64,000 nt of DNA from Bacteroidota bacterium (lineage in GTDB: Bacteria > Bacteroidota > Bacteroidia > Chitinophagales > Chitinophagaceae): assembly GCA_026391455.1 (NCBI GenBank), contig JAPLEH010000043.1:1-64000 (forward strand). The letters are read 5' to 3'. Position numbers and translations under genes: made by a program. Of the stretch, positions 1-64,000 are shown one piece after another. The notes beneath the pieces are model-generated. The model was given only the letters and a program-made list of their open reading frames with translations, did not search any database and was not told the origin of the DNA. Numbering within the stretch: the stretch's first letter is position 1; every line of letters begins with the position of its first letter.

Positions 1-163
1 CGGGAGTAAGGAAAATAAATACCAAAAACAACACCGAAGCAGCCAGCAGCCCGATAATAAACTTTACGTACCGATGCTGCGAAATGAAATAATCCAGCCA
101 GATGAGGTGATTGAGCTGCCGGCGGATGATGGTGGGGTGGTATTGGATGGGGATGGGGGACAT
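1..163 (-). CDS. N-terminal fragment of a membrane protein (partial)
   Basis: An open frame of 54 codons starts at an ATG (163-161) and runs off the left edge without a stop. The product begins MSPIPIQYHPTIIRRQ. A basic and aromatic stretch (WLDYFISQHRYVK) is followed by a hydrophobic segment from about residue 37 that looks like a first membrane span. The family cannot be identified from this fragment. It is separated from the next gene by about 145 bases of AT-rich DNA in which no feature was seen. The frame is short, so the call is tentative. Confidence 0.45.
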   Translation of the reverse strand, partial: MSPIPIQYHPTIIRRQLNHLIWLDYFISQHRYVKFIIGLLAASVLFLVFIFLTP

Positions 164-307
164 GGGTATTGAATACTATACTTTCTAGGTGGTAATATAA
201 TCCAGTATAAAATTATGATTAATTAGTTATCAAAGATGTTTGAGCTATACTTTACATACTTTCTTTGAATGAATTATAAGATTTGAGCTAAAACTAATGT
301 TGAAAAA

Positions 308-982
308 TCACTGTTGACCAGTATGCCAGACAACCTCGGAAGGATCGTTAAATATTGCTAGTCTACCTTCGTACTTGTTAACTACATTATATCCAACGAC
401 TTTTTTTTCATTCTGTAAGGAAGTGCCTATCTGTATATAGATGTAGATGGCTGTATCAGGACTTTCCATATAAGCCTTTTTGTCCTGTTTGTTTAGAATA
501 AAGTTATTATTATAGAGATGGGAATTTTTTTCTTTAATTGCCTGCTTGTAAAGCAGTCCTGATACCTCTGATAATTCAATATTATGAATAGTATTATCAA
601 GTTCACCAATTAATTGATTTAAGAAAAATCCGATTTTAATCGGCTTTTTAAGATTGTCATAATACCGGATTTTATAAGCGTCCTGAATAATATTCAGGAA
701 AACAGGATCAATTTTTTTAGTAACATCATAATGATGTTTTTCTAAAAGAGCTTTCAATTTGCCGATATTGTCAAGGTGGTAGTTATACCTTTCCTTTTCC
801 TTTAAAGAAAATACAAGTACAGCTTTAAGGTATTTTTCTATGGCTGTGCTCGCAAGAGTTAATCCTTGAACAAAAAAACCATTATTCAGCAGAAACCTGG
901 CAGCGATATAATCTCTGAAACCAAGATCAGTTAACGATGATCCAATGGATTGTTTTTCTACCCATGATATATTTTTGTTCAT
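308..982 (-). CDS. HEPN-like domain protein
   Basis: The product is 224 residues from the ATG at 982; the frame is open further upstream but would overlap the preceding gene. Residues 20-110 resemble HEPN domains: a DYIAARFLLNNG helix, an ASTAIEKYLKAVL helix matching the typical AxxAiEkxLKA signature, and an H..L..L segment. The catalytic R-x4-6-H motif of HEPN ribonucleases is not evident; the nearest candidate reads KIRYYDNL without a histidine. A binding or regulatory role is therefore more likely than RNase activity. The C-terminal 80 residues are not recognised. It is the last gene of a minus-strand series, just after an LRAT-like gene, which suggests a functional pair. The HEPN call is a family-level inference. 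Confidence 0.6.
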   Translation of the reverse strand: MNKNISWVEKQSIGSSLTDLGFRDYIAARFLLNNGFFVQGLTLASTAIEKYLKAVLVFSLKEKERYNYHLDNIGKLKALLEKHHYDVTKKIDPVFLNIIQDAYKIRYYDNLKKPIKIGFFLNQLIGELDNTIHNIELSEVSGLLYKQAIKEKNSHLYNNNFILNKQDKKAYMESPDTAIYIYIQIGTSLQNEKKVVGYNVVNKYEGRLAIFNDPSEVVWHTGQQ

Positions 983-1028
983 ATAAATTTCGGATAGGTT
1001 GATTTGACGGATATTTTTATTTGTTAGC

Positions 1029-1472
1029 CTATTTACTTCCGAGGATAGCAGCAAAAAGTAATACCACCCCACCTAGAACAACACCTTTTTCCAAATTTTC
1101 AACCTGTTCACTTCTGGGAACACCAGTTTGTACAAAATTTTTATAGTGTTCACAATTGTTCGATAAATAATTATAGTCGTTCTCCCCCAATTTGGATAAA
1201 GCTCTTTTTATTGCTTGATTTCGTTGCAACATTGTTCCGACGAAACGTTCAATTCTGTTGGGTTCAAGTGTTTGCAGAAACTCATTAAGTTCATTTTGGT
1301 CTATTAATCTTGTTCCTTTAGTATAATTGGCGGCAAATAAGGGTTCATTTTTGGTATTTCTTCCCAGGAAAATTGCAAAATGATCTACCATCCCAAAAAA
1401 TTTTTTTTTCAGCACAATCACATCGGCCGGATTAAGTTTGTTTTGTCTCACTACTAATTCGATATAATTCAT
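1029..1472 (-). CDS. LRAT-domain protein with C-terminal membrane anchor
   Basis: This 147-residue protein has the hallmarks of the LRAT/PLAAT family in the permuted NlpC/P60 fold. An N-terminal catalytic-histidine segment reads VDHFAIFLG (His31), and a cysteine motif reads NNCEHYKNFV (Cys107), close to the family NCEHFV signature. Residues 129-145 form a hydrophobic tail, the same layout as membrane-anchored eukaryotic PLAAT proteins. Family members are thiol acyltransferases or phospholipases, so an action on membrane lipids is possible here but is inference. It lies 46 bases upstream of the HEPN-like gene on the same strand and about 100 bases downstream of an unrecognised gene. It is at the distal end of the restriction-modification island. 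Confidence 0.7.
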   Translation of the reverse strand: MNYIELVVRQNKLNPADVIVLKKKFFGMVDHFAIFLGRNTKNEPLFAANYTKGTRLIDQNELNEFLQTLEPNRIERFVGTMLQRNQAIKRALSKLGENDYNYLSNNCEHYKNFVQTGVPRSEQVENLEKGVVLGGVVLLFAAILGSK

Positions 1473-1569
1473 AAAAATTTATTTATTCAAAAGTAATACA
1501 GGGAACACCTGTTTTACCAAGCCAGCGACATTGTTACAGTTCGAATTACAGTTGGAAATACAGTAGATA

Positions 1570-2430
1570 TTACCTGAATAGCTGTACCCATTTATCAATA
1601 CGAGATTGATTCTCAATCCATTGTGTTTTATTTTGCTTGAGGGCATTTAAACGTGTGCCGGCTTGCTTATTATTCAAAAAAACTTTGTCGAAATCCTTTA
1701 AGTGAAAGCTCAGGACTTTATAAAACCCATCACAGCCGATATGGGTAACGAGTTTATGTTTTTTTAGCGTTGCGAAAAATTGTAAGGTCAGATTTGTAAG
1801 TGCAGGGTTGTATTCAAGGTTAAGGCAAGTATCTGGCTTTTCAAACAGTTTTGATAACCTAGCTTTCTTTAAAAACAGCTTACGCTCTATAAGAATATTT
1901 ATCAATTCTGCCTTTTGTATTGGTTTTCCTTTCCAGATATACGAAGGTATTATATGTGGATTGAAAGCAACTTCTGATTGTTGAAGACTTCTCCTATGAT
2001 AAAAAAATGATTCAAGTTTTAAAAACTTATGTAGCTGCGTATAGTCATAGTTGAATAGGTTACAAGTATCTTTCAGAGCAATTTCAATGGTACGGGTTAA
2101 AGCTACCGATGAGTCAATGAATTTGTACAGATTTTTCAAAACTTCAACAGATATATCACTGAGAAGATTTTCAATCAACTCTGCCTTTTCCAAATCCTTT
2201 TCTTCTCTGATCCGTTGATTCACAATGACAAGTAAATTGCTGGAAATATGTGCGATCGGTAGAATTTTGCATTCGTTGATTAGTTTATCTTTCTCATTAA
2301 TATGTACATTTAGCTGTGCTACAGTCCTTGTAAGGGGTTCAAACAAATTGTATTCTTCCAACTTGGCTGATAGGTCAGCAGCTGATTTGTCGACGTATAA
2401 AGAGGACAGAATGGATTTCAAATTGATCAT
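1570..2430 (-). CDS. Hypothetical protein, 286 residues
   Basis: The frame runs uninterrupted from ATG at 2430 to its stop. No confident family match was made. The protein is largely helical in appearance, with no signal peptide or membrane span. A segment near residues 160-195 (YIWKGKPIQKAELINILIER) faintly recalls the tryptophan-anchored repeat of the Bacteroidota RteC mobilisation regulators. That likeness is too weak for a name. It is co-oriented with the upstream restriction genes (74-base gap) and with the LRAT and HEPN genes downstream, so it probably belongs to the same imported block. Its base composition is AT-rich like its neighbours. Confidence 0.6.
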   Translation of the reverse strand: MINLKSILSSLYVDKSAADLSAKLEEYNLFEPLTRTVAQLNVHINEKDKLINECKILPIAHISSNLLVIVNQRIREEKDLEKAELIENLLSDISVEVLKNLYKFIDSSVALTRTIEIALKDTCNLFNYDYTQLHKFLKLESFFYHRRSLQQSEVAFNPHIIPSYIWKGKPIQKAELINILIERKLFLKKARLSKLFEKPDTCLNLEYNPALTNLTLQFFATLKKHKLVTHIGCDGFYKVLSFHLKDFDKVFLNNKQAGTRLNALKQNKTQWIENQSRIDKWVQLFR

Positions 2431-2504
2431 GTTGCGGAGTCATTAACTGCTTAATATATCTGAAATTCTATTTGTTGCTTTTTATAAGTTATTTGATATA
2501 CTCT

Positions 2505-3497
2505 TTAAAAAACATCTGCCAAACTCTTTGCCTCTAGTAACCTGTCTATTGATGTGTACCTGGGGGCCTGCGGAGCAAGGCCTTTTTTGGACTTATCCAG
2601 GGGAATCGCTTTTATCTTAATTGCTTTGTCTTTGAAATACAAAATATACTTATTCGTGTCGTTCCACTTTTCAATTTTTGAAACCTCAGCATAATAGGTA
2701 ATTGCCGATACAGGCGCTACCTGATATGCGGCAATGTATTTGATTTTATCCAGCATGGAGGCGTGAATCCGGATAGCGTACCAGCAATTCTTTTTTAAAA
2801 ATTCTTGCTCAAAACCTTCCTCCCTAGCCGCCACCACAACGGTATTCAGGTCCTCTGCTTTGATGTCCGATTTGGAGGATTCTGTGAGTTCTCTGATATC
2901 TGCGTTAAATGGAGTGAATTTATGTATCCTGTCCGAACCATTGAAAAATGTCTGAAACTCAAGAATGTCTGTGTCCATAGTGAGCTGGCTCAATACATTT
3001 TCAAGTTCGGGGGTTGATTGGTCAATGATTACAATGGCCGCAACTGTTTTTTCAAAAATGATGCTTTCTAAAAAATCATCAATGTTTCTGTATCCGGCAG
3101 CTTTTAATCCCTTTTCCGCCTTCTCAAGAGCCGATTTATCTGACATAATATGCTCCAGTAGGAATGCTTTTATTTTTCTTCCGCTTGCTTTATATGAAAT
3201 GGCAAATTTGAGTAGCTGAGAACCAATATGTTTATAGGGGTCGTGGCTGGAAAGCTCATTCTCAATAATATACAATCTTGGTTCTTGCTCGAACGAAAAA
3301 TCTATCAGGTAGCCATCTGGTATGGTAATGATGCTGTCTCCAATTCTCTTTTTAATATCAATGTATATGGACTGATTGCCGAAGATATGCCGGGACTGCT
3401 GCACAATTACCTGTTCAAATTCTTTCTCTGATGGATACTCATAGTAAGAATAAGTGAAGTCGCTGTGTAAGATTTTTTCCATTATATTAAAATTCAT
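2505..3497 (-). CDS. Probable PD-(D/E)XK-like protein of the restriction operon
   Basis: The protein has 330 residues, and its start codon overlaps the stop of the Res gene by 4 bases (ATGA), implying translational coupling. In the N-terminal 100 residues, EKEFEQVIVQ is followed by IPDGYLIDF (Asp61) and then LYIIENELS (Glu79/Glu81), with HIGSQLLKF behind. This strand-strand-helix order with an acidic pair is typical of PD-(D/E)XK nucleases. The usual lysine is replaced (E-N-E rather than E-x-K), so it may be a divergent or inactive nuclease. The C-terminal half is unrecognised and has a YAIRIHASMLDKIKYIAAY core. It probably acts with the type III-like complex; this is inferred from position. 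Confidence 0.55.
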   Translation of the reverse strand: MNFNIMEKILHSDFTYSYYEYPSEKEFEQVIVQQSRHIFGNQSIYIDIKKRIGDSIITIPDGYLIDFSFEQEPRLYIIENELSSHDPYKHIGSQLLKFAISYKASGRKIKAFLLEHIMSDKSALEKAEKGLKAAGYRNIDDFLESIIFEKTVAAIVIIDQSTPELENVLSQLTMDTDILEFQTFFNGSDRIHKFTPFNADIRELTESSKSDIKAEDLNTVVVAAREEGFEQEFLKKNCWYAIRIHASMLDKIKYIAAYQVAPVSAITYYAEVSKIEKWNDTNKYILYFKDKAIKIKAIPLDKSKKGLAPQAPRYTSIDRLLEAKSLADVF

Positions 3498-6133
3498 TTG
3501 CCCAATTCCGAAACAGAAGAGACCTGTTTGTAAACAATGTCTTTGAATTGTTTAAAATGCTCGCTTCCGCATTTTATTTTCAGCTTCTCACTTCCCCTTA
3601 ATTCCTGACCAGCACTCTTCGTTTCTGAAACAAAATATATTTTACTCACATCTTTAAATACCACTGCCCAATCGGGATTATATGTGCCTATAGGCGTGTT
3701 TATTTTAAACCAAAATGGTAGTTTAAAATAGAATTCTACATTTTCGCTACTCTCACAGTCCTTAGCAAACTGGCTTTCAACATCAGATTGCAAAGGAATC
3801 AGATTTTCATAAATCGTTTTTTCCGGCTCTGTTACTTTATGGGTGAATTTGTCAATGTATATTTCCAGTTCATTATCTTCAAACAATTTCATTTCATATA
3901 CCTTGCTGCCAATTTTTTCATACTTGATTCCTTCAATCATTAATTCATATAGTACTTTACGTGTTGCCAATACCACATTATCCATGAATAATTGCGGATT
4001 AATCAACACTTCAGCAATCCGGCCTGATTTTTTTAATATCTCCAGGATAGTGGAACGTGTTAATTCGGTCTTTGATTGAATATAACCCAGCATATCAGGC
4101 ATTTCTAAAGGTATGCCATAGTCGTTATTGCCGCTATCACTAAGCAATAAGCCTTTTATCCCTTCATCAGTAATTTTTACAAAATTTTTATTGCTGCGAA
4201 TCGATGGCTTTTTAGTTTCTGGTATTTCTTTTACAGCTTTTGCTGCCAATGTAATTAATTCAGCAGTGTCGTAATTAACACTGTATTTGGTATGAAATTT
4301 TATCTTATCCCATATTTGCAAAAACTTAGGATCTGCTTCAAAACCTTTACGAAGCTTCACTTTTTGTTTGTTGCACTTATCTTTTATTCTTCCGCTAAAA
4401 TCCACCCCGCAATCCTGTTCAATTTCTTTTTGCAGTGCTTTAGCAAATTCTTCGTAAGACTCATTGGCAACAACGGTGAGCCGGTTTATGCTTCTGTCAA
4501 AAATCCGCTGCCCTTCATTATTTACACTCAGACGCAGCCCCCGGCCAATTTCTTGCCGCTTTTTAATTTCAGATTTTGTTTCATTTAATGTACATATCTG
4601 GAATACGTTTGGATTGTCCCAGCCTTCTCTCAGCGCCGAGTGGCTGAAAATAAAGCGCAAGGGCGTATTTATATCAAGCAGCCTTTCTTTATCCTGCATG
4701 ATGAGTTTATAGGTGTCATCATCCGCTTGTGTTTCGCCGCCAGTATCTTTTACTTTTCCTTTATTGTCCTGTGAAAAATACCCTTCATGCAGGTCTTCAA
4801 CTTTGTTTGATATTAAATCTTTGAATATTGGTTTTGCAATTTCTTCCTGATATATTTCTTCAAACCATTTAGCGAATCTGCCCGGAACTTTGTTTCCATT
4901 GATATCGTACTCCCGGTAATTTTTTACTTTATCAATAAAAAATAATGAAAGCACTTTAATGCCTTTAATGCGCAGTTGCTTTTCTTTTCTTAAATGCTCC
5001 TCTATGGTTTTACGAATCATAAATTTCATGACTTCATCATTCATCCCCCCCTGGCTTTGTCCAACTCCTAATACAACACCGTTAGTTAGTTCTATGTGCT
5101 GGCTTCCAAAATCAATTTCATATACCTTCAATCCATCATAGCGGTCATTTCTCCCGCTTAATTCAAACAAATCATTCTTTTTAGCGTTTGCCGTAACTAT
5201 TTTTCTCTTTACTCCATCGGGTGTATTTACATCAATCTTTATTTTGGCTGTAATACTATTTCCAGACCGGTTAACAGATTCTACTTGGATATAAGCACTG
5301 TTAAAATCGTTTTCACTTAATACTGAGTCAACTTCAATCTGTTTCACCAAACCCAGATCATATGCCTTTACAGGGTTAAGCGAATACATAAGATTATATA
5401 AATTGGTATGTGTGGCGGAGTAGCGAAGGGTGCAAAGCGGGTTCAGGTTTTCAATAGCTTTTTTCCTGATTTCCGTTTCCATGTTCTGAGGTTCATCCAC
5501 AATCACAATGGGGTTTGTGCATTGTATAAACTCTATAGGTTTTTTACCTGTTAACTTGTCATTAGCTTTATTAATAATATTTTCGTCCTTCGCAAAAGAG
5601 TCAATGTTAATAACAAGAATCTGGATAGCATTGCCACTTGCAAAACCACGAAGGTTGGATACTTTTTTACTGTCGTACACTTCGGGGTTCACTTGTACTT
5701 TGTCATACAAGGTTTGAAAATGTTCATGGGTAATCTGCAGGTTTTTCAGCACTCCTTCCCGAATGGCAACCGAGGGTACTACAATGACAAATTTTTTAAA
5801 ACCATATAATTTGTTCAGCTCAAAAATGGTACGGAGGTACACATATGTTTTGCCCGTACCCGTTTCCATCTCAACTGTAAAGTTCATTCCCTCAAGGGCT
5901 TTTTTATTATTCTTTATTTCATTGGCAGACTGAATTGTTTTTACATTTTCCCAAATCTGTTCTGCAGACAAGGTAAGTCTGTTGCCAAATCCATTTTCGG
6001 AATGAAGTGTGCCTGCCGGATTGATACTATATTCAAAATCCCCACCATTTAAAGATTGGCCTTCAAATATATCGGTGATGGATTTTATCGCATCCAATTG
6101 ATATTCCTGGTTGCTATCGAAGTGTAGTTTCAC
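3494..6133 (-). CDS. Type III restriction enzyme Res-like subunit (helicase-nuclease)
   Basis: The 879-residue product carries superfamily 2 helicase motifs in order: motif I METGTGKT (89-96), motif II DEPQ (213-216), motif III SATHTN (239-244), and a late motif RQEIGRGLRLSVN. A C-terminal nuclease-type motif reads NPDWAVVF...VSETK, with the acidic residue near 821 and ETK at 837-839. That matches the PD-(D/E)XK domain of type III Res subunits. The enzyme would translocate with ATP and cleave DNA lacking the Mod methylation. Its start overlaps the DUF4276 gene by 4 bases and its stop overlaps the following nuclease-like gene by 4 bases. Unlike classic mod-res pairs, it is separated from mod by two genes. 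Confidence 0.9.
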   Translation of the reverse strand: MKLHFDSNQEYQLDAIKSITDIFEGQSLNGGDFEYSINPAGTLHSENGFGNRLTLSAEQIWENVKTIQSANEIKNNKKALEGMNFTVEMETGTGKTYVYLRTIFELNKLYGFKKFVIVVPSVAIREGVLKNLQITHEHFQTLYDKVQVNPEVYDSKKVSNLRGFASGNAIQILVINIDSFAKDENIINKANDKLTGKKPIEFIQCTNPIVIVDEPQNMETEIRKKAIENLNPLCTLRYSATHTNLYNLMYSLNPVKAYDLGLVKQIEVDSVLSENDFNSAYIQVESVNRSGNSITAKIKIDVNTPDGVKRKIVTANAKKNDLFELSGRNDRYDGLKVYEIDFGSQHIELTNGVVLGVGQSQGGMNDEVMKFMIRKTIEEHLRKEKQLRIKGIKVLSLFFIDKVKNYREYDINGNKVPGRFAKWFEEIYQEEIAKPIFKDLISNKVEDLHEGYFSQDNKGKVKDTGGETQADDDTYKLIMQDKERLLDINTPLRFIFSHSALREGWDNPNVFQICTLNETKSEIKKRQEIGRGLRLSVNNEGQRIFDRSINRLTVVANESYEEFAKALQKEIEQDCGVDFSGRIKDKCNKQKVKLRKGFEADPKFLQIWDKIKFHTKYSVNYDTAELITLAAKAVKEIPETKKPSIRSNKNFVKITDEGIKGLLLSDSGNNDYGIPLEMPDMLGYIQSKTELTRSTILEILKKSGRIAEVLINPQLFMDNVVLATRKVLYELMIEGIKYEKIGSKVYEMKLFEDNELEIYIDKFTHKVTEPEKTIYENLIPLQSDVESQFAKDCESSENVEFYFKLPFWFKINTPIGTYNPDWAVVFKDVSKIYFVSETKSAGQELRGSEKLKIKCGSEHFKQFKDIVYKQVSSVSELGK

Positions 6134-6795
6134 TGTGCTGTTGCTTTTGCTATAATTGTATCAATCCAGTTTTTAAACCTTGGGCATTTTGCTAAAATGG
6201 GGGCTATCCCATTTTCAAGAGCAATCATTGGCCCATGGAACGGTTTTACATATTTCTTTGGTATTATAGTAAATGTGTCTTTCAGTCGTACAGATGGTGC
6301 GGTCGCTGCTCCGTCATTTATCATTTCAGGATTTGGGTACCGATTTATTACATATTGAATGTGATTTGTAATTTTTGGAAAATAGGTTTGAAAACCTTTA
6401 ATATCCGAAAAAAGCAAACCTTCAAACTCATGAAGCTGGATATATGGAATCATTCTCGGATTATTTAAATCATTGCTTATTTCCTGTTCAATTAATTGCA
6501 CACTATTATTTCTAAAAGGCAGGGCTAATGCGGCTGTATAGCCTGGAAAATCTTTCCGCAGTTCATAAAAATCTATTAAAGAAGTAACAATACAGGTTGG
6601 ATCTGAAACTAAAAGGTTTGATGCATTGGCTCTGTATTTTTCATATCTGATATCCCCGCCGTAATGACCTGGGCTTGTTTCAATAGGTATAGGCACCGCA
6701 TTAATTATACCAAAGCCGCTTAAATATGGTCCAATCAGGCTATTTACAAACTCTTCCTCGGTAGGGCCTTCTACAATTATATTGACTGTTCTCAT
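6130..6795 (-). CDS. DUF4276 family protein (TOPRIM-like)
   Basis: The start was chosen at the ATG at 6795, because it overlaps the ATPase stop by 4 bases and leads straight into VNIIVEGPTEEEFV, a TOPRIM-like glutamate motif. The length is 221 residues. Further acidic positions follow in SLIDFYELRKDFPG (about residues 72-85) and YIQLHEFEGLLFSD, both typical of DUF4276. The TOPRIM fold is found in nucleases and primases and in the AriB effector of PARIS defence systems; a nuclease role here is inference. Its stop overlaps the Res start by 4 bases. Together with the upstream ATPase it forms a two-gene module inside the restriction operon. A longer start at 6858 is open but would overlap the ATPase by 67 bases. 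Confidence 0.75.
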   Translation of the reverse strand: MRTVNIIVEGPTEEEFVNSLIGPYLSGFGIINAVPIPIETSPGHYGGDIRYEKYRANASNLLVSDPTCIVTSLIDFYELRKDFPGYTAALALPFRNNSVQLIEQEISNDLNNPRMIPYIQLHEFEGLLFSDIKGFQTYFPKITNHIQYVINRYPNPEMINDGAATAPSVRLKDTFTIIPKKYVKPFHGPMIALENGIAPILAKCPRFKNWIDTIIAKATAQ

Positions 6796-7868
6796 CTTGG
6801 CCGCCCTCCCAAAATATTTTTCTCCCACAATTCTCCCAATGAATAATCTTTTAACCAAACAGCCAGTGACTCTTCGGTGTGTCTTTTGAAAACTGTTTCA
6901 TGGTTGTTTTCTCTCTGTACTACTAAAATGTCTTCCGGAGCAAATTCATTAACCAGGTTTACAGACTGTGTGGAAATAATTATCTGTGACGTATCGGAAA
7001 CACTTAGAAGCATTGCAGCTAACTTGCTAATAGCAAATGGGTGCAAGCCCAGCTCTGGCTCATCAATTACAATGGTGGCGGGCGGTTTTGGCTGCAATAG
7101 TAGTGTGGCTAAACAAATCATTCGTAATGTGCCATCTGATAAATTGTGTGCTGTAAACAACTGATCAAATCCTTTTTCTTTCCATCTTAGAAATATCTGT
7201 TCGGAATTAAGCTCATCAGGCACCAGGTAAAAGCTATCAAAGAAAGGTGCAATTGATTGTACAACTCTTTCAATCATCCTAAAACTTTCAGGGCTTGATT
7301 CCTGTAGCCTGTACAGAAATGCAGCTAAATTACCACCATCTTCCTGCAAAAAAGCATAATCAATTAGATTACAAGGCTGCTTTACTTTAGAGTTAAATCC
7401 TGTATCATGAAAGTGAAATAGTTTCAAGTCATTTAGATTGTCTCTTAAATAGCTGGATCTGTGCCATCTGTGATTTTTTAGTTCGCTTTCTAACCTTAAA
7501 GAGTTATCTATTTCAAGGTCTCCCTGAGTGGTATTAGTCCACTCGTCCCGAAAGATTAAACTACCCGTTAGATCAGGTATTAAAGTAAATGCGTATTCAT
7601 TTTCATACTCATTATCAAATGTTATAGTTCCGCTTAAATAACTTGAATATTTACGTCCAAAAAATAGAAAATTATCAGCCCGTCCATTTTGAATAATATA
7701 TGTTTGAAGTTGCCTTGTATAGAGTTTATTCAAAAATTTAAAAAAACTGATAAAATTACTTTTGCCAGCACCGTTAGCCCCAATCAATACATTGACCGGT
7801 TTTAATTCTACAACACCCGAATCCTTAATTGACTTAAAATTTTGTATGTGAATAGACTGTATGCCCAT
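6792..7868 (-). CDS. AAA family ATPase (OLD/RecF-like)
   Basis: The 358-residue product opens with IHIQNFKSIKDSG and a Walker A site GANGAGKS (30-37). An ABC-type signature LSDGT lies at 243-247, Walker B VIDEPELGLHP at 267-277, and a sensor-like IIISTQS around 297-302. This is the architecture of AAA_21/AAA_15 proteins related to RecF, OLD nucleases and the AriA ATPase of PARIS. It lacks a fused TOPRIM domain, which is supplied by the next gene with a 4-base overlap. It starts 10 bases after the mod stop. The likely role is an ATP-dependent sensor or scaffold gating the TOPRIM partner; this is drawn from related systems and not shown by the sequence. Confidence 0.85.
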   Translation of the reverse strand: MGIQSIHIQNFKSIKDSGVVELKPVNVLIGANGAGKSNFISFFKFLNKLYTRQLQTYIIQNGRADNFLFFGRKYSSYLSGTITFDNEYENEYAFTLIPDLTGSLIFRDEWTNTTQGDLEIDNSLRLESELKNHRWHRSSYLRDNLNDLKLFHFHDTGFNSKVKQPCNLIDYAFLQEDGGNLAAFLYRLQESSPESFRMIERVVQSIAPFFDSFYLVPDELNSEQIFLRWKEKGFDQLFTAHNLSDGTLRMICLATLLLQPKPPATIVIDEPELGLHPFAISKLAAMLLSVSDTSQIIISTQSVNLVNEFAPEDILVVQRENNHETVFKRHTEESLAVWLKDYSLGELWEKNILGGRPR

Positions 7869-7878
7869 TTTGTAATGT

Positions 7879-9741
7879 TTAAATCGTTTTAAAATCTATG
7901 CCTGCATCTTTCATTTGCAGCACAGTATTTGTTTTCAATTGATCATTGCCGCTAAACAGATTGTCCAATGTGATAACTTTTTTTGGTTTTGCTGCAATAA
8001 TCGCCTGAATTGTTTTTTCGTCTATTTTTTGTAATACAAGTATGAGTTCCCCGTTTGCTACAACAAAGTAAGCACCTGTTTGCTCTATCTTATCAGTAAG
8101 TAAATAACCTGCCTTCAACATCAGCTCATACAGTATATTCTGCTCAGCACTCCCTTCATGTACAGGGTTGGTGAATACATCTAATTGCTGCACTAGGGTT
8201 TCTTCATTAATATCGGCGCTTCGCCATATTTTAAAATTGGAAGGGGTGAGTTTGAATACCCGGAAACCTAAATCCTGTTTGCCAGTATCGAACATATCAG
8301 GCTTTTCGATTTTTTCTTTTTCAATTTTTCTTATTACTCGCCTGATTCGTTCTTTTGATATATCAGCAATTGTTTTAAATCCTGCTTTATATGCTTCGCT
8401 TTCTTCATCGCATATTTCTGGTAGTTGAACTAAAATAAACTTTCTTTTTCCGTTATTCTCCTTATTAAGTTCTAAAACAGCCTGTGAGGTAGTGGCAGAG
8501 CCACCAAAAAAATCCAGAATTATTTCCTCATCTTGGCTGTTTTTATCTAAACCTTGTTCTATTAGAGCTTTTATTAGTATGACAGGTTTTGGAAAAGGGA
8601 AGAAATTGCCTTCTAATAAATCGCGCAATTCTCTTGTGCCATTTAATGTATATCCAAGGTCAGTTGGAAGCAGAGATGAAAAGCCTGTATAATCGCTTTC
8701 TAACTCTGATAGAAATTTTTTTTCTCTAGGTCGACCATCTTTTTTTATCGGAAAAACGATTCGTTTATCAGCAATTTTTGCAGCCATTGTTTCTTTCGAA
8801 TACCTCCATCCAGTTTCTGGAGGTGGTGAATAGGTAATATTTGTATCTGGGTCAGAAATTATATAGTGTAAATTTGGACGTTGCCCTGCTGTTGCCAAAC
8901 CTAAAATACTATTGCTCATCCAAGGACCTCTTGAATCATTATCAGGGTTTTTATATTTAGTTATGTCACTTTTTTTGCCACGCAAAACTCCAGTATTCTT
9001 AGCAAAACAAAGAATATACTCATGATCATTAGAAACACCATTTTGTGTTCTGCTGTCTACAATTTGCCTACTTTTCCAAATAAATGAGGCAATGAAATTA
9101 TCTTCTCCAAAAATCTCATTCATTAGTAAACGCAAATTATGTATTTCATTGTCATCTAAATGAACGAAAATTACTCCGTCTTCCTTCAATAAGTTTTTAG
9201 CTAGGAATAATCGAGGGTACATCATGCTAAGCCAGTTACTATGATAGTGCCCGCTGTCTTTGCTATTCTTGCGAAACATACCTTCTTTCATCAGATAACC
9301 TTCTTCGTCTTTCTCCCCGATGCGTTTTTCGTAGTCGGCTTTGTTCTCTTTAAATTTATCAGGATAAATAAAACTATCGTTGCCCGTATTGTATGGCGGA
9401 TCAATAATGATGCACTTTATTTTATTGTAGTAGCTCTTTTGTAATACTTTCAGCACTTCGAGGTTTTCCCCTTCAATAAAAATATTTTCTGTTGTATCAA
9501 AGTTTATTGATTCCTCCGGCATTGGTTTTAAAGTGGCAGTAGTCGGCACTTGTAATATTCTAAAGGCATCGCTTTTGCCAGCCCAGTTCAATACATAGCG
9601 TTCATTGGAAAAATTGATATCATCGCTGAATGTGGCTTTCAGCTTTTCCCAATCCAATTTGCCTTCTGTAAACAGGGAAGGGAATAGTTCTCTTAGTTTT
9701 GCGAGGTTATCCTGTTCAATATTTAAAGACTCTCCGTTCAT
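7879..9741 (-). CDS. Type III-like DNA methyltransferase (Mod), adenine N6 or cytosine N4
   Basis: The 620-residue product has motif IV DPPYNTG at residues 114-120, before the AdoMet motif DFFGGSAT at 410-417. This is the beta-class amino-methyltransferase order. DPPY and the large region between the motifs, which usually holds target recognition (roughly 230-400), fit type III Mod subunits. It would methylate the host recognition site and give specificity to Res. Its ATG overlaps the XRE stop by 4 bases. No simple-sequence tract able to phase-vary the gene was seen. The C-terminal 200 residues (about 430-620) are helical and probably mediate complex assembly. Confidence 0.9.
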   Translation of the reverse strand: MNGESLNIEQDNLAKLRELFPSLFTEGKLDWEKLKATFSDDINFSNERYVLNWAGKSDAFRILQVPTTATLKPMPEESINFDTTENIFIEGENLEVLKVLQKSYYNKIKCIIIDPPYNTGNDSFIYPDKFKENKADYEKRIGEKDEEGYLMKEGMFRKNSKDSGHYHSNWLSMMYPRLFLAKNLLKEDGVIFVHLDDNEIHNLRLLMNEIFGEDNFIASFIWKSRQIVDSRTQNGVSNDHEYILCFAKNTGVLRGKKSDITKYKNPDNDSRGPWMSNSILGLATAGQRPNLHYIISDPDTNITYSPPPETGWRYSKETMAAKIADKRIVFPIKKDGRPREKKFLSELESDYTGFSSLLPTDLGYTLNGTRELRDLLEGNFFPFPKPVILIKALIEQGLDKNSQDEEIILDFFGGSATTSQAVLELNKENNGKRKFILVQLPEICDEESEAYKAGFKTIADISKERIRRVIRKIEKEKIEKPDMFDTGKQDLGFRVFKLTPSNFKIWRSADINEETLVQQLDVFTNPVHEGSAEQNILYELMLKAGYLLTDKIEQTGAYFVVANGELILVLQKIDEKTIQAIIAAKPKKVITLDNLFSGNDQLKTNTVLQMKDAGIDFKTI

Positions 9742-10031
9742 TTCCTTTCTTTTATTTTTTTTGATACTGATTTCAAAGCTTCACCAGCATAAGTTTCATT
9801 TTTCACCACATTATACACTTGGTCAGCGAGCCATACCGTCAAAAGCGCCTCTTTATCTGATTTTAATATTTTAGCCAGCTTTACTACTGTTTCTTTTTTA
9901 GGAATGCGCTCACCTCGTTCAATTTTGCTATATAAGGGGGTGTCCATTTCAAGCAGAGCGGCAACCTGGCGTTGCAGGAGCTTTTGCTGGCTTCTTAGTT
10001 CCTTTATTCTATTTCCGAGTTGAGTGCCCAC
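9738..10031 (-). CDS. XRE-family HTH regulator of the restriction operon
   Basis: This 97-residue protein has an N-terminal Cro/CI-type helix-turn-helix: GNRIKELRSQQKLLQRQVAALLEM, then YSKIERGERIPKKETVVKLA. The frame begins at a GTG (10031). Its stop overlaps the mod start by 4 bases, so it is the first gene of the six-gene run. Small XRE proteins in front of restriction-modification genes often act as C proteins that delay restriction until methylation is complete, and autoregulation is likely here. A perfect 6-base inverted repeat (10041-10054) sits 10 bases upstream and is a candidate operator. Confidence 0.85.
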   Translation of the reverse strand: MGTQLGNRIKELRSQQKLLQRQVAALLEMDTPLYSKIERGERIPKKETVVKLAKILKSDKEALLTVWLADQVYNVVKNETYAGEALKSVSKKIKERK

Positions 10032-10040
10032 TTTTGAGGT

Positions 10041-10054
10041 TTTGACTTGTCAAA
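10041..10054. promoter_or_regulatory. Candidate operator of the XRE gene
   Basis: TTTGAC-TT-GTCAAA is a perfect inverted repeat with a 2-base spacer, centred about 16 bases upstream of the XRE start codon. The arrangement suits binding by a small HTH dimer. The operator role is inferred from symmetry and position only. The rest of 10055-10298 is AT-rich and shows no gene. Confidence 0.4.
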
Positions 10055-10298
10055 TTATGGTAAATGTAACTCATATTGTATAAACTATGAAAATTACAGT
10101 TTTTAGAAATTATCTTAAATTGTCCAGGAATTCAGACAGTTAGATACTTTTGCCTTTACTATGATTTGGCATTATAGTTATTTTAAATTAGGTATCTCCG
10201 GGGTAGTACTTTTAACCTTCATTGAATTTATCAGAAGGAGTAGCTGAATATGCATCGCGTACAGAAATATACTGGTATTATTTATAAGAATAAATAGT

Positions 10299-10961
10299 TT
10301 AGATATGTTTACTAGGGTTGAGTCCCATTTCAGTTAATAATTTTTGTACCTCTACTTTTATTTGGGTTTTCTTCGCCGGCCAAATTTTTTGTAAAACTTG
10401 TATAGTTTCATATGCCCTTTTACTTTCTATAGTTGCAGGCAATTCTCCCTCTATACTCGGTCCAGTTGGAAGTTCAACTTTTTTTCCGATTTCTGAAGCT
10501 AGCCTGTCAATTTCGGAGTTTAACTGATTTGATATTGAAATAAGTGACTTTCGCATGGCGTCTCTGGAGGATACTATTGCTCTTGCATTAATTAGTGCTT
10601 TTTCTGGTCCTTCGTAGACTCCATCTTGAATTAATTTATCCAATTCCTCTACATATTTTTGAGGAGCATTTCTTATTTTCTTCCTCCATTTAAGATTTGC
10701 GTATAACCAACCAGCAATTCCTATAATAACTGCCACTAGTAATGGGGCTATTATACTGTTTACAATATCCATTTTTTTTAATTCTGTAATTTGAATTAAT
10801 AACGAATCGATTCTTTTACTAAGATTATCGTGCGTTGATAAATTGAGTGATGTATCTGATTTTATTATTATTGTATCATGGCCGTCATTTAAACTTGTGT
10901 CTTGTGCAATAGTTTTATTTTTAAACGGAATGAAAAAGATTAATAAAAATAAAATACGCAT
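10299..10961 (-). CDS. Hypothetical membrane protein with signal peptide
   Basis: The 220-residue product starts with a hydrophobic signal-like segment (MRILFLLIFFIPF) ending near TIAQ. A Thr/Ser/Asp-rich stretch follows, then a short helix (SKRIDSLLIQITELKK) and a clear membrane span (residues about 68-88, IIAPLLVAVIIGIAGWLYA). After the span come basic residues and about 130 residues of soluble helical region. No family was recognised. It lies upstream of the restriction operon on the same strand, with 267 bases between, so it is probably not in the same transcript. It shares the AT-rich composition of the island. Confidence 0.6.
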   Translation of the reverse strand: MRILFLLIFFIPFKNKTIAQDTSLNDGHDTIIIKSDTSLNLSTHDNLSKRIDSLLIQITELKKMDIVNSIIAPLLVAVIIGIAGWLYANLKWRKKIRNAPQKYVEELDKLIQDGVYEGPEKALINARAIVSSRDAMRKSLISISNQLNSEIDRLASEIGKKVELPTGPSIEGELPATIESKRAYETIQVLQKIWPAKKTQIKVEVQKLLTEMGLNPSKHI

Positions 10962-11128
10962 ATAAATTATATTTAAGGTAGTTTCAAGTAGCCTTTTTGT
11001 AAATTTATTTTAATCCAAGCCTTTTCACAATACCCAAAACATGGTATTTCGTCCCTACAATCCGCCTGTTTGTCAATCAGCCTACTTAGTTTTTGCCTCC
11101 GAATCATATAATTCTCTACATTTACCCC

Positions 11129-11269
11129 GCTTTACATATTGGTTAGAGCAGGTAATACCTGCTACGACAAGTTGCAGGCTTTTTTATGCCTGCAACTTTC
11201 TAAGATACGCGGTTCTGCACCCCCGTGCAGGTCTGTAATGGACCTGCTATCTCTAACCAGATGTAAAGC
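11129..11269. repeat. Three-hairpin palindromic element (REP/BIME-like)
   Basis: The outer arms are GCTTTACAT (11129-11137) and ATGTAAAGC (11261-11269), with GGTTAGAG (11141-11148) pairing CTCTAACC (11251-11258). Inside are a near-perfect palindrome AGCAGGTA-A-TACCTGCT (11147-11163), a hairpin with 11-base arms (11169-11179/11188-11198), CTGCAC-CCCC-GTGCAG (11215-11230) and GCAGGTC/GACCTGC (11227-11247). Such nested structures resemble REP/BIME elements moved by REP-associated transposases, none of which lies in this window. The stretch 10962-11128 to its left shows no gene. Confidence 0.7.
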
Positions 11270-11321
11270 AACGGGACAGGCAGGACCGTATTTTTTTCTG
11301 CCCCACCAAAAACCCTATTGT

Positions 11322-11540
11322 ATGGCTACCCCCAACCCAATCCCCAACCCTACGCCCGAACGCATACGCGAGGCCCTGCTGGCCGGCAACAACGACCTTT
11401 TTTTGCTGGATAATCTTATTGCCACCGGCAACGCCATTATCCACTTTATCTACCTCACTCCCCTCGATGGGCCTACCAAGTATGCTTTTTTTGAGCTGGA
11501 AAAACGGTTTCGGATGTATGCGGAACTGCTGGAGAGCTAG
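11322..11540 (+). CDS. Small hypothetical protein, 72 residues
   Basis: The frame extends further upstream, but that part passes through the palindromic element, so the ATG at 11322 was chosen. The product starts with a proline-asparagine run (MATPNPIPNPTPERIREA) and continues with a compact segment LLDNLIATGNAIIHFIYL and FFELEKRFRMYAELLES. The codon pattern is GC-richer than the island and matches the genome to the right. No family was recognised. A short-unit repeat follows its stop codon immediately. It could be a real small gene or the remnant of a longer one. Confidence 0.45.
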   Translation: MATPNPIPNPTPERIREALLAGNNDLFLLDNLIATGNAIIHFIYLTPLDGPTKYAFFELEKRFRMYAELLES

Positions 11541-11733
11541 TTATTAGTTAAAAGATAAAAGTTAATAGTTAAGAGTTGGGCGTGATGTGGTAAGTGGTTT
11601 GAATGTTTGCGGGATTTACCTTTGGTAGAAGTATAGTACTTGTGCTCGTTCGACCCTTAGGTAAGGGTAGCGAGCAGGTAATTCTTAACTTTTAATTCTT
11701 CATTCTTAACTTTTTCCTGCCCGCTCCGAAGAA
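11541..11733. repeat. Low-complexity repeat spacer with central hairpin
   Basis: Immediately after the preceding stop comes a degenerate AGTTAAAAG-like series (11544-11575) ending in TTGGGCGTGATGTGG. Near the other end (about 11680-11715) the same words occur in reverse complement, as AATTCTTAACTTTTAATTC and TTCTTAACTT. Between them is a hairpin with arms GCTCG (11644-11648) and CGAGC (11671-11675) and an inner stem ACCCTTA-GG-TAAGGGT. No coding capacity was seen. Confidence 0.6.
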
Positions 11734-11958
11734 ATGATCGCCATCAAACTGATGGAAGGCGTCAGCCTTACCGGCGATGGCAGCCAGGAAAAGCCCTTCC
11801 TAGTTACCAGCGTTTCCGACGAACGGGATTTTTTGCAGCTGATCGAAGAAAAAGTGGAGAGCCAGTGCCTCTTATCCGTAGTTGGTAAACACTATGACCT
11901 GCTCACCACCGCCTCCGGTCGGCTGCTAACCCTTATGAAAAAGGGCGACATATCCCGC
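11734..11958 (+). pseudogene. Broken small gene interrupted by a palindromic element
   Basis: A good coding segment starts at ATG 11734 (MIAIKLMEGVSLTGDGSQEK, then PFLVTSVSDERDFLQLIEEK and GKHYDLLTTASGRLL). At about residue 75 it runs into the 105-base palindromic element at 11959-12063. The frame then reads through the hairpins and stops at 12069, producing a nonsense tail. The intact part carries GDGSxEKPFLV and GKHYDLLT motifs but was not assigned to a family. The C-terminus appears to have been lost through insertion, so the gene is probably inactive. A functional shortened product cannot be excluded. Confidence 0.5.
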
Positions 11959-12063
11959 CCGCTCTGCGCGACTTGCAGTCGCGCAGTATTATTCTATTGC
12001 CTGTGGCAATCATTGCCACAGGCAATAAAATACGAGTGCGAGACTACAAGTCTCGCAGAGCGG
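11959..12063. repeat. Three-hairpin palindromic element (REP/BIME-like)
   Basis: The outer arms CCGCTCTGCG (11959-11968) and CGCAGAGCGG (12054-12063) are perfectly complementary. Inside are TGCGCGACT/AGTCGCGCA (11965-11985), a 16-base perfect stem TATTGCCTGTGGCAAT/ATTGCCACAGGCAATA with a 1-base loop (11995-12027), and TGCGAGACT/AGTCTCGCA (12037-12057). The left and right hairpins are diverged versions of each other in opposite orientation, the usual REP/iREP layout. It interrupts a reading frame. Confidence 0.75.
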
Positions 12064-12206
12064 CGTTAATAGTTTGGCGTGATGGGCTGAGGCTTTTATT
12101 GGATACCAGATTTCCCTTTGTACTTTTTTTTGGGGAAGTTGATGTGGATTTTAAACGGCTGCAGCGGGCGGGTAATTCATAATTCATAATTCTAAATTCA
12201 TAATTC
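12064..12206. other. Non-coding remnant and AT-rich repeat
   Basis: This stretch continues from the broken gene and ends in a series of AATTCATAATTC words (12173-12206) that abuts the stop codon of the minus-strand ABC exporter with no gap. A short open frame through it is not convincing. Confidence 0.4.
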
Positions 12207-14039
12207 TTAACTCAAAGCCATTTCCGTCAACCGCTTATACACCCCATCATCAATTTCCACCAATTCATTGTGATGTCCCCGCTCTATAATGCGGCCATCG
12301 TGTAATACAATGATCTCATCGGCTTCTTTGATGGTGCTGAGGCGATGGGCGATCACGAGCGTGGTGCGGCCCTTCATCAGTTTGCCCAATGCCTCCTGTA
12401 CGGTCTTTTCCGATTCGGTATCGAGGGCAGATGTGGCTTCGTCAAGAATAAGTATGGCAGGGTTCTTCAATACCGCTCGGGCAATGCAAAGCCGCTGCCG
12501 CTGCCCGCCCGACAAGCGGATACCGCGGTCACCGGTAATGGTGTCATACCCATTCTCTGTTTGCATAATAAACTCATGTGCATTGGCAATCTTCGCAGCC
12601 TGCATCACTTCTTCCAACGTGGCATCGGGCCGGCTGAGTGCGATATTATTAAAGATGGTATCATTGAAAAGAAAAATCTCCTGCGTTACAAAGCTCATCT
12701 GGCTGCGCAGTGACTCCATCGTATAATCGCGCACATCCACGCCATCCACCAATACGGCACCGCCCGTTACATCATAAAAACGGGGTATCAGGTCGGCCAT
12801 GGTGGATTTGCCCACACCCGAAGAGCCAATAAGGGCGATCGTTTTTCCTTTGGGAATAGTAAAACTGATATCCTGCAATACGGGCGATTCATTGTAAGCA
12901 AAATCCACATTCCGGAATTCAATCGAGTGATTGAACTGCTGCATAACGATGGCATCCGGCTTATCGGTTATTTCAATTTTTTTGTCGAGCAGTTCCAGTA
13001 TGCGTTCACCGGAGCCACGTCCCCGCTGTATATTGGCCCCTGCCACCACCATCGCTTTGGCAGGGCGCAATACCTGGGAGAAGATGGCGATAAAAGCAAT
13101 GAACTCACTGGCCTGAATACCGGCTGCACTCTTTCCGTTTTGTAATATCAGGTTGCCTCCGTACAATAAGATACCGGCCACCACCATTACTCCGGCTGCT
13201 TCGGAAAAGGCCGGTGCCATTTCCCTGCGTCTGAATCCGGCCAGGCTGGCATTGCGGTAAAAATCATTTTCTCGGCTGAATTTTTTCAGCGTAAAACCCG
13301 TGGCATTGAATGCACGGATGATACGCATACCCGTCAGCGTTTCATCCATGATGGTCAGTAATCGCCCTATAGAAGCCTGTGCATCTTTGGCATCACGTTT
13401 CAGTTTTTTCTGCACCGTTGCAATACCCAATGCAGACAGCGGGATCATGATCAGTGTAAAAAGGGTAAGCTGCGGCGAGATAGTAAATAAGGCCACAAAA
13501 TAGCCGATCACCAGCGAAGGTTCTTTTATCAGTACTTCGAGTGAACTGGCGGCCACTCCTTCTATTTCAAACACATCAGAATTCATCCGCGAGATCAGGT
13601 CGCCTTTATGTTCTTTGGTAAAAAAGCCCATATGCAGGTGATTGATCTTTTCAAACAGTGCTTCGCGGATCCGCTTTACCAGCAAGGTACGGGCATTGAT
13701 AAGGGTGCGCTGGGCCAGGTAGCGAAACAAATTAGTCAGCAATACCGCACATACGATGATGAACGTAATGAAGTATAATGCATAAGCGGGATTCATGGCT
13801 TTGAACCGGTACACCTGGTAATAAAAAATATCCCGGAAAAAACCGGCAGACAGCGAGAAGGCAGGGGCCGCTACCGTATCCTGCCCGGCATGACTGTCGA
13901 ACAGTACGTTGAGCAATGGTATGATGAGCGCAAACTGGAATACGCTGAAAATAACTGCCAGCAGGGTAAAGATCGAAAAGGGGATCACAAATCTCCGGAA
14001 GGGCCGGGCATAGACCAATAGTCGGCGATAAACTTTCAT
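12207..14039 (-). CDS. ABC exporter, fused permease-ATPase (MsbA-like)
   Basis: The start was set at the ATG at 14039 (MKVYRRLLVYARPFRRF), giving 610 residues; the upstream extension overlaps the neighbouring gene and looks non-coding. The first 320 residues contain six hydrophobic spans of an ABC type I exporter domain. The nucleotide-binding domain has Walker A GSSGVGKST, signature LSGGQRQRL, Walker B ILILDEATSALD and the switch histidine in VIAHRLST. Homologues move lipid A, lipid-linked glycans or hydrophobic compounds across the inner membrane. Location 16 bases after a GT4 glycosyltransferase on the same strand suggests export of a glycolipid; this is inference. Confidence 0.92.
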   Translation of the reverse strand: MKVYRRLLVYARPFRRFVIPFSIFTLLAVIFSVFQFALIIPLLNVLFDSHAGQDTVAAPAFSLSAGFFRDIFYYQVYRFKAMNPAYALYFITFIIVCAVLLTNLFRYLAQRTLINARTLLVKRIREALFEKINHLHMGFFTKEHKGDLISRMNSDVFEIEGVAASSLEVLIKEPSLVIGYFVALFTISPQLTLFTLIMIPLSALGIATVQKKLKRDAKDAQASIGRLLTIMDETLTGMRIIRAFNATGFTLKKFSRENDFYRNASLAGFRRREMAPAFSEAAGVMVVAGILLYGGNLILQNGKSAAGIQASEFIAFIAIFSQVLRPAKAMVVAGANIQRGRGSGERILELLDKKIEITDKPDAIVMQQFNHSIEFRNVDFAYNESPVLQDISFTIPKGKTIALIGSSGVGKSTMADLIPRFYDVTGGAVLVDGVDVRDYTMESLRSQMSFVTQEIFLFNDTIFNNIALSRPDATLEEVMQAAKIANAHEFIMQTENGYDTITGDRGIRLSGGQRQRLCIARAVLKNPAILILDEATSALDTESEKTVQEALGKLMKGRTTLVIAHRLSTIKEADEIIVLHDGRIIERGHHNELVEIDDGVYKRLTEMALS

Positions 14040-14055
14040 GTGCAGACAAAGATAT

Positions 14056-15114
14056 TTAATATAAGGAGCGGTACACTTCCCAGTATTTCCGTGCTGCCTT
14101 GTGCCAGTTGAATGATAAGCTGCGCGCAATGATCTTTTGCTGGAAACCCGGCGCTTTATATTGTTGCATGCCTACATGGAAAACCTGCTCCATATGATCG
14201 GCATTAAAATCATTAAAGTAAAACGATACATCACCACCTATCTCCGGCAATGCTGTAAGACCCGATAAAAACAATGGCTTGCCACAACTCATCGCTTCCA
14301 CCACGGGCAGGCCAAACCCTTCTGATACAGAAGGAAAGGCAAAGGCCCGGCAATTGTTGAAATACCATGATTTTTCCGGCTCCGATACAGGGCCGAGCAA
14401 TTGCACATGATCCTGCACTCCCAGTTTTTTTGATTGCTGTTGAAAAAAAGAAAGATAACCATCGTCTTCCTGTTTACCGGCGATCAGCAATTCCATATTG
14501 TTGCGTTTCAGCAGGGGCAACAGTACGTGGTAATTTTTTTTGCGATGCATCACACCGATGGAAAAAAGAAAGGGTTTACGTGGCCGGTAGGAGGCTGAAG
14601 TAAGTGCCGGTTTTTCCAGCAGGTTGGTGCCATTATGTATAACGTATAAAGGTTTATTTCCCGTGTCACAATGTTGTAACACATCTTTCCGGCTGAATTC
14701 GGAGATACATATGATGGCGTCCGCCCGATCGATCAATCCCTGCAGGTAGCGCAGGTATTTCATTTTTTTAGCGGCCGATTTTTTATCATCGTATAAAAAA
14801 TTCAGGTCGTGTACCGACAGCACCACTTTGATCTTTTTATTCAACATCGGCATATAATGCGTGTTTTGATAGGTGGCATGCCAGATATCAAAACCGTTGA
14901 AAGAAGGCATCAGGAATTTATGCAGGGGACTTTGTGTGAGATGGTTGGTCTGGCTGCGGGTCCAGTGTTGTTCACCCGGAGGGGTATAGAAATGCAGTCG
15001 TTCGCGTGAGGGATCGGCATTTAATTCAAGATACTGGCCCAGATTGAGGCAATAATGATACAGACCGGTATCACGGTACTTCATTCGCTCTGCATCAAAG
15101 ATTATTTTTTTCAT
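14056..15114 (-). CDS. Glycosyltransferase family 4 (paralogue A)
   Basis: The 352-residue product shows the GT-B layout. It has an N-terminal domain with FDIWHATYQ and VVLSVHDLNFLY (97-108), a middle linker FLFSIGVMHRKKN, and the C-terminal nucleotide-sugar motif PSVSEGFGLPVVEAM (261-275) with the E-x7-E pair of retaining GT4 enzymes. The donor and acceptor are unknown; lipopolysaccharide or exopolysaccharide assembly is likely. It faces a very similar gene (15343-16407) across a 228-base divergent spacer and probably arose by inverted duplication. The ABC exporter follows 16 bases downstream. Confidence 0.9.
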   Translation of the reverse strand: MKKIIFDAERMKYRDTGLYHYCLNLGQYLELNADPSRERLHFYTPPGEQHWTRSQTNHLTQSPLHKFLMPSFNGFDIWHATYQNTHYMPMLNKKIKVVLSVHDLNFLYDDKKSAAKKMKYLRYLQGLIDRADAIICISEFSRKDVLQHCDTGNKPLYVIHNGTNLLEKPALTSASYRPRKPFLFSIGVMHRKKNYHVLLPLLKRNNMELLIAGKQEDDGYLSFFQQQSKKLGVQDHVQLLGPVSEPEKSWYFNNCRAFAFPSVSEGFGLPVVEAMSCGKPLFLSGLTALPEIGGDVSFYFNDFNADHMEQVFHVGMQQYKAPGFQQKIIARSLSFNWHKAARKYWEVYRSLY

Positions 15115-15342
15115 GCCGGTACACGGTTAGCCCTTTTTTTATTTTATCTGCTGATTATCGGATAATATTGCCAAGGTACAATATTCATGCCTTACAGCGG
15201 CTGACGCTACTCATAGGTAGGCGCCGGCATCAAAAAGGTAACCAAAGTGGATTGAAATTTGCTTAAAAAGATAAATGTTCGCGGGTACATAGTGGTTGTC
15301 TGTGTTGACTAATAGCTGAACTTTATACAATCGATTGATTTT

Positions 15343-16407
15343 ATGGCGAGGATCATACTGGATTGCGATTTGATGAAACACCGGGATTCCGGGTTATACC
15401 ATTATTGCCTGAATCTGGGTAATTATGTATCCCGTGAACTCGAACGTGATCCGGATCACAGCTTGTACTATTACGTGCCGGAGGCGGAAAAAAAGACTTT
15501 TGCCAACAAACAGTTATGCATAACCGAAAAACGTTGGCATCATCGTTTCTTTCGACCCTTTCTGGTGAATTGCCAGGTTTGGCATGCCCCTTTTCAATCC
15601 GGAAGAGTAATACCCCATAAATATCCGCGCATCAAAGTCTTGCTTACCATACATGATCTGAATTGTCTGTATGAAGATAAAACTGCCCGGGAACGCCGGC
15701 TCAGCCTGCAACATACCCAACGGCTCATCGACCGGGCCGATGCCCTGGTCTGTATTTCCCATCATTGTAAAAAAGATGTACTGGAGCATATGGACACCGG
15801 CAATAAGCCGGTACATGTGATACACAACGGTACGCATCATGTAAACACACCCCCTTCCCGACCCGCCGGTTATAAACCCGCCATACCCTTTTTATTCGCT
15901 ATGGGATATGTGAACCGAAAAAAGAATTTTCATTCCCTGGTTCCGTTACTGGAGCATAATCATATGGAACTGGTGATCGCAGGGCGGTTGGATGAACCGG
16001 ATTATATACATGCCATGAAACAGGAAGCAGCAAAGTTGGGTGTGGCAGACCGGCTGAAGATAGTAGGCCCTGTGTCGGAAGAGGATAAGGCCTGGTATTT
16101 TAGCAATTGCCTGGCATTCTCGCTGCCATCGCTGGCGGAAGGATTTGGTGCGCCCGTAGTGGAAGCAATGGCATTTGGCAAACCCGTTTTTTTATCCGCA
16201 CGTACCTCGCTGCCGGAAATAGGGGGCGATGTCGCTTTTTACTTTCAGACCTTTGATCCCGATCACATGCAACAGGTTTTTCAGGAGGGATTGGACCAAT
16301 ACAGTAAAAACCGGCTGGCTGAAAAAATCATCAAAAGGGGATACTCATTCAGTTGGGAAGAAAAAGCGGTGGAGTATGTGAAGGTTTATAGGTCGTTGAT
16401 GGAGTAA
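15343..16407 (+). CDS. Glycosyltransferase family 4 (paralogue B)
   Basis: The 354-residue product is co-linear with paralogue A over its whole length. Shared blocks include GLYHYCLNLG, VWHAPFQ, HDLNCLYED, DTGNKPVHVIHNGT, GPVSEEDKAWYF and PSLAEGFGAPVVEAM (262-276). It therefore has the same GT-B fold and probably a related donor sugar, with a different acceptor or step. It is transcribed away from paralogue A; both promoters must lie in 15115-15342, where no clear consensus could be fixed. An 8-base tandem repeat begins at the base after its stop codon. Confidence 0.9.
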   Translation: MARIILDCDLMKHRDSGLYHYCLNLGNYVSRELERDPDHSLYYYVPEAEKKTFANKQLCITEKRWHHRFFRPFLVNCQVWHAPFQSGRVIPHKYPRIKVLLTIHDLNCLYEDKTARERRLSLQHTQRLIDRADALVCISHHCKKDVLEHMDTGNKPVHVIHNGTHHVNTPPSRPAGYKPAIPFLFAMGYVNRKKNFHSLVPLLEHNHMELVIAGRLDEPDYIHAMKQEAAKLGVADRLKIVGPVSEEDKAWYFSNCLAFSLPSLAEGFGAPVVEAMAFGKPVFLSARTSLPEIGGDVAFYFQTFDPDHMQQVFQEGLDQYSKNRLAEKIIKRGYSFSWEEKAVEYVKVYRSLME

Positions 16408-16560
16408 GAAAGTCAGAAAGTCGGAAAGTCCGAAAGTCCGAAAGTTGGGCGTGTCCGCCGTGGCGGAAAGTCGGGAAGTCGGAAAGTCCGAAAGACCAAA
16501 AGTCCGAAAGTCCGAAAGACCGAAAGTCAGAAAGGCTGAAAGTCAGAAAGTCTGAAAGTT
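16408..16560. repeat. Degenerate 8-base tandem repeat with GC-rich core
   Basis: About 19 copies of a GAAAGTCC-type unit begin at the base after the upstream stop codon. They are interrupted by a GC-rich core TTGGGCGTGTCCGCCGTGGC, continuing GG (16445-16466). The same core appears in reverse complement at 36620-36641 in another array. The minus-strand open frame through the array is a repeat artefact. Confidence 0.8.
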
Positions 16561-16601
16561 CGTAGATAGTATGAAGTACGTTTTTTGAACAAGATAAAAA
16601 T

Positions 16602-17453
16602 ATGAATATGCATACAGCCACTACAGAACGGGAATGGAGACATGTGCTGATGACCGATTTTGGCAGGCGCCGGTCTGAGTTGTGCAAGGCTCAGGATTTT
16701 CACAGCAATTGGTATAAGCGTTGGTGTACCGAAATGAAAGAGTCTCCTAATTTACACCGCAAACAATGGGAGTTTATTTATATTCTGCAGGCATTGTGGG
16801 AGCGGGGTTGTCTTGAACCCGGCAAGCGAGGGCTGGCATTTGCCGTAGGTACCGAGCCGCTGCCGGCGGTGATGGCCAACTACGGTTGCGATATTCTGGC
16901 TACAGATATTTTTCCGGAAGATGGTATCTCAAAGGGATGGAACAACGACAACCAGTTGTGTTTTGGTGTGGATTCATTATATAAAGATTATATATGTGAG
17001 CGGGAAACATTTTATAAGCGGGTGGATTATATGGCAGCCGATATGAATGCCATTCCTCCTGAACTGCGCAATTACGATTTTAACTGGAGCAGTTGCTCCT
17101 TTGAGCATCTTGGCAGTATAGAGCAGGGCATTGAATTCCTCAAAAACCAGCTTCAAACCCTCAAACCAGGGGGCTGGGCCGTACATACCACCGAATACAA
17201 TATCAGTTCCAATGATGAAACGCAGGACCATAATATGACCGTGATATTCCGGCATCGTGATATAGAAAGGGTGGCGGAAGCCCTGCGACGGGAAGGCCAT
17301 TTTGTGGAGGAACTGGACTATTCCCTGGGAGGGATGCCGGAAGATTTTGCGGTTGACACCCTGCCGCACCAGCAGAAAATTCACCTCAAATTGCAGATCG
17401 ACCGCTTTGTGGTCACATCCATCGGCCTGATCATCCGCAAAAAACAGGGATAA
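16602..17453 (+). CDS. Class I SAM-dependent methyltransferase
   Basis: The 283-residue product has a motif I-like LAFAVGTEPLPAVMANYG (about residues 81-98), an acidic end of strand 2 in ILATDIF, motif IV-like FNWSSCSFEHLGS, and TLKPGGWAVHTTEYN in the position of motif VI. This is a Rossmann methyltransferase of the kind found in polysaccharide loci. The substrate is unknown. The gene stands alone behind the repeat array and before atpD, with the glycosyltransferases upstream on the same strand. Two in-frame ATGs lie at codons 1 and 3; the first was used. Confidence 0.8.
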   Translation: MNMHTATTEREWRHVLMTDFGRRRSELCKAQDFHSNWYKRWCTEMKESPNLHRKQWEFIYILQALWERGCLEPGKRGLAFAVGTEPLPAVMANYGCDILATDIFPEDGISKGWNNDNQLCFGVDSLYKDYICERETFYKRVDYMAADMNAIPPELRNYDFNWSSCSFEHLGSIEQGIEFLKNQLQTLKPGGWAVHTTEYNISSNDETQDHNMTVIFRHRDIERVAEALRREGHFVEELDYSLGGMPEDFAVDTLPHQQKIHLKLQIDRFVVTSIGLIIRKKQG

Positions 17454-17525
17454 TCCGTTTATTTTCACCCCTTATCCACAACCGGGGCAAACACGGATTT
17501 TCCTGATTATTTCCTTTGCTACAAA

Positions 17526-17556
17526 TTGGCAAATTAGCCCTTCCCCCTTACCTTTG
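17526..17556 (+). promoter_or_regulatory. Promoter of atpD-atpC (Bacteroidota type)
   Basis: TTG at 17526-17528 and TACCTTTG at 17549-17556 are 20 bases apart, which fits the Bacteroidota -33/-7 consensus TTG/TAnnTTTG. The leader to the atpD start would be about 90 bases. No other good match lies between the methyltransferase stop and atpD. Confidence 0.65.
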
Positions 17557-17620
17557 CGGCCTGAAAACGAGGCAGCAACCGGTTCTTTTCACAAAGGCCC
17601 GGAGCATTGAAAACAGGTGA

Positions 17621-19150
<1,530 letters not shown>

Positions 19151-19158
19151 ATTACCAT

Positions 19159-19244
19159 AATGTGGAAATGTGAGCATTTGGAAATATGAAAAATAATTAA
19201 AGCCTTGCATTTCCACATTCTCACATTTTTCACATTTCCACATT
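19159..19244. repeat. Inverted low-complexity repeat between atpD and atpC
   Basis: AATGTGGAAATG (19159-19170) is the exact reverse complement of CATTTCCACATT, which occurs twice at 19208-19219 and 19233-19244. The array begins a few bases after the atpD stop. It could form a stem in the atpDC transcript and alter the AtpD:AtpC ratio, or be a relic of the repeat family seen elsewhere in the window. Confidence 0.65.
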
Positions 19245-19251
19245 AGCTACT

Positions 19252-19518
19252 ATGAACTTAGAAATATTAACACCAGAGAAGAAAATATTCAGCGACGACG
19301 TATACGGTGTGCAGTTGCCCGGTATCAGTGGTTCATTTGAAGTACTGGAAAAACACGCACCGCTGATCAGTGCGCTGAAAGCAGGAAAGCTGAAAGTGCT
19401 GAAGAATAAACCCTCTTCAACCCAGCATTTCGCCCACTTTGATATTCAGGGTGGATTTGTAGAGGTTATTAATAATAAAGTGACCGTTCTGGTGGAAGGT
19501 GCTGTTCAGACCGATTAA
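19252..19518 (+). CDS. atpC: ATP synthase F1 subunit epsilon, short form
   Basis: The 88-residue product contains only the N-terminal beta-sandwich domain (MNLEILTPEKKIFSDDV, GSFEVLEKHAPLISAL, GGFVEVINNKVTVLVE). The C-terminal two-helix domain, which inhibits ATP hydrolysis in other bacteria, is absent. This short form is usual in Bacteroidota, so it is not a truncation event. It links the central stalk to the c-ring. A clear terminator follows. Confidence 0.95.
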   Translation: MNLEILTPEKKIFSDDVYGVQLPGISGSFEVLEKHAPLISALKAGKLKVLKNKPSSTQHFAHFDIQGGFVEVINNKVTVLVEGAVQTD

Positions 19519-19558
19519 GTACAGACCCACCATTACAGCAATAGCTAAAACATTCCAA

Positions 19559-19590
19559 AGCCCTCCTTTCTACAGGAGGGCTTTTTATTT
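19559..19590 (+). terminator. Intrinsic terminator of atpDC
   Basis: AGCCCTCCT (19559-19567) and AGGAGGGCT (19574-19582) form a stem with a TTCTAC loop, followed by a T-rich run (19582-19590). It lies 40 bases after the atpC stop and closes the operon. Confidence 0.9.
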
Positions 19591-19711
19591 GCCCGCCTTT
19601 TCACAACTCAATCCGTCATTTCTTCAACTCATTCCTTTTTGATTGCCAGCCGGGCTGTATGGTTGTAGCATTGTATTGCAATTACATCATTAATCATCAA
19701 AATCAACGAAA

Positions 19712-20290
19712 ATGAATACTTTCTTATCCATTGCCTTCAGCTTCACGTTAGGACTGGCCGTAGTAAAAACACAGGCTCAAAACGAAATTCCCAAAGGATT
19801 TAAAAAAGGAACTATCATACTCAGCGATAATTCGGTACAAACCGGTTTTGTAAAAGATAATATGTCAAAGGATGCTTCCGTATGGTTTATACCGGCTGCC
19901 GGTGGCGTAAAGAAAAATTACAGTGGCAGTGATCTGCTGTCTGCTGAGATTGAAGGACAAACCTATTCCTGTATCAACGGCGATTTTTTTAAAGTGATCT
20001 GCAAAGGCGAATTATGTTTCTTACAAAAACAGAGTGACGCTTCCGGTAAAGTATCGTACAATGGCTCCAATGCAGTATTCAGCAGCGGTACAGAAGGCCG
20101 GCCCGGTGATTATTTCTTTTACACTGCCGCTACAAAATCATTGCAACTCATTTCGAAGAAAAACATTGATGAAGTAGCCGCCAGTAATTTCAAAGGAAAT
20201 GCCGCCGCCATCGATAAAGCAAAGGCAGCGGGAAGCAACCTGGAAGAACTGAAAGAGGCTGTAAATATTTATAACAATACCAACAAATAA
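19712..20290 (+). CDS. Hypothetical exported protein
   Basis: The 192-residue product has a signal peptide ending near TQAQ (residue 23), then a mature region opening with FKKGTIILSDNSVQTGFVKD. The mature part appears rich in short beta strands. Two cysteines at about 89 and 97 (SCINGDFFKVICKGELCF) could form a disulfide in the periplasm. A helical, lysine- and alanine-rich C-terminus follows. No family was recognised. It precedes the TonB receptor by 26 bases on the same strand and may be its periplasmic or surface partner. Confidence 0.65.
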   Translation: MNTFLSIAFSFTLGLAVVKTQAQNEIPKGFKKGTIILSDNSVQTGFVKDNMSKDASVWFIPAAGGVKKNYSGSDLLSAEIEGQTYSCINGDFFKVICKGELCFLQKQSDASGKVSYNGSNAVFSSGTEGRPGDYFFYTAATKSLQLISKKNIDEVAASNFKGNAAAIDKAKAAGSNLEELKEAVNIYNNTNK

Positions 20291-20316
20291 GAACCAAGAC
20301 TTTCAAAACCTTATTT

Positions 20317-22689
20317 ATGCAAAAAAGTATTTTAATACTGTTGATCATGATGATGGTGCGGCCGGGGTTTGCTCAAACAGCAACTCCGGTACAAACCATC
20401 AAAGGCACGATCCTGGATGAACAATCCGGAAATACATTGCCGATGGCTACCGTAACGCTCGAAACGGTGAGTGGAAACAAAATGGTCTTAGCCGATTCTG
20501 CAGGTGTGTTCCGCTTGCGGAATGTACCATTGGGCCGACAAACCATCCGCATCACCCTCATTGGTTACGAAGAAGCAGTGATCCGTAATATCGAAGTAAC
20601 CGCTGCCAAAGAAGTGGAACTGGAGATCCGCATCCGCGAAAAAGTAAAGAAGATGGAGGAAGTGGTGCTGAAGTCTGCCAAACAAAAAAGCCGTGCCATC
20701 AATGAGACAGCCGTGGTAAGTGCCCGTCAACTCAGTATGGATGAAGCCGTACGCTACTCGGGTACACGAAATGATCCCAGCCGCATGGCCCAAAATTTTG
20801 CCGGCGTGAGTGGCAGCAATGATGCACGGAATGATATCATCATCCGGGGCAATTCACCTGCCGGTGTGCTTTGGCGTATGGAAGGAATCGATATTCCCAA
20901 TCCCAATCATTACAGCACATTGGGTTCTACCGGCGGGCCGGTAACGATCCTCAACACCAATACCCTGAAGAATTCAGACTTTATCACCAGTGCGTTTCCT
21001 GCACAATACGGTAATGCAGTAGCAGGAGTATTCGACCTGCGTATGCGCAATGGGAACAATGAAAAATATGAATTCCTCGGACAAGTGGGTTTCAACGGAT
21101 TTGAATTCGGCGCAGAAGGGCCCATCAGTAAAAAAGATAAATCCTCCTTCCTGTTCAATTACCGGTATTCCTTTATCGCCATTGTGCAAAAACTGGGTCT
21201 CAGTGTAGGTACCGGCAATGCCACCCCGTATTATCAGGATGTGAATTTTAAAGTAAATATTCCCACGAAGAAAGCAGGTACATTCAGTTTGTTTGGATTA
21301 GGCGGCGAAAGCCATATCACTTTCCCGGCCATCGACGATGATAAAGACAACCTCTATGCAACGAATGATGGAAGCCTGCGCGACAGAAAATTCAATTCAC
21401 TCACCGGAGTTACGGGACTCACCCACACCTATTTTTTCAATCCTACTGCATCCGGTAAATTTTTACTGGCCATTTCAGGTATGGATTCAAAGTACCAGGA
21501 AGAATTTTATCAGAGCAGCCGGCCGGATACCCGCGCTTTTTATAAGAAGAATACCCAGATAAAAACTTCGGTGGGCTATACATTCAATAAAAAATTCAAT
21601 GCCCAGAATCAGCTTACGGCTGGATTTGTAGCCGATAAAAGCCATCTCAAACTCCGCCAGGATTATATCCCCGATGGCAGCACTGAGCTCACTACTTTTT
21701 TTGACACAGATGTAAATGTGTACCTGCTCCGTGGTTATAGCAATTTCAGCCATCGCTTCAATGATAAACTGTCTTCCAATGCCGGCTTGTATTACCAGCG
21801 GTTTACGCTGAATAATACCCAAAGCATTGAGCCGCGCTTCAATATCAAATACCAATTGCAACCCAATCAATCAATTTCATTTGGAACAGGCTTACATAGT
21901 CAGGCACAGCCACTGGAAGTATATTATTACCAAAGTAAAACTACCGGCGGGCAGACAGTTTTAACCAATAAAGAGCTCGATTTTGTAAAAAGCTTTCACA
22001 ATGTAATCGGTTATGATATCAATATCACGAAGAATCTTCGCTTGAAAACGGAGATCTATGGTCAGTACATTTATAATGCGGCCGTGGAAAAGGATCCTTC
22101 TTCATTCAGTATGCTCAACAGCGGTGCGGACTTTTATTTCCCCGATAAAACCAACCTGGTGAATGAAGGGAAAGGGTATAATTATGGTGCCGAAGTAACC
22201 TTAGAGCGTTTTCTGAACAAAGGGTATTATTATCTTCTTACCACATCGGTATTTCAAAGTAAATACAAAGGCAGCGACGGTGTATGGCGCAATACCGCAT
22301 TCAATACCGGGTTTGTGGCCAATATATTGGGTGGAAAAGAATTCAAAATGGGTAAAAAAGGTACGGTAGGTATCGATACCAAACTTGCGTATGCAGGTGG
22401 GCAACCCTATACGCCTTTCGATTTTTCCGCTTCTGCGGCAGCCCGCTATGTCATTTTTCAAAAAGATAAGGCCTATTCACTCCGGAATGACCCTTACCTG
22501 CGTTGGGATCTGAAATTTTCTTATGCACGCAATGGAAAACGGGTAACGCAGAAATGGTACATTGATCTGCAGAATATAACGAACCGGGAAAATGTGTATA
22601 TCCGTACACTGAACCCCCAAACCGGAACCACCAACGTGATCAACCAAATCGGTTTTTTCCCGAACGTGAATTATCAAATTACGTTTTGA
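20317..22689 (+). CDS. TonB-dependent outer-membrane receptor with CarboxypepD-like N-domain
   Basis: The 790-residue product has a signal peptide (cleavage near residue 20), then a carboxypeptidase-regulatory-like domain (KGTILDEQSGNTLPMATVTL, about 28-110). A plug domain contains GVSGSNDARNDIIIRGNSPA, and a long beta-barrel ends in NVNYQITF, whose aromatic last residue is typical of outer-membrane insertion. It would take up a large ligand using TonB energy. No SusD partner is adjacent, so it is not a classical glycan utilisation pair. The LytS/LytTR genes that follow may regulate it. Confidence 0.92.
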   Translation: MQKSILILLIMMMVRPGFAQTATPVQTIKGTILDEQSGNTLPMATVTLETVSGNKMVLADSAGVFRLRNVPLGRQTIRITLIGYEEAVIRNIEVTAAKEVELEIRIREKVKKMEEVVLKSAKQKSRAINETAVVSARQLSMDEAVRYSGTRNDPSRMAQNFAGVSGSNDARNDIIIRGNSPAGVLWRMEGIDIPNPNHYSTLGSTGGPVTILNTNTLKNSDFITSAFPAQYGNAVAGVFDLRMRNGNNEKYEFLGQVGFNGFEFGAEGPISKKDKSSFLFNYRYSFIAIVQKLGLSVGTGNATPYYQDVNFKVNIPTKKAGTFSLFGLGGESHITFPAIDDDKDNLYATNDGSLRDRKFNSLTGVTGLTHTYFFNPTASGKFLLAISGMDSKYQEEFYQSSRPDTRAFYKKNTQIKTSVGYTFNKKFNAQNQLTAGFVADKSHLKLRQDYIPDGSTELTTFFDTDVNVYLLRGYSNFSHRFNDKLSSNAGLYYQRFTLNNTQSIEPRFNIKYQLQPNQSISFGTGLHSQAQPLEVYYYQSKTTGGQTVLTNKELDFVKSFHNVIGYDINITKNLRLKTEIYGQYIYNAAVEKDPSSFSMLNSGADFYFPDKTNLVNEGKGYNYGAEVTLERFLNKGYYYLLTTSVFQSKYKGSDGVWRNTAFNTGFVANILGGKEFKMGKKGTVGIDTKLAYAGGQPYTPFDFSASAAARYVIFQKDKAYSLRNDPYLRWDLKFSYARNGKRVTQKWYIDLQNITNRENVYIRTLNPQTGTTNVINQIGFFPNVNYQITF

Positions 22690-22692
22690 TTA

Positions 22693-22706
22693 TTGCGTTT
22701 ACGCAA
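22693..22706. promoter_or_regulatory. Short inverted repeat before the LytS-like gene
   Basis: TTGCGT-TT-ACGCAA is a perfect inverted repeat located 4 bases after the receptor stop and 38 bases upstream of the histidine kinase start. It could be an operator or a small attenuating hairpin. Only symmetry and position support it. Confidence 0.3.
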
Positions 22707-22744
22707 CGCAAAAAATAACCACCGAAAAATTATATCTTTATTGC

Positions 22745-23797
22745 ATGTGGAAAATAAACGGAAAAATAGGATTCGATGACCGGTTGCTGACCATCATTCT
22801 GCTGCCGGTGGTATCCCTTATTATTCCGTTTATATTTTTCGGTATGCGATTCGACCGCGAACCATTATTTACCGGCAATGTGTACCTGAATGTGGTGATC
22901 ATGACCACGGTCATCTGGCTGGGCAACCGGTATATCATGATATGGGCCCGCACCAAATACCCTTCTTTTACGAATGTTCGCAAACGGTTATGGGTTCAGT
23001 CCCTCACGATGTTTTGGTACACCATTGTTACCAACAACCTGTTGGGATACCTGCTGGATATTTGTGGCATAAAACAGGAAAAACATTATGCCGGTTTCGA
23101 TACGTTCAATGTGATTGTAAGTTCGAATGCCGCCTCGATCTTTTGTTCATTAACCGTAGTGGCCATTTACGAAAGCATCTATTTTATGAATGAGTTGCGT
23201 CAATCGGTGGAAGAAAAAGAATTGTTGAAAAGGGAAAGCCTCCATGCGCAACTCAGCGCCTTAAAGACACAGGTAAATCCCCATTTTCTTTTCAATAACC
23301 TGAATACACTTTGCTCCATCATACCCGAAGATCCGGATAAGGCCGTGGTATTTGTACAGCAAATGTCGAAAGTGTATCGCCATATCCTGGAAGTGCAGGA
23401 TGAACAAAGTATTCCATTGAAAGATGAACTGGATGTAATGAAAGCCTATGCTTTTTTATTGCATACCCGCTTCGGGGATAACCTTGACATTACCATCGAT
23501 GTGCCGGAAGAAAAACTGACCAAACGCATCATACCGCTTTCGTTGCAAATTCTGATGGAGAATGCGATCAAACATAATATCGTAACGTCCGATAAACCCC
23601 TGAAAGTAGAAGTAACGGCCAGCAACGGACGGCTGGAAGTCAAAAATAATCTCCAGAAGAAAAACCAGATCAATATCTCCACCGGTATAGGTTTGGAGAA
23701 TATCCGGAACAGATGCCGTTTGCTGAGCCAGGATAAAGTGCTCGTCACGGAGAATGAAAACAGTTTTACCGTATCCATTCCCCTCATTGAAAATTAA
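22745..23797 (+). CDS. LytS/YehU-type sensor histidine kinase
   Basis: The 350-residue product has four hydrophobic spans in the first 140 residues, then a coiled segment. The His_kinase signature is LKTQVNPHFLFNNLNTL (phospho-acceptor His in NPHF), with the N-box LQILMENAIKHNI and G-box GIGLENIRNRC. This short-loop membrane kinase has no large external sensor. One base separates it from the LytTR regulator. It may sense membrane or envelope state related to the upstream receptor; that link is positional only. Confidence 0.9.
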   Translation: MWKINGKIGFDDRLLTIILLPVVSLIIPFIFFGMRFDREPLFTGNVYLNVVIMTTVIWLGNRYIMIWARTKYPSFTNVRKRLWVQSLTMFWYTIVTNNLLGYLLDICGIKQEKHYAGFDTFNVIVSSNAASIFCSLTVVAIYESIYFMNELRQSVEEKELLKRESLHAQLSALKTQVNPHFLFNNLNTLCSIIPEDPDKAVVFVQQMSKVYRHILEVQDEQSIPLKDELDVMKAYAFLLHTRFGDNLDITIDVPEEKLTKRIIPLSLQILMENAIKHNIVTSDKPLKVEVTASNGRLEVKNNLQKKNQINISTGIGLENIRNRCRLLSQDKVLVTENENSFTVSIPLIEN

Positions 23798-23798
23798 T

Positions 23799-24557
23799 AT
23801 GCGCGTAGTAATCATAGAAGATGAATTGCCGGCAGCAAACCGGCTGACCAGGCTGATCGAGAACCTGCGTGATGATATGGAAGTGATTCAGCGTCTGGAT
23901 AGTGTGGAAGCGGGCGTGAAGTACTTTTCCAACGAAGCCGAGATTGATCTCATCTTTATGGATATTCAACTGGGTGATGGCCTGAGCTTTGATATTTTTA
24001 GCCAGGTGAAAGTACCCGCTCCGGTCATCTTTACCACTGCATTTGATCAGTATACTCTCCGTGCATTTAAAGTAAACAGCATAGATTACCTGCTAAAGCC
24101 GGTAGATGAAAAAGAGCTGGAACAGGCCGTGCAGAAATTCAGGGATCTGTATTCTGCAACTACTCCCGACTTCTCTGATAAGATCATGCGTATGGTGGAA
24201 GCCATGAACGGACAGCGGTTCAAAGAAAGGCTGCTGATTAAACGGGGCCAGCAGCTCAGTTATCTCAAGACCGAACATACCGCATATTGCTTTGCAGATG
24301 GAAAGCTTTGTTACGCGGTGGATTTTGATGGCAACAAATCATTGCTGGAGTATAACCTCTCCCAATTGGAGGAGCAACTTTCACCCCGCCATTTCTTTCG
24401 TATCAACCGCCACCTGCTGGTCAATATCGAATCTGTACAAAAAGTACATACCTGGCTGGGAGGCCGCCTCAAAATTGAACTCATGCCCACCACCCAGGCC
24501 GATACGGTTGTAAGCCGTGAAAGAGTGAACGGCTTTAAGGATTGGCTGGGCGGGTGA
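23799..24557 (+). CDS. LytTR-type response regulator
   Basis: The ATG at 23799, one base after the kinase stop, gives 252 residues beginning MRVVIIEDELPAANRL. The receiver domain (1-120) has the acidic pair EDE, phospho-acceptor Asp55 in IFMDIQLGD, a Thr in FTTAF and a Lys in YLLKPV. The C-terminal LytTR DNA-binding domain (about 147-250) contains HFFRINRHLLVNI and a VVSRERV element. It is the cognate partner of the LytS-type kinase. Target promoters are unknown. Confidence 0.92.
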   Translation: MRVVIIEDELPAANRLTRLIENLRDDMEVIQRLDSVEAGVKYFSNEAEIDLIFMDIQLGDGLSFDIFSQVKVPAPVIFTTAFDQYTLRAFKVNSIDYLLKPVDEKELEQAVQKFRDLYSATTPDFSDKIMRMVEAMNGQRFKERLLIKRGQQLSYLKTEHTAYCFADGKLCYAVDFDGNKSLLEYNLSQLEEQLSPRHFFRINRHLLVNIESVQKVHTWLGGRLKIELMPTTQADTVVSRERVNGFKDWLGG

Positions 24558-24647
24558 ACAGTTATTAGAATGACATCTCCTGAAATAATTCGCTTTTTTT
24601 CACTGTGTAATAGCAGCAGATCCGGCATCTTTGTTGTAAATTTTGCT

Positions 24648-26597
24648 ATGAAAAGATGGATGCCTGTTGTAGTACTGCTGTTCATGCTGAGCGCCTGTAA
24701 GGCACAGCAGGCACCGGAGTGTGAATACCGCGGCGGCGGGGCTGATTATTTAGAACGGATTGGGTGTCCGCAGGATTTTGCATATATACAGGGTAAGCCA
24801 TTGTCTGAACGATTTGGCAAAGCCCAATCATTAAAGATCGTTTATAGTATAGCCGGCAATCAATTATATTTTACCAATTCCGGACAGTTTCCTTTTCATT
24901 TCGATTTTTGTGTAAAAGTGCTGAATGCGCCAGATAACCTGGAGTTGTTCAATCGGTTGAATTATTCCGACAATCCCCGAAGGGAGTATATTCTCTGTAA
25001 CCTTAATTATTATGCTCCACAGGATGTGTATGCATTGGAGCTGATGGCGGAAGATGATCTTGCTGCCAATGCGCTTTTTGATCTCTATAAAAAAATTGTG
25101 GCGCATACTTATTTTGGATCCAGGATAAAGATATTGGTGAACTCTCCCGACATGCAGGCACGCCTTGCCGGTATTCCACAGATGCCAGTTATACAAGCGG
25201 ATGAGATATATAAGGGCCGAAAATTTGTTTCACTCAATAAAGGTGTTTCTTATGGCTACCTGCGAAAAGTTGATATAAAGGGTATTGAAAACACATCATT
25301 GAATAAACACGATATTGTGATATTGAATGGCCTGCCGAATCAGTTGCCGGTAGTAGCAGGTGTAATGTCGGTGCCTTTTCAAACACCATTATGTCATATC
25401 AGCCTGCTCTGTATCAACCGGGGTACGCCCAATGCCACTTTCAGAAATGCGTGGACAGACCCTGCCATTGCACAATTGGAAAATAAGCTGGTGTATTATG
25501 AAGTGACGGCTGATACGTTTATCATCAGGGCGGCGAATGAAAAGGATGCCAGCGCCTATTGGCAAAAAGCGGATAACAGGAAGCCCATTGTATTATCGGT
25601 GGATACCAGTGTGAAGAAGCTGGTGGATCTTTCAGTAATCGGATTTAAGGAAGTAAAACTCGTGGGAGGCAAGGCCGCCAATTTTGCAGAGCTCTTGAAG
25701 ATAAAAGTGGACAAGAAACCCTTACCACTTCCTGAAGGATCCTTTGCTATTCCCTTTTATTATTATTACCAGCATCTGCAGCAACATCATATTCTTCCCA
25801 TGTTGGACTCGCTGTTCAATAATTCCGCTTTGCTCAGCGATTCCAGGGCTACCGATGCTTGGCTTAAAAAGATTCGCAGTGCAATAAAGGCCGCACCGCT
25901 CGACAAAACATTGGCACAGGCTGTCATCAGCCGCATGCAACATAACGGTCTCGCATATACGAATTATCGGTTTCGCTCCTCCACCAACGCAGAAGATGTG
26001 AAGGGTTTTAACGGTGCCGGCCTGTACGAGTCAAAAACAGGAAGTCTGGATGATGCGGATAAGCCCGTGGAGAAAGCAATCAAAGCAGTATGGGCGAGTT
26101 TGTGGGATGAACGGGCATTTGCAGAAAGAGAGTTTTTTCATATTGATCAGCATTCCGTAGCAATGGGAATACTGGTACATCGTGGCTTTGGGGAAGAGTT
26201 AGCCAATGGGGTAGCCGTTACCAAACATCTGTACCGGAAAAATTATCCGGCCTATACCATCAATGTACAAAAAGGGGAAGTAAGTGTGGTTACCCCGCCA
26301 GATAGTGTAAGTTGCGATGAAGCCATCATTGGATTAGGTGAGGTAACAGGCAACAAGCAAGTGGAAGTGGAGTATATCGGTCGCAGCAGTCTTAGTCCGG
26401 AAGCAACGGTATTAACCAATGATCAGTTAAAGTTACTAACCAGATATCTTACCGCTATAAAGGAACATTTCTTTTACCGTGTGGATCGATCCGGACCCAA
26501 AGACATGATCAGTTTCTGGAATTATGGAATGGATGTAGAGTTTAAAATCGATAAGTTCACCGGCAATTTATATATCAAGCAGGCACGCAGTCTATGA
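24648..26597 (+). CDS. Lipoprotein with PEP/pyruvate-phosphate dikinase N-terminal-like domain
   Basis: The start at 24648 was chosen because it gives a proper lipoprotein signal, with lipobox LSAC and lipidated Cys17; the longer frame would bury it. The product is 649 residues. The C-terminal half carries PPDK-type ATP-grasp motifs: VGGKAANFAELL, then RSSTNAEDVKGFNGAGLYES, and a late NYGMDVEFKID. The phospho-histidine swivelling domain is not evident. ATP is not expected outside the cytoplasm, so the domain may have been reused for binding. The N-terminal 350 residues are unrecognised. The gene ends base-to-base against the stop of yqgE. Confidence 0.75.
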   Translation: MKRWMPVVVLLFMLSACKAQQAPECEYRGGGADYLERIGCPQDFAYIQGKPLSERFGKAQSLKIVYSIAGNQLYFTNSGQFPFHFDFCVKVLNAPDNLELFNRLNYSDNPRREYILCNLNYYAPQDVYALELMAEDDLAANALFDLYKKIVAHTYFGSRIKILVNSPDMQARLAGIPQMPVIQADEIYKGRKFVSLNKGVSYGYLRKVDIKGIENTSLNKHDIVILNGLPNQLPVVAGVMSVPFQTPLCHISLLCINRGTPNATFRNAWTDPAIAQLENKLVYYEVTADTFIIRAANEKDASAYWQKADNRKPIVLSVDTSVKKLVDLSVIGFKEVKLVGGKAANFAELLKIKVDKKPLPLPEGSFAIPFYYYYQHLQQHHILPMLDSLFNNSALLSDSRATDAWLKKIRSAIKAAPLDKTLAQAVISRMQHNGLAYTNYRFRSSTNAEDVKGFNGAGLYESKTGSLDDADKPVEKAIKAVWASLWDERAFAEREFFHIDQHSVAMGILVHRGFGEELANGVAVTKHLYRKNYPAYTINVQKGEVSVVTPPDSVSCDEAIIGLGEVTGNKQVEVEYIGRSSLSPEATVLTNDQLKLLTRYLTAIKEHFFYRVDRSGPKDMISFWNYGMDVEFKIDKFTGNLYIKQARSL

Positions 26598-27149
26598 TCA
26601 ATTGAGCTGGGGGTCAATCGGGAAGTTAGCCATAATCTCATAGTCGCCGCCGAGATGCTTTATGGATTCTTTCCATACTTCTGTATAGTCCGTATCGAAT
26701 ATTAATCGCCGTTCAGCTTTTACCGTAAGCCATGTTTTTTCCGTCAATTCTTCATTCAGTTGTCCTTCACTCCAGCCCGAATACCCGATATAAAAGCGGA
26801 TTTTATCCGGATTGAAATGCGGCATTTTGATCAGCTCCACAGCGGCATCAAAATTCCCACCCCAATATACCCCCTTCATCACTTCCTGTCCACCGGGGAT
26901 ATCTTCTGGATAGCGGTGTAAAAAATGAATGGAATCCAGTTGCACTGGCCCGCCATAATAGACCGGAAGGGGGTGGCCTTCCAACTCAGGGATCAGTTCA
27001 TCCAATGTATTTTGGTATTGGCGGTTCAATACAAATCCGAAGCTCCCCTCTTTATCGTGTTCGCACAAAAAAACAACCGTGCGTAAAAAATTGGGGTCTT
27101 TCAGAAAGGGGTCTGCAATTAGTAATATGCCCGGAGCCGGTTCAATCAT
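26598..27149 (-). CDS. YqgE/AlgH family protein
   Basis: The 183-residue product matches the UPF0301 family: PGILLIADPFLKDPNFLRTV, GSFGFVLNR, YYGGPVQLDS and YIGYSGWSEGQLNEEL. The biochemical function of the family is not settled. It is convergent with the PPDK-like lipoprotein, the two stop codons being directly adjacent. It is divergent from the orphan histidine kinase across 156 bases. Confidence 0.9.
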   Translation of the reverse strand: MIEPAPGILLIADPFLKDPNFLRTVVFLCEHDKEGSFGFVLNRQYQNTLDELIPELEGHPLPVYYGGPVQLDSIHFLHRYPEDIPGGQEVMKGVYWGGNFDAAVELIKMPHFNPDKIRFYIGYSGWSEGQLNEELTEKTWLTVKAERRLIFDTDYTEVWKESIKHLGGDYEIMANFPIDPQLN

Positions 27150-27254
27150 AATTCTAATTTAGTATAAAATCTGAAACAGGCAATATTTCAGAAAAAGCAG
27201 TTAAAAAACATGGGGAAAAGGGCAAAGTATGGGCTGGCTCGAACGGGAAACGTA

Positions 27255-27286
27255 TTTTTGTATGCTGCCCTGCGTTTATTATCTTG
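27255..27286 (+). promoter_or_regulatory. Possible promoter of the orphan histidine kinase
   Basis: TTTTTG (27255-27260) and TATCTTG (27280-27286) are 19 bases apart. They resemble the Bacteroidota -33/-7 elements, with one base missing from TAnnTTTG. The start codon is 19 bases further on. Confidence 0.35.
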
Positions 27287-27305
27287 AGCGGCATTATTAC
27301 AACGC

Positions 27306-28646
27306 TTGAAAAGAATTTTTACCATCATTACGGTCCTGATTACCCTTTCACTGACGGGGATCATCATTATGCAAATATCCTGGCTGCAGAACATGGTACT
27401 CTTGCGCCAGGAGCAGATACAGCAAAGTGTACGGGAGAGTACTACGGCCGTAGGGGACGAACTGGCCCAGCATAAAGGCAGCTATGCCGCCGGCAGTAAT
27501 CGCAAAAGTTTTTTATCCGATCAGTTCAGTCTGGATAATTTTAAACCATCCACCATCGGACAAGACGCCAGCGTGGAAGACATTCAGAAAAAACTAAAAA
27601 TGGAATTTGAACAACGGGGACTGAAAGGTATCCAGTTTGAATTCGGTATTGCCGTGTATGATCCTAAAGGACGAGAAGATGTGTTTGAAAAAATGTCCCC
27701 CAATTTTCTCACTGTATATGAAGATACGGTCAACAGCCTCCATGCCAATGTGATCCTGTCGGCCCTGAGTGGTACGGCCGGAGAGAACCTGAGTGTGAAT
27801 GAAGTATTATTCGTTTCGATCCCCAATATCAAAAGTTATGTATTTAAATCCCTCCGGTGGCGCATTGCGCTATCGGTCGTATTTACGCTCATCATACTTG
27901 CCGCCTTTTATCTCACCGTGCGCACCATGCTCCGCCAGAAGAAACTCGGGGAGATCAAGAATGATTTTATCAATAATATGACGCATGAATTTAAAACACC
28001 CATTGCCACCATCTCGCTGGCTGTGGATGCCATGCGCAATGAAAAAGTGATCCAGGACCAGGAAAAGATGGGTTATTTCAGAAGTATCATCAAAGAAGAG
28101 AATCAACGGATGAACCGGCAGGTAGAGATCATTCTGAAAGCTTCACAACTTGAAAAGCAGGAAGTGGATCTCAATAAGAAGCCGGTACATGTACATGAAG
28201 TGATACATGATGTGGTGGACAATTTTGTACTGCAGTTAGATGAAAAGCAGGGGAAAGTGGAACTGCAATTGAATGCAACCAATGATCTCATCGAAGCAGA
28301 TGAAGTACATCTCTCTAACCTGGTCAATAATCTGGTGGATAATGCGGTGAAGTATGCCAGAGAAAATGTTCCCCCGATGATTAAACTTACTACCAGTTCC
28401 AATGGTAAGAATTTCACCATGCGTATTGAAGACAATGGTATCGGTATGAACAGGGATACCGTAAAGCGCGTATTCGAAAAATTTTACCGGGCCCATACCG
28501 GTAATGTGCATAATGTAAAGGGATTCGGATTAGGATTAAGTTATGTAAAGACCCTGGTGGAAGCCCACGATGGCGATATCAAAGCCGAAAGTACGCTCGG
28601 AAAAGGCAGTACGTTCACGGTCGATCTGCCTTTGAAAAAGGGTTGA
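27306..28646 (+). CDS. Sensor histidine kinase (HisKA-HATPase), orphan
   Basis: The 446-residue product begins at a TTG codon (MKRIFTIITVLITL). One span at 5-25 and a second at 187-206 enclose a periplasmic sensor domain of about 160 residues. The HisKA box is NNMTHEFKTPIATISL (His227), followed by the N-box LVNNLVDNAVKYA and G-boxes EDNGIGM and GFGLGLSYVK. No HAMP domain is evident. The usual adjacent response regulator is missing: the downstream 198 bases have no gene and then queA reads in the opposite direction. It is probably an envelope-stress or nutrient sensor with a distant partner. Confidence 0.9.
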   Translation: MKRIFTIITVLITLSLTGIIIMQISWLQNMVLLRQEQIQQSVRESTTAVGDELAQHKGSYAAGSNRKSFLSDQFSLDNFKPSTIGQDASVEDIQKKLKMEFEQRGLKGIQFEFGIAVYDPKGREDVFEKMSPNFLTVYEDTVNSLHANVILSALSGTAGENLSVNEVLFVSIPNIKSYVFKSLRWRIALSVVFTLIILAAFYLTVRTMLRQKKLGEIKNDFINNMTHEFKTPIATISLAVDAMRNEKVIQDQEKMGYFRSIIKEENQRMNRQVEIILKASQLEKQEVDLNKKPVHVHEVIHDVVDNFVLQLDEKQGKVELQLNATNDLIEADEVHLSNLVNNLVDNAVKYARENVPPMIKLTTSSNGKNFTMRIEDNGIGMNRDTVKRVFEKFYRAHTGNVHNVKGFGLGLSYVKTLVEAHDGDIKAESTLGKGSTFTVDLPLKKG

Positions 28647-28844
28647 GCGGTTGAGGCAATGGTGGCTTTGTTTCTGGTCAGAGAGCCGTTTCAGCAATAA
28701 GTTACATAGGTTACATAAGTTGAAGATGTTTAATAGGGGTAAACAGAGACGGCGAACTTTGAGAAAACAGCCTTTATTTTCATAAACAGTCATATCAATT
28801 TTTTGGAGTCCACTTGTAGCTTGCAGCTTACCTCTTGCCGCTTA

Positions 28845-30071
28845 TTACTTCCATAACAAACATCCATCGCCATAGCTGAGAAAACGAAAATCATGGTTTA
28901 ATGCATGCTCATATATGGATTTCCATTTTTCACCAACCAGCGCTGCCACCAGCAATAATAACGTGGATTGCGGCTGATGGAAATTGGTAATGAGTCCGCT
29001 TATTACTTTGAAAACATAACCTGGCGTGATCAGTATTTGTGTTTTCCCAATCAATCGTTCCATCTTATGCGTTTCCATATATATAATCAGGTGCTGCAAA
29101 GCTTCTTTCATCGTAACCTGCTTGCAGGCAGATTCATAAGGATCCCATTGCTTTACCAGTAATTCAGCCGGGGAGAAGGTGCCTTCTGCAGCTTTACAGC
29201 CAATCCAGTAAAGACTTTCAAGTGTACGAAGGGAGGTGGTGCCAACGGCAACGATGGATGTACCGGAATGCTGCATTACTTTTTTGATAAGTGAAAGAGA
29301 TACATCAATATATTCTGCGTGCATCTCATGATCCTGCAAGGTCTCCGATTTTACGGGCTTGAACGTACCGGCTCCCACATGCAGGGTTACAAAATCTGTG
29401 GAAATATTTTTTGCAGCGAGCGATGCAAATACATCCTTAGTGAAATGCAGTCCGGCTGTAGGTGCAGCTACAGAACCATCATGTTGCGCATATACAGTCT
29501 GGTAACGTTCCGCATCAGCAGCCACAGCCGTCCGTTTAATGTAGGGGGGGAGGGGAATGGCCCCTGACAGGTGAAGCATTTCTGCAAAGGAAAGTGTATC
29601 GGGTGTCCAGCTTAATTCGATGATAAAGGAGCCCGTTCTTTTTTCTATATACGACGCTTGTAAAATAATGGTATCGTTACCCTGTATGATTTTCTTTTCC
29701 AGCACCTGGCCTTTTTTCCATTTGGAAGCACCACCAACCAGGCATTGCCACCATACCTTTCCGGTAGTGGACATTGCGGTAGTAATATCCGGGTATTGTT
29801 CATGCGGTTCGAGACAAAAGATCTCAATCACCCCACCGGTGGGTTTTTGGAAAAGCAACCTGGCTTCCACTACTTTGGTATTATTGAACACCAGCAGCGA
29901 ACCTTCAGGTATAGTTGCGGATAGGTTTTTGTATATATCCTCCCGGATATGTTCATTCTGATAAACGAGTAGTTTGGAGGCATCCCGTTCTGCAAGGGGG
30001 AATTCAGCGATACGGTGTTCGGGCAGATCATAGGAATAATCTGCGATGGATATATTCTTCGGATGTTTCAT
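28845..30071 (-). CDS. queA: S-adenosylmethionine:tRNA ribosyltransferase-isomerase
   Basis: The 408-residue product makes epoxyqueuosine from preQ1-tRNA, using the ribosyl group of SAM. Visible family blocks include YDLPEHRIAEFPLAERDAS, LVFNNTKVVEARL, TAGLHFTKDV, THVGAGTF-like TLHVGAGTFKPV, and LITNFHQPQSTLLLLVAAL. It is about 50 residues longer than the E. coli enzyme, mostly through insertions after the N-terminal third, as seen in other Bacteroidota. It follows the DUF3052 gene on the same strand with 39 bases between them. A TATCTTTG box (30103-30110, minus strand) lies just upstream. Confidence 0.93.
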   Translation of the reverse strand: MKHPKNISIADYSYDLPEHRIAEFPLAERDASKLLVYQNEHIREDIYKNLSATIPEGSLLVFNNTKVVEARLLFQKPTGGVIEIFCLEPHEQYPDITTAMSTTGKVWWQCLVGGASKWKKGQVLEKKIIQGNDTIILQASYIEKRTGSFIIELSWTPDTLSFAEMLHLSGAIPLPPYIKRTAVAADAERYQTVYAQHDGSVAAPTAGLHFTKDVFASLAAKNISTDFVTLHVGAGTFKPVKSETLQDHEMHAEYIDVSLSLIKKVMQHSGTSIVAVGTTSLRTLESLYWIGCKAAEGTFSPAELLVKQWDPYESACKQVTMKEALQHLIIYMETHKMERLIGKTQILITPGYVFKVISGLITNFHQPQSTLLLLVAALVGEKWKSIYEHALNHDFRFLSYGDGCLLWK

Positions 30072-30110
30072 AACACAACTGACTGTTGTATTTGGTGAAT
30101 GGCAAAGATA

Positions 30111-30557
30111 CTATCGTTTGGCCAAAGGCACTACGAGTTTCAATCCGCTCCACACGTCACTTACCGCACATACTTTTACATCCACCAGCCCGTGACTGAG
30201 TGCATAGGCACGAATCATATCTTCCGTGATATCGGTAGGGATTTTTGCTGCCTTCTTATACCAGGATACCCATATAATTACCGTGCTGTTCTTTTTATAA
30301 AGTGGGGTGATTTGTTTCATCGTTGCTTCAAACACTTTATTTGACGTTACAAACAGGTGAATGAACTGAATGGCAGCAGGGTCTTTAACTTCTTGCGCTG
30401 TGCATACCTGTGCCCGGATCGTTTTTTGACTCACTCCGCTTCCTTCGGCAAGCAGGGCAAAATAATTATCGGGAGCATGTATCAGCAGTAGTTTCATAGC
30501 AGGCTGAATGCCCAGTTTTTTTAGCAGGGGAGTACCCGAATATCCGGCAGTGGCCAT
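30111..30557 (-). CDS. DUF3052 family protein
   Basis: The 148-residue product has the family pattern: N-terminal GYSGTPLLKKLGIQPAMKLL, a central IIWVSWYKKAAKIPTD, and C-terminal LVDVKVCAVSDVWSGLKLVV. The function is unknown. Members are small soluble proteins. It is 39 bases upstream of queA and divergent from mraZ across 269 bases that contain the cluster promoter region. Confidence 0.85.
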   Translation of the reverse strand: MATAGYSGTPLLKKLGIQPAMKLLLIHAPDNYFALLAEGSGVSQKTIRAQVCTAQEVKDPAAIQFIHLFVTSNKVFEATMKQITPLYKKNSTVIIWVSWYKKAAKIPTDITEDMIRAYALSHGLVDVKVCAVSDVWSGLKLVVPLAKR

Positions 30558-30708
30558 AGTAATTAATTTCTTGTAGCCATAAATCTATTTATTCTGCCGA
30601 ATTTTGCCCTCTAAAATCCTTAATCCACAGGTTATCCACCGCAATTCACAGTCTATTCACGCGATTTTTGGCCCTCACCGGCCCCCATCGGCTGAAACTG
30701 CTTGCCAG

Positions 30709-30735
30709 CCACCCTTTTGGCCTCAAAAAGGGTGG
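30709..30735. promoter_or_regulatory. Perfect hairpin upstream of mraZ
   Basis: CCACCCTTTT (30709-30718) pairs with AAAAGGGTGG (30726-30735) around a 7-base loop. No T-run follows on either strand, so it is not an obvious terminator. It ends with GGTGGGG, which resembles the GTGGG words bound by MraZ. Confidence 0.5.
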
Positions 30736-30758
30736 GGAAAAATTAAAAATTAAAAAAT

Positions 30759-30790
30759 TTGGTACTTAAGTGGGAAAAAATGTTATTTTG
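30759..30790 (+). promoter_or_regulatory. mraZ: Possible mraZ/dcw promoter with MraZ-box-like word
   Basis: TTG (30759-30761) and TATTTTG (30784-30790) are 22 bases apart. A GTGGG word (30770-30774) lies between them and another at 30732. In E. coli MraZ represses its own operon through tandem TGGGN repeats. The words here are too far apart to match that spacing, so the call is weak. Confidence 0.35.
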
Positions 30791-30826
30791 TGGTAATTAT
30801 TCAAACATTGACCCAATTCGCTGATA

Positions 30827-31285
30827 ATGACAGGATTTCTCGGAGAATACGAGGCTACTTTGGATGCCAAGGGGCGGTTCCTCCTCCCGGCGGGATTCAA
30901 AAAGCAATTGTCGGACACCGGCGGAGATCGCTTTGTTATCAACAGGGGGTTTGAAAAATGCCTGGCCCTTTACCCGGTTCAAAACTGGGAGCCGCTCTTT
31001 GCAGATATCAGCAAGCTGAACGATTTCGACCCGAAAGTGAGAGAGTTCCGGCGCTACTTTTTGAACGGTGCCACATTCGTGGAGCCCGACAACGCAGGAC
31101 GCCTGCTGGTACCGCCCAATCTGAAGGCACATGCTGATCTCGAAAAAGATATCGTGCTGGTGGCCGCAGTTAATAAGATAGAAATCTGGGATAGTAATAA
31201 GTACAAACAGCTCTTTGATTCATTTTCACCGGATGCATTCAGCAACCTGGCCAAAGATGTGATGGCAAAAGGAGGCAATGACTGA
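30827..31285 (+). CDS. mraZ: Transcriptional regulator MraZ
   Basis: The 152-residue product has two AbrB-like repeats: GEYEATLDAKGRFLLPAGFK at the start, and FVEPDNAGRLLVPPNLKAHA in the second half. MraZ is a DNA-binding protein that forms rings and regulates the dcw cluster, usually as a repressor. It is the first gene of the cluster and rsmH follows after 99 bases. Confidence 0.95.
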   Translation: MTGFLGEYEATLDAKGRFLLPAGFKKQLSDTGGDRFVINRGFEKCLALYPVQNWEPLFADISKLNDFDPKVREFRRYFLNGATFVEPDNAGRLLVPPNLKAHADLEKDIVLVAAVNKIEIWDSNKYKQLFDSFSPDAFSNLAKDVMAKGGND

Positions 31286-31384
31286 TGAAGCACCAGCCGG
31301 GGATACGCACAAAATATTTTGTGGCCCCTGCATTTTCATCTGGCTATATACCCTATGTCTGTGTTGGTCTTCAATCGTTCAGTT

Positions 31385-32290
31385 ATGAGTAACGGATATC
31401 ATATTCCTGTTTTGCTTCACGAGGTCATCGAAGGGTTACAAATAAAACCCGGCGGCACCTATGTGGACTGCACGTTTGGAGGCGGAGGACATTCCCGTGC
31501 CATACTGGAACAACTGGGGCCCGATGGTCGTTTATTCGCTTTTGACCAGGATGAAGACGCCAAAAAAAACCTGCCGGATGATGAAAGATTAGTTTTTGTT
31601 TCACACAATTTTCGTCACCTGCAGCGTTTCCTCAAACTGGAGGGTGTAATGGCAGTGGATGGTATCATGGCCGATCTGGGTGTAAGCAGTCACCAGTTCG
31701 ATGAAGCGGAAAGAGGATTCTCGATTCGCTACAATGCAGAACTGGATATGCGTATGGATAAGCGACAATCGCTCACCGCCGCAGATATTCTCAATACGTA
31801 CAGCGAACAACAGTTGCACAAACTGTTTGAACAGTACGGAGAAGTTACCAATGCTAAAACCCTTGCCAGGACCATCGTTCAACTTCGAAACGCTGCCCAC
31901 TTCAAAACCATCGACGGTTTTAAAAATGCTATCCGTGAAATCGTTAAAGGAAATCCCAATAAGTACTTCGCCCAGGTATTTCAAGCACTTCGCATTGAAG
32001 TGAACAACGAATTAGGCGCATTGAAAGAAATGCTGCAACAAATCCCATCCTTATTAAAGCCCGGAGGCAGAGCAGCTATTATCACGTTTCATTCCCTGGA
32101 GGACAGATTGGTAAAGAATTTTTTCCGTCGCGGTTCATTCGATGAACCGGAAGAGAACCCCTTTATCAATACTGAAACGGTCAGCGAATTGCGCATTATC
32201 ACTAAGAAACCGGTTCTGCCTTCTGCAAAAGAACAAAAGGAGAACCCCAGATCCAGAAGCGCAAAGCTGAGAGTAGCGGAAAAGATATGA
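31385..32290 (+). CDS. rsmH: 16S rRNA (cytosine1402-N4)-methyltransferase
   Basis: The start was set at the ATG at 31385 (MSNGYHIPVLLHEVIEGL), giving 301 residues; the upstream frame is not conserved in character. The SAM motif is YVDCTFGGGGHSRAIL (about 24-39), with GIMADLGVSSHQFD, RGFSIRYNAELDMRMD and IITFHSLEDRLVK as further family blocks. It methylates the ribosomal decoding site. It has its conserved place between mraZ and ftsL. Confidence 0.96.
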   Translation: MSNGYHIPVLLHEVIEGLQIKPGGTYVDCTFGGGGHSRAILEQLGPDGRLFAFDQDEDAKKNLPDDERLVFVSHNFRHLQRFLKLEGVMAVDGIMADLGVSSHQFDEAERGFSIRYNAELDMRMDKRQSLTAADILNTYSEQQLHKLFEQYGEVTNAKTLARTIVQLRNAAHFKTIDGFKNAIREIVKGNPNKYFAQVFQALRIEVNNELGALKEMLQQIPSLLKPGGRAAIITFHSLEDRLVKNFFRRGSFDEPEENPFINTETVSELRIITKKPVLPSAKEQKENPRSRSAKLRVAEKI

Positions 32291-32458
32291 GTTTAAAAAT
32301 GTGGATCAGTCCGAAAGAGAAAAGCGAATAAATAAGAATTGTAAATATAGAGAGCAAAAAACCGGAAAATCTATATCCTTTGAAATCAACCCTTGCTATG
32401 AAGCAAGCAGGTGATAAGGACCGGAGAAAAACCAAAAACAGTAGCAGAAAAGAATGTT

Positions 32459-32845
32459 ATGCCCGAACAGGTAACTAACACCCCGGAAGGGAAAAAGGAA
32501 AAAACGGATGCCTCAAAAACATCCATCCAGGCAACCTGGAAACGCTGGCTGAATTATCAGTCCATCGTAAAACAGGTGCCCTTTCTCTTTTTTCTTGCCC
32601 TGCTCGCCGTACTCTACATCTATAATGGTCATTATGCAGATAAGACCATTCGCCAGATTAACCGTACGACTAAAGAAGTAAAAGAACTGCGCTATGAATA
32701 TATCGCAGTGAAAAGCAAAGTGCTGTTACAGGGAAAGCAAAGTGAACTGGTAAAAACAGAAGCCATTCAGCAATTGGGATTGAAAGAACTGGAAACTTCT
32801 CCCATTGTGCTGAAAGATGAACCGGTACCTACAACGGCTCAATGA
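32459..32845 (+). CDS. ftsL: FtsL-like cell division protein
   Basis: From the ATG at 32459 the product is 128 residues; a GTG at 32411 in frame would add 16. It has a basic cytoplasmic head, one membrane span (VPFLFFLALLAVLYIYNG) and a short coiled-coil outside (TIRQINRTTKEVKELRYEYI). That bitopic layout, and the position between rsmH and ftsI, identify it as FtsL. It would bridge the divisome core to FtsQ. Sequence conservation in this family is low, so the name rests on topology and context. Confidence 0.85.
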   Translation: MPEQVTNTPEGKKEKTDASKTSIQATWKRWLNYQSIVKQVPFLFFLALLAVLYIYNGHYADKTIRQINRTTKEVKELRYEYIAVKSKVLLQGKQSELVKTEAIQQLGLKELETSPIVLKDEPVPTTAQ

Positions 32846-32943
32846 TCAACAACGAATAAATCCTTCCTGTGCGAGCAGGAGGGTGGACGGATACAACAAC
32901 AACTAAATTACCCCTGACGGGTCTTAACGCAGGAACGAAGACA

Positions 32944-35088
32944 TTGGACGTAAAGCGTGACATATTGTGGAGGGTTTACCTCGGGTTTGTCGGTATTGTG
33001 CTGATCAGCATTCTTGTCCTCGGAAGAGCTTTCTATATTCAGCGCTTCCAGGGAAAACACTGGCGCAGCATGGGCGACAGTCTTCACCAGCGCTTTCAGC
33101 CTGTACTGGCTGAGCGCGGCGCTATCTACAGCGAAGATGGACAAATGCTCAGCATCTCCATCCCCACTTTCGATGTGTATATGGACTTCAACGCGGACGG
33201 ACTGCGGGAAAAGAAAGGAAAACGATTTATAGAAAATGTAGATTCCTTTTCCATTTCGCTTGCCGGCTTTTTTAAAGATAAATCCCCGGCACAATATAAA
33301 AGAGATCTGCAGGTGGCATTCAAAAACAATGAACGCTATTACCTGCTCAAAAAGAAACTCAGCTTTGAACAATACAAAGTGTTTCGTGAATTCCCGCTGG
33401 TGAGACAAGGCCGCAATAAAAGCGGGGTGATCGTGGAAGTAAACAGCGTGCGGCAAACACCTTTCGGATTGCTGGCCAACCGTACCATCGGACTGGCCCG
33501 TGAATTCAAAGATGTAGGCAACACTGCCCGGAAGCAAAACGTAGGGCTCGAAAGAAGTTATGATACCGTACTAAGCGGAAAAGATGGCATCAAGCTGATG
33601 CGTTCCATTGCCGGTGGTGCGCAAATACCGGTGGAGGGTTCGCAAACAGATCCGGAAAATGGAAAAGACATCTACACTACTATCGATGTAAACATTCAGG
33701 ATATTACCGAAACAGCGCTGCTCCGTATGATGCAGCAATGTGAAGGTCCCTATGGCACCGCTATTGTAATGGAAACCAGCACTGGTAAAATCAGGGCTAT
33801 GGCCAACCTGGGCCGCAATTCAAAAACAGGTAATTATTACGAAGATGATAATTATGCCCTGCGGACAACTGAACCGGGTTCCACCATCAAACTGGCCACC
33901 TTATTATCCGTATTGGAAAAAGGTACCAGCAACCTGAATGATATGGTGGAAATAGGCAGTGCAGGACGTGCACAGGTGGGAAAGAAAATGGTACCGGACG
34001 CAGAAAGAGCGCCCAGACCGTATCTTTCAGTTAAGGAATGTTTTGCCCATAGCTCCAATATCGGTATGAGCAAACTGGCCTATAAAGCCTTTGCCAAAAA
34101 TCCCGAAGAACTGAAAACCTATCTGCATCGCTTTCACCTGGATGTGCGCTCGCCCATTGATTTGGCCAATGTGCCCAAACCTCAGATGGCACCATTGAAT
34201 CAGAAAGGTAGTGCAGAAGGAAATATGTTGTGGATGAGCTTTGGTTATGGGGTGCAGGTAAGCCCTTTGCATATTATCACCTTATACAATGCTATTGCCA
34301 ACAATGGCCGCATGATGAAACCCTATCTGGTAAGCAGTATACAGAGCAATGGGGTCATTCATAAACAATTTGAGCCCGTGGTGATGGAAGAAAGATTATG
34401 CAAACCCGAAGTGATTCAGGCAGCCCGCACTTCCATGGAAGCCACCGTACTTGATGGCACCGCTACCAGAGCCTTTAAAGGAGTGCCCTTTGCTTTGGCG
34501 GGTAAAACAGGTACTGCACATGTTTGGGATGGACCAATTAAATATTCTGATGGCGTTTATCAGGCAACATTTGTCGGTTACTTCCCCGCAGATAAACCCA
34601 TGTATACCTGTATCGTAGTGATTCGTACCAAACCCCGTGCTGCCTCACACTTTGGTGGTACACTGGCTGCACCGGTATTCAGGGAAATCGCTACCAAGCT
34701 GTATGCGATGTACGTGGAAAAGAAAAACCCCACCCCATACATAGCTGTGAAAGACAGCAGTAATTTTTTCTATGCGGGCTTTGCACCCGATATAAAAAAT
34801 GTAATGGGTACACTGAAAATGCCTTATCGGGATTCAGTGGCACAGAATAGCTGGGCCAGCCTTTTTGCTACCAGTGCTGATGCAGGAAAGCCGGTTATGA
34901 AAACCGTACAGGTAAAATCGCAGGTAATGCCCAATGTTCGCGGCATGGGATTAAAGGATGCATTGTACCTGCTGGAGAATATGGGATTGAAAGTTGCCGT
35001 AAAAGGAAAGGGTAAAGTAACCCTGCAATCGGTACCTCCCGGCGCAACACTCGGCAAAGGGGTAACGGTAATATTAGAACTGAGCTAA
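32944..35088 (+). CDS. ftsI: Peptidoglycan transpeptidase FtsI (PBP3) with PASTA domain
   Basis: The start was placed at TTG 32944 (MDVKRDILWRVYLGF), because this matches the usual Bacteroidota FtsI N-terminus and leads into the single membrane span. A GTG at 32869 would add 25 unlikely residues. The product is 714 residues. The penicillin-binding motifs are GSTIK (Ser313), SSN in CFAHSSNIG, and KTG in LAGKTGTAHV. The last 65 residues (VMPNVRGMGLKDALYLLENM) form a PASTA domain. It cross-links septal peptidoglycan with FtsW. Confidence 0.95.
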   Translation: MDVKRDILWRVYLGFVGIVLISILVLGRAFYIQRFQGKHWRSMGDSLHQRFQPVLAERGAIYSEDGQMLSISIPTFDVYMDFNADGLREKKGKRFIENVDSFSISLAGFFKDKSPAQYKRDLQVAFKNNERYYLLKKKLSFEQYKVFREFPLVRQGRNKSGVIVEVNSVRQTPFGLLANRTIGLAREFKDVGNTARKQNVGLERSYDTVLSGKDGIKLMRSIAGGAQIPVEGSQTDPENGKDIYTTIDVNIQDITETALLRMMQQCEGPYGTAIVMETSTGKIRAMANLGRNSKTGNYYEDDNYALRTTEPGSTIKLATLLSVLEKGTSNLNDMVEIGSAGRAQVGKKMVPDAERAPRPYLSVKECFAHSSNIGMSKLAYKAFAKNPEELKTYLHRFHLDVRSPIDLANVPKPQMAPLNQKGSAEGNMLWMSFGYGVQVSPLHIITLYNAIANNGRMMKPYLVSSIQSNGVIHKQFEPVVMEERLCKPEVIQAARTSMEATVLDGTATRAFKGVPFALAGKTGTAHVWDGPIKYSDGVYQATFVGYFPADKPMYTCIVVIRTKPRAASHFGGTLAAPVFREIATKLYAMYVEKKNPTPYIAVKDSSNFFYAGFAPDIKNVMGTLKMPYRDSVAQNSWASLFATSADAGKPVMKTVQVKSQVMPNVRGMGLKDALYLLENMGLKVAVKGKGKVTLQSVPPGATLGKGVTVILELS

Positions 35089-35120
35089 TGGTATAACGAA
35101 TAAAATAAGATACTAACGAC

Positions 35121-36584
35121 GTGTTATTACAGGATGTACTATATAAAGTGGCGATCAGATCAGTGTCGGGAAGTACAGCAACGGATGTAAAAGATGTGCA
35201 GACGGATTCGAGAAAAGTGAGCAGCGGATCGGTATTTATCGCTGTAAAAGGTACAGCGGCAGACGGACATCAGTTCATTGATAAAGCCATTGCAAATGGT
35301 GCCACAGTGATCGTAAGTGAAGAAGCACCTGTAGCTACAAAAGATAACGTAGTATACGTGCAGGTGGAAAACAGTGCGGCAGCAGCTGGGTATATGGCAC
35401 ATAATTTTTTCGGACGACCATCCGAAAAGATCAAACTGGTGGGCGTTACCGGCACCAATGGAAAAACAACAATAGCGACATTATTATATAAGCTCTTTAC
35501 AAAACTGGGATATGCTTGCGGACTCATCAGCACGGTGGAAAATATGATAGCGGGAACCATTATTCCTGCCACACATACCACACCGGATGCGGTAAGCCTG
35601 AATCAATTGCTGCACCAGATGGTGAATGAAGGCTGCTCACATGTGTTCATGGAAACAAGTTCACATGCGCTGCACCAGCATCGGGTTACCGGATTGCAGT
35701 ACACGGGAGGGATTTTCAGCAATATCACGCATGATCATCTGGATTATCACAAAACGTTTGATGAATATATCCGGGTGAAAAAATCCTTCTTCGATTCACT
35801 TTCATCTGCTGCTTTTGCCATCAGCAATGCAGATGATAAAAGGGGAACGGTGATGCTGCAGAATACCGCCGCGAAGAAATTGTACTACAGCCTGAAGACA
35901 GTGGCCGATTTCAAGGGAAAGATCCTTGATAACAGTCTCGAAGGGTTGCAGATGACCGTGAACGAAACAGAAGTGCATTTCCGGCTGATTGGTGAGTTCA
36001 ATGCCTACAACCTGCTGGCCGTATACGGCGCAGCGGTAAGCCTGGGAGAGGATAAACAGGAAGTGCTGACGGCATTGAGTGAACTGAGCGGTGCGGAAGG
36101 AAGGTTTGATTATATGGTTTCTGCAAAAGACCGGGTGATTGCGATCGTGGACTATGCACATACACCCGACGCTTTGCTGAATGTACTGGCCACGATAAAA
36201 AAACTGAGAAAAGGTTTTGAGCGGGTGATCACCGTGGTGGGATGCGGAGGTGACCGGGACAGAACCAAAAGACCGGTGATGGCAGAAGCGGCTTGTGAGC
36301 ACAGTGATAAGGTGGTGTTCACCAGCGACAATCCGAGATCAGAGGATCCGGCACAGATCATAAAAGATATGGAAGAGGGACTGAGTGCGGCGGCGAAGCG
36401 GAAATATATCTCGATCGTTGACAGACGGGAAGCTATTAAAACGGCCGTGAGCCTGGCCAAACCGGAAGATATCATACTGATTGCAGGAAAAGGACATGAG
36501 AAATATCAGGAAATAAAAGGAGTTCGCAATCATTTTGACGATAAAGAAGTAGTGCAGGAAATGTTTGAATTATTGGATCGCTAA
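35121..36584 (+). CDS. murE: UDP-MurNAc-L-Ala-D-Glu:meso-diaminopimelate ligase
   Basis: The 487-residue product starts at a GTG. It has the ATP loop GVTGTNGKTTIATLLY, the HTTPDAV substrate block, and SDNPRSEDP. The DNPR motif marks ligases that add meso-diaminopimelate rather than lysine, so the wall is predicted to be the Gram-negative type. A KGHEKYQ block follows near the C-terminus. A low-complexity array begins at the base after its stop. Confidence 0.96.
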   Translation: MLLQDVLYKVAIRSVSGSTATDVKDVQTDSRKVSSGSVFIAVKGTAADGHQFIDKAIANGATVIVSEEAPVATKDNVVYVQVENSAAAAGYMAHNFFGRPSEKIKLVGVTGTNGKTTIATLLYKLFTKLGYACGLISTVENMIAGTIIPATHTTPDAVSLNQLLHQMVNEGCSHVFMETSSHALHQHRVTGLQYTGGIFSNITHDHLDYHKTFDEYIRVKKSFFDSLSSAAFAISNADDKRGTVMLQNTAAKKLYYSLKTVADFKGKILDNSLEGLQMTVNETEVHFRLIGEFNAYNLLAVYGAAVSLGEDKQEVLTALSELSGAEGRFDYMVSAKDRVIAIVDYAHTPDALLNVLATIKKLRKGFERVITVVGCGGDRDRTKRPVMAEAACEHSDKVVFTSDNPRSEDPAQIIKDMEEGLSAAAKRKYISIVDRREAIKTAVSLAKPEDIILIAGKGHEKYQEIKGVRNHFDDKEVVQEMFELLDR

Positions 36585-36667
36585 CCAGTTACAAGTAACA
36601 AGAAACAAATAACAAGAAACCCGCCACGGCGGGCACGCCAACCAGCAACCAGAAACCAGTAACCACA
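36585..36667. repeat. Low-complexity repeat with GC-rich core between murE and mraY
   Basis: AACAAG/CAGTAAC-type words fill the gap from the murE stop to the mraY start. They are interrupted by a core CCCGCCACGGCGGGCACGCC, continuing AA (36620-36641). This core is the reverse complement of the one at 16445-16466, with one substitution and one gap. The words on the two sides of the core differ slightly (ACAAGAAAC before it, CCAGAAACC after it). Confidence 0.75.
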
Positions 36668-37948
36668 ATGTTGTATCATTTACATAATTGGCTGAGTAGT
36701 GAGGGGATCAAGATCCCGGGGATGAGCCTGTTTGGCTTTATCACTTTTCGGGTATTGGTGGCCGTTATACTGTCTTTATTCATCACCACTTTTTATGGTA
36801 AGAAGCTGATAAAGTTTCTCCAGAAAAAACAGATCGGCGAAAGCATCCGGGAAGAGGGTTTGCCGGGTGAAGAAAGCAAAAAAGGTACCCCCACCATGGG
36901 AGGGATCATTATTATCCTGGCGATCATCATCCCTACATTGCTGCTGGCCGATCTTACCAGCGTATATGTGCAGATCATGCTTATCAGTGCGGTATGGCTG
37001 GGAATGATCGGGTTTATAGATGACTACCTCAAACTGCGTGGTAAACGACTGGCCCAGCAGCGGGGAGAAAAATATACCAAGAGCGGAACAGATGGATTAG
37101 CCGGTTGGTTCAAAATTCTGGGACAAGTGGGAATCGGGATTTTAGTAGGGGCAACACTTTATTTCAACAGTGAGGTGAAGATATGGCGGGAATATGTGGG
37201 CACGAATCCGAAATCAGTGCCCGGACATATTGAAAAGAATGTAAATGGTAAGGTTAAATATTTTGTACCGGCCAATAAGACCACCATCACGACGATCCCT
37301 TTTGTGAAAGGGCATGAGTTTAACTATGCAAAACTGCTGCCGGCGTCCTGGAGGGATTATACCTGGGTACTCTATATACTGATCGTGATATTTATTATCA
37401 CGGCGGTATCCAATGGATCGAACCTTACGGATGGATTGGATGGACTGGCCACAGGCACATCGGCGATTATCGGCACACTGTTGGGCATATTCGCCTATGC
37501 CAGTGGCAATCTGGTGTTTGCAGATTACCTCAATATCATGTATATCCCGAATCTGGGTGAGCTATCCATATTCATCGCTGCGATGATCGGTGCCTGTATC
37601 GGATTTCTCTGGTACAATTCATACCCGGCGCAGATATTCATGGGAGATACGGGCAGTCTTACCCTTGGAGGTATGATCGCCGCACTGGCCATTATCGTGC
37701 ATAAGGAATTGTTGTTACCCATCTTCTGCGGCGTATTTTTTGTGGAAACGCTGAGTGTGATGCTGCAGGTGGGATATTTTAAATATACGAAACGAAAATT
37801 CGGTGTGGGCAAGCGTGTCTTTTTAAAAGCGCCCCTGCACCATCACTTTCAGGTAAAGGGATACCATGAGGTAAAGATCGTGACGCGTTTCTGGATAGTG
37901 ACTGTATTACTGGTGGTATTGAGCATTGCCACCCTGAAGATGAGATAA
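36668..37948 (+). CDS. mraY: Phospho-N-acetylmuramoyl-pentapeptide transferase
   Basis: The 426-residue integral membrane enzyme makes lipid I from UDP-MurNAc-pentapeptide and undecaprenyl phosphate. Recognisable blocks are GTPTMGGIIIILAI, GFIDDYLKLRGK, SNGSNLTDGLDGLATGTS with the catalytic aspartates, FMGDTGSLTLGG, and APLHHHFQVKGYHE. About ten spans are visible. It is longer than the E. coli protein (360), mainly because of an insert around residues 180-235, which is usual in this phylum. Confidence 0.96.
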   Translation: MLYHLHNWLSSEGIKIPGMSLFGFITFRVLVAVILSLFITTFYGKKLIKFLQKKQIGESIREEGLPGEESKKGTPTMGGIIIILAIIIPTLLLADLTSVYVQIMLISAVWLGMIGFIDDYLKLRGKRLAQQRGEKYTKSGTDGLAGWFKILGQVGIGILVGATLYFNSEVKIWREYVGTNPKSVPGHIEKNVNGKVKYFVPANKTTITTIPFVKGHEFNYAKLLPASWRDYTWVLYILIVIFIITAVSNGSNLTDGLDGLATGTSAIIGTLLGIFAYASGNLVFADYLNIMYIPNLGELSIFIAAMIGACIGFLWYNSYPAQIFMGDTGSLTLGGMIAALAIIVHKELLLPIFCGVFFVETLSVMLQVGYFKYTKRKFGVGKRVFLKAPLHHHFQVKGYHEVKIVTRFWIVTVLLVVLSIATLKMR

Positions 37949-38115
37949 CCAAACTGCTTAAGAGATATTGCTGAAAAACCAATCCAAATCCTGCTGAACA
38001 ATACCAGTTGCTGTTCTGATTTAATGAGATTGTGGTGCAGTTGTATTCGAAAATCCAATACTTGTGAAGAACCGTGTTCCGTACACTGTTCCTGCATCGT
38101 CAGGGGAACAATTAT

Positions 38116-39471
38116 ATGGGTAAAAAAATGATCATACTGGGAGGAGGTGAAAGTGGTGCAGGCGCTGCACTGCTCGCAAAGCAGCAGGGATATGATGTGT
38201 TTTTATCTGACGGAAGTTCTTTGAAGAATGCGTATCGTAACGAATTGCTGCAGGCCGGTATCGAATTTGAAGAAGGCCATCATTCGGAAGACCGTATTCT
38301 CGCGGCCGATGAAGTGATGAAAAGCCCCGGTATACCGGAGAAAGCGCCCATCATGAAAAAGATCAGGGCGAAAGGTATTCCGGTGATCAGCGAAGTGGAA
38401 CTGGCCTACCGGTATAAAGGCAACAGCAAAATTGTGGCTATTACCGGCAGCAACGGAAAAACCACCACCACCGCACTTACCTATCATATCTGCAAAACCG
38501 CAGGATTGGATTGTGCACTGGTGGGCAATATCGGTGATTCCTTCGCTAAACGGGTGGCCGAAGATCCGCGACCCCTGTATATCGTGGAGGTTAGCAGTTT
38601 TCAACTGGATGATATTGTCACATTCCGACCGGATGTGGCCATACTCACCAACATTACCGAAGATCACCTTGACCGTTACGATTACAAGTTCGAAAATTAT
38701 ATCCGGAGCAAATTCCGGATCACGATGAATCAGCAGGCCAATGATTATTTTATTTACTCTGCTGATGATGAAGTAACAATGAAATATAAAGACAGTCCGG
38801 CTGTAACCGGGTTCAGTTTACAATCTAACCAACTGCCAATAAGTATGAAAAAGGAATTACCAAACGGAGCTTTTATTAAAGACGGGGACATGTACGTACG
38901 AACAGGACAGGATTTTACCAACATGAGTGTATTTGATTTTGCACTCAAGGGAAAACACAATCAATACAATACTATGGCAGCCTGTGTAGCAGCAACCACG
39001 CTCGACATTCGAAAAGACAAGATCCGCGATGCGGTGCAGAATTTTCAGAATCTCGAACACCGCATGGAACATGTGGCTACGGTACGGGGCGTAGAGTTTA
39101 TCAACGATAGCAAAGCTACCAATGTAAACTCGGCCTGGTATGCACTCGAAAGTATGACCAAACCCACTGTGCTGATTCTCGGTGGAGTGGACAAGGGAAA
39201 TGATTATGCACTCATAAAAGACCTGGTACAGGAAAAAGTGAAAGCGATCATTTGCCTGGGTACAGATAATAAAAAGATTCATGAGGCATTTGGCGATATC
39301 ATCCCCACCATTGTGGATACTACGTCTGCAGTGGATGCGGTAAAAGCAGCCTTCCATTTCTCCGGCAAAGGAGATGTGGTATTGCTAAGTCCGGCTTGCG
39401 CCAGTTTCGACCTGTTTAAAAATTATGAAGACAGGGGAAATCAGTTCAAGCAGGCAGTGAAAGAGCTGTGA
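38116..39471 (+). CDS. murD: UDP-MurNAc-L-alanine:D-glutamate ligase
   Basis: The ATG at 38116 (MGKKMIILGGGESGAGAALL) was chosen; the frame extends 14 codons upstream without conserved features. The product is 451 residues. The N-terminal Rossmann domain is followed by the ATP loop AITGSNGKTTTTALTY, EVSSFQLDDI, NITEDHLDRY, and FINDSKATNVNSAWYAL. It adds D-glutamate to the growing stem peptide. A 167-base gap separates it from mraY. A repeat-flanked four-helix-bundle gene lies between it and ftsW. Confidence 0.96.
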   Translation: MGKKMIILGGGESGAGAALLAKQQGYDVFLSDGSSLKNAYRNELLQAGIEFEEGHHSEDRILAADEVMKSPGIPEKAPIMKKIRAKGIPVISEVELAYRYKGNSKIVAITGSNGKTTTTALTYHICKTAGLDCALVGNIGDSFAKRVAEDPRPLYIVEVSSFQLDDIVTFRPDVAILTNITEDHLDRYDYKFENYIRSKFRITMNQQANDYFIYSADDEVTMKYKDSPAVTGFSLQSNQLPISMKKELPNGAFIKDGDMYVRTGQDFTNMSVFDFALKGKHNQYNTMAACVAATTLDIRKDKIRDAVQNFQNLEHRMEHVATVRGVEFINDSKATNVNSAWYALESMTKPTVLILGGVDKGNDYALIKDLVQEKVKAIICLGTDNKKIHEAFGDIIPTIVDTTSAVDAVKAAFHFSGKGDVVLLSPACASFDLFKNYEDRGNQFKQAVKEL

Positions 39472-39496
39472 ATGCAGTTGTCAGTTAACAGTTGAG

Positions 39497-39958
39497 AGTT
39501 AGCAGTTGACTGTGATGAAGAAGATAAGTTGAATAAATATTTTAATCCGTACTATAATGGGAACTTTCAGAGGCCTGATTGTTTACAAGAAAGCTTTTGA
39601 GTTGGCTATGGAAGTATTTGAAATAACAAAAAGCTTTCCAAAAGAAGAAAAGTATTCGCTGACAGATCAAATAAGGAGAAGCTCTCGTCCTGTTTGTGCA
39701 AATATTGGTGAAGGTTACCGGAAGAGGAGATATATAGCACATTTTGTGTCAAAGGTAACAGACAGTGATATGGAGAACACAGAAACACAAGTTTGGTTGG
39801 ATTTTAGCCTTTCTTGTAAGTATATAACAAATGAAGTGTATAACGATAAAAGTGCAAAATGCAGTGAAGTGGGCAGGTTATTACAGCATTTGATCCGCTA
39901 TCCCGAAAAATACGGATGCGGTCAACAACTGTGAATTGCCAACTGTAAACTGCTAACT
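39497..39958 (+). mobile_element. Putative repeat-bounded element carrying a four-helix-bundle gene
   Basis: AGTTAGCAGTT (39497-39507) is exactly repeated in reverse complement as AACTGCTAACT (39948-39958), embedded in longer runs of CAGTTAACAGTTGAGAG-like words on both sides. The enclosed DNA holds one gene. The right arm ends 5 bases before the ftsW start and the left arms begin a few bases after the murD stop. No transposase is encoded, so mobility is inferred only from structure and from the second copy at 50925-51482. Confidence 0.45.
39557..39934 (+). CDS. Four-helix-bundle protein (23S rRNA IVS/S23 family)
   Basis: The 125-residue product begins MGTFRGLIVYKKAFELAMEV, followed by SFPKEEKYSLTDQIRRSSRP and VCANIGEGY. 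These are the hallmarks of the four-helix-bundle family first seen in 23S rRNA intervening sequences and related to the Avd accessory proteins. The molecular role is unknown. It interrupts the otherwise conserved murD-ftsW junction and is bracketed by inverted low-complexity repeats. A relative is at 50992-51348. Confidence 0.85.
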   Translation: MGTFRGLIVYKKAFELAMEVFEITKSFPKEEKYSLTDQIRRSSRPVCANIGEGYRKRRYIAHFVSKVTDSDMENTETQVWLDFSLSCKYITNEVYNDKSAKCSEVGRLLQHLIRYPEKYGCGQQL

Positions 39959-39963
39959 ATGTA

Positions 39964-41226
39964 ATGGAAACAGCAAAAGAAATACGGTTTAATGAGCTGA
40001 AGAACACCTTCAACACCAGCAATCTCCTCAATAAAACGAAGGGAGATAAAGTGATCTGGGCGTTGGTGATTCTGCTTACCCTCGTGTCTTTGCTGGCGGT
40101 GTACAGTGCTACGGGTTCTTTGGCATATAAGAATTACAAGGGTAATACAGAGATTTATCTTTTTAAACAGGTGGTATTTATCCTGGCCGGTTTAATGGTC
40201 ATTTATTTTGCACACCTGGTCAACTACACGTTTTATTCCAAAGCAGCGCAGGTGGCATTCCTGATCTCTTTGCCGCTTTTATTTTATACGTTGTTCTTTG
40301 GTGTAAAAATGAATGAAGGCAGTCGCTGGATACGATTGCCCTTACTGAATATGACCATGCAAACATCCGACTTTGCACGGCTGGCCCTCTTTATGTACCT
40401 GGCCCGCCTGCTGAGCAAAAAGCAGGATGTGATTAAGGATTTTAAAAAAGGATTCTTACCGGTCATTCTGCCAGTGGCTATTACCTGTGCATTGATCGCA
40501 CCGGCGAACCTGTCGACAGCATTATTACTGGGGGCAAGTTGTATGCTCCTGCTTTTTATTGGAAGAGTGAGTGGTAAACATATCATGCTTACGATCGGGA
40601 TTGCACTGATACCCATCCTGTTCCTGGTTGCTGCAGCCATGATCCGGCATGGAAAATCCAAGGGTGATGATGTGACAGTGGTAAAGAAAAGTTCCTCTAC
40701 CTTATTCGGCAGGGTGGATACCTGGATCGGCAGGATGGAAAGTTTTATATACGGAGGTAAAGAAGCAGATGATGGGGCGTATCAGGTGAATCAGGCCAAG
40801 ATCGCGATTGCACGAGGCGGTGTGTTTGGCGTGGGACCCGGCAACAGTACCACCCGCGATTACCTGCCGCAGGCATACAATGATTTTATTTATGCAATAA
40901 TCATTGAAGAATATGGATTGATGGGAGGGGCTTTTATCATGTTTGTTTATCTGGTATTCCTTTATCGCTGTATCCGTATATACAAACGATGCCCCTGGGC
41001 CTTTGGTGCATTTCTGGCATTGGGATTAAGTTTTACACTGGCCATTCAGGCCGTGGCCAATATGGCGGTTACCGTGAATCTGTTTCCGGTAACGGGTGTT
41101 ACCCTGCCTCTGGTGAGTATGGGAGGTACCAGTTTCATATTCACCTGTCTGGCTATCGGTATCATATTAAGTGTAGCAAGAAACGTAGAACAATTGGAAG
41201 GAAACGCGGAGACCGCAGCAATATAA
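39964..41226 (+). CDS. ftsW: Peptidoglycan glycosyltransferase FtsW
   Basis: The 420-residue SEDS membrane protein polymerises septal glycan from lipid II together with FtsI. About ten spans are visible, with NEGSRWIRLPLLNMTMQTSD (the conserved SEDS block), PGNSTTRDYLPQAYNDFIYA, EYGLMGGAF and GVTLPLVSMGGTS near the end. The ATG at 39964 is 5 bases after the right repeat arm of the inserted element. That insertion may have displaced the original translation signals. Confidence 0.95.
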   Translation: METAKEIRFNELKNTFNTSNLLNKTKGDKVIWALVILLTLVSLLAVYSATGSLAYKNYKGNTEIYLFKQVVFILAGLMVIYFAHLVNYTFYSKAAQVAFLISLPLLFYTLFFGVKMNEGSRWIRLPLLNMTMQTSDFARLALFMYLARLLSKKQDVIKDFKKGFLPVILPVAITCALIAPANLSTALLLGASCMLLLFIGRVSGKHIMLTIGIALIPILFLVAAAMIRHGKSKGDDVTVVKKSSSTLFGRVDTWIGRMESFIYGGKEADDGAYQVNQAKIAIARGGVFGVGPGNSTTRDYLPQAYNDFIYAIIIEEYGLMGGAFIMFVYLVFLYRCIRIYKRCPWAFGAFLALGLSFTLAIQAVANMAVTVNLFPVTGVTLPLVSMGGTSFIFTCLAIGIILSVARNVEQLEGNAETAAI

Positions 41227-41234
41227 TATTTGAA

Positions 41235-42323
41235 ATGGGAAAAAGGATCGTTATAGCAGGAGGGGGGACAGGCGGACATATTTTTCCGGCAGTGGCAGTG
41301 GCCAATGCGTTGAAAAAAATGGATAGCAGTGTGGAGATACTGTTCATCGGTGCGAAAGGAAAAATGGAAATGGAAAAAGTGCCGCAGGCCGGGTACGAGA
41401 TACGTGGGCTGGACATTGCGGGATTCAACAGAAGTTCTTTGATTAAGAATATTGGCTTACCGGTAAAACTCGTCAAAAGTTTTTTCCAGGTGCGCAGCAT
41501 TTTTAAGCAATTTAAACCCGATGCGGCATTTGGTGTGGGCGGTTATTCAAGTTTTCCCGTATTGCGTTTTGCACAGGCAAGAGGAATTAAAACATTCATA
41601 CATGAATCGAATTCCTTTGCCGGCAGATCCAATATCATTCTCGGGAGAAAAGCCACCCGCATTTTTACCGGCACCGACGGGATGGAAAAATTCTTTCCGG
41701 CAGAAAAGATAATGGTTACCGGCAACCCGGTGCGTAATGCGATCTCGGATGCAGGTATCAGCCGGAGTGAAGGCATAGGGTTTTTTTCACTGGATGAGAA
41801 TAAAAAGACCTTGCTGGTGGTAGGTGGTAGTCTCGGTGCGCGTTCCGTCAATGAGGCCATTGATAAAGGCCTCGATAAACTTACCGCCGCAGGACTTCAG
41901 GTAATCTGGCAAACGGGTAAACCTTATGCAGAGAAAGCGAAAGCGCGGATAACAGGTAACCCGGACGTATGGGCCAATGATTTCATTACACAAATGGAAT
42001 ATGCCTATGCCGCCGCCGATATCGTAGTGGCCCGGTCGGGTGCTATGACGGTAGCTGAACTGTGTACCGTTTGTAAGCCCGTATTGTTTGTACCCTATCC
42101 TTTTGCTGCAGAAGACCATCAAACGGTGAATGCCGCACAAATGGTGAATAAACATGCCGCTCTGATGGTAAGGGATGGCGAAGTGATGCAAAAGCTGGTA
42201 TTCATGGCGATTGAACTTTCGATGGATATTGCCAAGCAGGAAGAAATGAAAAAGAATATGGCTCCATTGGGAATTACCAATGCAGATGAGCGAATAGCTG
42301 AAGAAATATTAAAGACCATTTGA
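41235..42323 (+). CDS. murG: UDP-GlcNAc:lipid I N-acetylglucosaminyltransferase
   Basis: The start at ATG 41235 (MGKRIVIAGGGTGGHIFPAV) lies 8 bases after the ftsW stop. The open frame upstream overlaps ftsW and is not used. The product is 362 residues with a GT-B fold: the GGGTGGHI loop, GVGGYSSFPVL, HESNSFAGRSN, VVGGSLGARSVNEAI and VARSGAMTVAELC. It converts lipid I to lipid II on the inner face of the cytoplasmic membrane. Confidence 0.96.
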   Translation: MGKRIVIAGGGTGGHIFPAVAVANALKKMDSSVEILFIGAKGKMEMEKVPQAGYEIRGLDIAGFNRSSLIKNIGLPVKLVKSFFQVRSIFKQFKPDAAFGVGGYSSFPVLRFAQARGIKTFIHESNSFAGRSNIILGRKATRIFTGTDGMEKFFPAEKIMVTGNPVRNAISDAGISRSEGIGFFSLDENKKTLLVVGGSLGARSVNEAIDKGLDKLTAAGLQVIWQTGKPYAEKAKARITGNPDVWANDFITQMEYAYAAADIVVARSGAMTVAELCTVCKPVLFVPYPFAAEDHQTVNAAQMVNKHAALMVRDGEVMQKLVFMAIELSMDIAKQEEMKKNMAPLGITNADERIAEEILKTI

Positions 42324-42381
42324 ACACACTGTAATACTGTCCTTATGAATACCCCTTTATGGGGCTTGAAAACGAAAACGG

Positions 42382-43836
42382 ATGACTGATAAAATTAAAC
42401 TGAACGAACGCTATGCCTTTTCCCTGCAAAGTAAAAAGGAAAAGCCCGTGGTATATTTTATCGGCATCGGGGGAATAGGTATGAGCGCTATTGCACGATT
42501 CTTCCATACCAGTGGAGTGGCGGTAAGCGGTTATGATAAAACCGCCACACCTCTTACCCGCGAACTGGAAGCGGCGGGCATACCGGTACATTATGAAGAG
42601 AACCTGGCACTGGCGCCCAAAGATGCCGACCTGGTGGTGTACACACCGGCCATACCAGCCGAACACCAGGAGCTGGTGTATTATCGGTCCAATGATTACC
42701 GGGTGGTGAAACGGAGTGATGTGTTGCAGATCATAACAGAGAGCTCTTTTAACATTTGCATAGCAGGCACACATGGCAAAACGACCATCACTACTATGGT
42801 GGCGCATTTGCTTCGTGACAGCGGGTTTGGATGCAATGCATTCTTGGGTGGCATAGCGGTAAACTATGGCACCAACTTCTGGAGTCATGAACGTAACTGC
42901 TGTGTGATCGAAGCAGACGAGTACGATCGTAGTTTTTTGAAATTGAGTCCCGATATCGCGATCATTACCGCTATGGATGCCGATCATCTGGATATCTATG
43001 GCACGGCTGAAGCAATGGAACAGGCCTTCATCGATTTCAGTCACCGTGTAAAAAAAGGTGGCAAGGTGATCGGGAAATTTGGCCTGGCTCGCGCACGTGA
43101 CCTGAACCAGGAAAACTATTGTACCTACAGCCTGCAAAACGAAAGTGCGGATATCTATGCAGATAATATTCGGATGATCAACGGGGGTTATGAATTTGAT
43201 GTGGTGCTGAAAGACGAACGAATCGAAAATATACGGCTGAATATGGGGGGGATGCATAATGTGGAGAATGCCGTGGCCGCTATCGCCGCTGCCAGCTCTT
43301 TGGATATTGATAAGGAAAAAATCAGGAGTGCCGTACAGAATTTCAAAGGCGTAAAAAGACGCTTCGAATATGTACTGCCTCCGGTAATGATCACAGGCGG
43401 ACCACAGAAAATAAAACCTGTATTCATTGATGATTATGCACATCATCCGGAGGAATTGAAAGCACTCATTGGAGGCGCACGCACCTTATTCCGGGGCAGA
43501 AAATGTACAGTTATTTTTCAACCGCACCTGTACAGCCGTACGCGCGATCTGGCAGATGGATTTGCAGCTTCGCTGGATATGGCAGATGAAGTGATCCTGC
43601 TGCCCATATATCCGGCAAGAGAATTGCCCATTGAAGGAGTAACCAGTGAAATGATTCTGGATAAGATGGAAAAGAATGATAAACGGGTAATGAATAAAGA
43701 GGAATTGATAAAGTGGGTACAGGAAGTGTATGTGCCCGGGATCAATACCGAATTCGGAGAAGTATTGATCACAGCCGGGGCCGGTGATATTGATACACTG
43801 GTAGAGTCCATTAGTAAAGAACTGGAAAAGATCTGA
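42382..43836 (+). CDS. murC: UDP-MurNAc:L-alanine ligase
   Basis: The 484-residue product has the Rossmann glycine motif YFIGIGGIGMSAIARFF, the ATP loop IAGTHGKTTITTMVAHL, EADEYDRSFL, the MDADHLDIYG block and FIDDYAHHPEELKA. It adds the first stem amino acid. The N-terminal 22 residues before the Rossmann fold are polar and variable. It is followed by ftsQ after 11 bases. Confidence 0.96.
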   Translation: MTDKIKLNERYAFSLQSKKEKPVVYFIGIGGIGMSAIARFFHTSGVAVSGYDKTATPLTRELEAAGIPVHYEENLALAPKDADLVVYTPAIPAEHQELVYYRSNDYRVVKRSDVLQIITESSFNICIAGTHGKTTITTMVAHLLRDSGFGCNAFLGGIAVNYGTNFWSHERNCCVIEADEYDRSFLKLSPDIAIITAMDADHLDIYGTAEAMEQAFIDFSHRVKKGGKVIGKFGLARARDLNQENYCTYSLQNESADIYADNIRMINGGYEFDVVLKDERIENIRLNMGGMHNVENAVAAIAAASSLDIDKEKIRSAVQNFKGVKRRFEYVLPPVMITGGPQKIKPVFIDDYAHHPEELKALIGGARTLFRGRKCTVIFQPHLYSRTRDLADGFAASLDMADEVILLPIYPARELPIEGVTSEMILDKMEKNDKRVMNKEELIKWVQEVYVPGINTEFGEVLITAGAGDIDTLVESISKELEKI

Positions 43837-43847
43837 TAACATAAGAT

Positions 43848-44924
43848 TTGAAGAAGAAGATCACGATACGGAAAATGGTATTTATCGCAGTATGGCTCTG
43901 CGTGGGGGGCGGTATGCTTACGCTGCTGCTTGCGGCCATTACAAAAAAGAACCGGGGTGTATGCAGGGATTATACTATCACTATCAAAGGTGCTCAGAAT
44001 AATTTTTTTATAGACAGAAAGGATGTGGAGCAAATGCTGATGAAAGCCACTAAAAGCAATATTAAGGATGAACCGGTATCGTCATTCCGATTGTATGATC
44101 TGGAGCAATTGCTGCAGGATAATACCTGGATCGAAAAAGCAGAATTGTATTTTGATAACAGGAATGTATTACATGTAACTGTTTCGGAAAAAGAACCAGT
44201 GGCAAGATTGTTCACAACTGCGGGCACATCATTTTATATTGACAGCATCGGACATTTTATGCCCTTGTCAGATAAAATGAGTGCGAAGGTGCCTGTGTTC
44301 ACCGGATTTCCGGGAAAGAAGAAACTATCCTCCGCCGACAGTGTGTTATTGAATGGTGTGAGAGCGATTGCCCTTTTTATTAATAAGGATCCGTTTTGGA
44401 TGTCGCAGGTGGCACAAGTGGATATTACTCCGGCCCGGAGCTTTGAAATGATACCGGTCGTGGGCAATCACCTGGTACGATTGGGTGATGGGGATAACAT
44501 ACCGGCGAAGTTCAACCGGCTTATGCTCTTTTATAAGCAGGTATTGAGTAAAACTGGTTTCGATAAATACCGTGTGGTGGATGTACAATATAAAGGTCAG
44601 GTGGTAGCGTCGCGATATGCCGGTGATGCGAAACTTGATTCGGTACAACTGCGGCGTAACGTAGAGAAATTATTACGTCAGTCAATGGAATCGGCATCTG
44701 ATACAGCCGTACGAAGACTGACGCCGATCGTAACGCCTGAACCTGATTCGGATAACATGCCCGATTCATCGTTCAACGACAGTCCGGCAAACGCATTGAA
44801 CCCTGCGCAACCGAATCCAGTCCCTGTGAATGCTGCTTCGCCTGCCGGAAGGAGAAACAATGATCCAAAACCGCCTGCGGATAAACGCCCCCGGGCGGTA
44901 ATGCCGAGGCGGCCCGGAAGATGA
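43848..44924 (+). CDS. ftsQ: Cell division protein FtsQ-like
   Basis: The 358-residue product begins at TTG (MKKKITIRKMVFIAVWLCVG), has one membrane span (residues 10-32), and then a POTRA-like FtsQ domain (TITIKGAQNNFFIDRKDVEQ, IEKAELYFDNRNVLHVTVSE). The last 80 residues are a proline, asparagine and serine-rich tail ending in a basic patch (KRPRAVMPRRPGR). The tail is unusual for FtsQ and may be an extracytoplasmic anchor or linker. Its place between murC and ftsA supports the name. Confidence 0.9.
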   Translation: MKKKITIRKMVFIAVWLCVGGGMLTLLLAAITKKNRGVCRDYTITIKGAQNNFFIDRKDVEQMLMKATKSNIKDEPVSSFRLYDLEQLLQDNTWIEKAELYFDNRNVLHVTVSEKEPVARLFTTAGTSFYIDSIGHFMPLSDKMSAKVPVFTGFPGKKKLSSADSVLLNGVRAIALFINKDPFWMSQVAQVDITPARSFEMIPVVGNHLVRLGDGDNIPAKFNRLMLFYKQVLSKTGFDKYRVVDVQYKGQVVASRYAGDAKLDSVQLRRNVEKLLRQSMESASDTAVRRLTPIVTPEPDSDNMPDSSFNDSPANALNPAQPNPVPVNAASPAGRRNNDPKPPADKRPRAVMPRRPGR

Positions 44925-45049
44925 TGTGTTGAAATGAAAAGTGGATCACTGAAAAGATGTGATCAGAAAAAGTTCTTATAAAAATGAATGCCCTGTTTCG
45001 CGCAAGCGGAACCCGCAGATAAAAACAACAACAACTAAAAACAGGTTTT

Positions 45050-46423
45050 ATGAACAACGAACAACCCATTATTGTCGGCCTGGACATTGGAACAACCAAG
45101 ATCGCGGTAATTGCCGGACGAAAGAATGAATTCGGCAAACTGGAGATTCTTGGCTTTGGAAAATCCAATTCCAACGGTGTGAAGCACGGCCAGGTGCTCA
45201 ACATCGACGAAACAATCAAAGCCATACGCAACGCACTGGAAAATTGCTTTGCTTCCAATCCCAACCTTGAAATCAACGAAGTATATGTGGGTATTGCAGG
45301 CCATCATATTAAAAGTTTACAAACGCGCGGCGACATTGTTCGTCAGCGTACCGAAGAGGAAATTACACAACGGGAGATCGATCAGTTAATCGATGACCAG
45401 TACAAAACATATATCCCTGCCGGCGATCAGATCATTGATGTGATACCGCAGGAATTTACCGTTGATAATTTTCAGAATATTCCCAATCCCATCGGTTATG
45501 GTGGGGTAAAGATCGGCGCCAACTTCCATATCATCACTGGTGATAAAAATGCGATCAAGAATATCAACCGCAGCGTGGAAAAAGCAGGACTGTACACCAA
45601 AGACCTGGTGTTGCAACCACTGGCTTCTTCGTCTGCCGTAATGGGACAGGAAGATCTCGAAGCAGGTGTGGCCATTGTGGATATCGGTGGTGGTACTACT
45701 GACCTCGCCGTGTTTTACGAAGGGATACTGAAACATACTGCAGTGATTCCATTTGCCGGTGAGAATATCACCAATGATATCAAAACCGGACTGGGTGTAT
45801 TGAAAACGCAGGCAGAACAAATGAAAGTACAGTTCGGCAGTGCGCTGGCTAATGAAGCCAAGTCGAATGCCTATATCACCATTCCCGGATTGAGAGGTAT
45901 GCCGGCAAAAGAAATCAGCGTCAAGAATCTGGCCAATATCATTCAGGCACGGATGAGTGAGATCATGGATTTTGTGACTTATCATTTAAAACAAGTGGGC
46001 CTCGAAAACCGGATGCTCAACGGTGGTATCATTCTTACCGGCGGAGGGTCTCAGTTGCGTCACCTGATACAACTTACAGAATATGTTACCGGATTGCCCG
46101 CACGCATTGGTTTCCCCAATGAACACCTGGCCGCCGGACATATCGAAGAACTGGCCAAGCCCACTTATTCCACTTGTATCGGCCTTATCCTGAAAGGGTA
46201 TGATGATTACGAGCATAACCGCAAGCAATTTGAAAAAGAATACCGGAAAGTGGAAGTACCCGATGGATTGAAAAAAGTAACCGAAGAAGTACCGGTGGCT
46301 GTGGAAGAAGAAGTGCTTACCGAAGAAACAGTAAGGCAGCGGAAGGGTCTCAGCAATTTCTGGGGCAAGTTCAAAGACGGCATCATTGATTTGTTTAAAG
46401 AAGAGGAAGATAAAAAACTGTAA
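45050..46423 (+). CDS. ftsA: Cell division protein FtsA
   Basis: The 457-residue product is actin-like: phosphate 1 loop IIVGLDIGTTKIAVIAGRKN, phosphate 2 VDIGGGTTDLAVF, and the adenosine block GGIILTGGGSQLRHL. The C-terminus (ISNFWGKFKDGIIDLFKEEE) looks like the amphipathic membrane-targeting helix, with a short acidic-lysine end. It tethers FtsZ filaments to the membrane. A 125-base spacer separates it from ftsQ. Confidence 0.96.
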   Translation: MNNEQPIIVGLDIGTTKIAVIAGRKNEFGKLEILGFGKSNSNGVKHGQVLNIDETIKAIRNALENCFASNPNLEINEVYVGIAGHHIKSLQTRGDIVRQRTEEEITQREIDQLIDDQYKTYIPAGDQIIDVIPQEFTVDNFQNIPNPIGYGGVKIGANFHIITGDKNAIKNINRSVEKAGLYTKDLVLQPLASSSAVMGQEDLEAGVAIVDIGGGTTDLAVFYEGILKHTAVIPFAGENITNDIKTGLGVLKTQAEQMKVQFGSALANEAKSNAYITIPGLRGMPAKEISVKNLANIIQARMSEIMDFVTYHLKQVGLENRMLNGGIILTGGGSQLRHLIQLTEYVTGLPARIGFPNEHLAAGHIEELAKPTYSTCIGLILKGYDDYEHNRKQFEKEYRKVEVPDGLKKVTEEVPVAVEEEVLTEETVRQRKGLSNFWGKFKDGIIDLFKEEEDKKL

Positions 46424-46470
46424 ATACGGAAGCAGGACTAACTGCACGATAAATAACTACTAACCCATTT

Positions 46471-46521
46471 ATGAACAACTTTATGATGATGTCAGCAGGC
46501 AGTATCATAAAGTCAAACTGA
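46471..46521 (+). CDS. Possible 16-codon leader ORF before ftsZ
   Basis: ATG at 46471 opens a frame encoding MNNFMMMSAGSIIKSN and stopping at 46521, 8 bases before the ftsZ start. It overlaps a 10-base-arm stem-loop. It may be a leader peptide, or an accidental frame in the ftsA-ftsZ spacer. Evidence is position and overlap only. Confidence 0.25.
   Translation: MNNFMMMSAGSIIKSN
46478..46513 (+). promoter_or_regulatory. ftsZ: Stem-loop upstream of ftsZ
   Basis: ACTTTATGAT (46478-46487) and ATCATAAAGT (46504-46513) are perfect 10-base arms around a 16-base loop. The stem ends 16 bases before the ftsZ ATG. It could limit or time ftsZ translation or be an operator for a dimeric regulator. It is not a terminator, since no T-run follows. 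Confidence 0.45.
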
Positions 46522-46529
46522 GAAAGCTT

Positions 46530-48545
46530 ATGATACATTTTGATCTGCCCAAAGAGAAATCATCTATCCTGAAAGTGATTGGTGTGGGAGGAGGCGGAGG
46601 CAACGCGGTCAACCACATGTTCAGTCAGCAGATTGACGGCGTGAATTTTATTATTTGTAATACAGATGCACAGGCATTGGCCAATAGTGGCATACCCAAC
46701 CGCATACAGCTCGGGCCGCACCTTACGCAGGGGCTCGGGGCTGGTGCCAATCCCGATATCGGTCGGCAGGCTACCGAAGAGTCATTGGAAGAAATAAAGA
46801 AGATACTGGAAGTAAATACCAAGATGGCCTTTATTACCGCAGGTATGGGCGGCGGCACCGGTACAGGTGGTGCGCCCATCATTGCCAAGATCTGTAAAGA
46901 TCTGGGTATACTTACGGTGGGGATCGTAACCACTCCTTTTGCCTATGAAGGAAAGAAAAGACAACAGCAGGCGGAAGAGGGAATCAAAATCCTGAAGTCT
47001 TATGTGGATACGCTGCTGGTGATCAGCAATGATAAGTTGCGCCACCAGTTTGGAAACCTGAAAATGCGCGAAGCATTTGAAAAAGCCGATAATGTACTGG
47101 CTACCGCTGCCAAATGTATCACCGATGTGATCAACAGTACCGGCCAGATCAACGTGGACTTTGCGGATGTATGCACGGTAATGCGGAATGGCGGTGTGGC
47201 CATTTTGGGTAATGCGGAAGCATCCGGTGAAAACCGTGCACGCAAAGCCATTGAAGAAGCATTGAATTCACCGTTGCTGAATGACAATGAGATCAAAGGA
47301 GCCAAATGGATACTTATCAATATCAATTCTGCTGCTGGTGAAAATGAATTTACCATGGACGAAGTGGAAGTGATACAGCAATACCTGCTCAGCCAGGCTG
47401 GCGAAGGTACCGATGTAATATTGGGTATGGGCTACGACAGCACGCTGGGTGACCGGATCGGCATCACACTTATTGCCACCGGATTTGAACATAAGGATCC
47501 CTTTGCAAAACCGGTACCTAAGAAAGAAGAACCTAAGCCGGAAGAAAAAATCGTGATGGTACTTCGCCAGCAGGAAACTGAAACACCTTCAGTTAACCTG
47601 GCAAAGATTGCCGAAGATCAGCAAGCCAAAGCAGCAGAACGGGAAATGGAAGCAATGGAAGAAGCCCTGCAACCAGCACCAGCACCTGTACAGGAGGATA
47701 AACTGTCTTACCTGATGCCTACACTGGTGGAAGAATACCCGGTGGCACAGGCTCCGGTGATCGATCTGTCGGATATGCGGGATGAAGAACCCCCGATGAT
47801 TATCTATGAGTTGCAACCTGAACAGGTAAAAACCCCAAGTAATATTACCAATGAAAATGCAGGTAAAATTACTGTTGACAAAAAAATAGTATCGGATAAT
47901 TCTGATAGTATAAATTCGGCATCGCAAAAGAAAACCATTAGTCCGGGCATAAAAGAAACAGATGCTGAATTGATTTTCAGCATGAAAGATAGTGCCAATG
48001 GTACCGTTGGTACAACTCCGGTGTCTGCAGCATCAGGAGGTTATCTGGCCAGACCGTCCAATATCTACGCAGAATCCAAACCAGAGGCCAAAGCCTCAAC
48101 TAATTCTGCTGAAGAACCGGTCCCAATCACTACTGCCAGCAATGAACAGGACGAACTCCTGGAATTGCAAATGCAAATTATCGAACGGGATGACATTCCT
48201 GCGGCGGATATGCCGTTGGCTCATCAGGCTCATCCCGATAACAATCGGGAACCTTTGACAACCCAGGCTGAGGATACTGCGATGCAGGACGAAGCCGAAG
48301 AACAAAAACGTAGGGCAGCCGAACGACTGCATAAGTTGAGAAACTTATCGTTCAATGTGAACGCAGCTGACCCCAATAATGAGTTTGAAACTGTGCCGGC
48401 TTATATCCGCCGCAATATGGAATTATATAACACCAGCACCCAGGTGGAGAATTTCTACAGCAATTACGAGGTCAAAAAAGACCAGAACAATCAAACACAG
48501 ATCAGCACCATTAATACATTTCTGGAAGGTAAAAAGCCAGACTGA
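46530..48545 (+). CDS. ftsZ: Cell division GTPase FtsZ with long linker
   Basis: The 671-residue product has a normal GTPase core (1 to about 325): GVGGGGGNAVNHM, NTDAQAL, GMGGGTGTGGAPII (tubulin signature), and NADEF-like switch residues. A glutamate, alanine and serine-rich linker of roughly 270 residues follows. The conserved tail EFETVPAYIRRNMELY starts near residue 615 and is followed by about 40 more residues. FtsZ usually ends soon after this peptide, so both linker and tail are long. An AT-rich stretch inside the linker (47820-48010) may be a recent expansion. Confidence 0.97.
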   Translation: MIHFDLPKEKSSILKVIGVGGGGGNAVNHMFSQQIDGVNFIICNTDAQALANSGIPNRIQLGPHLTQGLGAGANPDIGRQATEESLEEIKKILEVNTKMAFITAGMGGGTGTGGAPIIAKICKDLGILTVGIVTTPFAYEGKKRQQQAEEGIKILKSYVDTLLVISNDKLRHQFGNLKMREAFEKADNVLATAAKCITDVINSTGQINVDFADVCTVMRNGGVAILGNAEASGENRARKAIEEALNSPLLNDNEIKGAKWILININSAAGENEFTMDEVEVIQQYLLSQAGEGTDVILGMGYDSTLGDRIGITLIATGFEHKDPFAKPVPKKEEPKPEEKIVMVLRQQETETPSVNLAKIAEDQQAKAAEREMEAMEEALQPAPAPVQEDKLSYLMPTLVEEYPVAQAPVIDLSDMRDEEPPMIIYELQPEQVKTPSNITNENAGKITVDKKIVSDNSDSINSASQKKTISPGIKETDAELIFSMKDSANGTVGTTPVSAASGGYLARPSNIYAESKPEAKASTNSAEEPVPITTASNEQDELLELQMQIIERDDIPAADMPLAHQAHPDNNREPLTTQAEDTAMQDEAEEQKRRAAERLHKLRNLSFNVNAADPNNEFETVPAYIRRNMELYNTSTQVENFYSNYEVKKDQNNQTQISTINTFLEGKKPD

Positions 48546-48622
48546 TTTTTCGTTCCAATGAAACCCTGTCCGCCCAGGGATAAATGGCGGTCACTCAGCA
48601 ATTAGCTAGTGTTTTTTAGTTG

Positions 48623-48655
48623 TTCCCCCGGTATTCTTATCGGGGGTTTTTTTAT
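48623..48655 (+). terminator. Intrinsic terminator of the dcw cluster
   Basis: CCCCCG (48625-48630) and CGGGGG (48641-48646) form a stem around a 10-base loop, followed by a run of seven T. It lies 80 bases after the ftsZ stop and closes the long cluster. Confidence 0.9.
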
Positions 48656-48923
48656 CTATGAAAAAAAGATAAGAGTTAAGTGAATCAGTGGAGTATCTAT
48701 TTTTCCGAAGTACTGACTTTTTTGTGTGCCTGCCATGCCACATCATATAAACCGGCAGGAAAGTTCCTTTTTTGTGTAAGTAGAAAAAAGTAAAACCCCA
48801 TTGTGGAAGGGATTGGAGAACAAAATGCTATAAAGAGAATAAACCCCGGATTTCTGATTGCTGAAATTGGTTATATTAGTGCAATTTTACATGACTAAGC
48901 CTTCGCCAACTAACAGAAAATTT
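48656..48923. other. Gene-free spacer before the XRE gene
   Basis: No gene, RNA or strong repeat was seen in this AT-rich stretch. It must contain the promoter of the XRE gene, but no clear TTG/TAnnTTTG pair could be fixed. An alternative start of the XRE gene lies at 48891. Confidence 0.5.
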
Positions 48924-49328
48924 ATGGAAAAAAAAATTCATCAGGGAAAAAATATCAGCAGGTTCAGGCAAATGCTGGGAATGAAACAAGACGCTCTGGC
49001 TTCGGTATTGGGAGATGACTGGACACAGATAAAAGTTTCACGTCTGGAAGCAAAAGAAGAAATAGAAGAGGGAATCCTCGATAATGTGGCCAGGGCAATG
49101 AAAATTCCGGTGGATGCGATCAAAAATTTTGATGATGAGGCTGCTATCAGTATTGTGGCTAATACATTTACCGATTTTAAAGACAATGCAGTCGCTTCCG
49201 CAATGAACTATTATCCTACTTTTAATCCAATAGATAAAATTGTAGAATTACTGGAACGGTCAAACAAAGAAAAAGATGATCTCATTTCTTTACTCAGAAA
49301 AGAGATTGATGAATTAAAAAGGAAATAA
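48924..49328 (+). CDS. XRE-family HTH regulator with C-terminal coiled coil
   Basis: The ATG at 48924 gives 134 residues opening MEKKIHQGKNISRFRQMLGM, followed by QDALASVLG and an SRLEAKEEI recognition-helix region of a Cro/CI-type domain. The second part (DAIKNFDDEAAISIVAN) leads to a charged coiled coil at the end (ELLERSNKEKDDLISLLRKE). Similar proteins are common in Bacteroidota and probably dimerise through this coil. Targets are unknown. It stands alone after the dcw terminator. Confidence 0.82.
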   Translation: MEKKIHQGKNISRFRQMLGMKQDALASVLGDDWTQIKVSRLEAKEEIEEGILDNVARAMKIPVDAIKNFDDEAAISIVANTFTDFKDNAVASAMNYYPTFNPIDKIVELLERSNKEKDDLISLLRKEIDELKRK

Positions 49329-49395
49329 AGTAGCATTTGAGCAGTCCTGAATCGGGTGCTCATCATTTTGAGATGAGTGAAATCTTCAGATTGAT

Positions 49396-49914
49396 TTACC
49401 GAACCTCTTCTGTTGGCTGTTGTACTGGTACAGCCCCGGTCTCTGCTGCCGTGCGTTTAAACAACATCACATAGCCGCAAAGTTTCTTTTTCTTCTCTTT
49501 ATTCACCTGTACCGGCTTCATCATGTGAAACTCAGATACTTTGGGAACATAGGAATACACGATCACATTCCCGTCTATATCGCCCCATTTCTTCTGGCGA
49601 AAGATCACTTGTCTTTCTTCCCAGTCATACATGCGCACTTCATAGAGACGGGAAGTGTATTCACCAATGAAGACAAATTGGTACCAGCTTCCTTCTGTAA
49701 GTGGTACGATCACGGGCATCTCATATTCGCTTTCCATGGTCATGGAAGCTTCTTTCAATAACAGATAACCTTCTCCGGTGTATAATTTCTTAAGGCTGTC
49801 TACCTGGCGGTTGATTAACTCATTACCACAGGATTGCTGGCGGATTACGTCTTGCGCCTGCAGGGTGCTGCAAAGCAGCATGGTGAAGAATAGGGGGTAC
49901 AGATTCTTTTTCAT
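49396..49914 (-). CDS. Hypothetical exported protein
   Basis: The start at 49914 was chosen because it gives a clear signal peptide (MKKNLYPLFFTMLLCSTLQA, cleavage after AQA); the longer frame would hide it. The product is 172 residues, and the mature part contains two conserved-looking cysteines. Residues such as GSWYQFVFIGEYTSRLYEVR and SYVPKVSEFHMMKPVQVN suggest a beta-rich periplasmic protein. No family was recognised. It is convergent with the XRE gene. Confidence 0.65.
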   Translation of the reverse strand: MKKNLYPLFFTMLLCSTLQAQDVIRQQSCGNELINRQVDSLKKLYTGEGYLLLKEASMTMESEYEMPVIVPLTEGSWYQFVFIGEYTSRLYEVRMYDWEERQVIFRQKKWGDIDGNVIVYSYVPKVSEFHMMKPVQVNKEKKKKLCGYVMLFKRTAAETGAVPVQQPTEEVR

Positions 49915-50128
49915 AACGGTTTTTAAACAGTATTGGATCAACTTCATAAAAATAATACATAGTAATTGCCGCACCCCATATTGTAATCTATAATTCAAAA
50001 ATGCTGCAAAAACCGGGGGATTTTTCGGCGGGGAACTACTATTTTATACTATTTCCATGCAAATATCTGACCGTAAACGTAAAAAAGGGGTGTTTTCTTG
50101 TCAAAGGGCCCCATTTTATTGATACAGA

Positions 50129-50896
50129 TCAAGCAGAAGGTTGCCGGTTAAAATAAATAGCATCGGCCTGTTGGGTGCAACTGAGCGTTAAGTCGTTGAT
50201 ACACACATGGGCAGGCAGGGTGGTGCAATAATAGATTACTGCGGCCACATCATCGGCACTGAGCGCTTGCAGCCCATTGTAAATGGATTTGGCGGTAGCT
50301 TCATCTCCCTTGAATCGCACCAGTGAAAACTCGGTTTCGGCAGCCCCCGGGTTGATGGCGGTAACTTTGATATGATGACGCAGCAGGTCTATCCGCATAC
50401 CCTGGCTGAGGGCATCCACAGCGAATTTACTGGCACAGTACACATTTCCTTTTTCATATACCTGTTTGCCGGCTACTGACCCCAGGTTAATGATATGTCC
50501 CTGCTTTCGCTTGGCCATCAGTTGTGAAACGGCTTTGGCCACATACATAAACCCTTTTACATTGGTATCGATCATCGCGTTCCAGTCATCCAGATTTCCT
50601 TCGTCAAAATAATCACGCCCTGCCGCCAGCCCTGCGTTATTAATCAATACATCAATGGCCTTCCATTTTTCAGGAATAGCGTCAATGGCATCGAATACTT
50701 CTTTTTCATTGCGTACATCAAAGGGGCATTGCAATACGGCCACATTGTATTTTTTTTCCACTTCATCGGCAAGTTCCTGCAGCCGTTCGGTACGCCGTCC
50801 GTTGATGATCAGGTCATATCCGTGTTGGGCAAACAAATACGCACAGGCTTTTCCAAATCCTGATGTTGCGCCGGTGATTAATACGATCTTACGCAT
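50129..50896 (-). CDS. Short-chain dehydrogenase/reductase
   Basis: The 255-residue product is a classical SDR: the cofactor motif TGATSGFGKA at the N-terminus, NNAG, the catalytic Ser in NLGSVAGK, and YCASK (Tyr/Lys). The INGRRTERLQELADEV segment after strand 2, with arginines, suggests a preference for NADP. It resembles YdfG-like 3-hydroxy acid dehydrogenases; the exact substrate is unknown. The gene lies directly next to the repeat-bounded four-helix-bundle element. Confidence 0.88.
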   Translation of the reverse strand: MRKIVLITGATSGFGKACAYLFAQHGYDLIINGRRTERLQELADEVEKKYNVAVLQCPFDVRNEKEVFDAIDAIPEKWKAIDVLINNAGLAAGRDYFDEGNLDDWNAMIDTNVKGFMYVAKAVSQLMAKRKQGHIINLGSVAGKQVYEKGNVYCASKFAVDALSQGMRIDLLRHHIKVTAINPGAAETEFSLVRFKGDEATAKSIYNGLQALSADDVAAVIYYCTTLPAHVCINDLTLSCTQQADAIYFNRQPSA

Positions 50897-50924
50897 AGTG
50901 AATGATGAATTGTCAATGGTGAAA

Positions 50925-51482
50925 AGTGAATGGTCAATGCCCTGCCCGCTGTAGAGGGCGTACCCGCTGTGGGGCGGGTCAATGTCTTATCTTAAACAGC
51001 ATTGATCATTCCTGAAAGCAATTTAAATGTTTTTATGATAGTTTGCTTAATCAAATTGGTGTCATATGTTTTGAGAAAGCCCAGTTCATTCGCTATTTCA
51101 AGCCCTGCATCCACTTCTATCAGCGAACCGCGGGCTATTTCATAAAACCGTTTTCTGTCAGCTATGGATTTACGTGAGGCGCCTTCAGAAATATTCAGTG
51201 TAACCGAAACAGCAGCCCTTCTGATTTGAGAAATGAGGCCAAATTTTTCTTCAACGGGGAAAAAAGTGGAAAGTTTGTAGATTTCGACCACTAATTCTTT
51301 ACTTGAAATATATACATCCAGTTTTTTGTGATTCAACTGTAAGAACATAAGCCCTGATTTAATATTAAATTATCAGGAAGTGTTCGTTATTGGTAAGTGT
51401 ATTTAAAAAAACAATTTGCAAAAAAAGAGCCTAACCATCAGTAGTTCACCCGCTTCGTAAGAAAACCCATTGACCATTCACT
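50925..51482 (-). mobile_element. Putative repeat-bounded element, second four-helix-bundle copy
   Basis: AGTGAATGGTCAATG (50925-50939) recurs as its exact reverse complement CATTGACCATTCACT (51468-51482), 558 bases end to end. Inside are a GC-rich hairpin-forming core (50941-50980) and one gene. The right end overlaps the stop codon of the large surface-protein gene. No transposase is encoded. The inverted ends and a second example in the dcw cluster support, but do not prove, mobility. Confidence 0.55.
50992..51348 (-). CDS. Four-helix-bundle protein (23S rRNA IVS/S23 family)
   Basis: The 118-residue product has the family blocks HKKLDVYISSKELVVEIYKL, FFPVEEKFGLISQIRRAAVS and LNISEGASRK. 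It is related to the protein at 39557-39934 but clearly diverged, so the two are not recent duplicates. The role of the family is unknown. It lies inside exact 15-base inverted repeats, between the SDR gene and the large surface protein. Confidence 0.87.
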   Translation of the reverse strand: MFLQLNHKKLDVYISSKELVVEIYKLSTFFPVEEKFGLISQIRRAAVSVTLNISEGASRKSIADRKRFYEIARGSLIEVDAGLEIANELGFLKTYDTNLIKQTIIKTFKLLSGMINAV

Positions 51483-54105
51483 AACGTATCAGCGTCACCG
51501 TCCCTTTCAGGAAAATGGATTTGCCGAGATAATCTTCTGCAGAAACCATCCATACAAATACGTTACTGTCCTGCGTACGGCCATTGATCTTACCGTCCCA
51601 GCCTTTTTTATTCTGGGTGGTGGTAAATACGAGCTGGCCCCACCGGTTGTAAATGCTGAAATAGAGGATTCGGCGAATACCTACTGCAATGGGATATACT
51701 TCGTCATTCAGCCCATCGCCATTGGGGGTAAAGGCGGTGGGAACAAATACAGAAGGTAGTGTTTGAAATACCCGGACGGTCATATAAGCGGAGTCCGGAC
51801 ACCCGATCGCATCCCGCACCACTACTTTATACCGAACGGTATCTATGCTGGCGTTATACACGCCTACGGGGTTGGAAATATTCGGATTGCTGAGACCAAT
51901 AGTGGGGCTCCACACATAATTCACGCCGCCTGAAGCCTGCAGAAACAACGGTTGGTTCACCACTACCGTAGTATCGTTGCCGGCAAAAGCTCTTACCCGG
52001 GGTTGCACATTTACCACAATGGTATCACGCCCCGGCTTGGGACAGCCCAGCGTATCGTAGGAAAGCAGTATGTATTGCGTGGTACGCGGAGGGGTGGAAA
52101 TAGGATTTAATATGTTTGGATTGTTCAGGTAGCTGGTGGGTTGCCATTCGAACCGAATACCTACAATGCTTCCATTCAATTGCGTGGAAGTGTTATAACA
52201 GATCCGGGGGTCGGGGCCAGCGTTAGATCTGGGATAGGGTACTGTTCTTACCACTACATCATCAGCGGCTCTGCAACTGCCAATAGTGGCAACTACCGTA
52301 TAGGTAGTAGTACCGCCTGGGGTAGCAATAGGATTGATGATGTTTGGATTATTCAACGTAGCAGCAGGCGACCAACTGAATTGCAAGCCATCTGAACTGG
52401 CATTGAGTTGTACCGGGTCACCAAGGCAAATGGTCGTATCATTTGCAGCCCTTAATGTAACGACATTTACTACCCGCACCCTGACTGAGTCATCATTAAT
52501 ACAGCCATTGTCATTTAATCTAACATAATAGGTAGTAGTGACTGTTGGCGATACAGTGGGGTTGGGAGTATTTGGATTAATTATATTTATTAATGGTGTC
52601 CAACTAAATGCACCGTTACCTTCTGCATTGAGTTGTACCGCATCATTGCGGCAAATCAGTGTGTCTTTAAATGCAAGTGTTATTATAGGTTTGTCCAGCA
52701 CTTCAAAAGTTACATCTGCTGTATCTATACAACCTTTGTTGCTGGTAACAATGAGTTGAGCTGTTTTAGTCCCTGGAGTGCTGAATAGCCAGTTCGGGTT
52801 TTGAATTCTGGAAGTATCCGCCAGGGTTGTTAAGTCTCCAAAATTCCATCGCCATCCATTTACAACCCCATACCGGGCTCTGGAAGTATCGATAAAACGG
52901 AATGTGTTTTGGTAGCATGCTCCGTCTACTAGAAAACCAGGGCTGAAACCTGGATATACGCCAACCTTTCTGGTTACTGAATCAACACAACCAGTTCCTT
53001 TATTAATAATGAATTTAATGGTATAAGTACCAGTATCTGGATATGTATAAGTGGGGTTGTTCTGGATGGAAGTATCGTTCGTGAGTGATGTAACGCCAAA
53101 ATCCCAAAATACAGAGTTGGCGCCAGTACTGGCATGGAAAAAACTCACAGTAAGACCGTTTGCAGCGTCGCAATTGGTGAAATCAGGCATTGGATTAGCT
53201 TTAGTAAGCACGCAATCGGAAACCTGAACAATAAGCTCTTTTCTGTGATTGGCAATCAATACCCCACCTCTGTAGACGTTAATGCATACATTGACAAGGT
53301 ATTTTCCAAAATCAGGTGCAATACCGGAAATAAGTCCTGTATTGGAGTTAATAGTTACACTATTTCCCATCGGAGAACTGCCATTATAGGGCGCTGTATA
53401 AGAGAGTACACCGTAGGGGGGAGGTGCGTGGTTAACAAATCCTGTATTCAAGGCTCCTCCACCGTTATAAGCACTGCAAAAACTATATACCAATGAATCA
53501 CCTGGATCGGGGTCAACTGCGGAAAAATCAAGTGTGAAGGGTGCGTTCTTACATACTACATTGATCGGGTAAGAGAACGCTGGAGATGAATCATGTCCTG
53601 AACCCAGTAGATTGGGGCCGGGAATTGAACAAGTAAATGTGGAACCAGTACTGTTACCCAAATTCTGCATACCATCAATACGGCAGCATGTCTGGTGTGT
53701 AATGGTATAACCTTTCTCATTCACCGGGAGGTCAATGCTCAAGGTATAGCTGGCATACACATAATCGAGTGTTGGGGCGTTTTGAATACATGTAGGAAAA
53801 ACAATCGGAACGCCGGTAATACCAGGGGGAGTAACGATGTCCATTCGCCAGTTGCTATTTGTTTCGATACCAGGAACCTTTACGCCGTTATCATTATTAA
53901 AAACTCCCACCAGATAAAAAGGTTGTAATAAAGCACCAGCGGCATTATCCTTAAAAAGGATCATCGTAATCCGGTAGCTATTGGTGTTAGGTGCTGAACC
54001 GGGACCCACGTAAGCATATCGCATTTCACCGCCGATGATATGGGCCGCCATTGCCGGGGCAGAAAACGTAAAAAAAAGGATTATTACGAGTAAAAGTCGT
54101 TTCAT
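51481..54105 (-). CDS. Large secreted protein with PKD-like repeats and type IX sorting domain
   Basis: The 874-residue product starts with a signal peptide (ending near MAA) and continues HIIGGEMRYAYVG, a block shared by many secreted Bacteroidota proteins. The middle has PKD-like units (NSVFWDFGV with TYTYPDTGTYTIKF; NGWRWNFGD) and repeated YY/TYTV strands with NPNIxNP loops. The end has the gliding-motility C-terminal module: PSVFVPTAFTPNGDGLNDEV, then FSIYNRWGQLVFTT and a final KGTVTLIR. It is expected to be exported by the type IX system and attached to or released from the surface. Confidence 0.9.
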   Translation of the reverse strand: MKRLLLVIILFFTFSAPAMAAHIIGGEMRYAYVGPGSAPNTNSYRITMILFKDNAAGALLQPFYLVGVFNNDNGVKVPGIETNSNWRMDIVTPPGITGVPIVFPTCIQNAPTLDYVYASYTLSIDLPVNEKGYTITHQTCCRIDGMQNLGNSTGSTFTCSIPGPNLLGSGHDSSPAFSYPINVVCKNAPFTLDFSAVDPDPGDSLVYSFCSAYNGGGALNTGFVNHAPPPYGVLSYTAPYNGSSPMGNSVTINSNTGLISGIAPDFGKYLVNVCINVYRGGVLIANHRKELIVQVSDCVLTKANPMPDFTNCDAANGLTVSFFHASTGANSVFWDFGVTSLTNDTSIQNNPTYTYPDTGTYTIKFIINKGTGCVDSVTRKVGVYPGFSPGFLVDGACYQNTFRFIDTSRARYGVVNGWRWNFGDLTTLADTSRIQNPNWLFSTPGTKTAQLIVTSNKGCIDTADVTFEVLDKPIITLAFKDTLICRNDAVQLNAEGNGAFSWTPLINIINPNTPNPTVSPTVTTTYYVRLNDNGCINDDSVRVRVVNVVTLRAANDTTICLGDPVQLNASSDGLQFSWSPAATLNNPNIINPIATPGGTTTYTVVATIGSCRAADDVVVRTVPYPRSNAGPDPRICYNTSTQLNGSIVGIRFEWQPTSYLNNPNILNPISTPPRTTQYILLSYDTLGCPKPGRDTIVVNVQPRVRAFAGNDTTVVVNQPLFLQASGGVNYVWSPTIGLSNPNISNPVGVYNASIDTVRYKVVVRDAIGCPDSAYMTVRVFQTLPSVFVPTAFTPNGDGLNDEVYPIAVGIRRILYFSIYNRWGQLVFTTTQNKKGWDGKINGRTQDSNVFVWMVSAEDYLGKSIFLKGTVTLIR

Positions 54106-54131
54106 TGGTTGGGGTCAGACGTGATTGAATT

Positions 54132-54923
54132 TTATATTTCCAGCAAAAACTCTTCCAAAATCCGGGTGCTTTTCACAGATTCTTCCAGCATTCCAATATG
54201 GCCCGAATTGGCAAGGATGTGAATATACGATTTTTTAGGCATATGGCTCTGCTGCAGGTTATCAGCCGGCGACACGGCACCATCATATTTTCCGATCACA
54301 AAAAGCACCGGAATCAGGGCATTTTTCAGCACCGCCGACCGGTCTGGCCTGGCCATCATCGCCTGATAGTATTTAACGAGTGCGGATGCAGAAAAGTTGT
54401 GCAAGAGGCCCATCTGTTCGTCGATTAATCCGGGTTTTTCATCCTTTGTTTGCTGGGAAAACAGGTTCAGGGTGGCCGTTTTCAAAAATTCGAAGGCCCC
54501 ATGTTGTTCAATGAAAGCGATGCTTTTGAGCCGGCCCGCTTTCTTTTCCTCCGAATCTGCATAAGAGGTGGAATGAAACAAGCCCAATGCACTCACATGA
54601 TTATAATATTTTTCCGCCAGGGCCAATGCCACATACCCGCCCATGCTATGACCGATTACCGGACAGGCGTCAATCTCTTCCTCGTGGATGATCGAATGAA
54701 CGGCTTCCGCCAAACCCTCGATGCTCATATCATCCGTGATTGGCGAACTTCCCGAACCAGGCAGATCCGGAAGTATAAGACGGAACTTCTCAGCCAATGC
54801 AGGAACCTGGTATCGCCACACCGTACTGTCTTCTCCAAAACCATGTAATAAAATCACCGGCTTACCGGTGCCGGTCACGGTATAGTGTACAACCGATCCG
54901 TTATGTATGATTTGCTTTTTCAT
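54132..54923 (-). CDS. Alpha/beta hydrolase
   Basis: The ATG at 54923 was chosen (MKKQIIHNGSVVHYTVTGTG), giving 263 residues and a 23-base overlap with the end of lnt. The oxyanion block is VILLHGFGEDSTVW, the nucleophile is Ser in VIGHSMGGYVAL, and the likely acid and histidine lie in GKYDGAV and ANSGHIGMLE. The substrate is unknown: family members are esterases, lipases and related enzymes. Coupling to lnt suggests, weakly, a role in envelope lipid metabolism. Confidence 0.88.
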   Translation of the reverse strand: MKKQIIHNGSVVHYTVTGTGKPVILLHGFGEDSTVWRYQVPALAEKFRLILPDLPGSGSSPITDDMSIEGLAEAVHSIIHEEEIDACPVIGHSMGGYVALALAEKYYNHVSALGLFHSTSYADSEEKKAGRLKSIAFIEQHGAFEFLKTATLNLFSQQTKDEKPGLIDEQMGLLHNFSASALVKYYQAMMARPDRSAVLKNALIPVLFVIGKYDGAVSPADNLQQSHMPKKSYIHILANSGHIGMLEESVKSTRILEEFLLEI

Positions 54924-56547
54924 TGTCTGTTTTTTCCAGTGTGCCCACCTTTGCTGCACCCTTCTTTTTCAAAAAACGTTCCTTTATTTTCAACCCCACA
55001 CGTACTATTACCAGCAGCAGGCTGAGCACGACCATCCCTTTCGACAGCACATCGCCATATCTTACAAAAAATGTCAGGCTACCAGCCCCCGGAGCAATCG
55101 GTAATTTGATAGCCGCCGTGGTATTGTACGGCTGGGGATTATACACAGTTCCATACGGACTGATAAAACAACTGATACCGGTATTGGCACTGCGGGCCAC
55201 CCAGGTTCTTGTTTCGATAGCACGTAATCGTGCATAATTCATATGCTGTTTATGGCCCGGTGTTTTTTTCCACCAGCCATCATTCGTAATGATACAAATC
55301 AGATTGGCTCCATTCCGTACATAGCGGCTCATAAATTCGCCGTAGATACTTTCATAACATACGGAGGGTGCAATCGCATACCCTTGTTTAGTTTTCAAAA
55401 CCGTTCGTTCGGCTTGTCGCGCATAACCGGCCGTAGTACCTCCAAACTTTTCAAACCATTTATCAATGAATTTTAAAAACCAGGGCAATGTTTCCACACC
55501 GGGTACCAGCATCGATTTATGATAGAAAGCCGAAGCCCCGCTGCTGTCGAGCAAGGCAGATCCATTGTAGGTTTCAAAGTACCGGCCTTCATATTCGTGG
55601 GTATGGCTGGTGGCACTGTCCATGATACGAAAACTTTCTACCCCGGTAAATAACATCAGGTTGGAGTGTCGTTCCAGAAAATCCCATAAGGGCCGGAGCA
55701 GAAAATTATTTTTTTGCTTCAGTTCTGCTTCATTGAGACCGCCATTGTCCATATACAAGGCTGTTTCCGGCCATACTACCAACGCAGTATTTTCATCCAC
55801 TTGTTTTTCACTGAGTGTGATCAGTTTTTGTAATTGTGCATCGAAAGTGCCGGAATATATTTTTTCATACGGATCAATATTGGGCTGCACCACTACCACA
55901 TTGGTTTTTTGCTGTGGTATTTTCATTTGTACCGATATGAGAAAAGATAACAGTACAGGAACGATTAATAATACGAGGGCACTTAACAGGTACCGGTAAC
56001 TTTTAGCCGCATGGCTGAAGAGATTGTTCTTTACATGTAAGAACAAAAGGATATTCACAGAGAGTATCCAGAGTGTGCCACCACTGGTACTGGTAACAGC
56101 ATACCACTGTACCCATTGCGGATGTGTGGCAAACGCATTTCCTAACGTAAGCCAGGGCCAGCTAAGCCCCCAGTCTTTCAGGTGTATATATTCAAAACAC
56201 ATCCAGAAGGCAATCAGTGAAAGATAACCGATGTTCTCTCCCCATTTTTGTTTTACCATTTTAAAACCCAACCAGGGAAAACACATGAGCAAACTATTGG
56301 CCAGAAAAGCAGCGACTGCACCGGGTGCCGATGCATTCCAGATCCACCAGGTGGTGGCCACATTCCATACCAGCATGTTGATATAGGTGAGCCCGAAAAA
56401 AATTCTGCGACGCTGAACTTTAGTTTCCAACCACAGGAGCGGCAGCCATGCTGTAAAGATCAAAATTGTAAGCGGAGAAACTGGCCAGGCTGCAAACAGG
56501 AGCAGTCCTCCGCCAATAGCCGTAAGCAGGTTCGAATATCGTTTCAA
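54901..56547 (-). CDS. lnt: Apolipoprotein N-acyltransferase
   Basis: The 548-residue membrane protein has hydrophobic spans in its first 220 residues and one near the end, flanking a nitrilase-like domain. The catalytic triad positions are Glu in VVWPETALYMD, a Lys in the FYHKSM region, and Cys in PSVCYESIYGEF. It adds the third acyl chain to lipoproteins. The C-terminus (KKKGAAKVGTLEKTDNEKA) is a charged extension. The alpha/beta hydrolase gene overlaps its 3' end. Confidence 0.94.
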   Translation of the reverse strand: MKRYSNLLTAIGGGLLLFAAWPVSPLTILIFTAWLPLLWLETKVQRRRIFFGLTYINMLVWNVATTWWIWNASAPGAVAAFLANSLLMCFPWLGFKMVKQKWGENIGYLSLIAFWMCFEYIHLKDWGLSWPWLTLGNAFATHPQWVQWYAVTSTSGGTLWILSVNILLFLHVKNNLFSHAAKSYRYLLSALVLLIVPVLLSFLISVQMKIPQQKTNVVVVQPNIDPYEKIYSGTFDAQLQKLITLSEKQVDENTALVVWPETALYMDNGGLNEAELKQKNNFLLRPLWDFLERHSNLMLFTGVESFRIMDSATSHTHEYEGRYFETYNGSALLDSSGASAFYHKSMLVPGVETLPWFLKFIDKWFEKFGGTTAGYARQAERTVLKTKQGYAIAPSVCYESIYGEFMSRYVRNGANLICIITNDGWWKKTPGHKQHMNYARLRAIETRTWVARSANTGISCFISPYGTVYNPQPYNTTAAIKLPIAPGAGSLTFFVRYGDVLSKGMVVLSLLLVIVRVGLKIKERFLKKKGAAKVGTLEKTDNEKANHT

Positions 56548-56690
56548 GCGATTGTTTTGGTAAAATTAATGATTCCCTTGTATGGTTGTTCGAAAAGGAG
56601 AGGTGCGGATGCAATTCGACTCAAATTCCATAAAAATAAAGTTTTATGGAAACGGCTTTACACTACATCCAATTAGTAAAAGTATCAACC

Positions 56691-57515
56691 ATGCAAACCA
56701 ACCAACTAAAAACAGCCTCGTTGCTCGACATCCTGTTTGATGGCCGCAACAAAGAGTATGGAGCGTATGAACTCCGAACCACGTATCCCAAGCGTATCAA
56801 ACGTTCTTTATTGGTTACTTTTTCCGTAGTAACGCTGATCATTGGCGGCTCGGTGCTAGCCAACTCTATGGGTAAGACAACGCACGATTATCAGCCCAAT
56901 GAAGGCGTTATCTTAACCGAAGTGAATGAAACCAAGCAACCGGAAAAACTACCCGATCCACCCAAGCAACCAGAAGTGGAAGAAGTAAAAACAGAAAAAC
57001 TCACTCCCCCAGTGATTACGCCCGATGAAGAAGTGGAAACTCCCCCAACGTCTCAGGAGGAACTGGTAGATGCCCGTATCGGCCTCGACAAAATTGAAGG
57101 CAAGCCCGATGATGGAATCGAAAAGCCGGAAGTGATCAGCGACGGACAAGGAAAGGGCCTGGTAGAAACAAAACCCGAAGTAAAAGAAGACGAGATCTTA
57201 TCTATCGTGGAAATAGAAGCCAAGTTCAAAGGCAACTGGCAGCGTTTTCTGCTCAGCAATTTGCGCCCCGATACGCCCATTGACAATGGCGCACCTGTCG
57301 GCAGGTATTCCGTTATCATTCGCTTTGTGGTGGATAAGGAAGGCAACGTGAGTGATATTACCCCGCTTACGAGCTATGGGTATGGTATGGAGCAAGAAGC
57401 CATAAGGGTATTAAAAATGGCAGCCAATAAATGGGATCCGGCCATACAAAACGGGTACAAGGCAAAAGCCTATCATAAACAAATGATTACCTTTGAAGTG
57501 GGCGAAGCGGAATAG
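56691..57515 (+). CDS. TonB family protein
   Basis: The ATG at 56691 was chosen (MQTNQLKTASLLDILFDGRN), giving 274 residues. A segment KEYGAYELRTTY precedes a single membrane span (LLVTFSVVTLIIGGSVLA). A proline, glutamate and lysine-rich spacer of about 100 residues crosses the periplasm. The C-terminal TonB domain reads GRYSVIIRFVVDKEGNVSDI with AIRVLKMAANKWDPAIQNG. It would transfer energy from ExbBD to receptors such as the one at 20317-22689. No exbB or exbD is adjacent. Confidence 0.9.
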   Translation: MQTNQLKTASLLDILFDGRNKEYGAYELRTTYPKRIKRSLLVTFSVVTLIIGGSVLANSMGKTTHDYQPNEGVILTEVNETKQPEKLPDPPKQPEVEEVKTEKLTPPVITPDEEVETPPTSQEELVDARIGLDKIEGKPDDGIEKPEVISDGQGKGLVETKPEVKEDEILSIVEIEAKFKGNWQRFLLSNLRPDTPIDNGAPVGRYSVIIRFVVDKEGNVSDITPLTSYGYGMEQEAIRVLKMAANKWDPAIQNGYKAKAYHKQMITFEVGEAE

Positions 57516-57680
57516 ATGATAACGGATAGATTATAGTTAAAAACGAAAAGTGAATAGTTTCCATCCCCGCTTAGCTCCCGAACTGTCAATTCTTTACTGG
57601 AAATTGACAACTGAAAACTGTGTACTGGCTACTGCCAACTGAAAACTGTTAACTGCCAAACTGCTAACCGCGACTTTAAC
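57516..57680. repeat. Low-complexity AACTG-type repeat spacer
   Basis: AACTGAAAACTG and GCCAACTGAAAACTG words fill about 57585-57672 between the TonB gene and the SIMPL gene. A hairpin TGTCAATT/AATTGACA lies around 57587-57612. The words are the same type as those flanking the four-helix-bundle element at 39497-39958, but no gene is enclosed. It begins just after the TonB stop. Confidence 0.6.
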
Positions 57681-57741
57681 GAATTGTATAGGAATCTCTG
57701 TTATAACTTTATAGTCTAAATAACCGCACAGGTCACTTCAA

Positions 57742-58473
57742 ATGAAAAATTACATTACCGCAATAATCGTTGCCATCGCAGCGATTATTTGTTTTTGGCT
57801 TATAGGCAATGCTTATAAGTACAAGTTCAAAACGAACGAAACTATTTCTGTCACCGGTCTTGCTGAAACCAATTTTACCAGCGACCAGATCGTTTGGTCC
57901 GGCGATTACAGCCGGGTTACGATGGATCTGAAGACCGCCTATTCTCAACTGAAAGACGATGAGAATAAGATCCGCACCTACCTCAAAAGCAAAGGCGTGA
58001 AGGATGAAGAAATGGTCTTCTCTGCTGTTTCCATCAACAAGGTTTTCAATACCCGTTACAACAGTGATGGGAAAGAGACCGGTACCGAATTTGGCGGTTA
58101 CAGCCTCAAGCAGGATGTAACAGTAGATTCGAAAGACATCGATAAAGTGGAAAAAATTTCCCGCGAGGTTACCGAACTAATCGAAAGTGGAATTGAATTC
58201 AATTCTTCTGCGCCTTCGTACTATTATTCCAAATTATCGGAACTGAAAGTGGATCTGCTGGCCAAAGCCAGTGCCGATGCAAAACTCCGTGCTGCCACGA
58301 TTGCAAAAAATTCAGGCAGTGGATTAGGAAGTATCAAGAAAGCCACGATGGGTGTGTTTCAGATCACCGGTCAAAACAGTAATGAGGATTACAGTTATGG
58401 TGGGGTGTTCAATACATCCTCCAGAAACAAAACAGCTTCCATTACCATCAAGATCGACTATGCAGTGAGATAA
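57742..58473 (+). CDS. SIMPL (DUF541) domain protein, membrane-anchored
   Basis: The 243-residue product has an N-terminal hydrophobic anchor (ITAIIVAIAAIICFWLIG). The periplasmic SIMPL fold follows: ISVTGLAETNFTSDQIVWSG, then LKSKGVKDEEMVFSAVS, GGYSLKQDVTVDSKDIDKVE and a KAKASADAKLRAATIAK-like block. The role of the family is unknown, though it is often linked to oxidative-stress tolerance. A strong bidirectional terminator separates it from guaB. Confidence 0.9.
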   Translation: MKNYITAIIVAIAAIICFWLIGNAYKYKFKTNETISVTGLAETNFTSDQIVWSGDYSRVTMDLKTAYSQLKDDENKIRTYLKSKGVKDEEMVFSAVSINKVFNTRYNSDGKETGTEFGGYSLKQDVTVDSKDIDKVEKISREVTELIESGIEFNSSAPSYYYSKLSELKVDLLAKASADAKLRAATIAKNSGSGLGSIKKATMGVFQITGQNSNEDYSYGGVFNTSSRNKTASITIKIDYAVR

Positions 58474-58492
58474 GCTGAGCATGAAACTTTCT

Positions 58493-58537
58493 ATAATTAA
58501 AAAAGCCCCTGGAAAATCCACGGGCTTTTTTAATTAT
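58493..58537. terminator. Bidirectional terminator between convergent genes
   Basis: ATAATTAAAAAAGCCC (58493-58508) and GGGCTTTTTTAATTAT (58522-58537) are perfect arms around a 13-base loop. T/A-runs lie on both sides, so it can end transcripts of the SIMPL gene from the left and of guaB from the right. Confidence 0.9.
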
Positions 58538-58560
58538 AAATTCTACATTCAGCATTCAAC

Positions 58561-60078
58561 TCATCTTCTGCTGTAGTTCGGCGCCTCCTTCGTGATCTCA
58601 ATATCGTGTGCATGGCTTTCACGCATACCGGCATTGGTGATTTTTACAAAAGTAGCTTTTTGCAGATCACTGACCGTGGCAGCACCGCAATAACCCATAC
58701 CGGCTCTTAATCCACCGGTGTATTGATATACGATTTCTTTCAACGTGCCTTTATAGGCCACGCGCCCTTCAATCCCTTCGGGTACATATTTTTTTACATC
58801 ATCTTCCACATCCTGAAAATACCGGTCGCTGCTGCCGGTCGCCATTGCTCCCAGTGAACCCATGCCCCGGTACTCTTTGAACTTTCGTCCTTCATAGATG
58901 ATCGTTTCCCCCGGGCTTTCTTCTGTACCGGCAAAAATGCTTCCCATCATTACACAATCGGCACCTGCGGCAAGGGCTTTTACCATATCCCCGGTATAAC
59001 GGATACCACCGTCGGCGATAATCGGAATATTCTTTGCTTTCAATACGGAAGCGGCTTCCATTACAGCGGTCAGTTGTGGTACACCAGCTCCCGCTACGAT
59101 ACGGGTGGTACATATAGAACCGGGCCCTATCCCTACTTTTACTGCATCGGCACCTGCTTCGGCTAATGCTTTAGCTCCGGCGGCCGTACCCACATTGCCC
59201 GCGATCACATTCATGCCTTTGAAATTCTTTTTCACTTCCTTCAATGCCTGAATCACCCCTTTACTGTGTCCATGCGCACTATCTAATGCTATTACATCCA
59301 CACCCACCGATTGTAAGGCGGCCACCCGGTCGAGCAGGTCTTTGGTAATACCCACACCCGCACCCACCAGCAATCTGCCGAATGCATCTTTCACGGCATT
59401 GGGATGGCTTTTCAATTTTAATATATCACTGTAGGTGAACAACCCCGTCAGTTTGCCCTGTTTGTTTATAATGGGCAGTTTCTCCACTTTTGTTTTCTTG
59501 AATAACTGCTCCGCTTTTTTCAGATCGGTTCCTTCGGGAGCGGTGTAGAGATTTTCTTTGGTCATCACTTCACTTACTTTTCTCCGGGGGTTATCTTCAA
59601 AACGCAAATCCCGGTTGGTGAGAATGCCCACCAGTTTTCCTTCTTTATCTATAATGGGAATACCACCGATTTTATTCTCCCGCATCAGGCGGAGTGCATC
59701 ACCAATCGTAGCATCTGCATGCAATGTAACCGGATCGATGATCAGACCGCTTTCACTCCGTTTTACTTTGCGAACCTGTTCCGCCTGTTTTTCGATGGTC
59801 ATGTTTTTGTGTAAAATACCCAGACCGCCTTCCCGGGCCAGTGCAGTAGCCAGTGCGGCTTCTGTTACAGTGTCCATGGCTGCCGATAGAAGCGGTACAT
59901 TCAATGTTATATTACGGGTGAGACGGGTTTTGATTTCCACATCACGGGGCAGTACCTGGCTGTAGCCGGGCATCAGCAAAACATCATCAAACGTAAGGCC
60001 TTCGCCGAAAAATTTATTACTGGTTGTGGGTTTTTGGCCGGAACGGCGGCCAGAAAGGGGAGTATTTCTTGTTGCCAT
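58561..60078 (-). CDS. guaB: IMP dehydrogenase
   Basis: The start at 60078 gives 505 residues ([20 protein letters not shown]); the longer frame passes through a palindrome. The first 25 residues are a basic extension before [20 protein letters not shown]. Two CBS modules (about 120-240) include [20 protein letters not shown] and [20 protein letters not shown]. The catalytic loop is [19 protein letters not shown], and the flap block is [10 protein letters not shown]. It makes XMP from IMP, the first step to GMP. A promoter-like TATCTTTG lies 4 bases upstream of the start codon. Confidence 0.96.
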
Positions 60079-60081
60079 GTG

Positions 60082-60089
60082 CAAAGATA
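60082..60089 (-). promoter_or_regulatory. guaB: Putative -7 element of guaB
   Basis: TATCTTTG (minus strand) matches TAnnTTTG and ends only 3 bases before the guaB ATG. A TTT lies 20 bases further upstream. If used, transcription would begin close to the ATG, giving an almost leaderless mRNA. Confidence 0.4.
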
Positions 60090-60117
60090 GGGTGCCGCCG
60101 GAAATCATGAAAATGAT

Positions 60118-60167
60118 TTTTTTTATTCGTAGAGACAAGGCATGCCTTGTCTCTACGAATAAAAAAA
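60118..60167. repeat. Perfect 50-base palindrome
   Basis: The segment is exactly self-complementary, with 25-base arms meeting at GGCATGCC (60139-60146) and no loop. The inner arms are ATTCGTAGAGACAAGG and the outer parts are T/A-runs. It lies between the stop of the large surface-protein gene and guaB. It may serve as a terminator in both directions, but its exact symmetry and GTAGAGAC words resemble dispersed REP-type palindromes. Confidence 0.75.
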
Positions 60168-60177
60168 TGACGTATCC

Positions 60178-62211
60178 CTATCGTATCAACGTAACGGTAC
60201 CCTTTCTGAAAACGGACTGTTTCGTATCCCGGTGTACATAGTTCAGCATCCAAACATATACCCCGGTGGTCTGGAGTTCACCATTAACCCGGCCATCCCA
60301 TTTCTCTCTCCAATTTCTGGATTGAAATACCAGTTGGCCCCAGCGGTTATATATTTTGAATTCATAATTATCGGCCTTCAGTGCATTGTGTGGTTGGAAA
60401 TAATCATTGAGGCCATCATTATTGGGAGTAAAGGCAGTGGGCACTTCGATCAGGCAAAAATCGAGTACCGTCAATGTTTTGCGGGTACTGTCTGTACAGT
60501 TGAGCGCCGTATTAAATACGTTCAGTTTAACGGTATAATAAGCTTCCCGATAAAGGGTAGGAAACAGGAAGGGTGGCGGATCTTTCAGGTTGCTGGTACC
60601 CACCACATCATATTTCCATAGCCAGGCATCGATCTGTCCTTCACTTTGGTTAGTGACTTTCAGTCCGTCTTCCGGACAAATGATATTGTCCATGGAGAAA
60701 GCGGCTTTTACTTCATTGGAAAGCTTGATCTGTTGGCTCGAGGTGTCCTTACACACGCCATTATTTACGATGAGCTGGGCCGTATTGTCGCTGGTGGCAG
60801 GCCACACGATCGTATGGGTTTGTGTGGTAATGGGCGGTGTTTGCCCGTTAAAGAGCCAGCTCCAACTGTTTACACCATGCGCTCCATTGTGAGAAAAAGT
60901 GAGTGTATCGGAACGGCAGCCGAGCTTTTGGGTGTAGGTAAAATCTGCATTCACGGTATCCACCGTAATAAAGTTGAGCGTTTGAATGGGTGTTTCAATG
61001 CCGCATTCATCAATGATGACGGTGCCATCATCACCGGCTTTGAGTGTGAGGGTATATGTGCCGCCCACGGTAATGGGTGATGCAAAACGTACAACTACAT
61101 AATCGGTCTTGTTGTTTACGCAATTTCCATTGGCACTTATTACCGTAACCGGCGAAGGACCGGTAACGGAGAAATCTGAACCATTGGGGGCAATGGTATT
61201 ACAAATGATCTTTTTGGGAAAATAGATCTTCACCGAATCGGGGGCACATCCCGGCTTGCCGATACTGTCTGCAAAGATGGGTTGTGGTATAGCATAATAA
61301 AATGGGATGGCCTCTCCGGTAGGGATCAGGTTGTCACAATTATCTTTTAAGGTATTGCCATCAGTACCGGGGTTGATGACCAATTGATAATTGCCATTGG
61401 GTAATGGACTGGCCAGCGTTATCACGATATCGTCAAAGTCGAACGCAAAGGCACAGGAATCGGGTACCGCAGAAACAACAGTGGTCACTGCGGGAAGTAT
61501 GCTGAATTCAGTACCCCCTGCACTCAGGGAATTACATTTTACTTTTTTATTTAGTTTGAGGGTCAGTGTTTTTCCATCACAATCCGGTTTTACGGATACC
61601 ATGCCCGGTATTTTTGGATCGGTGATCACGGCAGTACCTCCTCCAAAAGCCAGATCATACCCGCTTTGTCCATCGCTAAAATGGCTGATCATCAGCAAAT
61701 ATTCATGACCTGCGATAAGGGTGGGCCAGAAGGAAAAAGTGGGGCGATTATCTGCCGGTACGGATGCACATTGAATGCTGGTGGAACCGGTGGCCGATGT
61801 ACCGGTGGTGCCATAGGTACCCGACCAGTTGCCGGTTACTACTGCCGTGGGGTCCGTATAGATCGTTGCAAGATTGCGTCCGGTTATATCATACAGTTGC
61901 CAGTCATAATCTTCGTTGGCAGCCAGCGGGGTGATCATAAAACCGAGGGTTCCCCCCACATAGCAGGTGAATTTGTAATAAAACGGGTTTTTGTCTCCGT
62001 ATCCATCGGCGGAAGCACATCCGGGTACCACCATATCACCATTTCTGCAAATGGGCACCGTGCTTTGCCTGAATACGGATGTACCGCATACAGGAAAAGC
62101 CGTTTGTGGAGTTTGCCCAAGGGTCGTACAGGGTTGGGCAAAAACTTCGCTGCCTGATGTGGCCATCCAGATAGCCGCAAAAGTATAGAACAGTGTTTTT
62201 ACAATTTTCAT
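60178..62211 (-). CDS. Large secreted protein with type IX sorting domain
   Basis: The 677-residue product has a signal peptide (ending VFAQ). An N-terminal part with six cysteines follows (CTTLGQTPQTAF, CRNGDMVVPGCASADGYG), then several immunoglobulin-like strands with KP/CDG repeats (PDCDGKTLTLKLNKKVKCNS and CAPDSVKIYFPKKIICNT). A PKD-like unit (NSWSWLFNG) precedes the C-terminal module VPTAFTPNNDGLNDYF, FKIYNRWGQLVFQ and KGTVTLIR. It is the second such protein in the window and ends in the same eight residues as the first. It is probably a type IX-exported surface protein. Confidence 0.88.
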   Translation of the reverse strand: MKIVKTLFYTFAAIWMATSGSEVFAQPCTTLGQTPQTAFPVCGTSVFRQSTVPICRNGDMVVPGCASADGYGDKNPFYYKFTCYVGGTLGFMITPLAANEDYDWQLYDITGRNLATIYTDPTAVVTGNWSGTYGTTGTSATGSTSIQCASVPADNRPTFSFWPTLIAGHEYLLMISHFSDGQSGYDLAFGGGTAVITDPKIPGMVSVKPDCDGKTLTLKLNKKVKCNSLSAGGTEFSILPAVTTVVSAVPDSCAFAFDFDDIVITLASPLPNGNYQLVINPGTDGNTLKDNCDNLIPTGEAIPFYYAIPQPIFADSIGKPGCAPDSVKIYFPKKIICNTIAPNGSDFSVTGPSPVTVISANGNCVNNKTDYVVVRFASPITVGGTYTLTLKAGDDGTVIIDECGIETPIQTLNFITVDTVNADFTYTQKLGCRSDTLTFSHNGAHGVNSWSWLFNGQTPPITTQTHTIVWPATSDNTAQLIVNNGVCKDTSSQQIKLSNEVKAAFSMDNIICPEDGLKVTNQSEGQIDAWLWKYDVVGTSNLKDPPPFLFPTLYREAYYTVKLNVFNTALNCTDSTRKTLTVLDFCLIEVPTAFTPNNDGLNDYFQPHNALKADNYEFKIYNRWGQLVFQSRNWREKWDGRVNGELQTTGVYVWMLNYVHRDTKQSVFRKGTVTLIR

Positions 62212-62282
62212 CGGCTGAATTTCACCTGGTCTTTAGGTTTTATTACTGACAATTTATATGTCCGATATGTTGCCTGAACGGG

Positions 62283-63386
62283 TCAGGCAAGCCTGTATAA
62301 TTTACCCGGTAAAGATAATACCACATTTTGTAATTCTAAGCTAAGAATAGCTGCCGCCACGGCGCTGCTGCTGAGGCTGCTGAGCGCATTTAATTCGTCG
62401 ATATGTACCGAATCTCTCCCTTCCAGGAGCCGGGTGATCGTTTTTTCATGGGGATTCAATTCAATGAACAATTGTTTTTGTGCTCCTGCGGTTTTTTTGG
62501 ATTTTTTCTCCCGCCAGCCCATCGTTTCCGGTATGTCTGAAACGGCAGCAACCAAAACTGCTTTATTGTTTTTTATCAGTTGATTGCAACCGGCACTTTT
62601 TAGATCGGATATTTTACCGGGAAAGGCAAATACATCCCGGTTATAGTTATTGGCCAGTTCTGCTGTGATCATACTGCCTCCTTTCGTTGCGGTTTCAATT
62701 ACGATGGTGGCATCCGTCATGCCAGCCACCACCCGGTTGCGGGTGGGGAAATGATGCTTATCCGGTTTTAGCTGACTGCTGAATTCAGTAAGCAACCCGC
62801 CCCCGGCAGCGATCATATCGCGGGCCATTGATGCATGTTCCGCCGGATAGATATGGCCCAGCCCATGTGCCAGCACACCCACGGTAGGGAGGGTATGTTT
62901 GAGCGCAGCGCGATGGGCGATGGCATCCACTCCAAAGGCAAGTCCGCTCACGATTGTTACCTGGCAGGAGGCCAATTCCTGTATGAGTGATTCTGTAACC
63001 TGCCTGGCATATTCAGTATTGCTGCGGGTACCGATCACCGATACTATCCGCGATGCATTGAGGTCGGCCTGGCCTTTATAATACAAGAGGGTGGGGGAGT
63101 CATAACAATTGAGCAACCTGCGCGGGTATCGTTCATCGGTGAGAAAAAGGGGTTGTATATTGAATTTTTCAATAAAGCGGAGTTCTTCTTCTGCCCGTTT
63201 AAAGCCATTGAATTTTTTGATGCTCTGTGCGCGTACGGGTCCGATGCCTTCGATTTTTTCCAAATAGCTTTTTTTAGCATGAAAAATTTCTTCTGCTTCA
63301 CAATGCTGCAACAGGATTTTTGCCTGTACGGGTCCGATATTGGGTACGAACGTGAGTGCTATTTTGTAAATAATATCAGGATACAT
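62283..63386 (-). CDS. dprA: DNA processing protein DprA
   Basis: The 367-residue product has an N-terminal helix-hairpin-helix region (FVPNIGPVQAKILLQH and KIEGIGPVRAQSIKKF). The Rossmann-like core follows with IVSVIGTRSNTEYA, IVSGLAFGVDAIAHRAAL, FPTRNRVVAGM and TKGGSMITAELAN. A C-terminal winged helix is also present (LEGRDSVHIDELNALSSLSS). It loads RecA onto single-stranded DNA taken up during transformation. No other competence gene is in the window. Confidence 0.94.
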   Translation of the reverse strand: MYPDIIYKIALTFVPNIGPVQAKILLQHCEAEEIFHAKKSYLEKIEGIGPVRAQSIKKFNGFKRAEEELRFIEKFNIQPLFLTDERYPRRLLNCYDSPTLLYYKGQADLNASRIVSVIGTRSNTEYARQVTESLIQELASCQVTIVSGLAFGVDAIAHRAALKHTLPTVGVLAHGLGHIYPAEHASMARDMIAAGGGLLTEFSSQLKPDKHHFPTRNRVVAGMTDATIVIETATKGGSMITAELANNYNRDVFAFPGKISDLKSAGCNQLIKNNKAVLVAAVSDIPETMGWREKKSKKTAGAQKQLFIELNPHEKTITRLLEGRDSVHIDELNALSSLSSSAVAAAILSLELQNVVLSLPGKLYRLA

Positions 63387-63451
63387 GTTTTCATGGGGGT
63401 GCGGTCAAAAATGGCAGGACGCAGTACAATGTGATGGTGAAACCACAGTTT

Positions 63452-64000
63452 CTACTGGCTAATCACTTTCATTTCGGTCCTTCTGTTCATGGCTTTCCCT
63501 TCTTCTGTTTTATTATCAGCCACGGGTTTGGTTTCACCATATCCTTTGGCGATGAGGCGGGTGGCCGCAATGTTTTTACTCAGCAGGTAATTGACCACGG
63601 CTTTAGCCCGGTTATTACTCAGCGTGAGATTATCGGACGGCTTGCCGGCATTATCGGTATGCCCGCCGATCTCTATTTTCACGGTAGGATTTTCCTGTAG
63701 CAGGATTACTAACCGGTCTAATTCTGTAAGGGAGGAAGATTTCAGCTCATATTTATTTACATCAAAGAATATATTTTTCAACACCACACTGGCATTGACC
63801 TCGATGGGTTGCAGCGCGATATTTTTTTCATACGTGGTATCCGGTGTAAGTCCACTCAGTAGAAAATTATCGGAATAAAATAGGTATCCCTTCCGGTTGA
63901 TGGTAAAGGAATAATCTTTTCCATGAGGGAGTGTTACGAGGTAGTGGCCTTCTTCATCAGTTTGGATGCGACTTACCACTTGTCTGCTGGTGAGATCAGT
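63452..64000 (-). CDS. OmpA-family protein, C-terminal part (partial)
   Basis: The frame is open to the right edge; the visible 182 residues end at a stop at 63452. The N-terminal visible part (IQTDEEGHYLVTLPHGKDYS) resembles a carboxypeptidase-regulatory-like sandwich with a YLFYSDNFLL segment. It is followed by an OmpA-like peptidoglycan-binding domain: NIFFDVNKYELKSSSLTELD, GHTDNAGKPSDNLTLSNNRA and a GYGETKPVADN end. It anchors the outer membrane to the cell wall. The N-terminus lies beyond the window. Confidence 0.9.
   Translation of the reverse strand, partial: TDLTSRQVVSRIQTDEEGHYLVTLPHGKDYSFTINRKGYLFYSDNFLLSGLTPDTTYEKNIALQPIEVNASVVLKNIFFDVNKYELKSSSLTELDRLVILLQENPTVKIEIGGHTDNAGKPSDNLTLSNNRAKAVVNYLLSKNIAATRLIAKGYGETKPVADNKTEEGKAMNRRTEMKVISQ

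Follow-up and report, generated by a model that had tools for sequence, protein, structure and literature searches.

PARIS consists of an OLD-type ATPase, AriA, and a TOPRIM nuclease, AriB, and the embedding of defence modules in larger systems is already known for Hma, type I restriction-modification (R-M) and BREX. HEC-01 reportedly appeared in the 2024 preprint of Payne et al. as an Hma-embedded candidate, and is contained in PADLOC-DB; its name reflects discovery in Hma and not function. According to excerpts of the respective papers, PARIS also sits inside the modification-based system BREX (PMC11341690, PMC12839542), DarTG2 is embedded between hsdS and hsdR together with the repressor RptR (PMC12255303), and some type III systems have an additional SF2-like, helicase-like ATPase 5' of mod (PMC8259958), which makes the statement in the preliminary description of the present locus, that classic type III systems have only mod and res, a dated one.

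The locus considered here lies in a window of 64,000 nucleotides, the whole stretch of DNA that was analysed, from a Bacteroidota bacterium. Six open reading frames on the minus strand, in the order XRE, mod, ATPase, DUF4276, res and tail gene, are present with the strand, order and coordinates first proposed for them. The features are the following.

10041 to 10054, minus strand: candidate operator, a 14-nt perfect palindrome, TTTGACAAGTCAAA, ending 9 nt before the XRE start
9738 to 10031, minus strand: XRE-type HTH gene, controller-protein-like, 97 aa, GTG start (Pfam HTH_3, 2.4e-11)
7879 to 9741, minus strand: mod, type III DNA methyltransferase, 620 aa (PF01555, 1.6e-32; PADLOC MTase_III, 8.6e-194)
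8443 to 9075, minus strand: variable middle of mod, where homology breaks; presumed target-recognition region
6134 to 7878, minus strand: cargo slot, all DNA between the mod stop and the res start
6792 to 7868, minus strand: OLD/AAA_21-type ATPase, HEC-01A, 358 aa (PF13304, 2.2e-32; PADLOC HEC-01A, 1.4e-137)
6130 to 6795, minus strand: DUF4276 protein, HEC-01B, predicted TOPRIM nuclease, 221 aa
3494 to 6133, minus strand: res, type III restriction helicase-nuclease, 879 aa, GTG start (PF04851 and PF19778; PADLOC REase_III, 5.5e-301)
2505 to 3497, minus strand: tail gene, two-part nuclease-like protein, 330 aa from ATG 3497, with ATG 3482 the likelier start
2505 to 2846, minus strand: C-terminal 113 aa of the tail protein, common to plasmid proteins annotated as GIY-YIG nuclease

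The labels XRE, mod, AAA, DUF4276 and res agree with Pfam and PADLOC, while the PD-(D/E)XK-like label of the tail protein rests on a motif in a protein with no family match. The picture of a mod/res operon that is tightly packed, includes an ATPase/TOPRIM-like cassette and has a defence context is supported, and of the four 4-base overlaps that had been claimed three stand: XRE/mod (9738-9741, ATGA), ATPase/DUF4276 (6792-6795, ATGA, with the DUF4276 start at ATG 6795) and DUF4276/res (6130-6133), where GTGA is at once the start of res and the stop of DUF4276. The gap of 10 nt between mod and the ATPase is also as described. The fourth overlap, res/tail at 3494-3497, is doubtful on comparison with L054, the single relative with the same gene order: an ATG does overlap the res stop there, but in another reading frame than the tail gene, and the start common to L054 and the window is ATG 3482, 11 nt past the res stop. 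In L054 the ATPase/DUF4276 and DUF4276/res overlaps are likewise 4 nt and the XRE/mod overlap is 1 nt. Promoter and terminator scans gave results at chance level.

Mod and Res have the domain content of classical type III enzymes of the EcoP1I/EcoP15I kind. Mod has DPPY at residue 114 and DFFGG at 410, which is the beta-class amino-methyltransferase order (DPPY before the FxGxG-type motif), and Res has an SF2 helicase and a C-terminal endonuclease domain with intact motifs (Walker A, DEPQ and NPDW...ETK). Within mod, DNA homology to L054 is interrupted between 9076 and 8442; that to L053 and L055 is interrupted at roughly the same position. What distinguishes the locus from the classical systems is the 1745 nt of cargo that separates res from mod, the XRE gene at the head and the extra gene at the tail. 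We consider it quite probable that this is a type III operon (XRE, mod, res) with HEC-01 in a cargo slot between mod and res, and with an R-M-associated gene behind res.

The evidence for the slot comes from the best 80 of 343 Res relatives, in loci where open reading frames were called mechanically. Among these 80, mod was recognised upstream of res in 63; mod and res are adjacent, as is usual in type III though not strict, in 14 of the 63, and in the remaining 49 the junction holds genes. The slot genes match many unrelated defence families: at a threshold of 1e-6, PADLOC matches were obtained for 27 of 30 chosen cargo proteins against 3 of 10 flank genes, and below 1e-50 for 19 of 30 against none of 10. 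To exemplify the sharpness of the borders, consider L053 and L055, which have an empty slot and Res proteins 90-91% identical to that of the window: homology stops at 7879, the mod stop, and restarts at 6132, the res start. Consider also L056, with a Res 89% identical to that of the window, yet with ATPase and DUF4276 proteins just 57% and 48% identical; these are 83% and 81% identical to their counterparts in L078, whose Res is at 73%. From such comparisons, in which slot types were grouped by BLAST only and the FastTree tree has 23 open forks, the mod-res junction is seen to be a variable cargo slot, reused and sharply bounded, for which at least a dozen unrelated cargoes are known from these relatives. 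A junction where relatives swap many defence modules looks, for this reason, like a docking site and not like a part of one six-part machine. Among the papers listed in searches on type III embedding and on genes between mod and res, no title or abstract start described a mod-res slot, though the guilt-by-embedding preprint may do so.

The way in which cargo meets res is also recurrent. The last cargo gene overlaps the res start in 31 of the 49 cargo-bearing relatives among the best 80 of 343, 24 of these overlaps being exactly 4 nt long, and in 41 it ends at most 10 nt before res, overlaps counted. At the res start xTGA is found in 61 of the 63 loci, and the 24 cargo blocks that end on the TGA of the res start represent 12 slot compositions and 10 different last-gene clusters. 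The junction spacing exceeds chance. In a rather unlikely alternative, the junction does no more than tolerate insertions within a defence island, and tight spacing is solely a mark of compact genomes. Defence genes do cluster generally, the region after res varies among relatives too, the 14 empty junctions fit such tolerance, and 3 of the 9 loci of a divergent type III group likewise have genes that separate mod from res, in one locus on the opposite strand. Passive clustering is harder to reconcile with the orientation of the cargo, since an opposite-strand open reading frame occurs in a single one of the 63 junctions (L091), and with the 41 of 49 close or overlapping cargo ends. By comparison, of 76 res-tail junctions 16 have a gene of 150 aa or more on the same strand within 30 nt, with thresholds that differ between the two counts.

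The cargo in the window matches HEC-01 strongly: HEC-01A and HEC-01B are the best PADLOC families of the two proteins, and, as in HEC-01, an overlapping two-gene module is embedded in a larger defence operon. The host differs, being type III R-M instead of Hma. The ATPase has Walker A (GANGAGKS), LSDGT and VIDEPE motifs. With its partner, predicted to be of TOPRIM type, it resembles the pair of PARIS, but it is closer to HEC-01A than to AriA (1.3e-32 in PADLOC), and the DUF4276 protein matched solely HEC-01B models and no AriB model in PADLOC at 0.01. A structural model of the DUF4276 protein most resembles an OLD TOPRIM nuclease, and its acidic residues E9, E13, D75, E123 and E125, invariant in nine of nine sequences, may have a catalytic role. 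A PDB sequence search with this protein returned no convincing relative, and a literature search for "DUF4276" found no papers. Thirty DUF4276 loci, mostly the best-scoring of those found, were inspected. In all 25 loci of the phylum where the DUF4276 profile matched, the ATPase adjoins DUF4276, and 22 of these are without a mod or res profile match within five open reading frames, although a few contigs end at the pair and for most of the loci the scan of the neighbours covered mod and res only. Elsewhere HEC-01 occurs without mod and res, or beside PglZ, HsdR or type ISP genes, and in 7 of the 25 loci it is beside or inside R-M-type genes (type III, PglZ, HsdR, type ISP, methylases). By this distribution the ATPase-DUF4276 pair behaves as an independent two-gene module.

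The same distribution bears on another account, in which HEC-01 and other cargo guard the integrity of the restriction enzyme and are triggered only by its inhibition through a phage protein, a role already proposed for PARIS in BREX. The 7 loci with several kinds of R-M favour it, and in an excerpt of PMC12839542 PARIS-like pairs in BREX are interpreted as a counter to anti-restriction proteins. The 22 loci without a mod or res match speak against it, and so do reports from other systems: excerpts describe Salmonella PARIS in BREX as inactive with Ocr (PMC11341690) and ArdB as without effect on type III (PMC10149784), and, according to PMC12707154, type III is not inhibited by the anti-restriction functions of T7/T3. 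We judge such guarding improbable, to about the same degree as passive clustering.

The tail protein gave no Pfam, NCBIfam or PADLOC match at 0.01 and no convincing match in a PDB sequence search, and its AlphaFold2 model, from two sequences, has a pLDDT of 36. Its motif reads IPDG...D...E-N-E; D66 and E79 are invariant in nine of nine sequences, and the lysine position of D...ExK reads E, D, N, F or L. The C-terminus is 54% identical over 113 aa to a Tolypothrix plasmid protein, and this part occurs in 6 of 296 genomes of the phylum, its own included. Relatives of the tail gene were found near other kinds of R-M gene elsewhere, and none in the viral contigs searched. As a constant part of the system the tail gene was rejected: L053 has in its place an unrelated DUF5655 or weakly HSDR_N_2-like protein and L055 a 73% relative, while L096 has a DUF4917/SIR2-like protein and L100 a 93% relative.

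That the six genes form one composite restriction machine, with ATPase, DUF4276 and tail proteins as obligate subunits of the type III enzyme, was the view of the preliminary description, and although their tight spacing and the roughly 80-82% DNA identity kept with L054 over 10068-2497, the variable middle of mod excepted, accord with it, we hold it to be very improbable: the search for the six-gene order, for which rare co-occurrence had been named as the contrary outcome, found the full order in L054 alone among the best 80 of 343 Res relatives, a count in which some contigs stop near res, the sister loci L053 and L055 are without the ATPase-DUF4276 pair and have a different tail gene, and the pair occurs elsewhere without mod and res. 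On gene order and on module autonomy a six-gene unit was therefore rejected.

The head of the operon has the layout of a controller (C) protein system, with a small HTH gene and an upstream palindrome as candidate operator. The palindrome is identical, and at the same distance, in L054; L055 has a compensated palindrome at 9 nt with both arms changed. L061 and L036 keep the core, at distances of 11 nt and 14 nt respectively. L078 also has the core, at 50 nt, L057 has half-sites with a 7-nt spacer, and the palindrome is absent in L042, L047 and L048. It is close to the XRE start in 5 of the 10 XRE loci checked. A defence module between R-M subunits with a small, here putative, autorepressor at the head recalls DarTG2 with RptR, whose host, in the excerpt of PMC12255303, is type I R-M and whose cargo is unrelated. 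The type III systems in the excerpt of PMC8259958 share with the present one an extra ATPase gene, which here is of OLD/ABC type, has a nuclease-like partner and lies between mod and res.

For a type III operon with HEC-01 in its slot, Mod would, judged from the protein families, methylate host DNA, and Res would cut unmethylated invader DNA. HEC-01 would be a separate second-line effector, in which the OLD-family ABC ATPase would probably detect some cue of infection and then license the DUF4276 TOPRIM nuclease, by analogy with AriA and AriB in PARIS. The cargo would probably be on an XRE-controlled transcript with the operon, and would be translationally coupled to res because the res start codon (ATGA/GTGA) supplies the TGA stop of the upstream gene. 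Comparison of relatives indicates that whole modules are swapped as blocks, bounded by the conserved 3' end of mod and 5' end of res, possibly by homologous recombination in these flanks. The conserved end of mod is [DE]FKT[IV]-stop and the conserved start of res is xTGA, from which would follow that any in-frame open reading frame is stopped at, and coupled to, res. We tentatively put forward, at somewhat less than even chances, that evolution has given this type III family a genuine docking site, where the res start terminates an inserted in-frame reading frame and couples it to res, and where defence systems are plugged in, swapped and stacked under the R-M controller.

The locus, with its presumed function, is a variant of the known "embedded defence"; it presents the type III mod-res junction as a reused slot, with a shared junction device and clear cases of block exchange. 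Near-identical frames, namely empty, with HEC-01 version A and with HEC-01 version B, make the nesting of second defences in R-M operons testable, and inspection of the genes between mod and res in this type III family is a practical route to new defence candidates. If the docking site is true, the family would be a modular defence chassis, with an exchangeable target specificity in the middle of mod and an exchangeable second-line effector in the slot.

All six open reading frames of the operon were confirmed as the preliminary description gave them, in a window that opens contig C26 of a 5.5-Mb genome, and the family labels of the first five were borne out by Pfam and PADLOC.

9738..10031, minus strand: XRE gene (HTH_3)
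7879..9741, minus strand: mod, type III Mod
6792..7868, minus strand: AAA_21 ATPase (HEC-01A)
6130..6795, minus strand: DUF4276 protein (HEC-01B)
3494..6133, minus strand: res, type III Res
2505..3497, minus strand: tail gene, without family match in the Pfam, PADLOC and NCBIfam searches

Four 4-nt overlaps between these genes had been proposed, of which three are solid and the fourth, at the tail gene, is doubtful: its ATG is out of frame in L054, the locus with the closest tail relative (90%), and the tail therefore probably starts at 3482, judged from this alignment.

Consider now the slot between the mod stop and the res start, which in the window (6134..7878) holds HEC-01, the pair of ATPase and DUF4276. 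When the GTDB genome collection was scanned once with Res, 343 relatives came up, and the analysis went on with the best 80; a mod gene was recognised upstream of res in 63 of these, and the other 17 were left out because of a contig end or an unrecognised mod. In 14 of the 63 loci mod and res are adjacent (−4 to 11 nt apart in 13, 130 nt in one), while in 49 the slot is filled by genes of 70 aa or more on the same strand, including one of at least 150 aa in 47. The median slot length is 1758 nt, and the slot proteins, when the window pair and the genes upstream of res in mod-less loci are counted in, fall into 49 clusters. A single slot may be stacked, as in L102 (Belliella kenyensis), which holds a HEC-01 pair, a type IIG pair and a 106-aa ORF. 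In a divergent type III group from the window's taxonomic family (Res about 1040 aa, nine loci), mod-res is empty in six and carries genes in three (L047, L048, L050), two of the four genes in L047 lying on the opposite strand; from this follows that the slot extends beyond the window's Res subfamily. A second divergent mod/res pair in the window's own genome (G000:C25:7594-12555, locus L213) is cargo-free, with a gap of 3 nt.

Chosen cargo representatives matched PADLOC entries for HEC-01, HEC-06/GmrSD, SoFic, IetA/IetS, NsnA/B/C, QatA/QatC, short pAgo, type IIG R-M, PDC-S02 (YhcG), PDC-S05 (RhuM), PDC-S13 (Bro-N), PDC-S22 (KilA-N) and PDC-M19A/B. At 1e-6, 27 of 30 tested cargo proteins had a match, against 3 of 10 genes picked at random from further downstream, and below 1e-50 the figures were 19/30 and 0/10, an enrichment that is partly circular, since several PDC and HEC labels originate from the embedding approach itself.

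Some recurrent cargo was observed beside these systems. An 849–878 aa SMC/AAA-like ATPase followed by a Schlafen AlbA_2 protein of about 390 aa (L061:6223-10004) recurs in L057, L059, L063, L111, L122, L128 (ATPase truncated) and L130; its PADLOC matches are only partial (Ppl 8.9e-34, pAgo 1.9e-17), so that the pair is possibly a defence module not yet described. Another pair, a 399 aa AlbA_2 Schlafen protein with a 326 aa ParA/AAA_31-type ATPase (L082:7834-10004, L117 and L073), likewise gives only partial matches. A protein of 221–250 aa lies behind the type IIG enzyme in seven slots (L127:9339-10004, L085, L087, L101, L102, L104, L129), and the one scanned had no family match except a weak one to PDDEXK_9 (E 0.023).

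That slot contents change among close relatives is seen in the window's Res clade, which comprises five loci (the window and L053–L056; FastTree support 100) with Res 89–92% identical to that of the window. One version of HEC-01 is shared by the window and L054, the slots of L053 and L055 hold nothing, and a different version is present in L056. The ATPase and DUF4276 of L056 match those of the window at 57% and 48% identity but their counterparts in L078 at 83% and 81%, although the Res of L078 is only 73% identical to that of either the window or L056. When the window is aligned with L053 or L055, DNA homology breaks at the mod stop (7879), restarts at the res start (6132) and is lost again where res ends (3492); a further replaced stretch lies in the middle of mod (about 8443-9075). 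On the Res tree (FastTree, 23 open forks) at least 5 changes are required for HEC-01 presence, at least 11 for empty versus filled and at least 42 for slot type.

The edges of the slot are themselves conserved. Mod ends in [DE]FKT[IV] in 53/63 loci and in close variants in the others, and res starts at xTGA in 61/63. This TGA serves as the stop of the last cargo gene in 24 of the 49 filled slots, which gives the 4-nt overlap of the preliminary description, and since these junctions span 12 slot compositions and 10 different last-gene clusters, the overlap at res is a property of the slot and not of HEC-01. It may have arisen either by selection for coupling or as a by-product of the conserved Met-Lys start.

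HEC-01 is also found in other surroundings. DUF4276 matched in 70 of 345 genomes of the phylum sample; among 30 loci examined, mostly the best-scoring of these matches, the profile built here recovered it in 25, with the ATPase directly upstream in all 25, and missed it in five with distant DUF4276 types. No mod or res profile match lay within five ORFs at 22 of the 25; for most loci the scan of neighbours covered mod and res only, and at a few the contig stops at the pair. Seven of the 25 pairs have R-M-type genes as neighbours or lie within them.

L202, L205: in the mod-res gap
L193: 4-nt overlap with a PglZ gene
L197: flanked by an Eco57I-type methylase and an unscanned 844-aa gene, equal in length to the L193 PglZ
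L204: 4 nt before HsdR
L195: upstream of a type ISP protein, with one small ORF in between
L192: behind a methylase fragment

HEC-01 is further embedded between a distant mod/res pair in L051 (G054). The predicted DUF4276 model (pLDDT 84) best matches OLD C-terminal regions by both methods, with unrelated folds close in Z, and residues E9, E13, D75, E123 and E125 are invariant in 9/9. By analogy with OLD, Gabija and PARIS, the ATPase would be expected to gate a nuclease.

At the head of the operon stands a candidate operator, the perfect palindrome TTTGACAAGTCAAA, with 9 nt between its end and the XRE start. It is identical in sequence and position in L054, both arms are changed together in L055, and its core lies 11 nt (L061) and 14 nt (L036) from the XRE start; it is near this start in five of ten loci checked. 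The core lies at a distance of 50 nt in L078, the half-sites of L057 are separated by a 7-nt spacer, and the palindrome is absent from L042, L047 and L048. Its conservation and compensation suggest an autorepressed operon head in the close relatives.

The res 3′ side is variable too, since L053 (12662-13570) and L055 (6372-7163), with near-identical Res, carry a different nuclease-like gene (DUF5655, weak HSDR_N_2/NucS) at the tail position. Other strong tail relatives occur near a type IIG R-M gene (L144), 2 nt before an MmeI-like enzyme (L223), near a C5 cytosine methylase (L224) and inside a distant type III island (L225); beside those in L145 and L226, both near contig ends, no R-M gene was seen. 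Weaker relatives in L146 and L147 have the N-terminal part in common, joined in L146 to a RAMA domain. From sequence comparison the tail is plausibly a modification-dependent nuclease accessory; its catalytic lysine is not conserved among the aligned relatives. Its C-terminal 113 aa (2505-2846) are 54% identical to plasmid proteins annotated as GIY-YIG nucleases. This part, which has no Pfam name, is common to the window tail, L214:3395-4339 and L215:3173-3943, a case of domain shuffling across two nuclease-like N-termini. Beside the operon, two adjacent minus-strand ORFs (308-1472), one LRAT-like (PF04970, 1.5e-8) and one with a weak HEPN match (E 0.002, below cut-off), are possible further island genes.

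Embedding as such is already known from the HEC/PDC work (cited in PMC12988326), from DarTG2 within type I R-M (PMC12255303) and from BREX, which hosts PARIS and other OLD-ATPase pairs (PMC11341690, PMC12839542). The type III literature, in the parts consulted, deals with mod-res pairs or with systems that have a single additional ATPase gene 5′ of mod, and makes no mention of a mod-res slot. When embedded PARIS was deleted in Salmonella, methylation reportedly stayed near wild type and defence was not lowered (PMC11341690), and this outcome is what the slot model predicts for the window operon. The window operon is a case of embedded defence whose docking site is unusually clean; its function, its coupling and the mechanism of exchange we infer. 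The sequence itself had mostly been read correctly and the observation is real, but to take six genes for one machine was to over-read it, and that reading gives way to embedded defence at a mod-res docking site.
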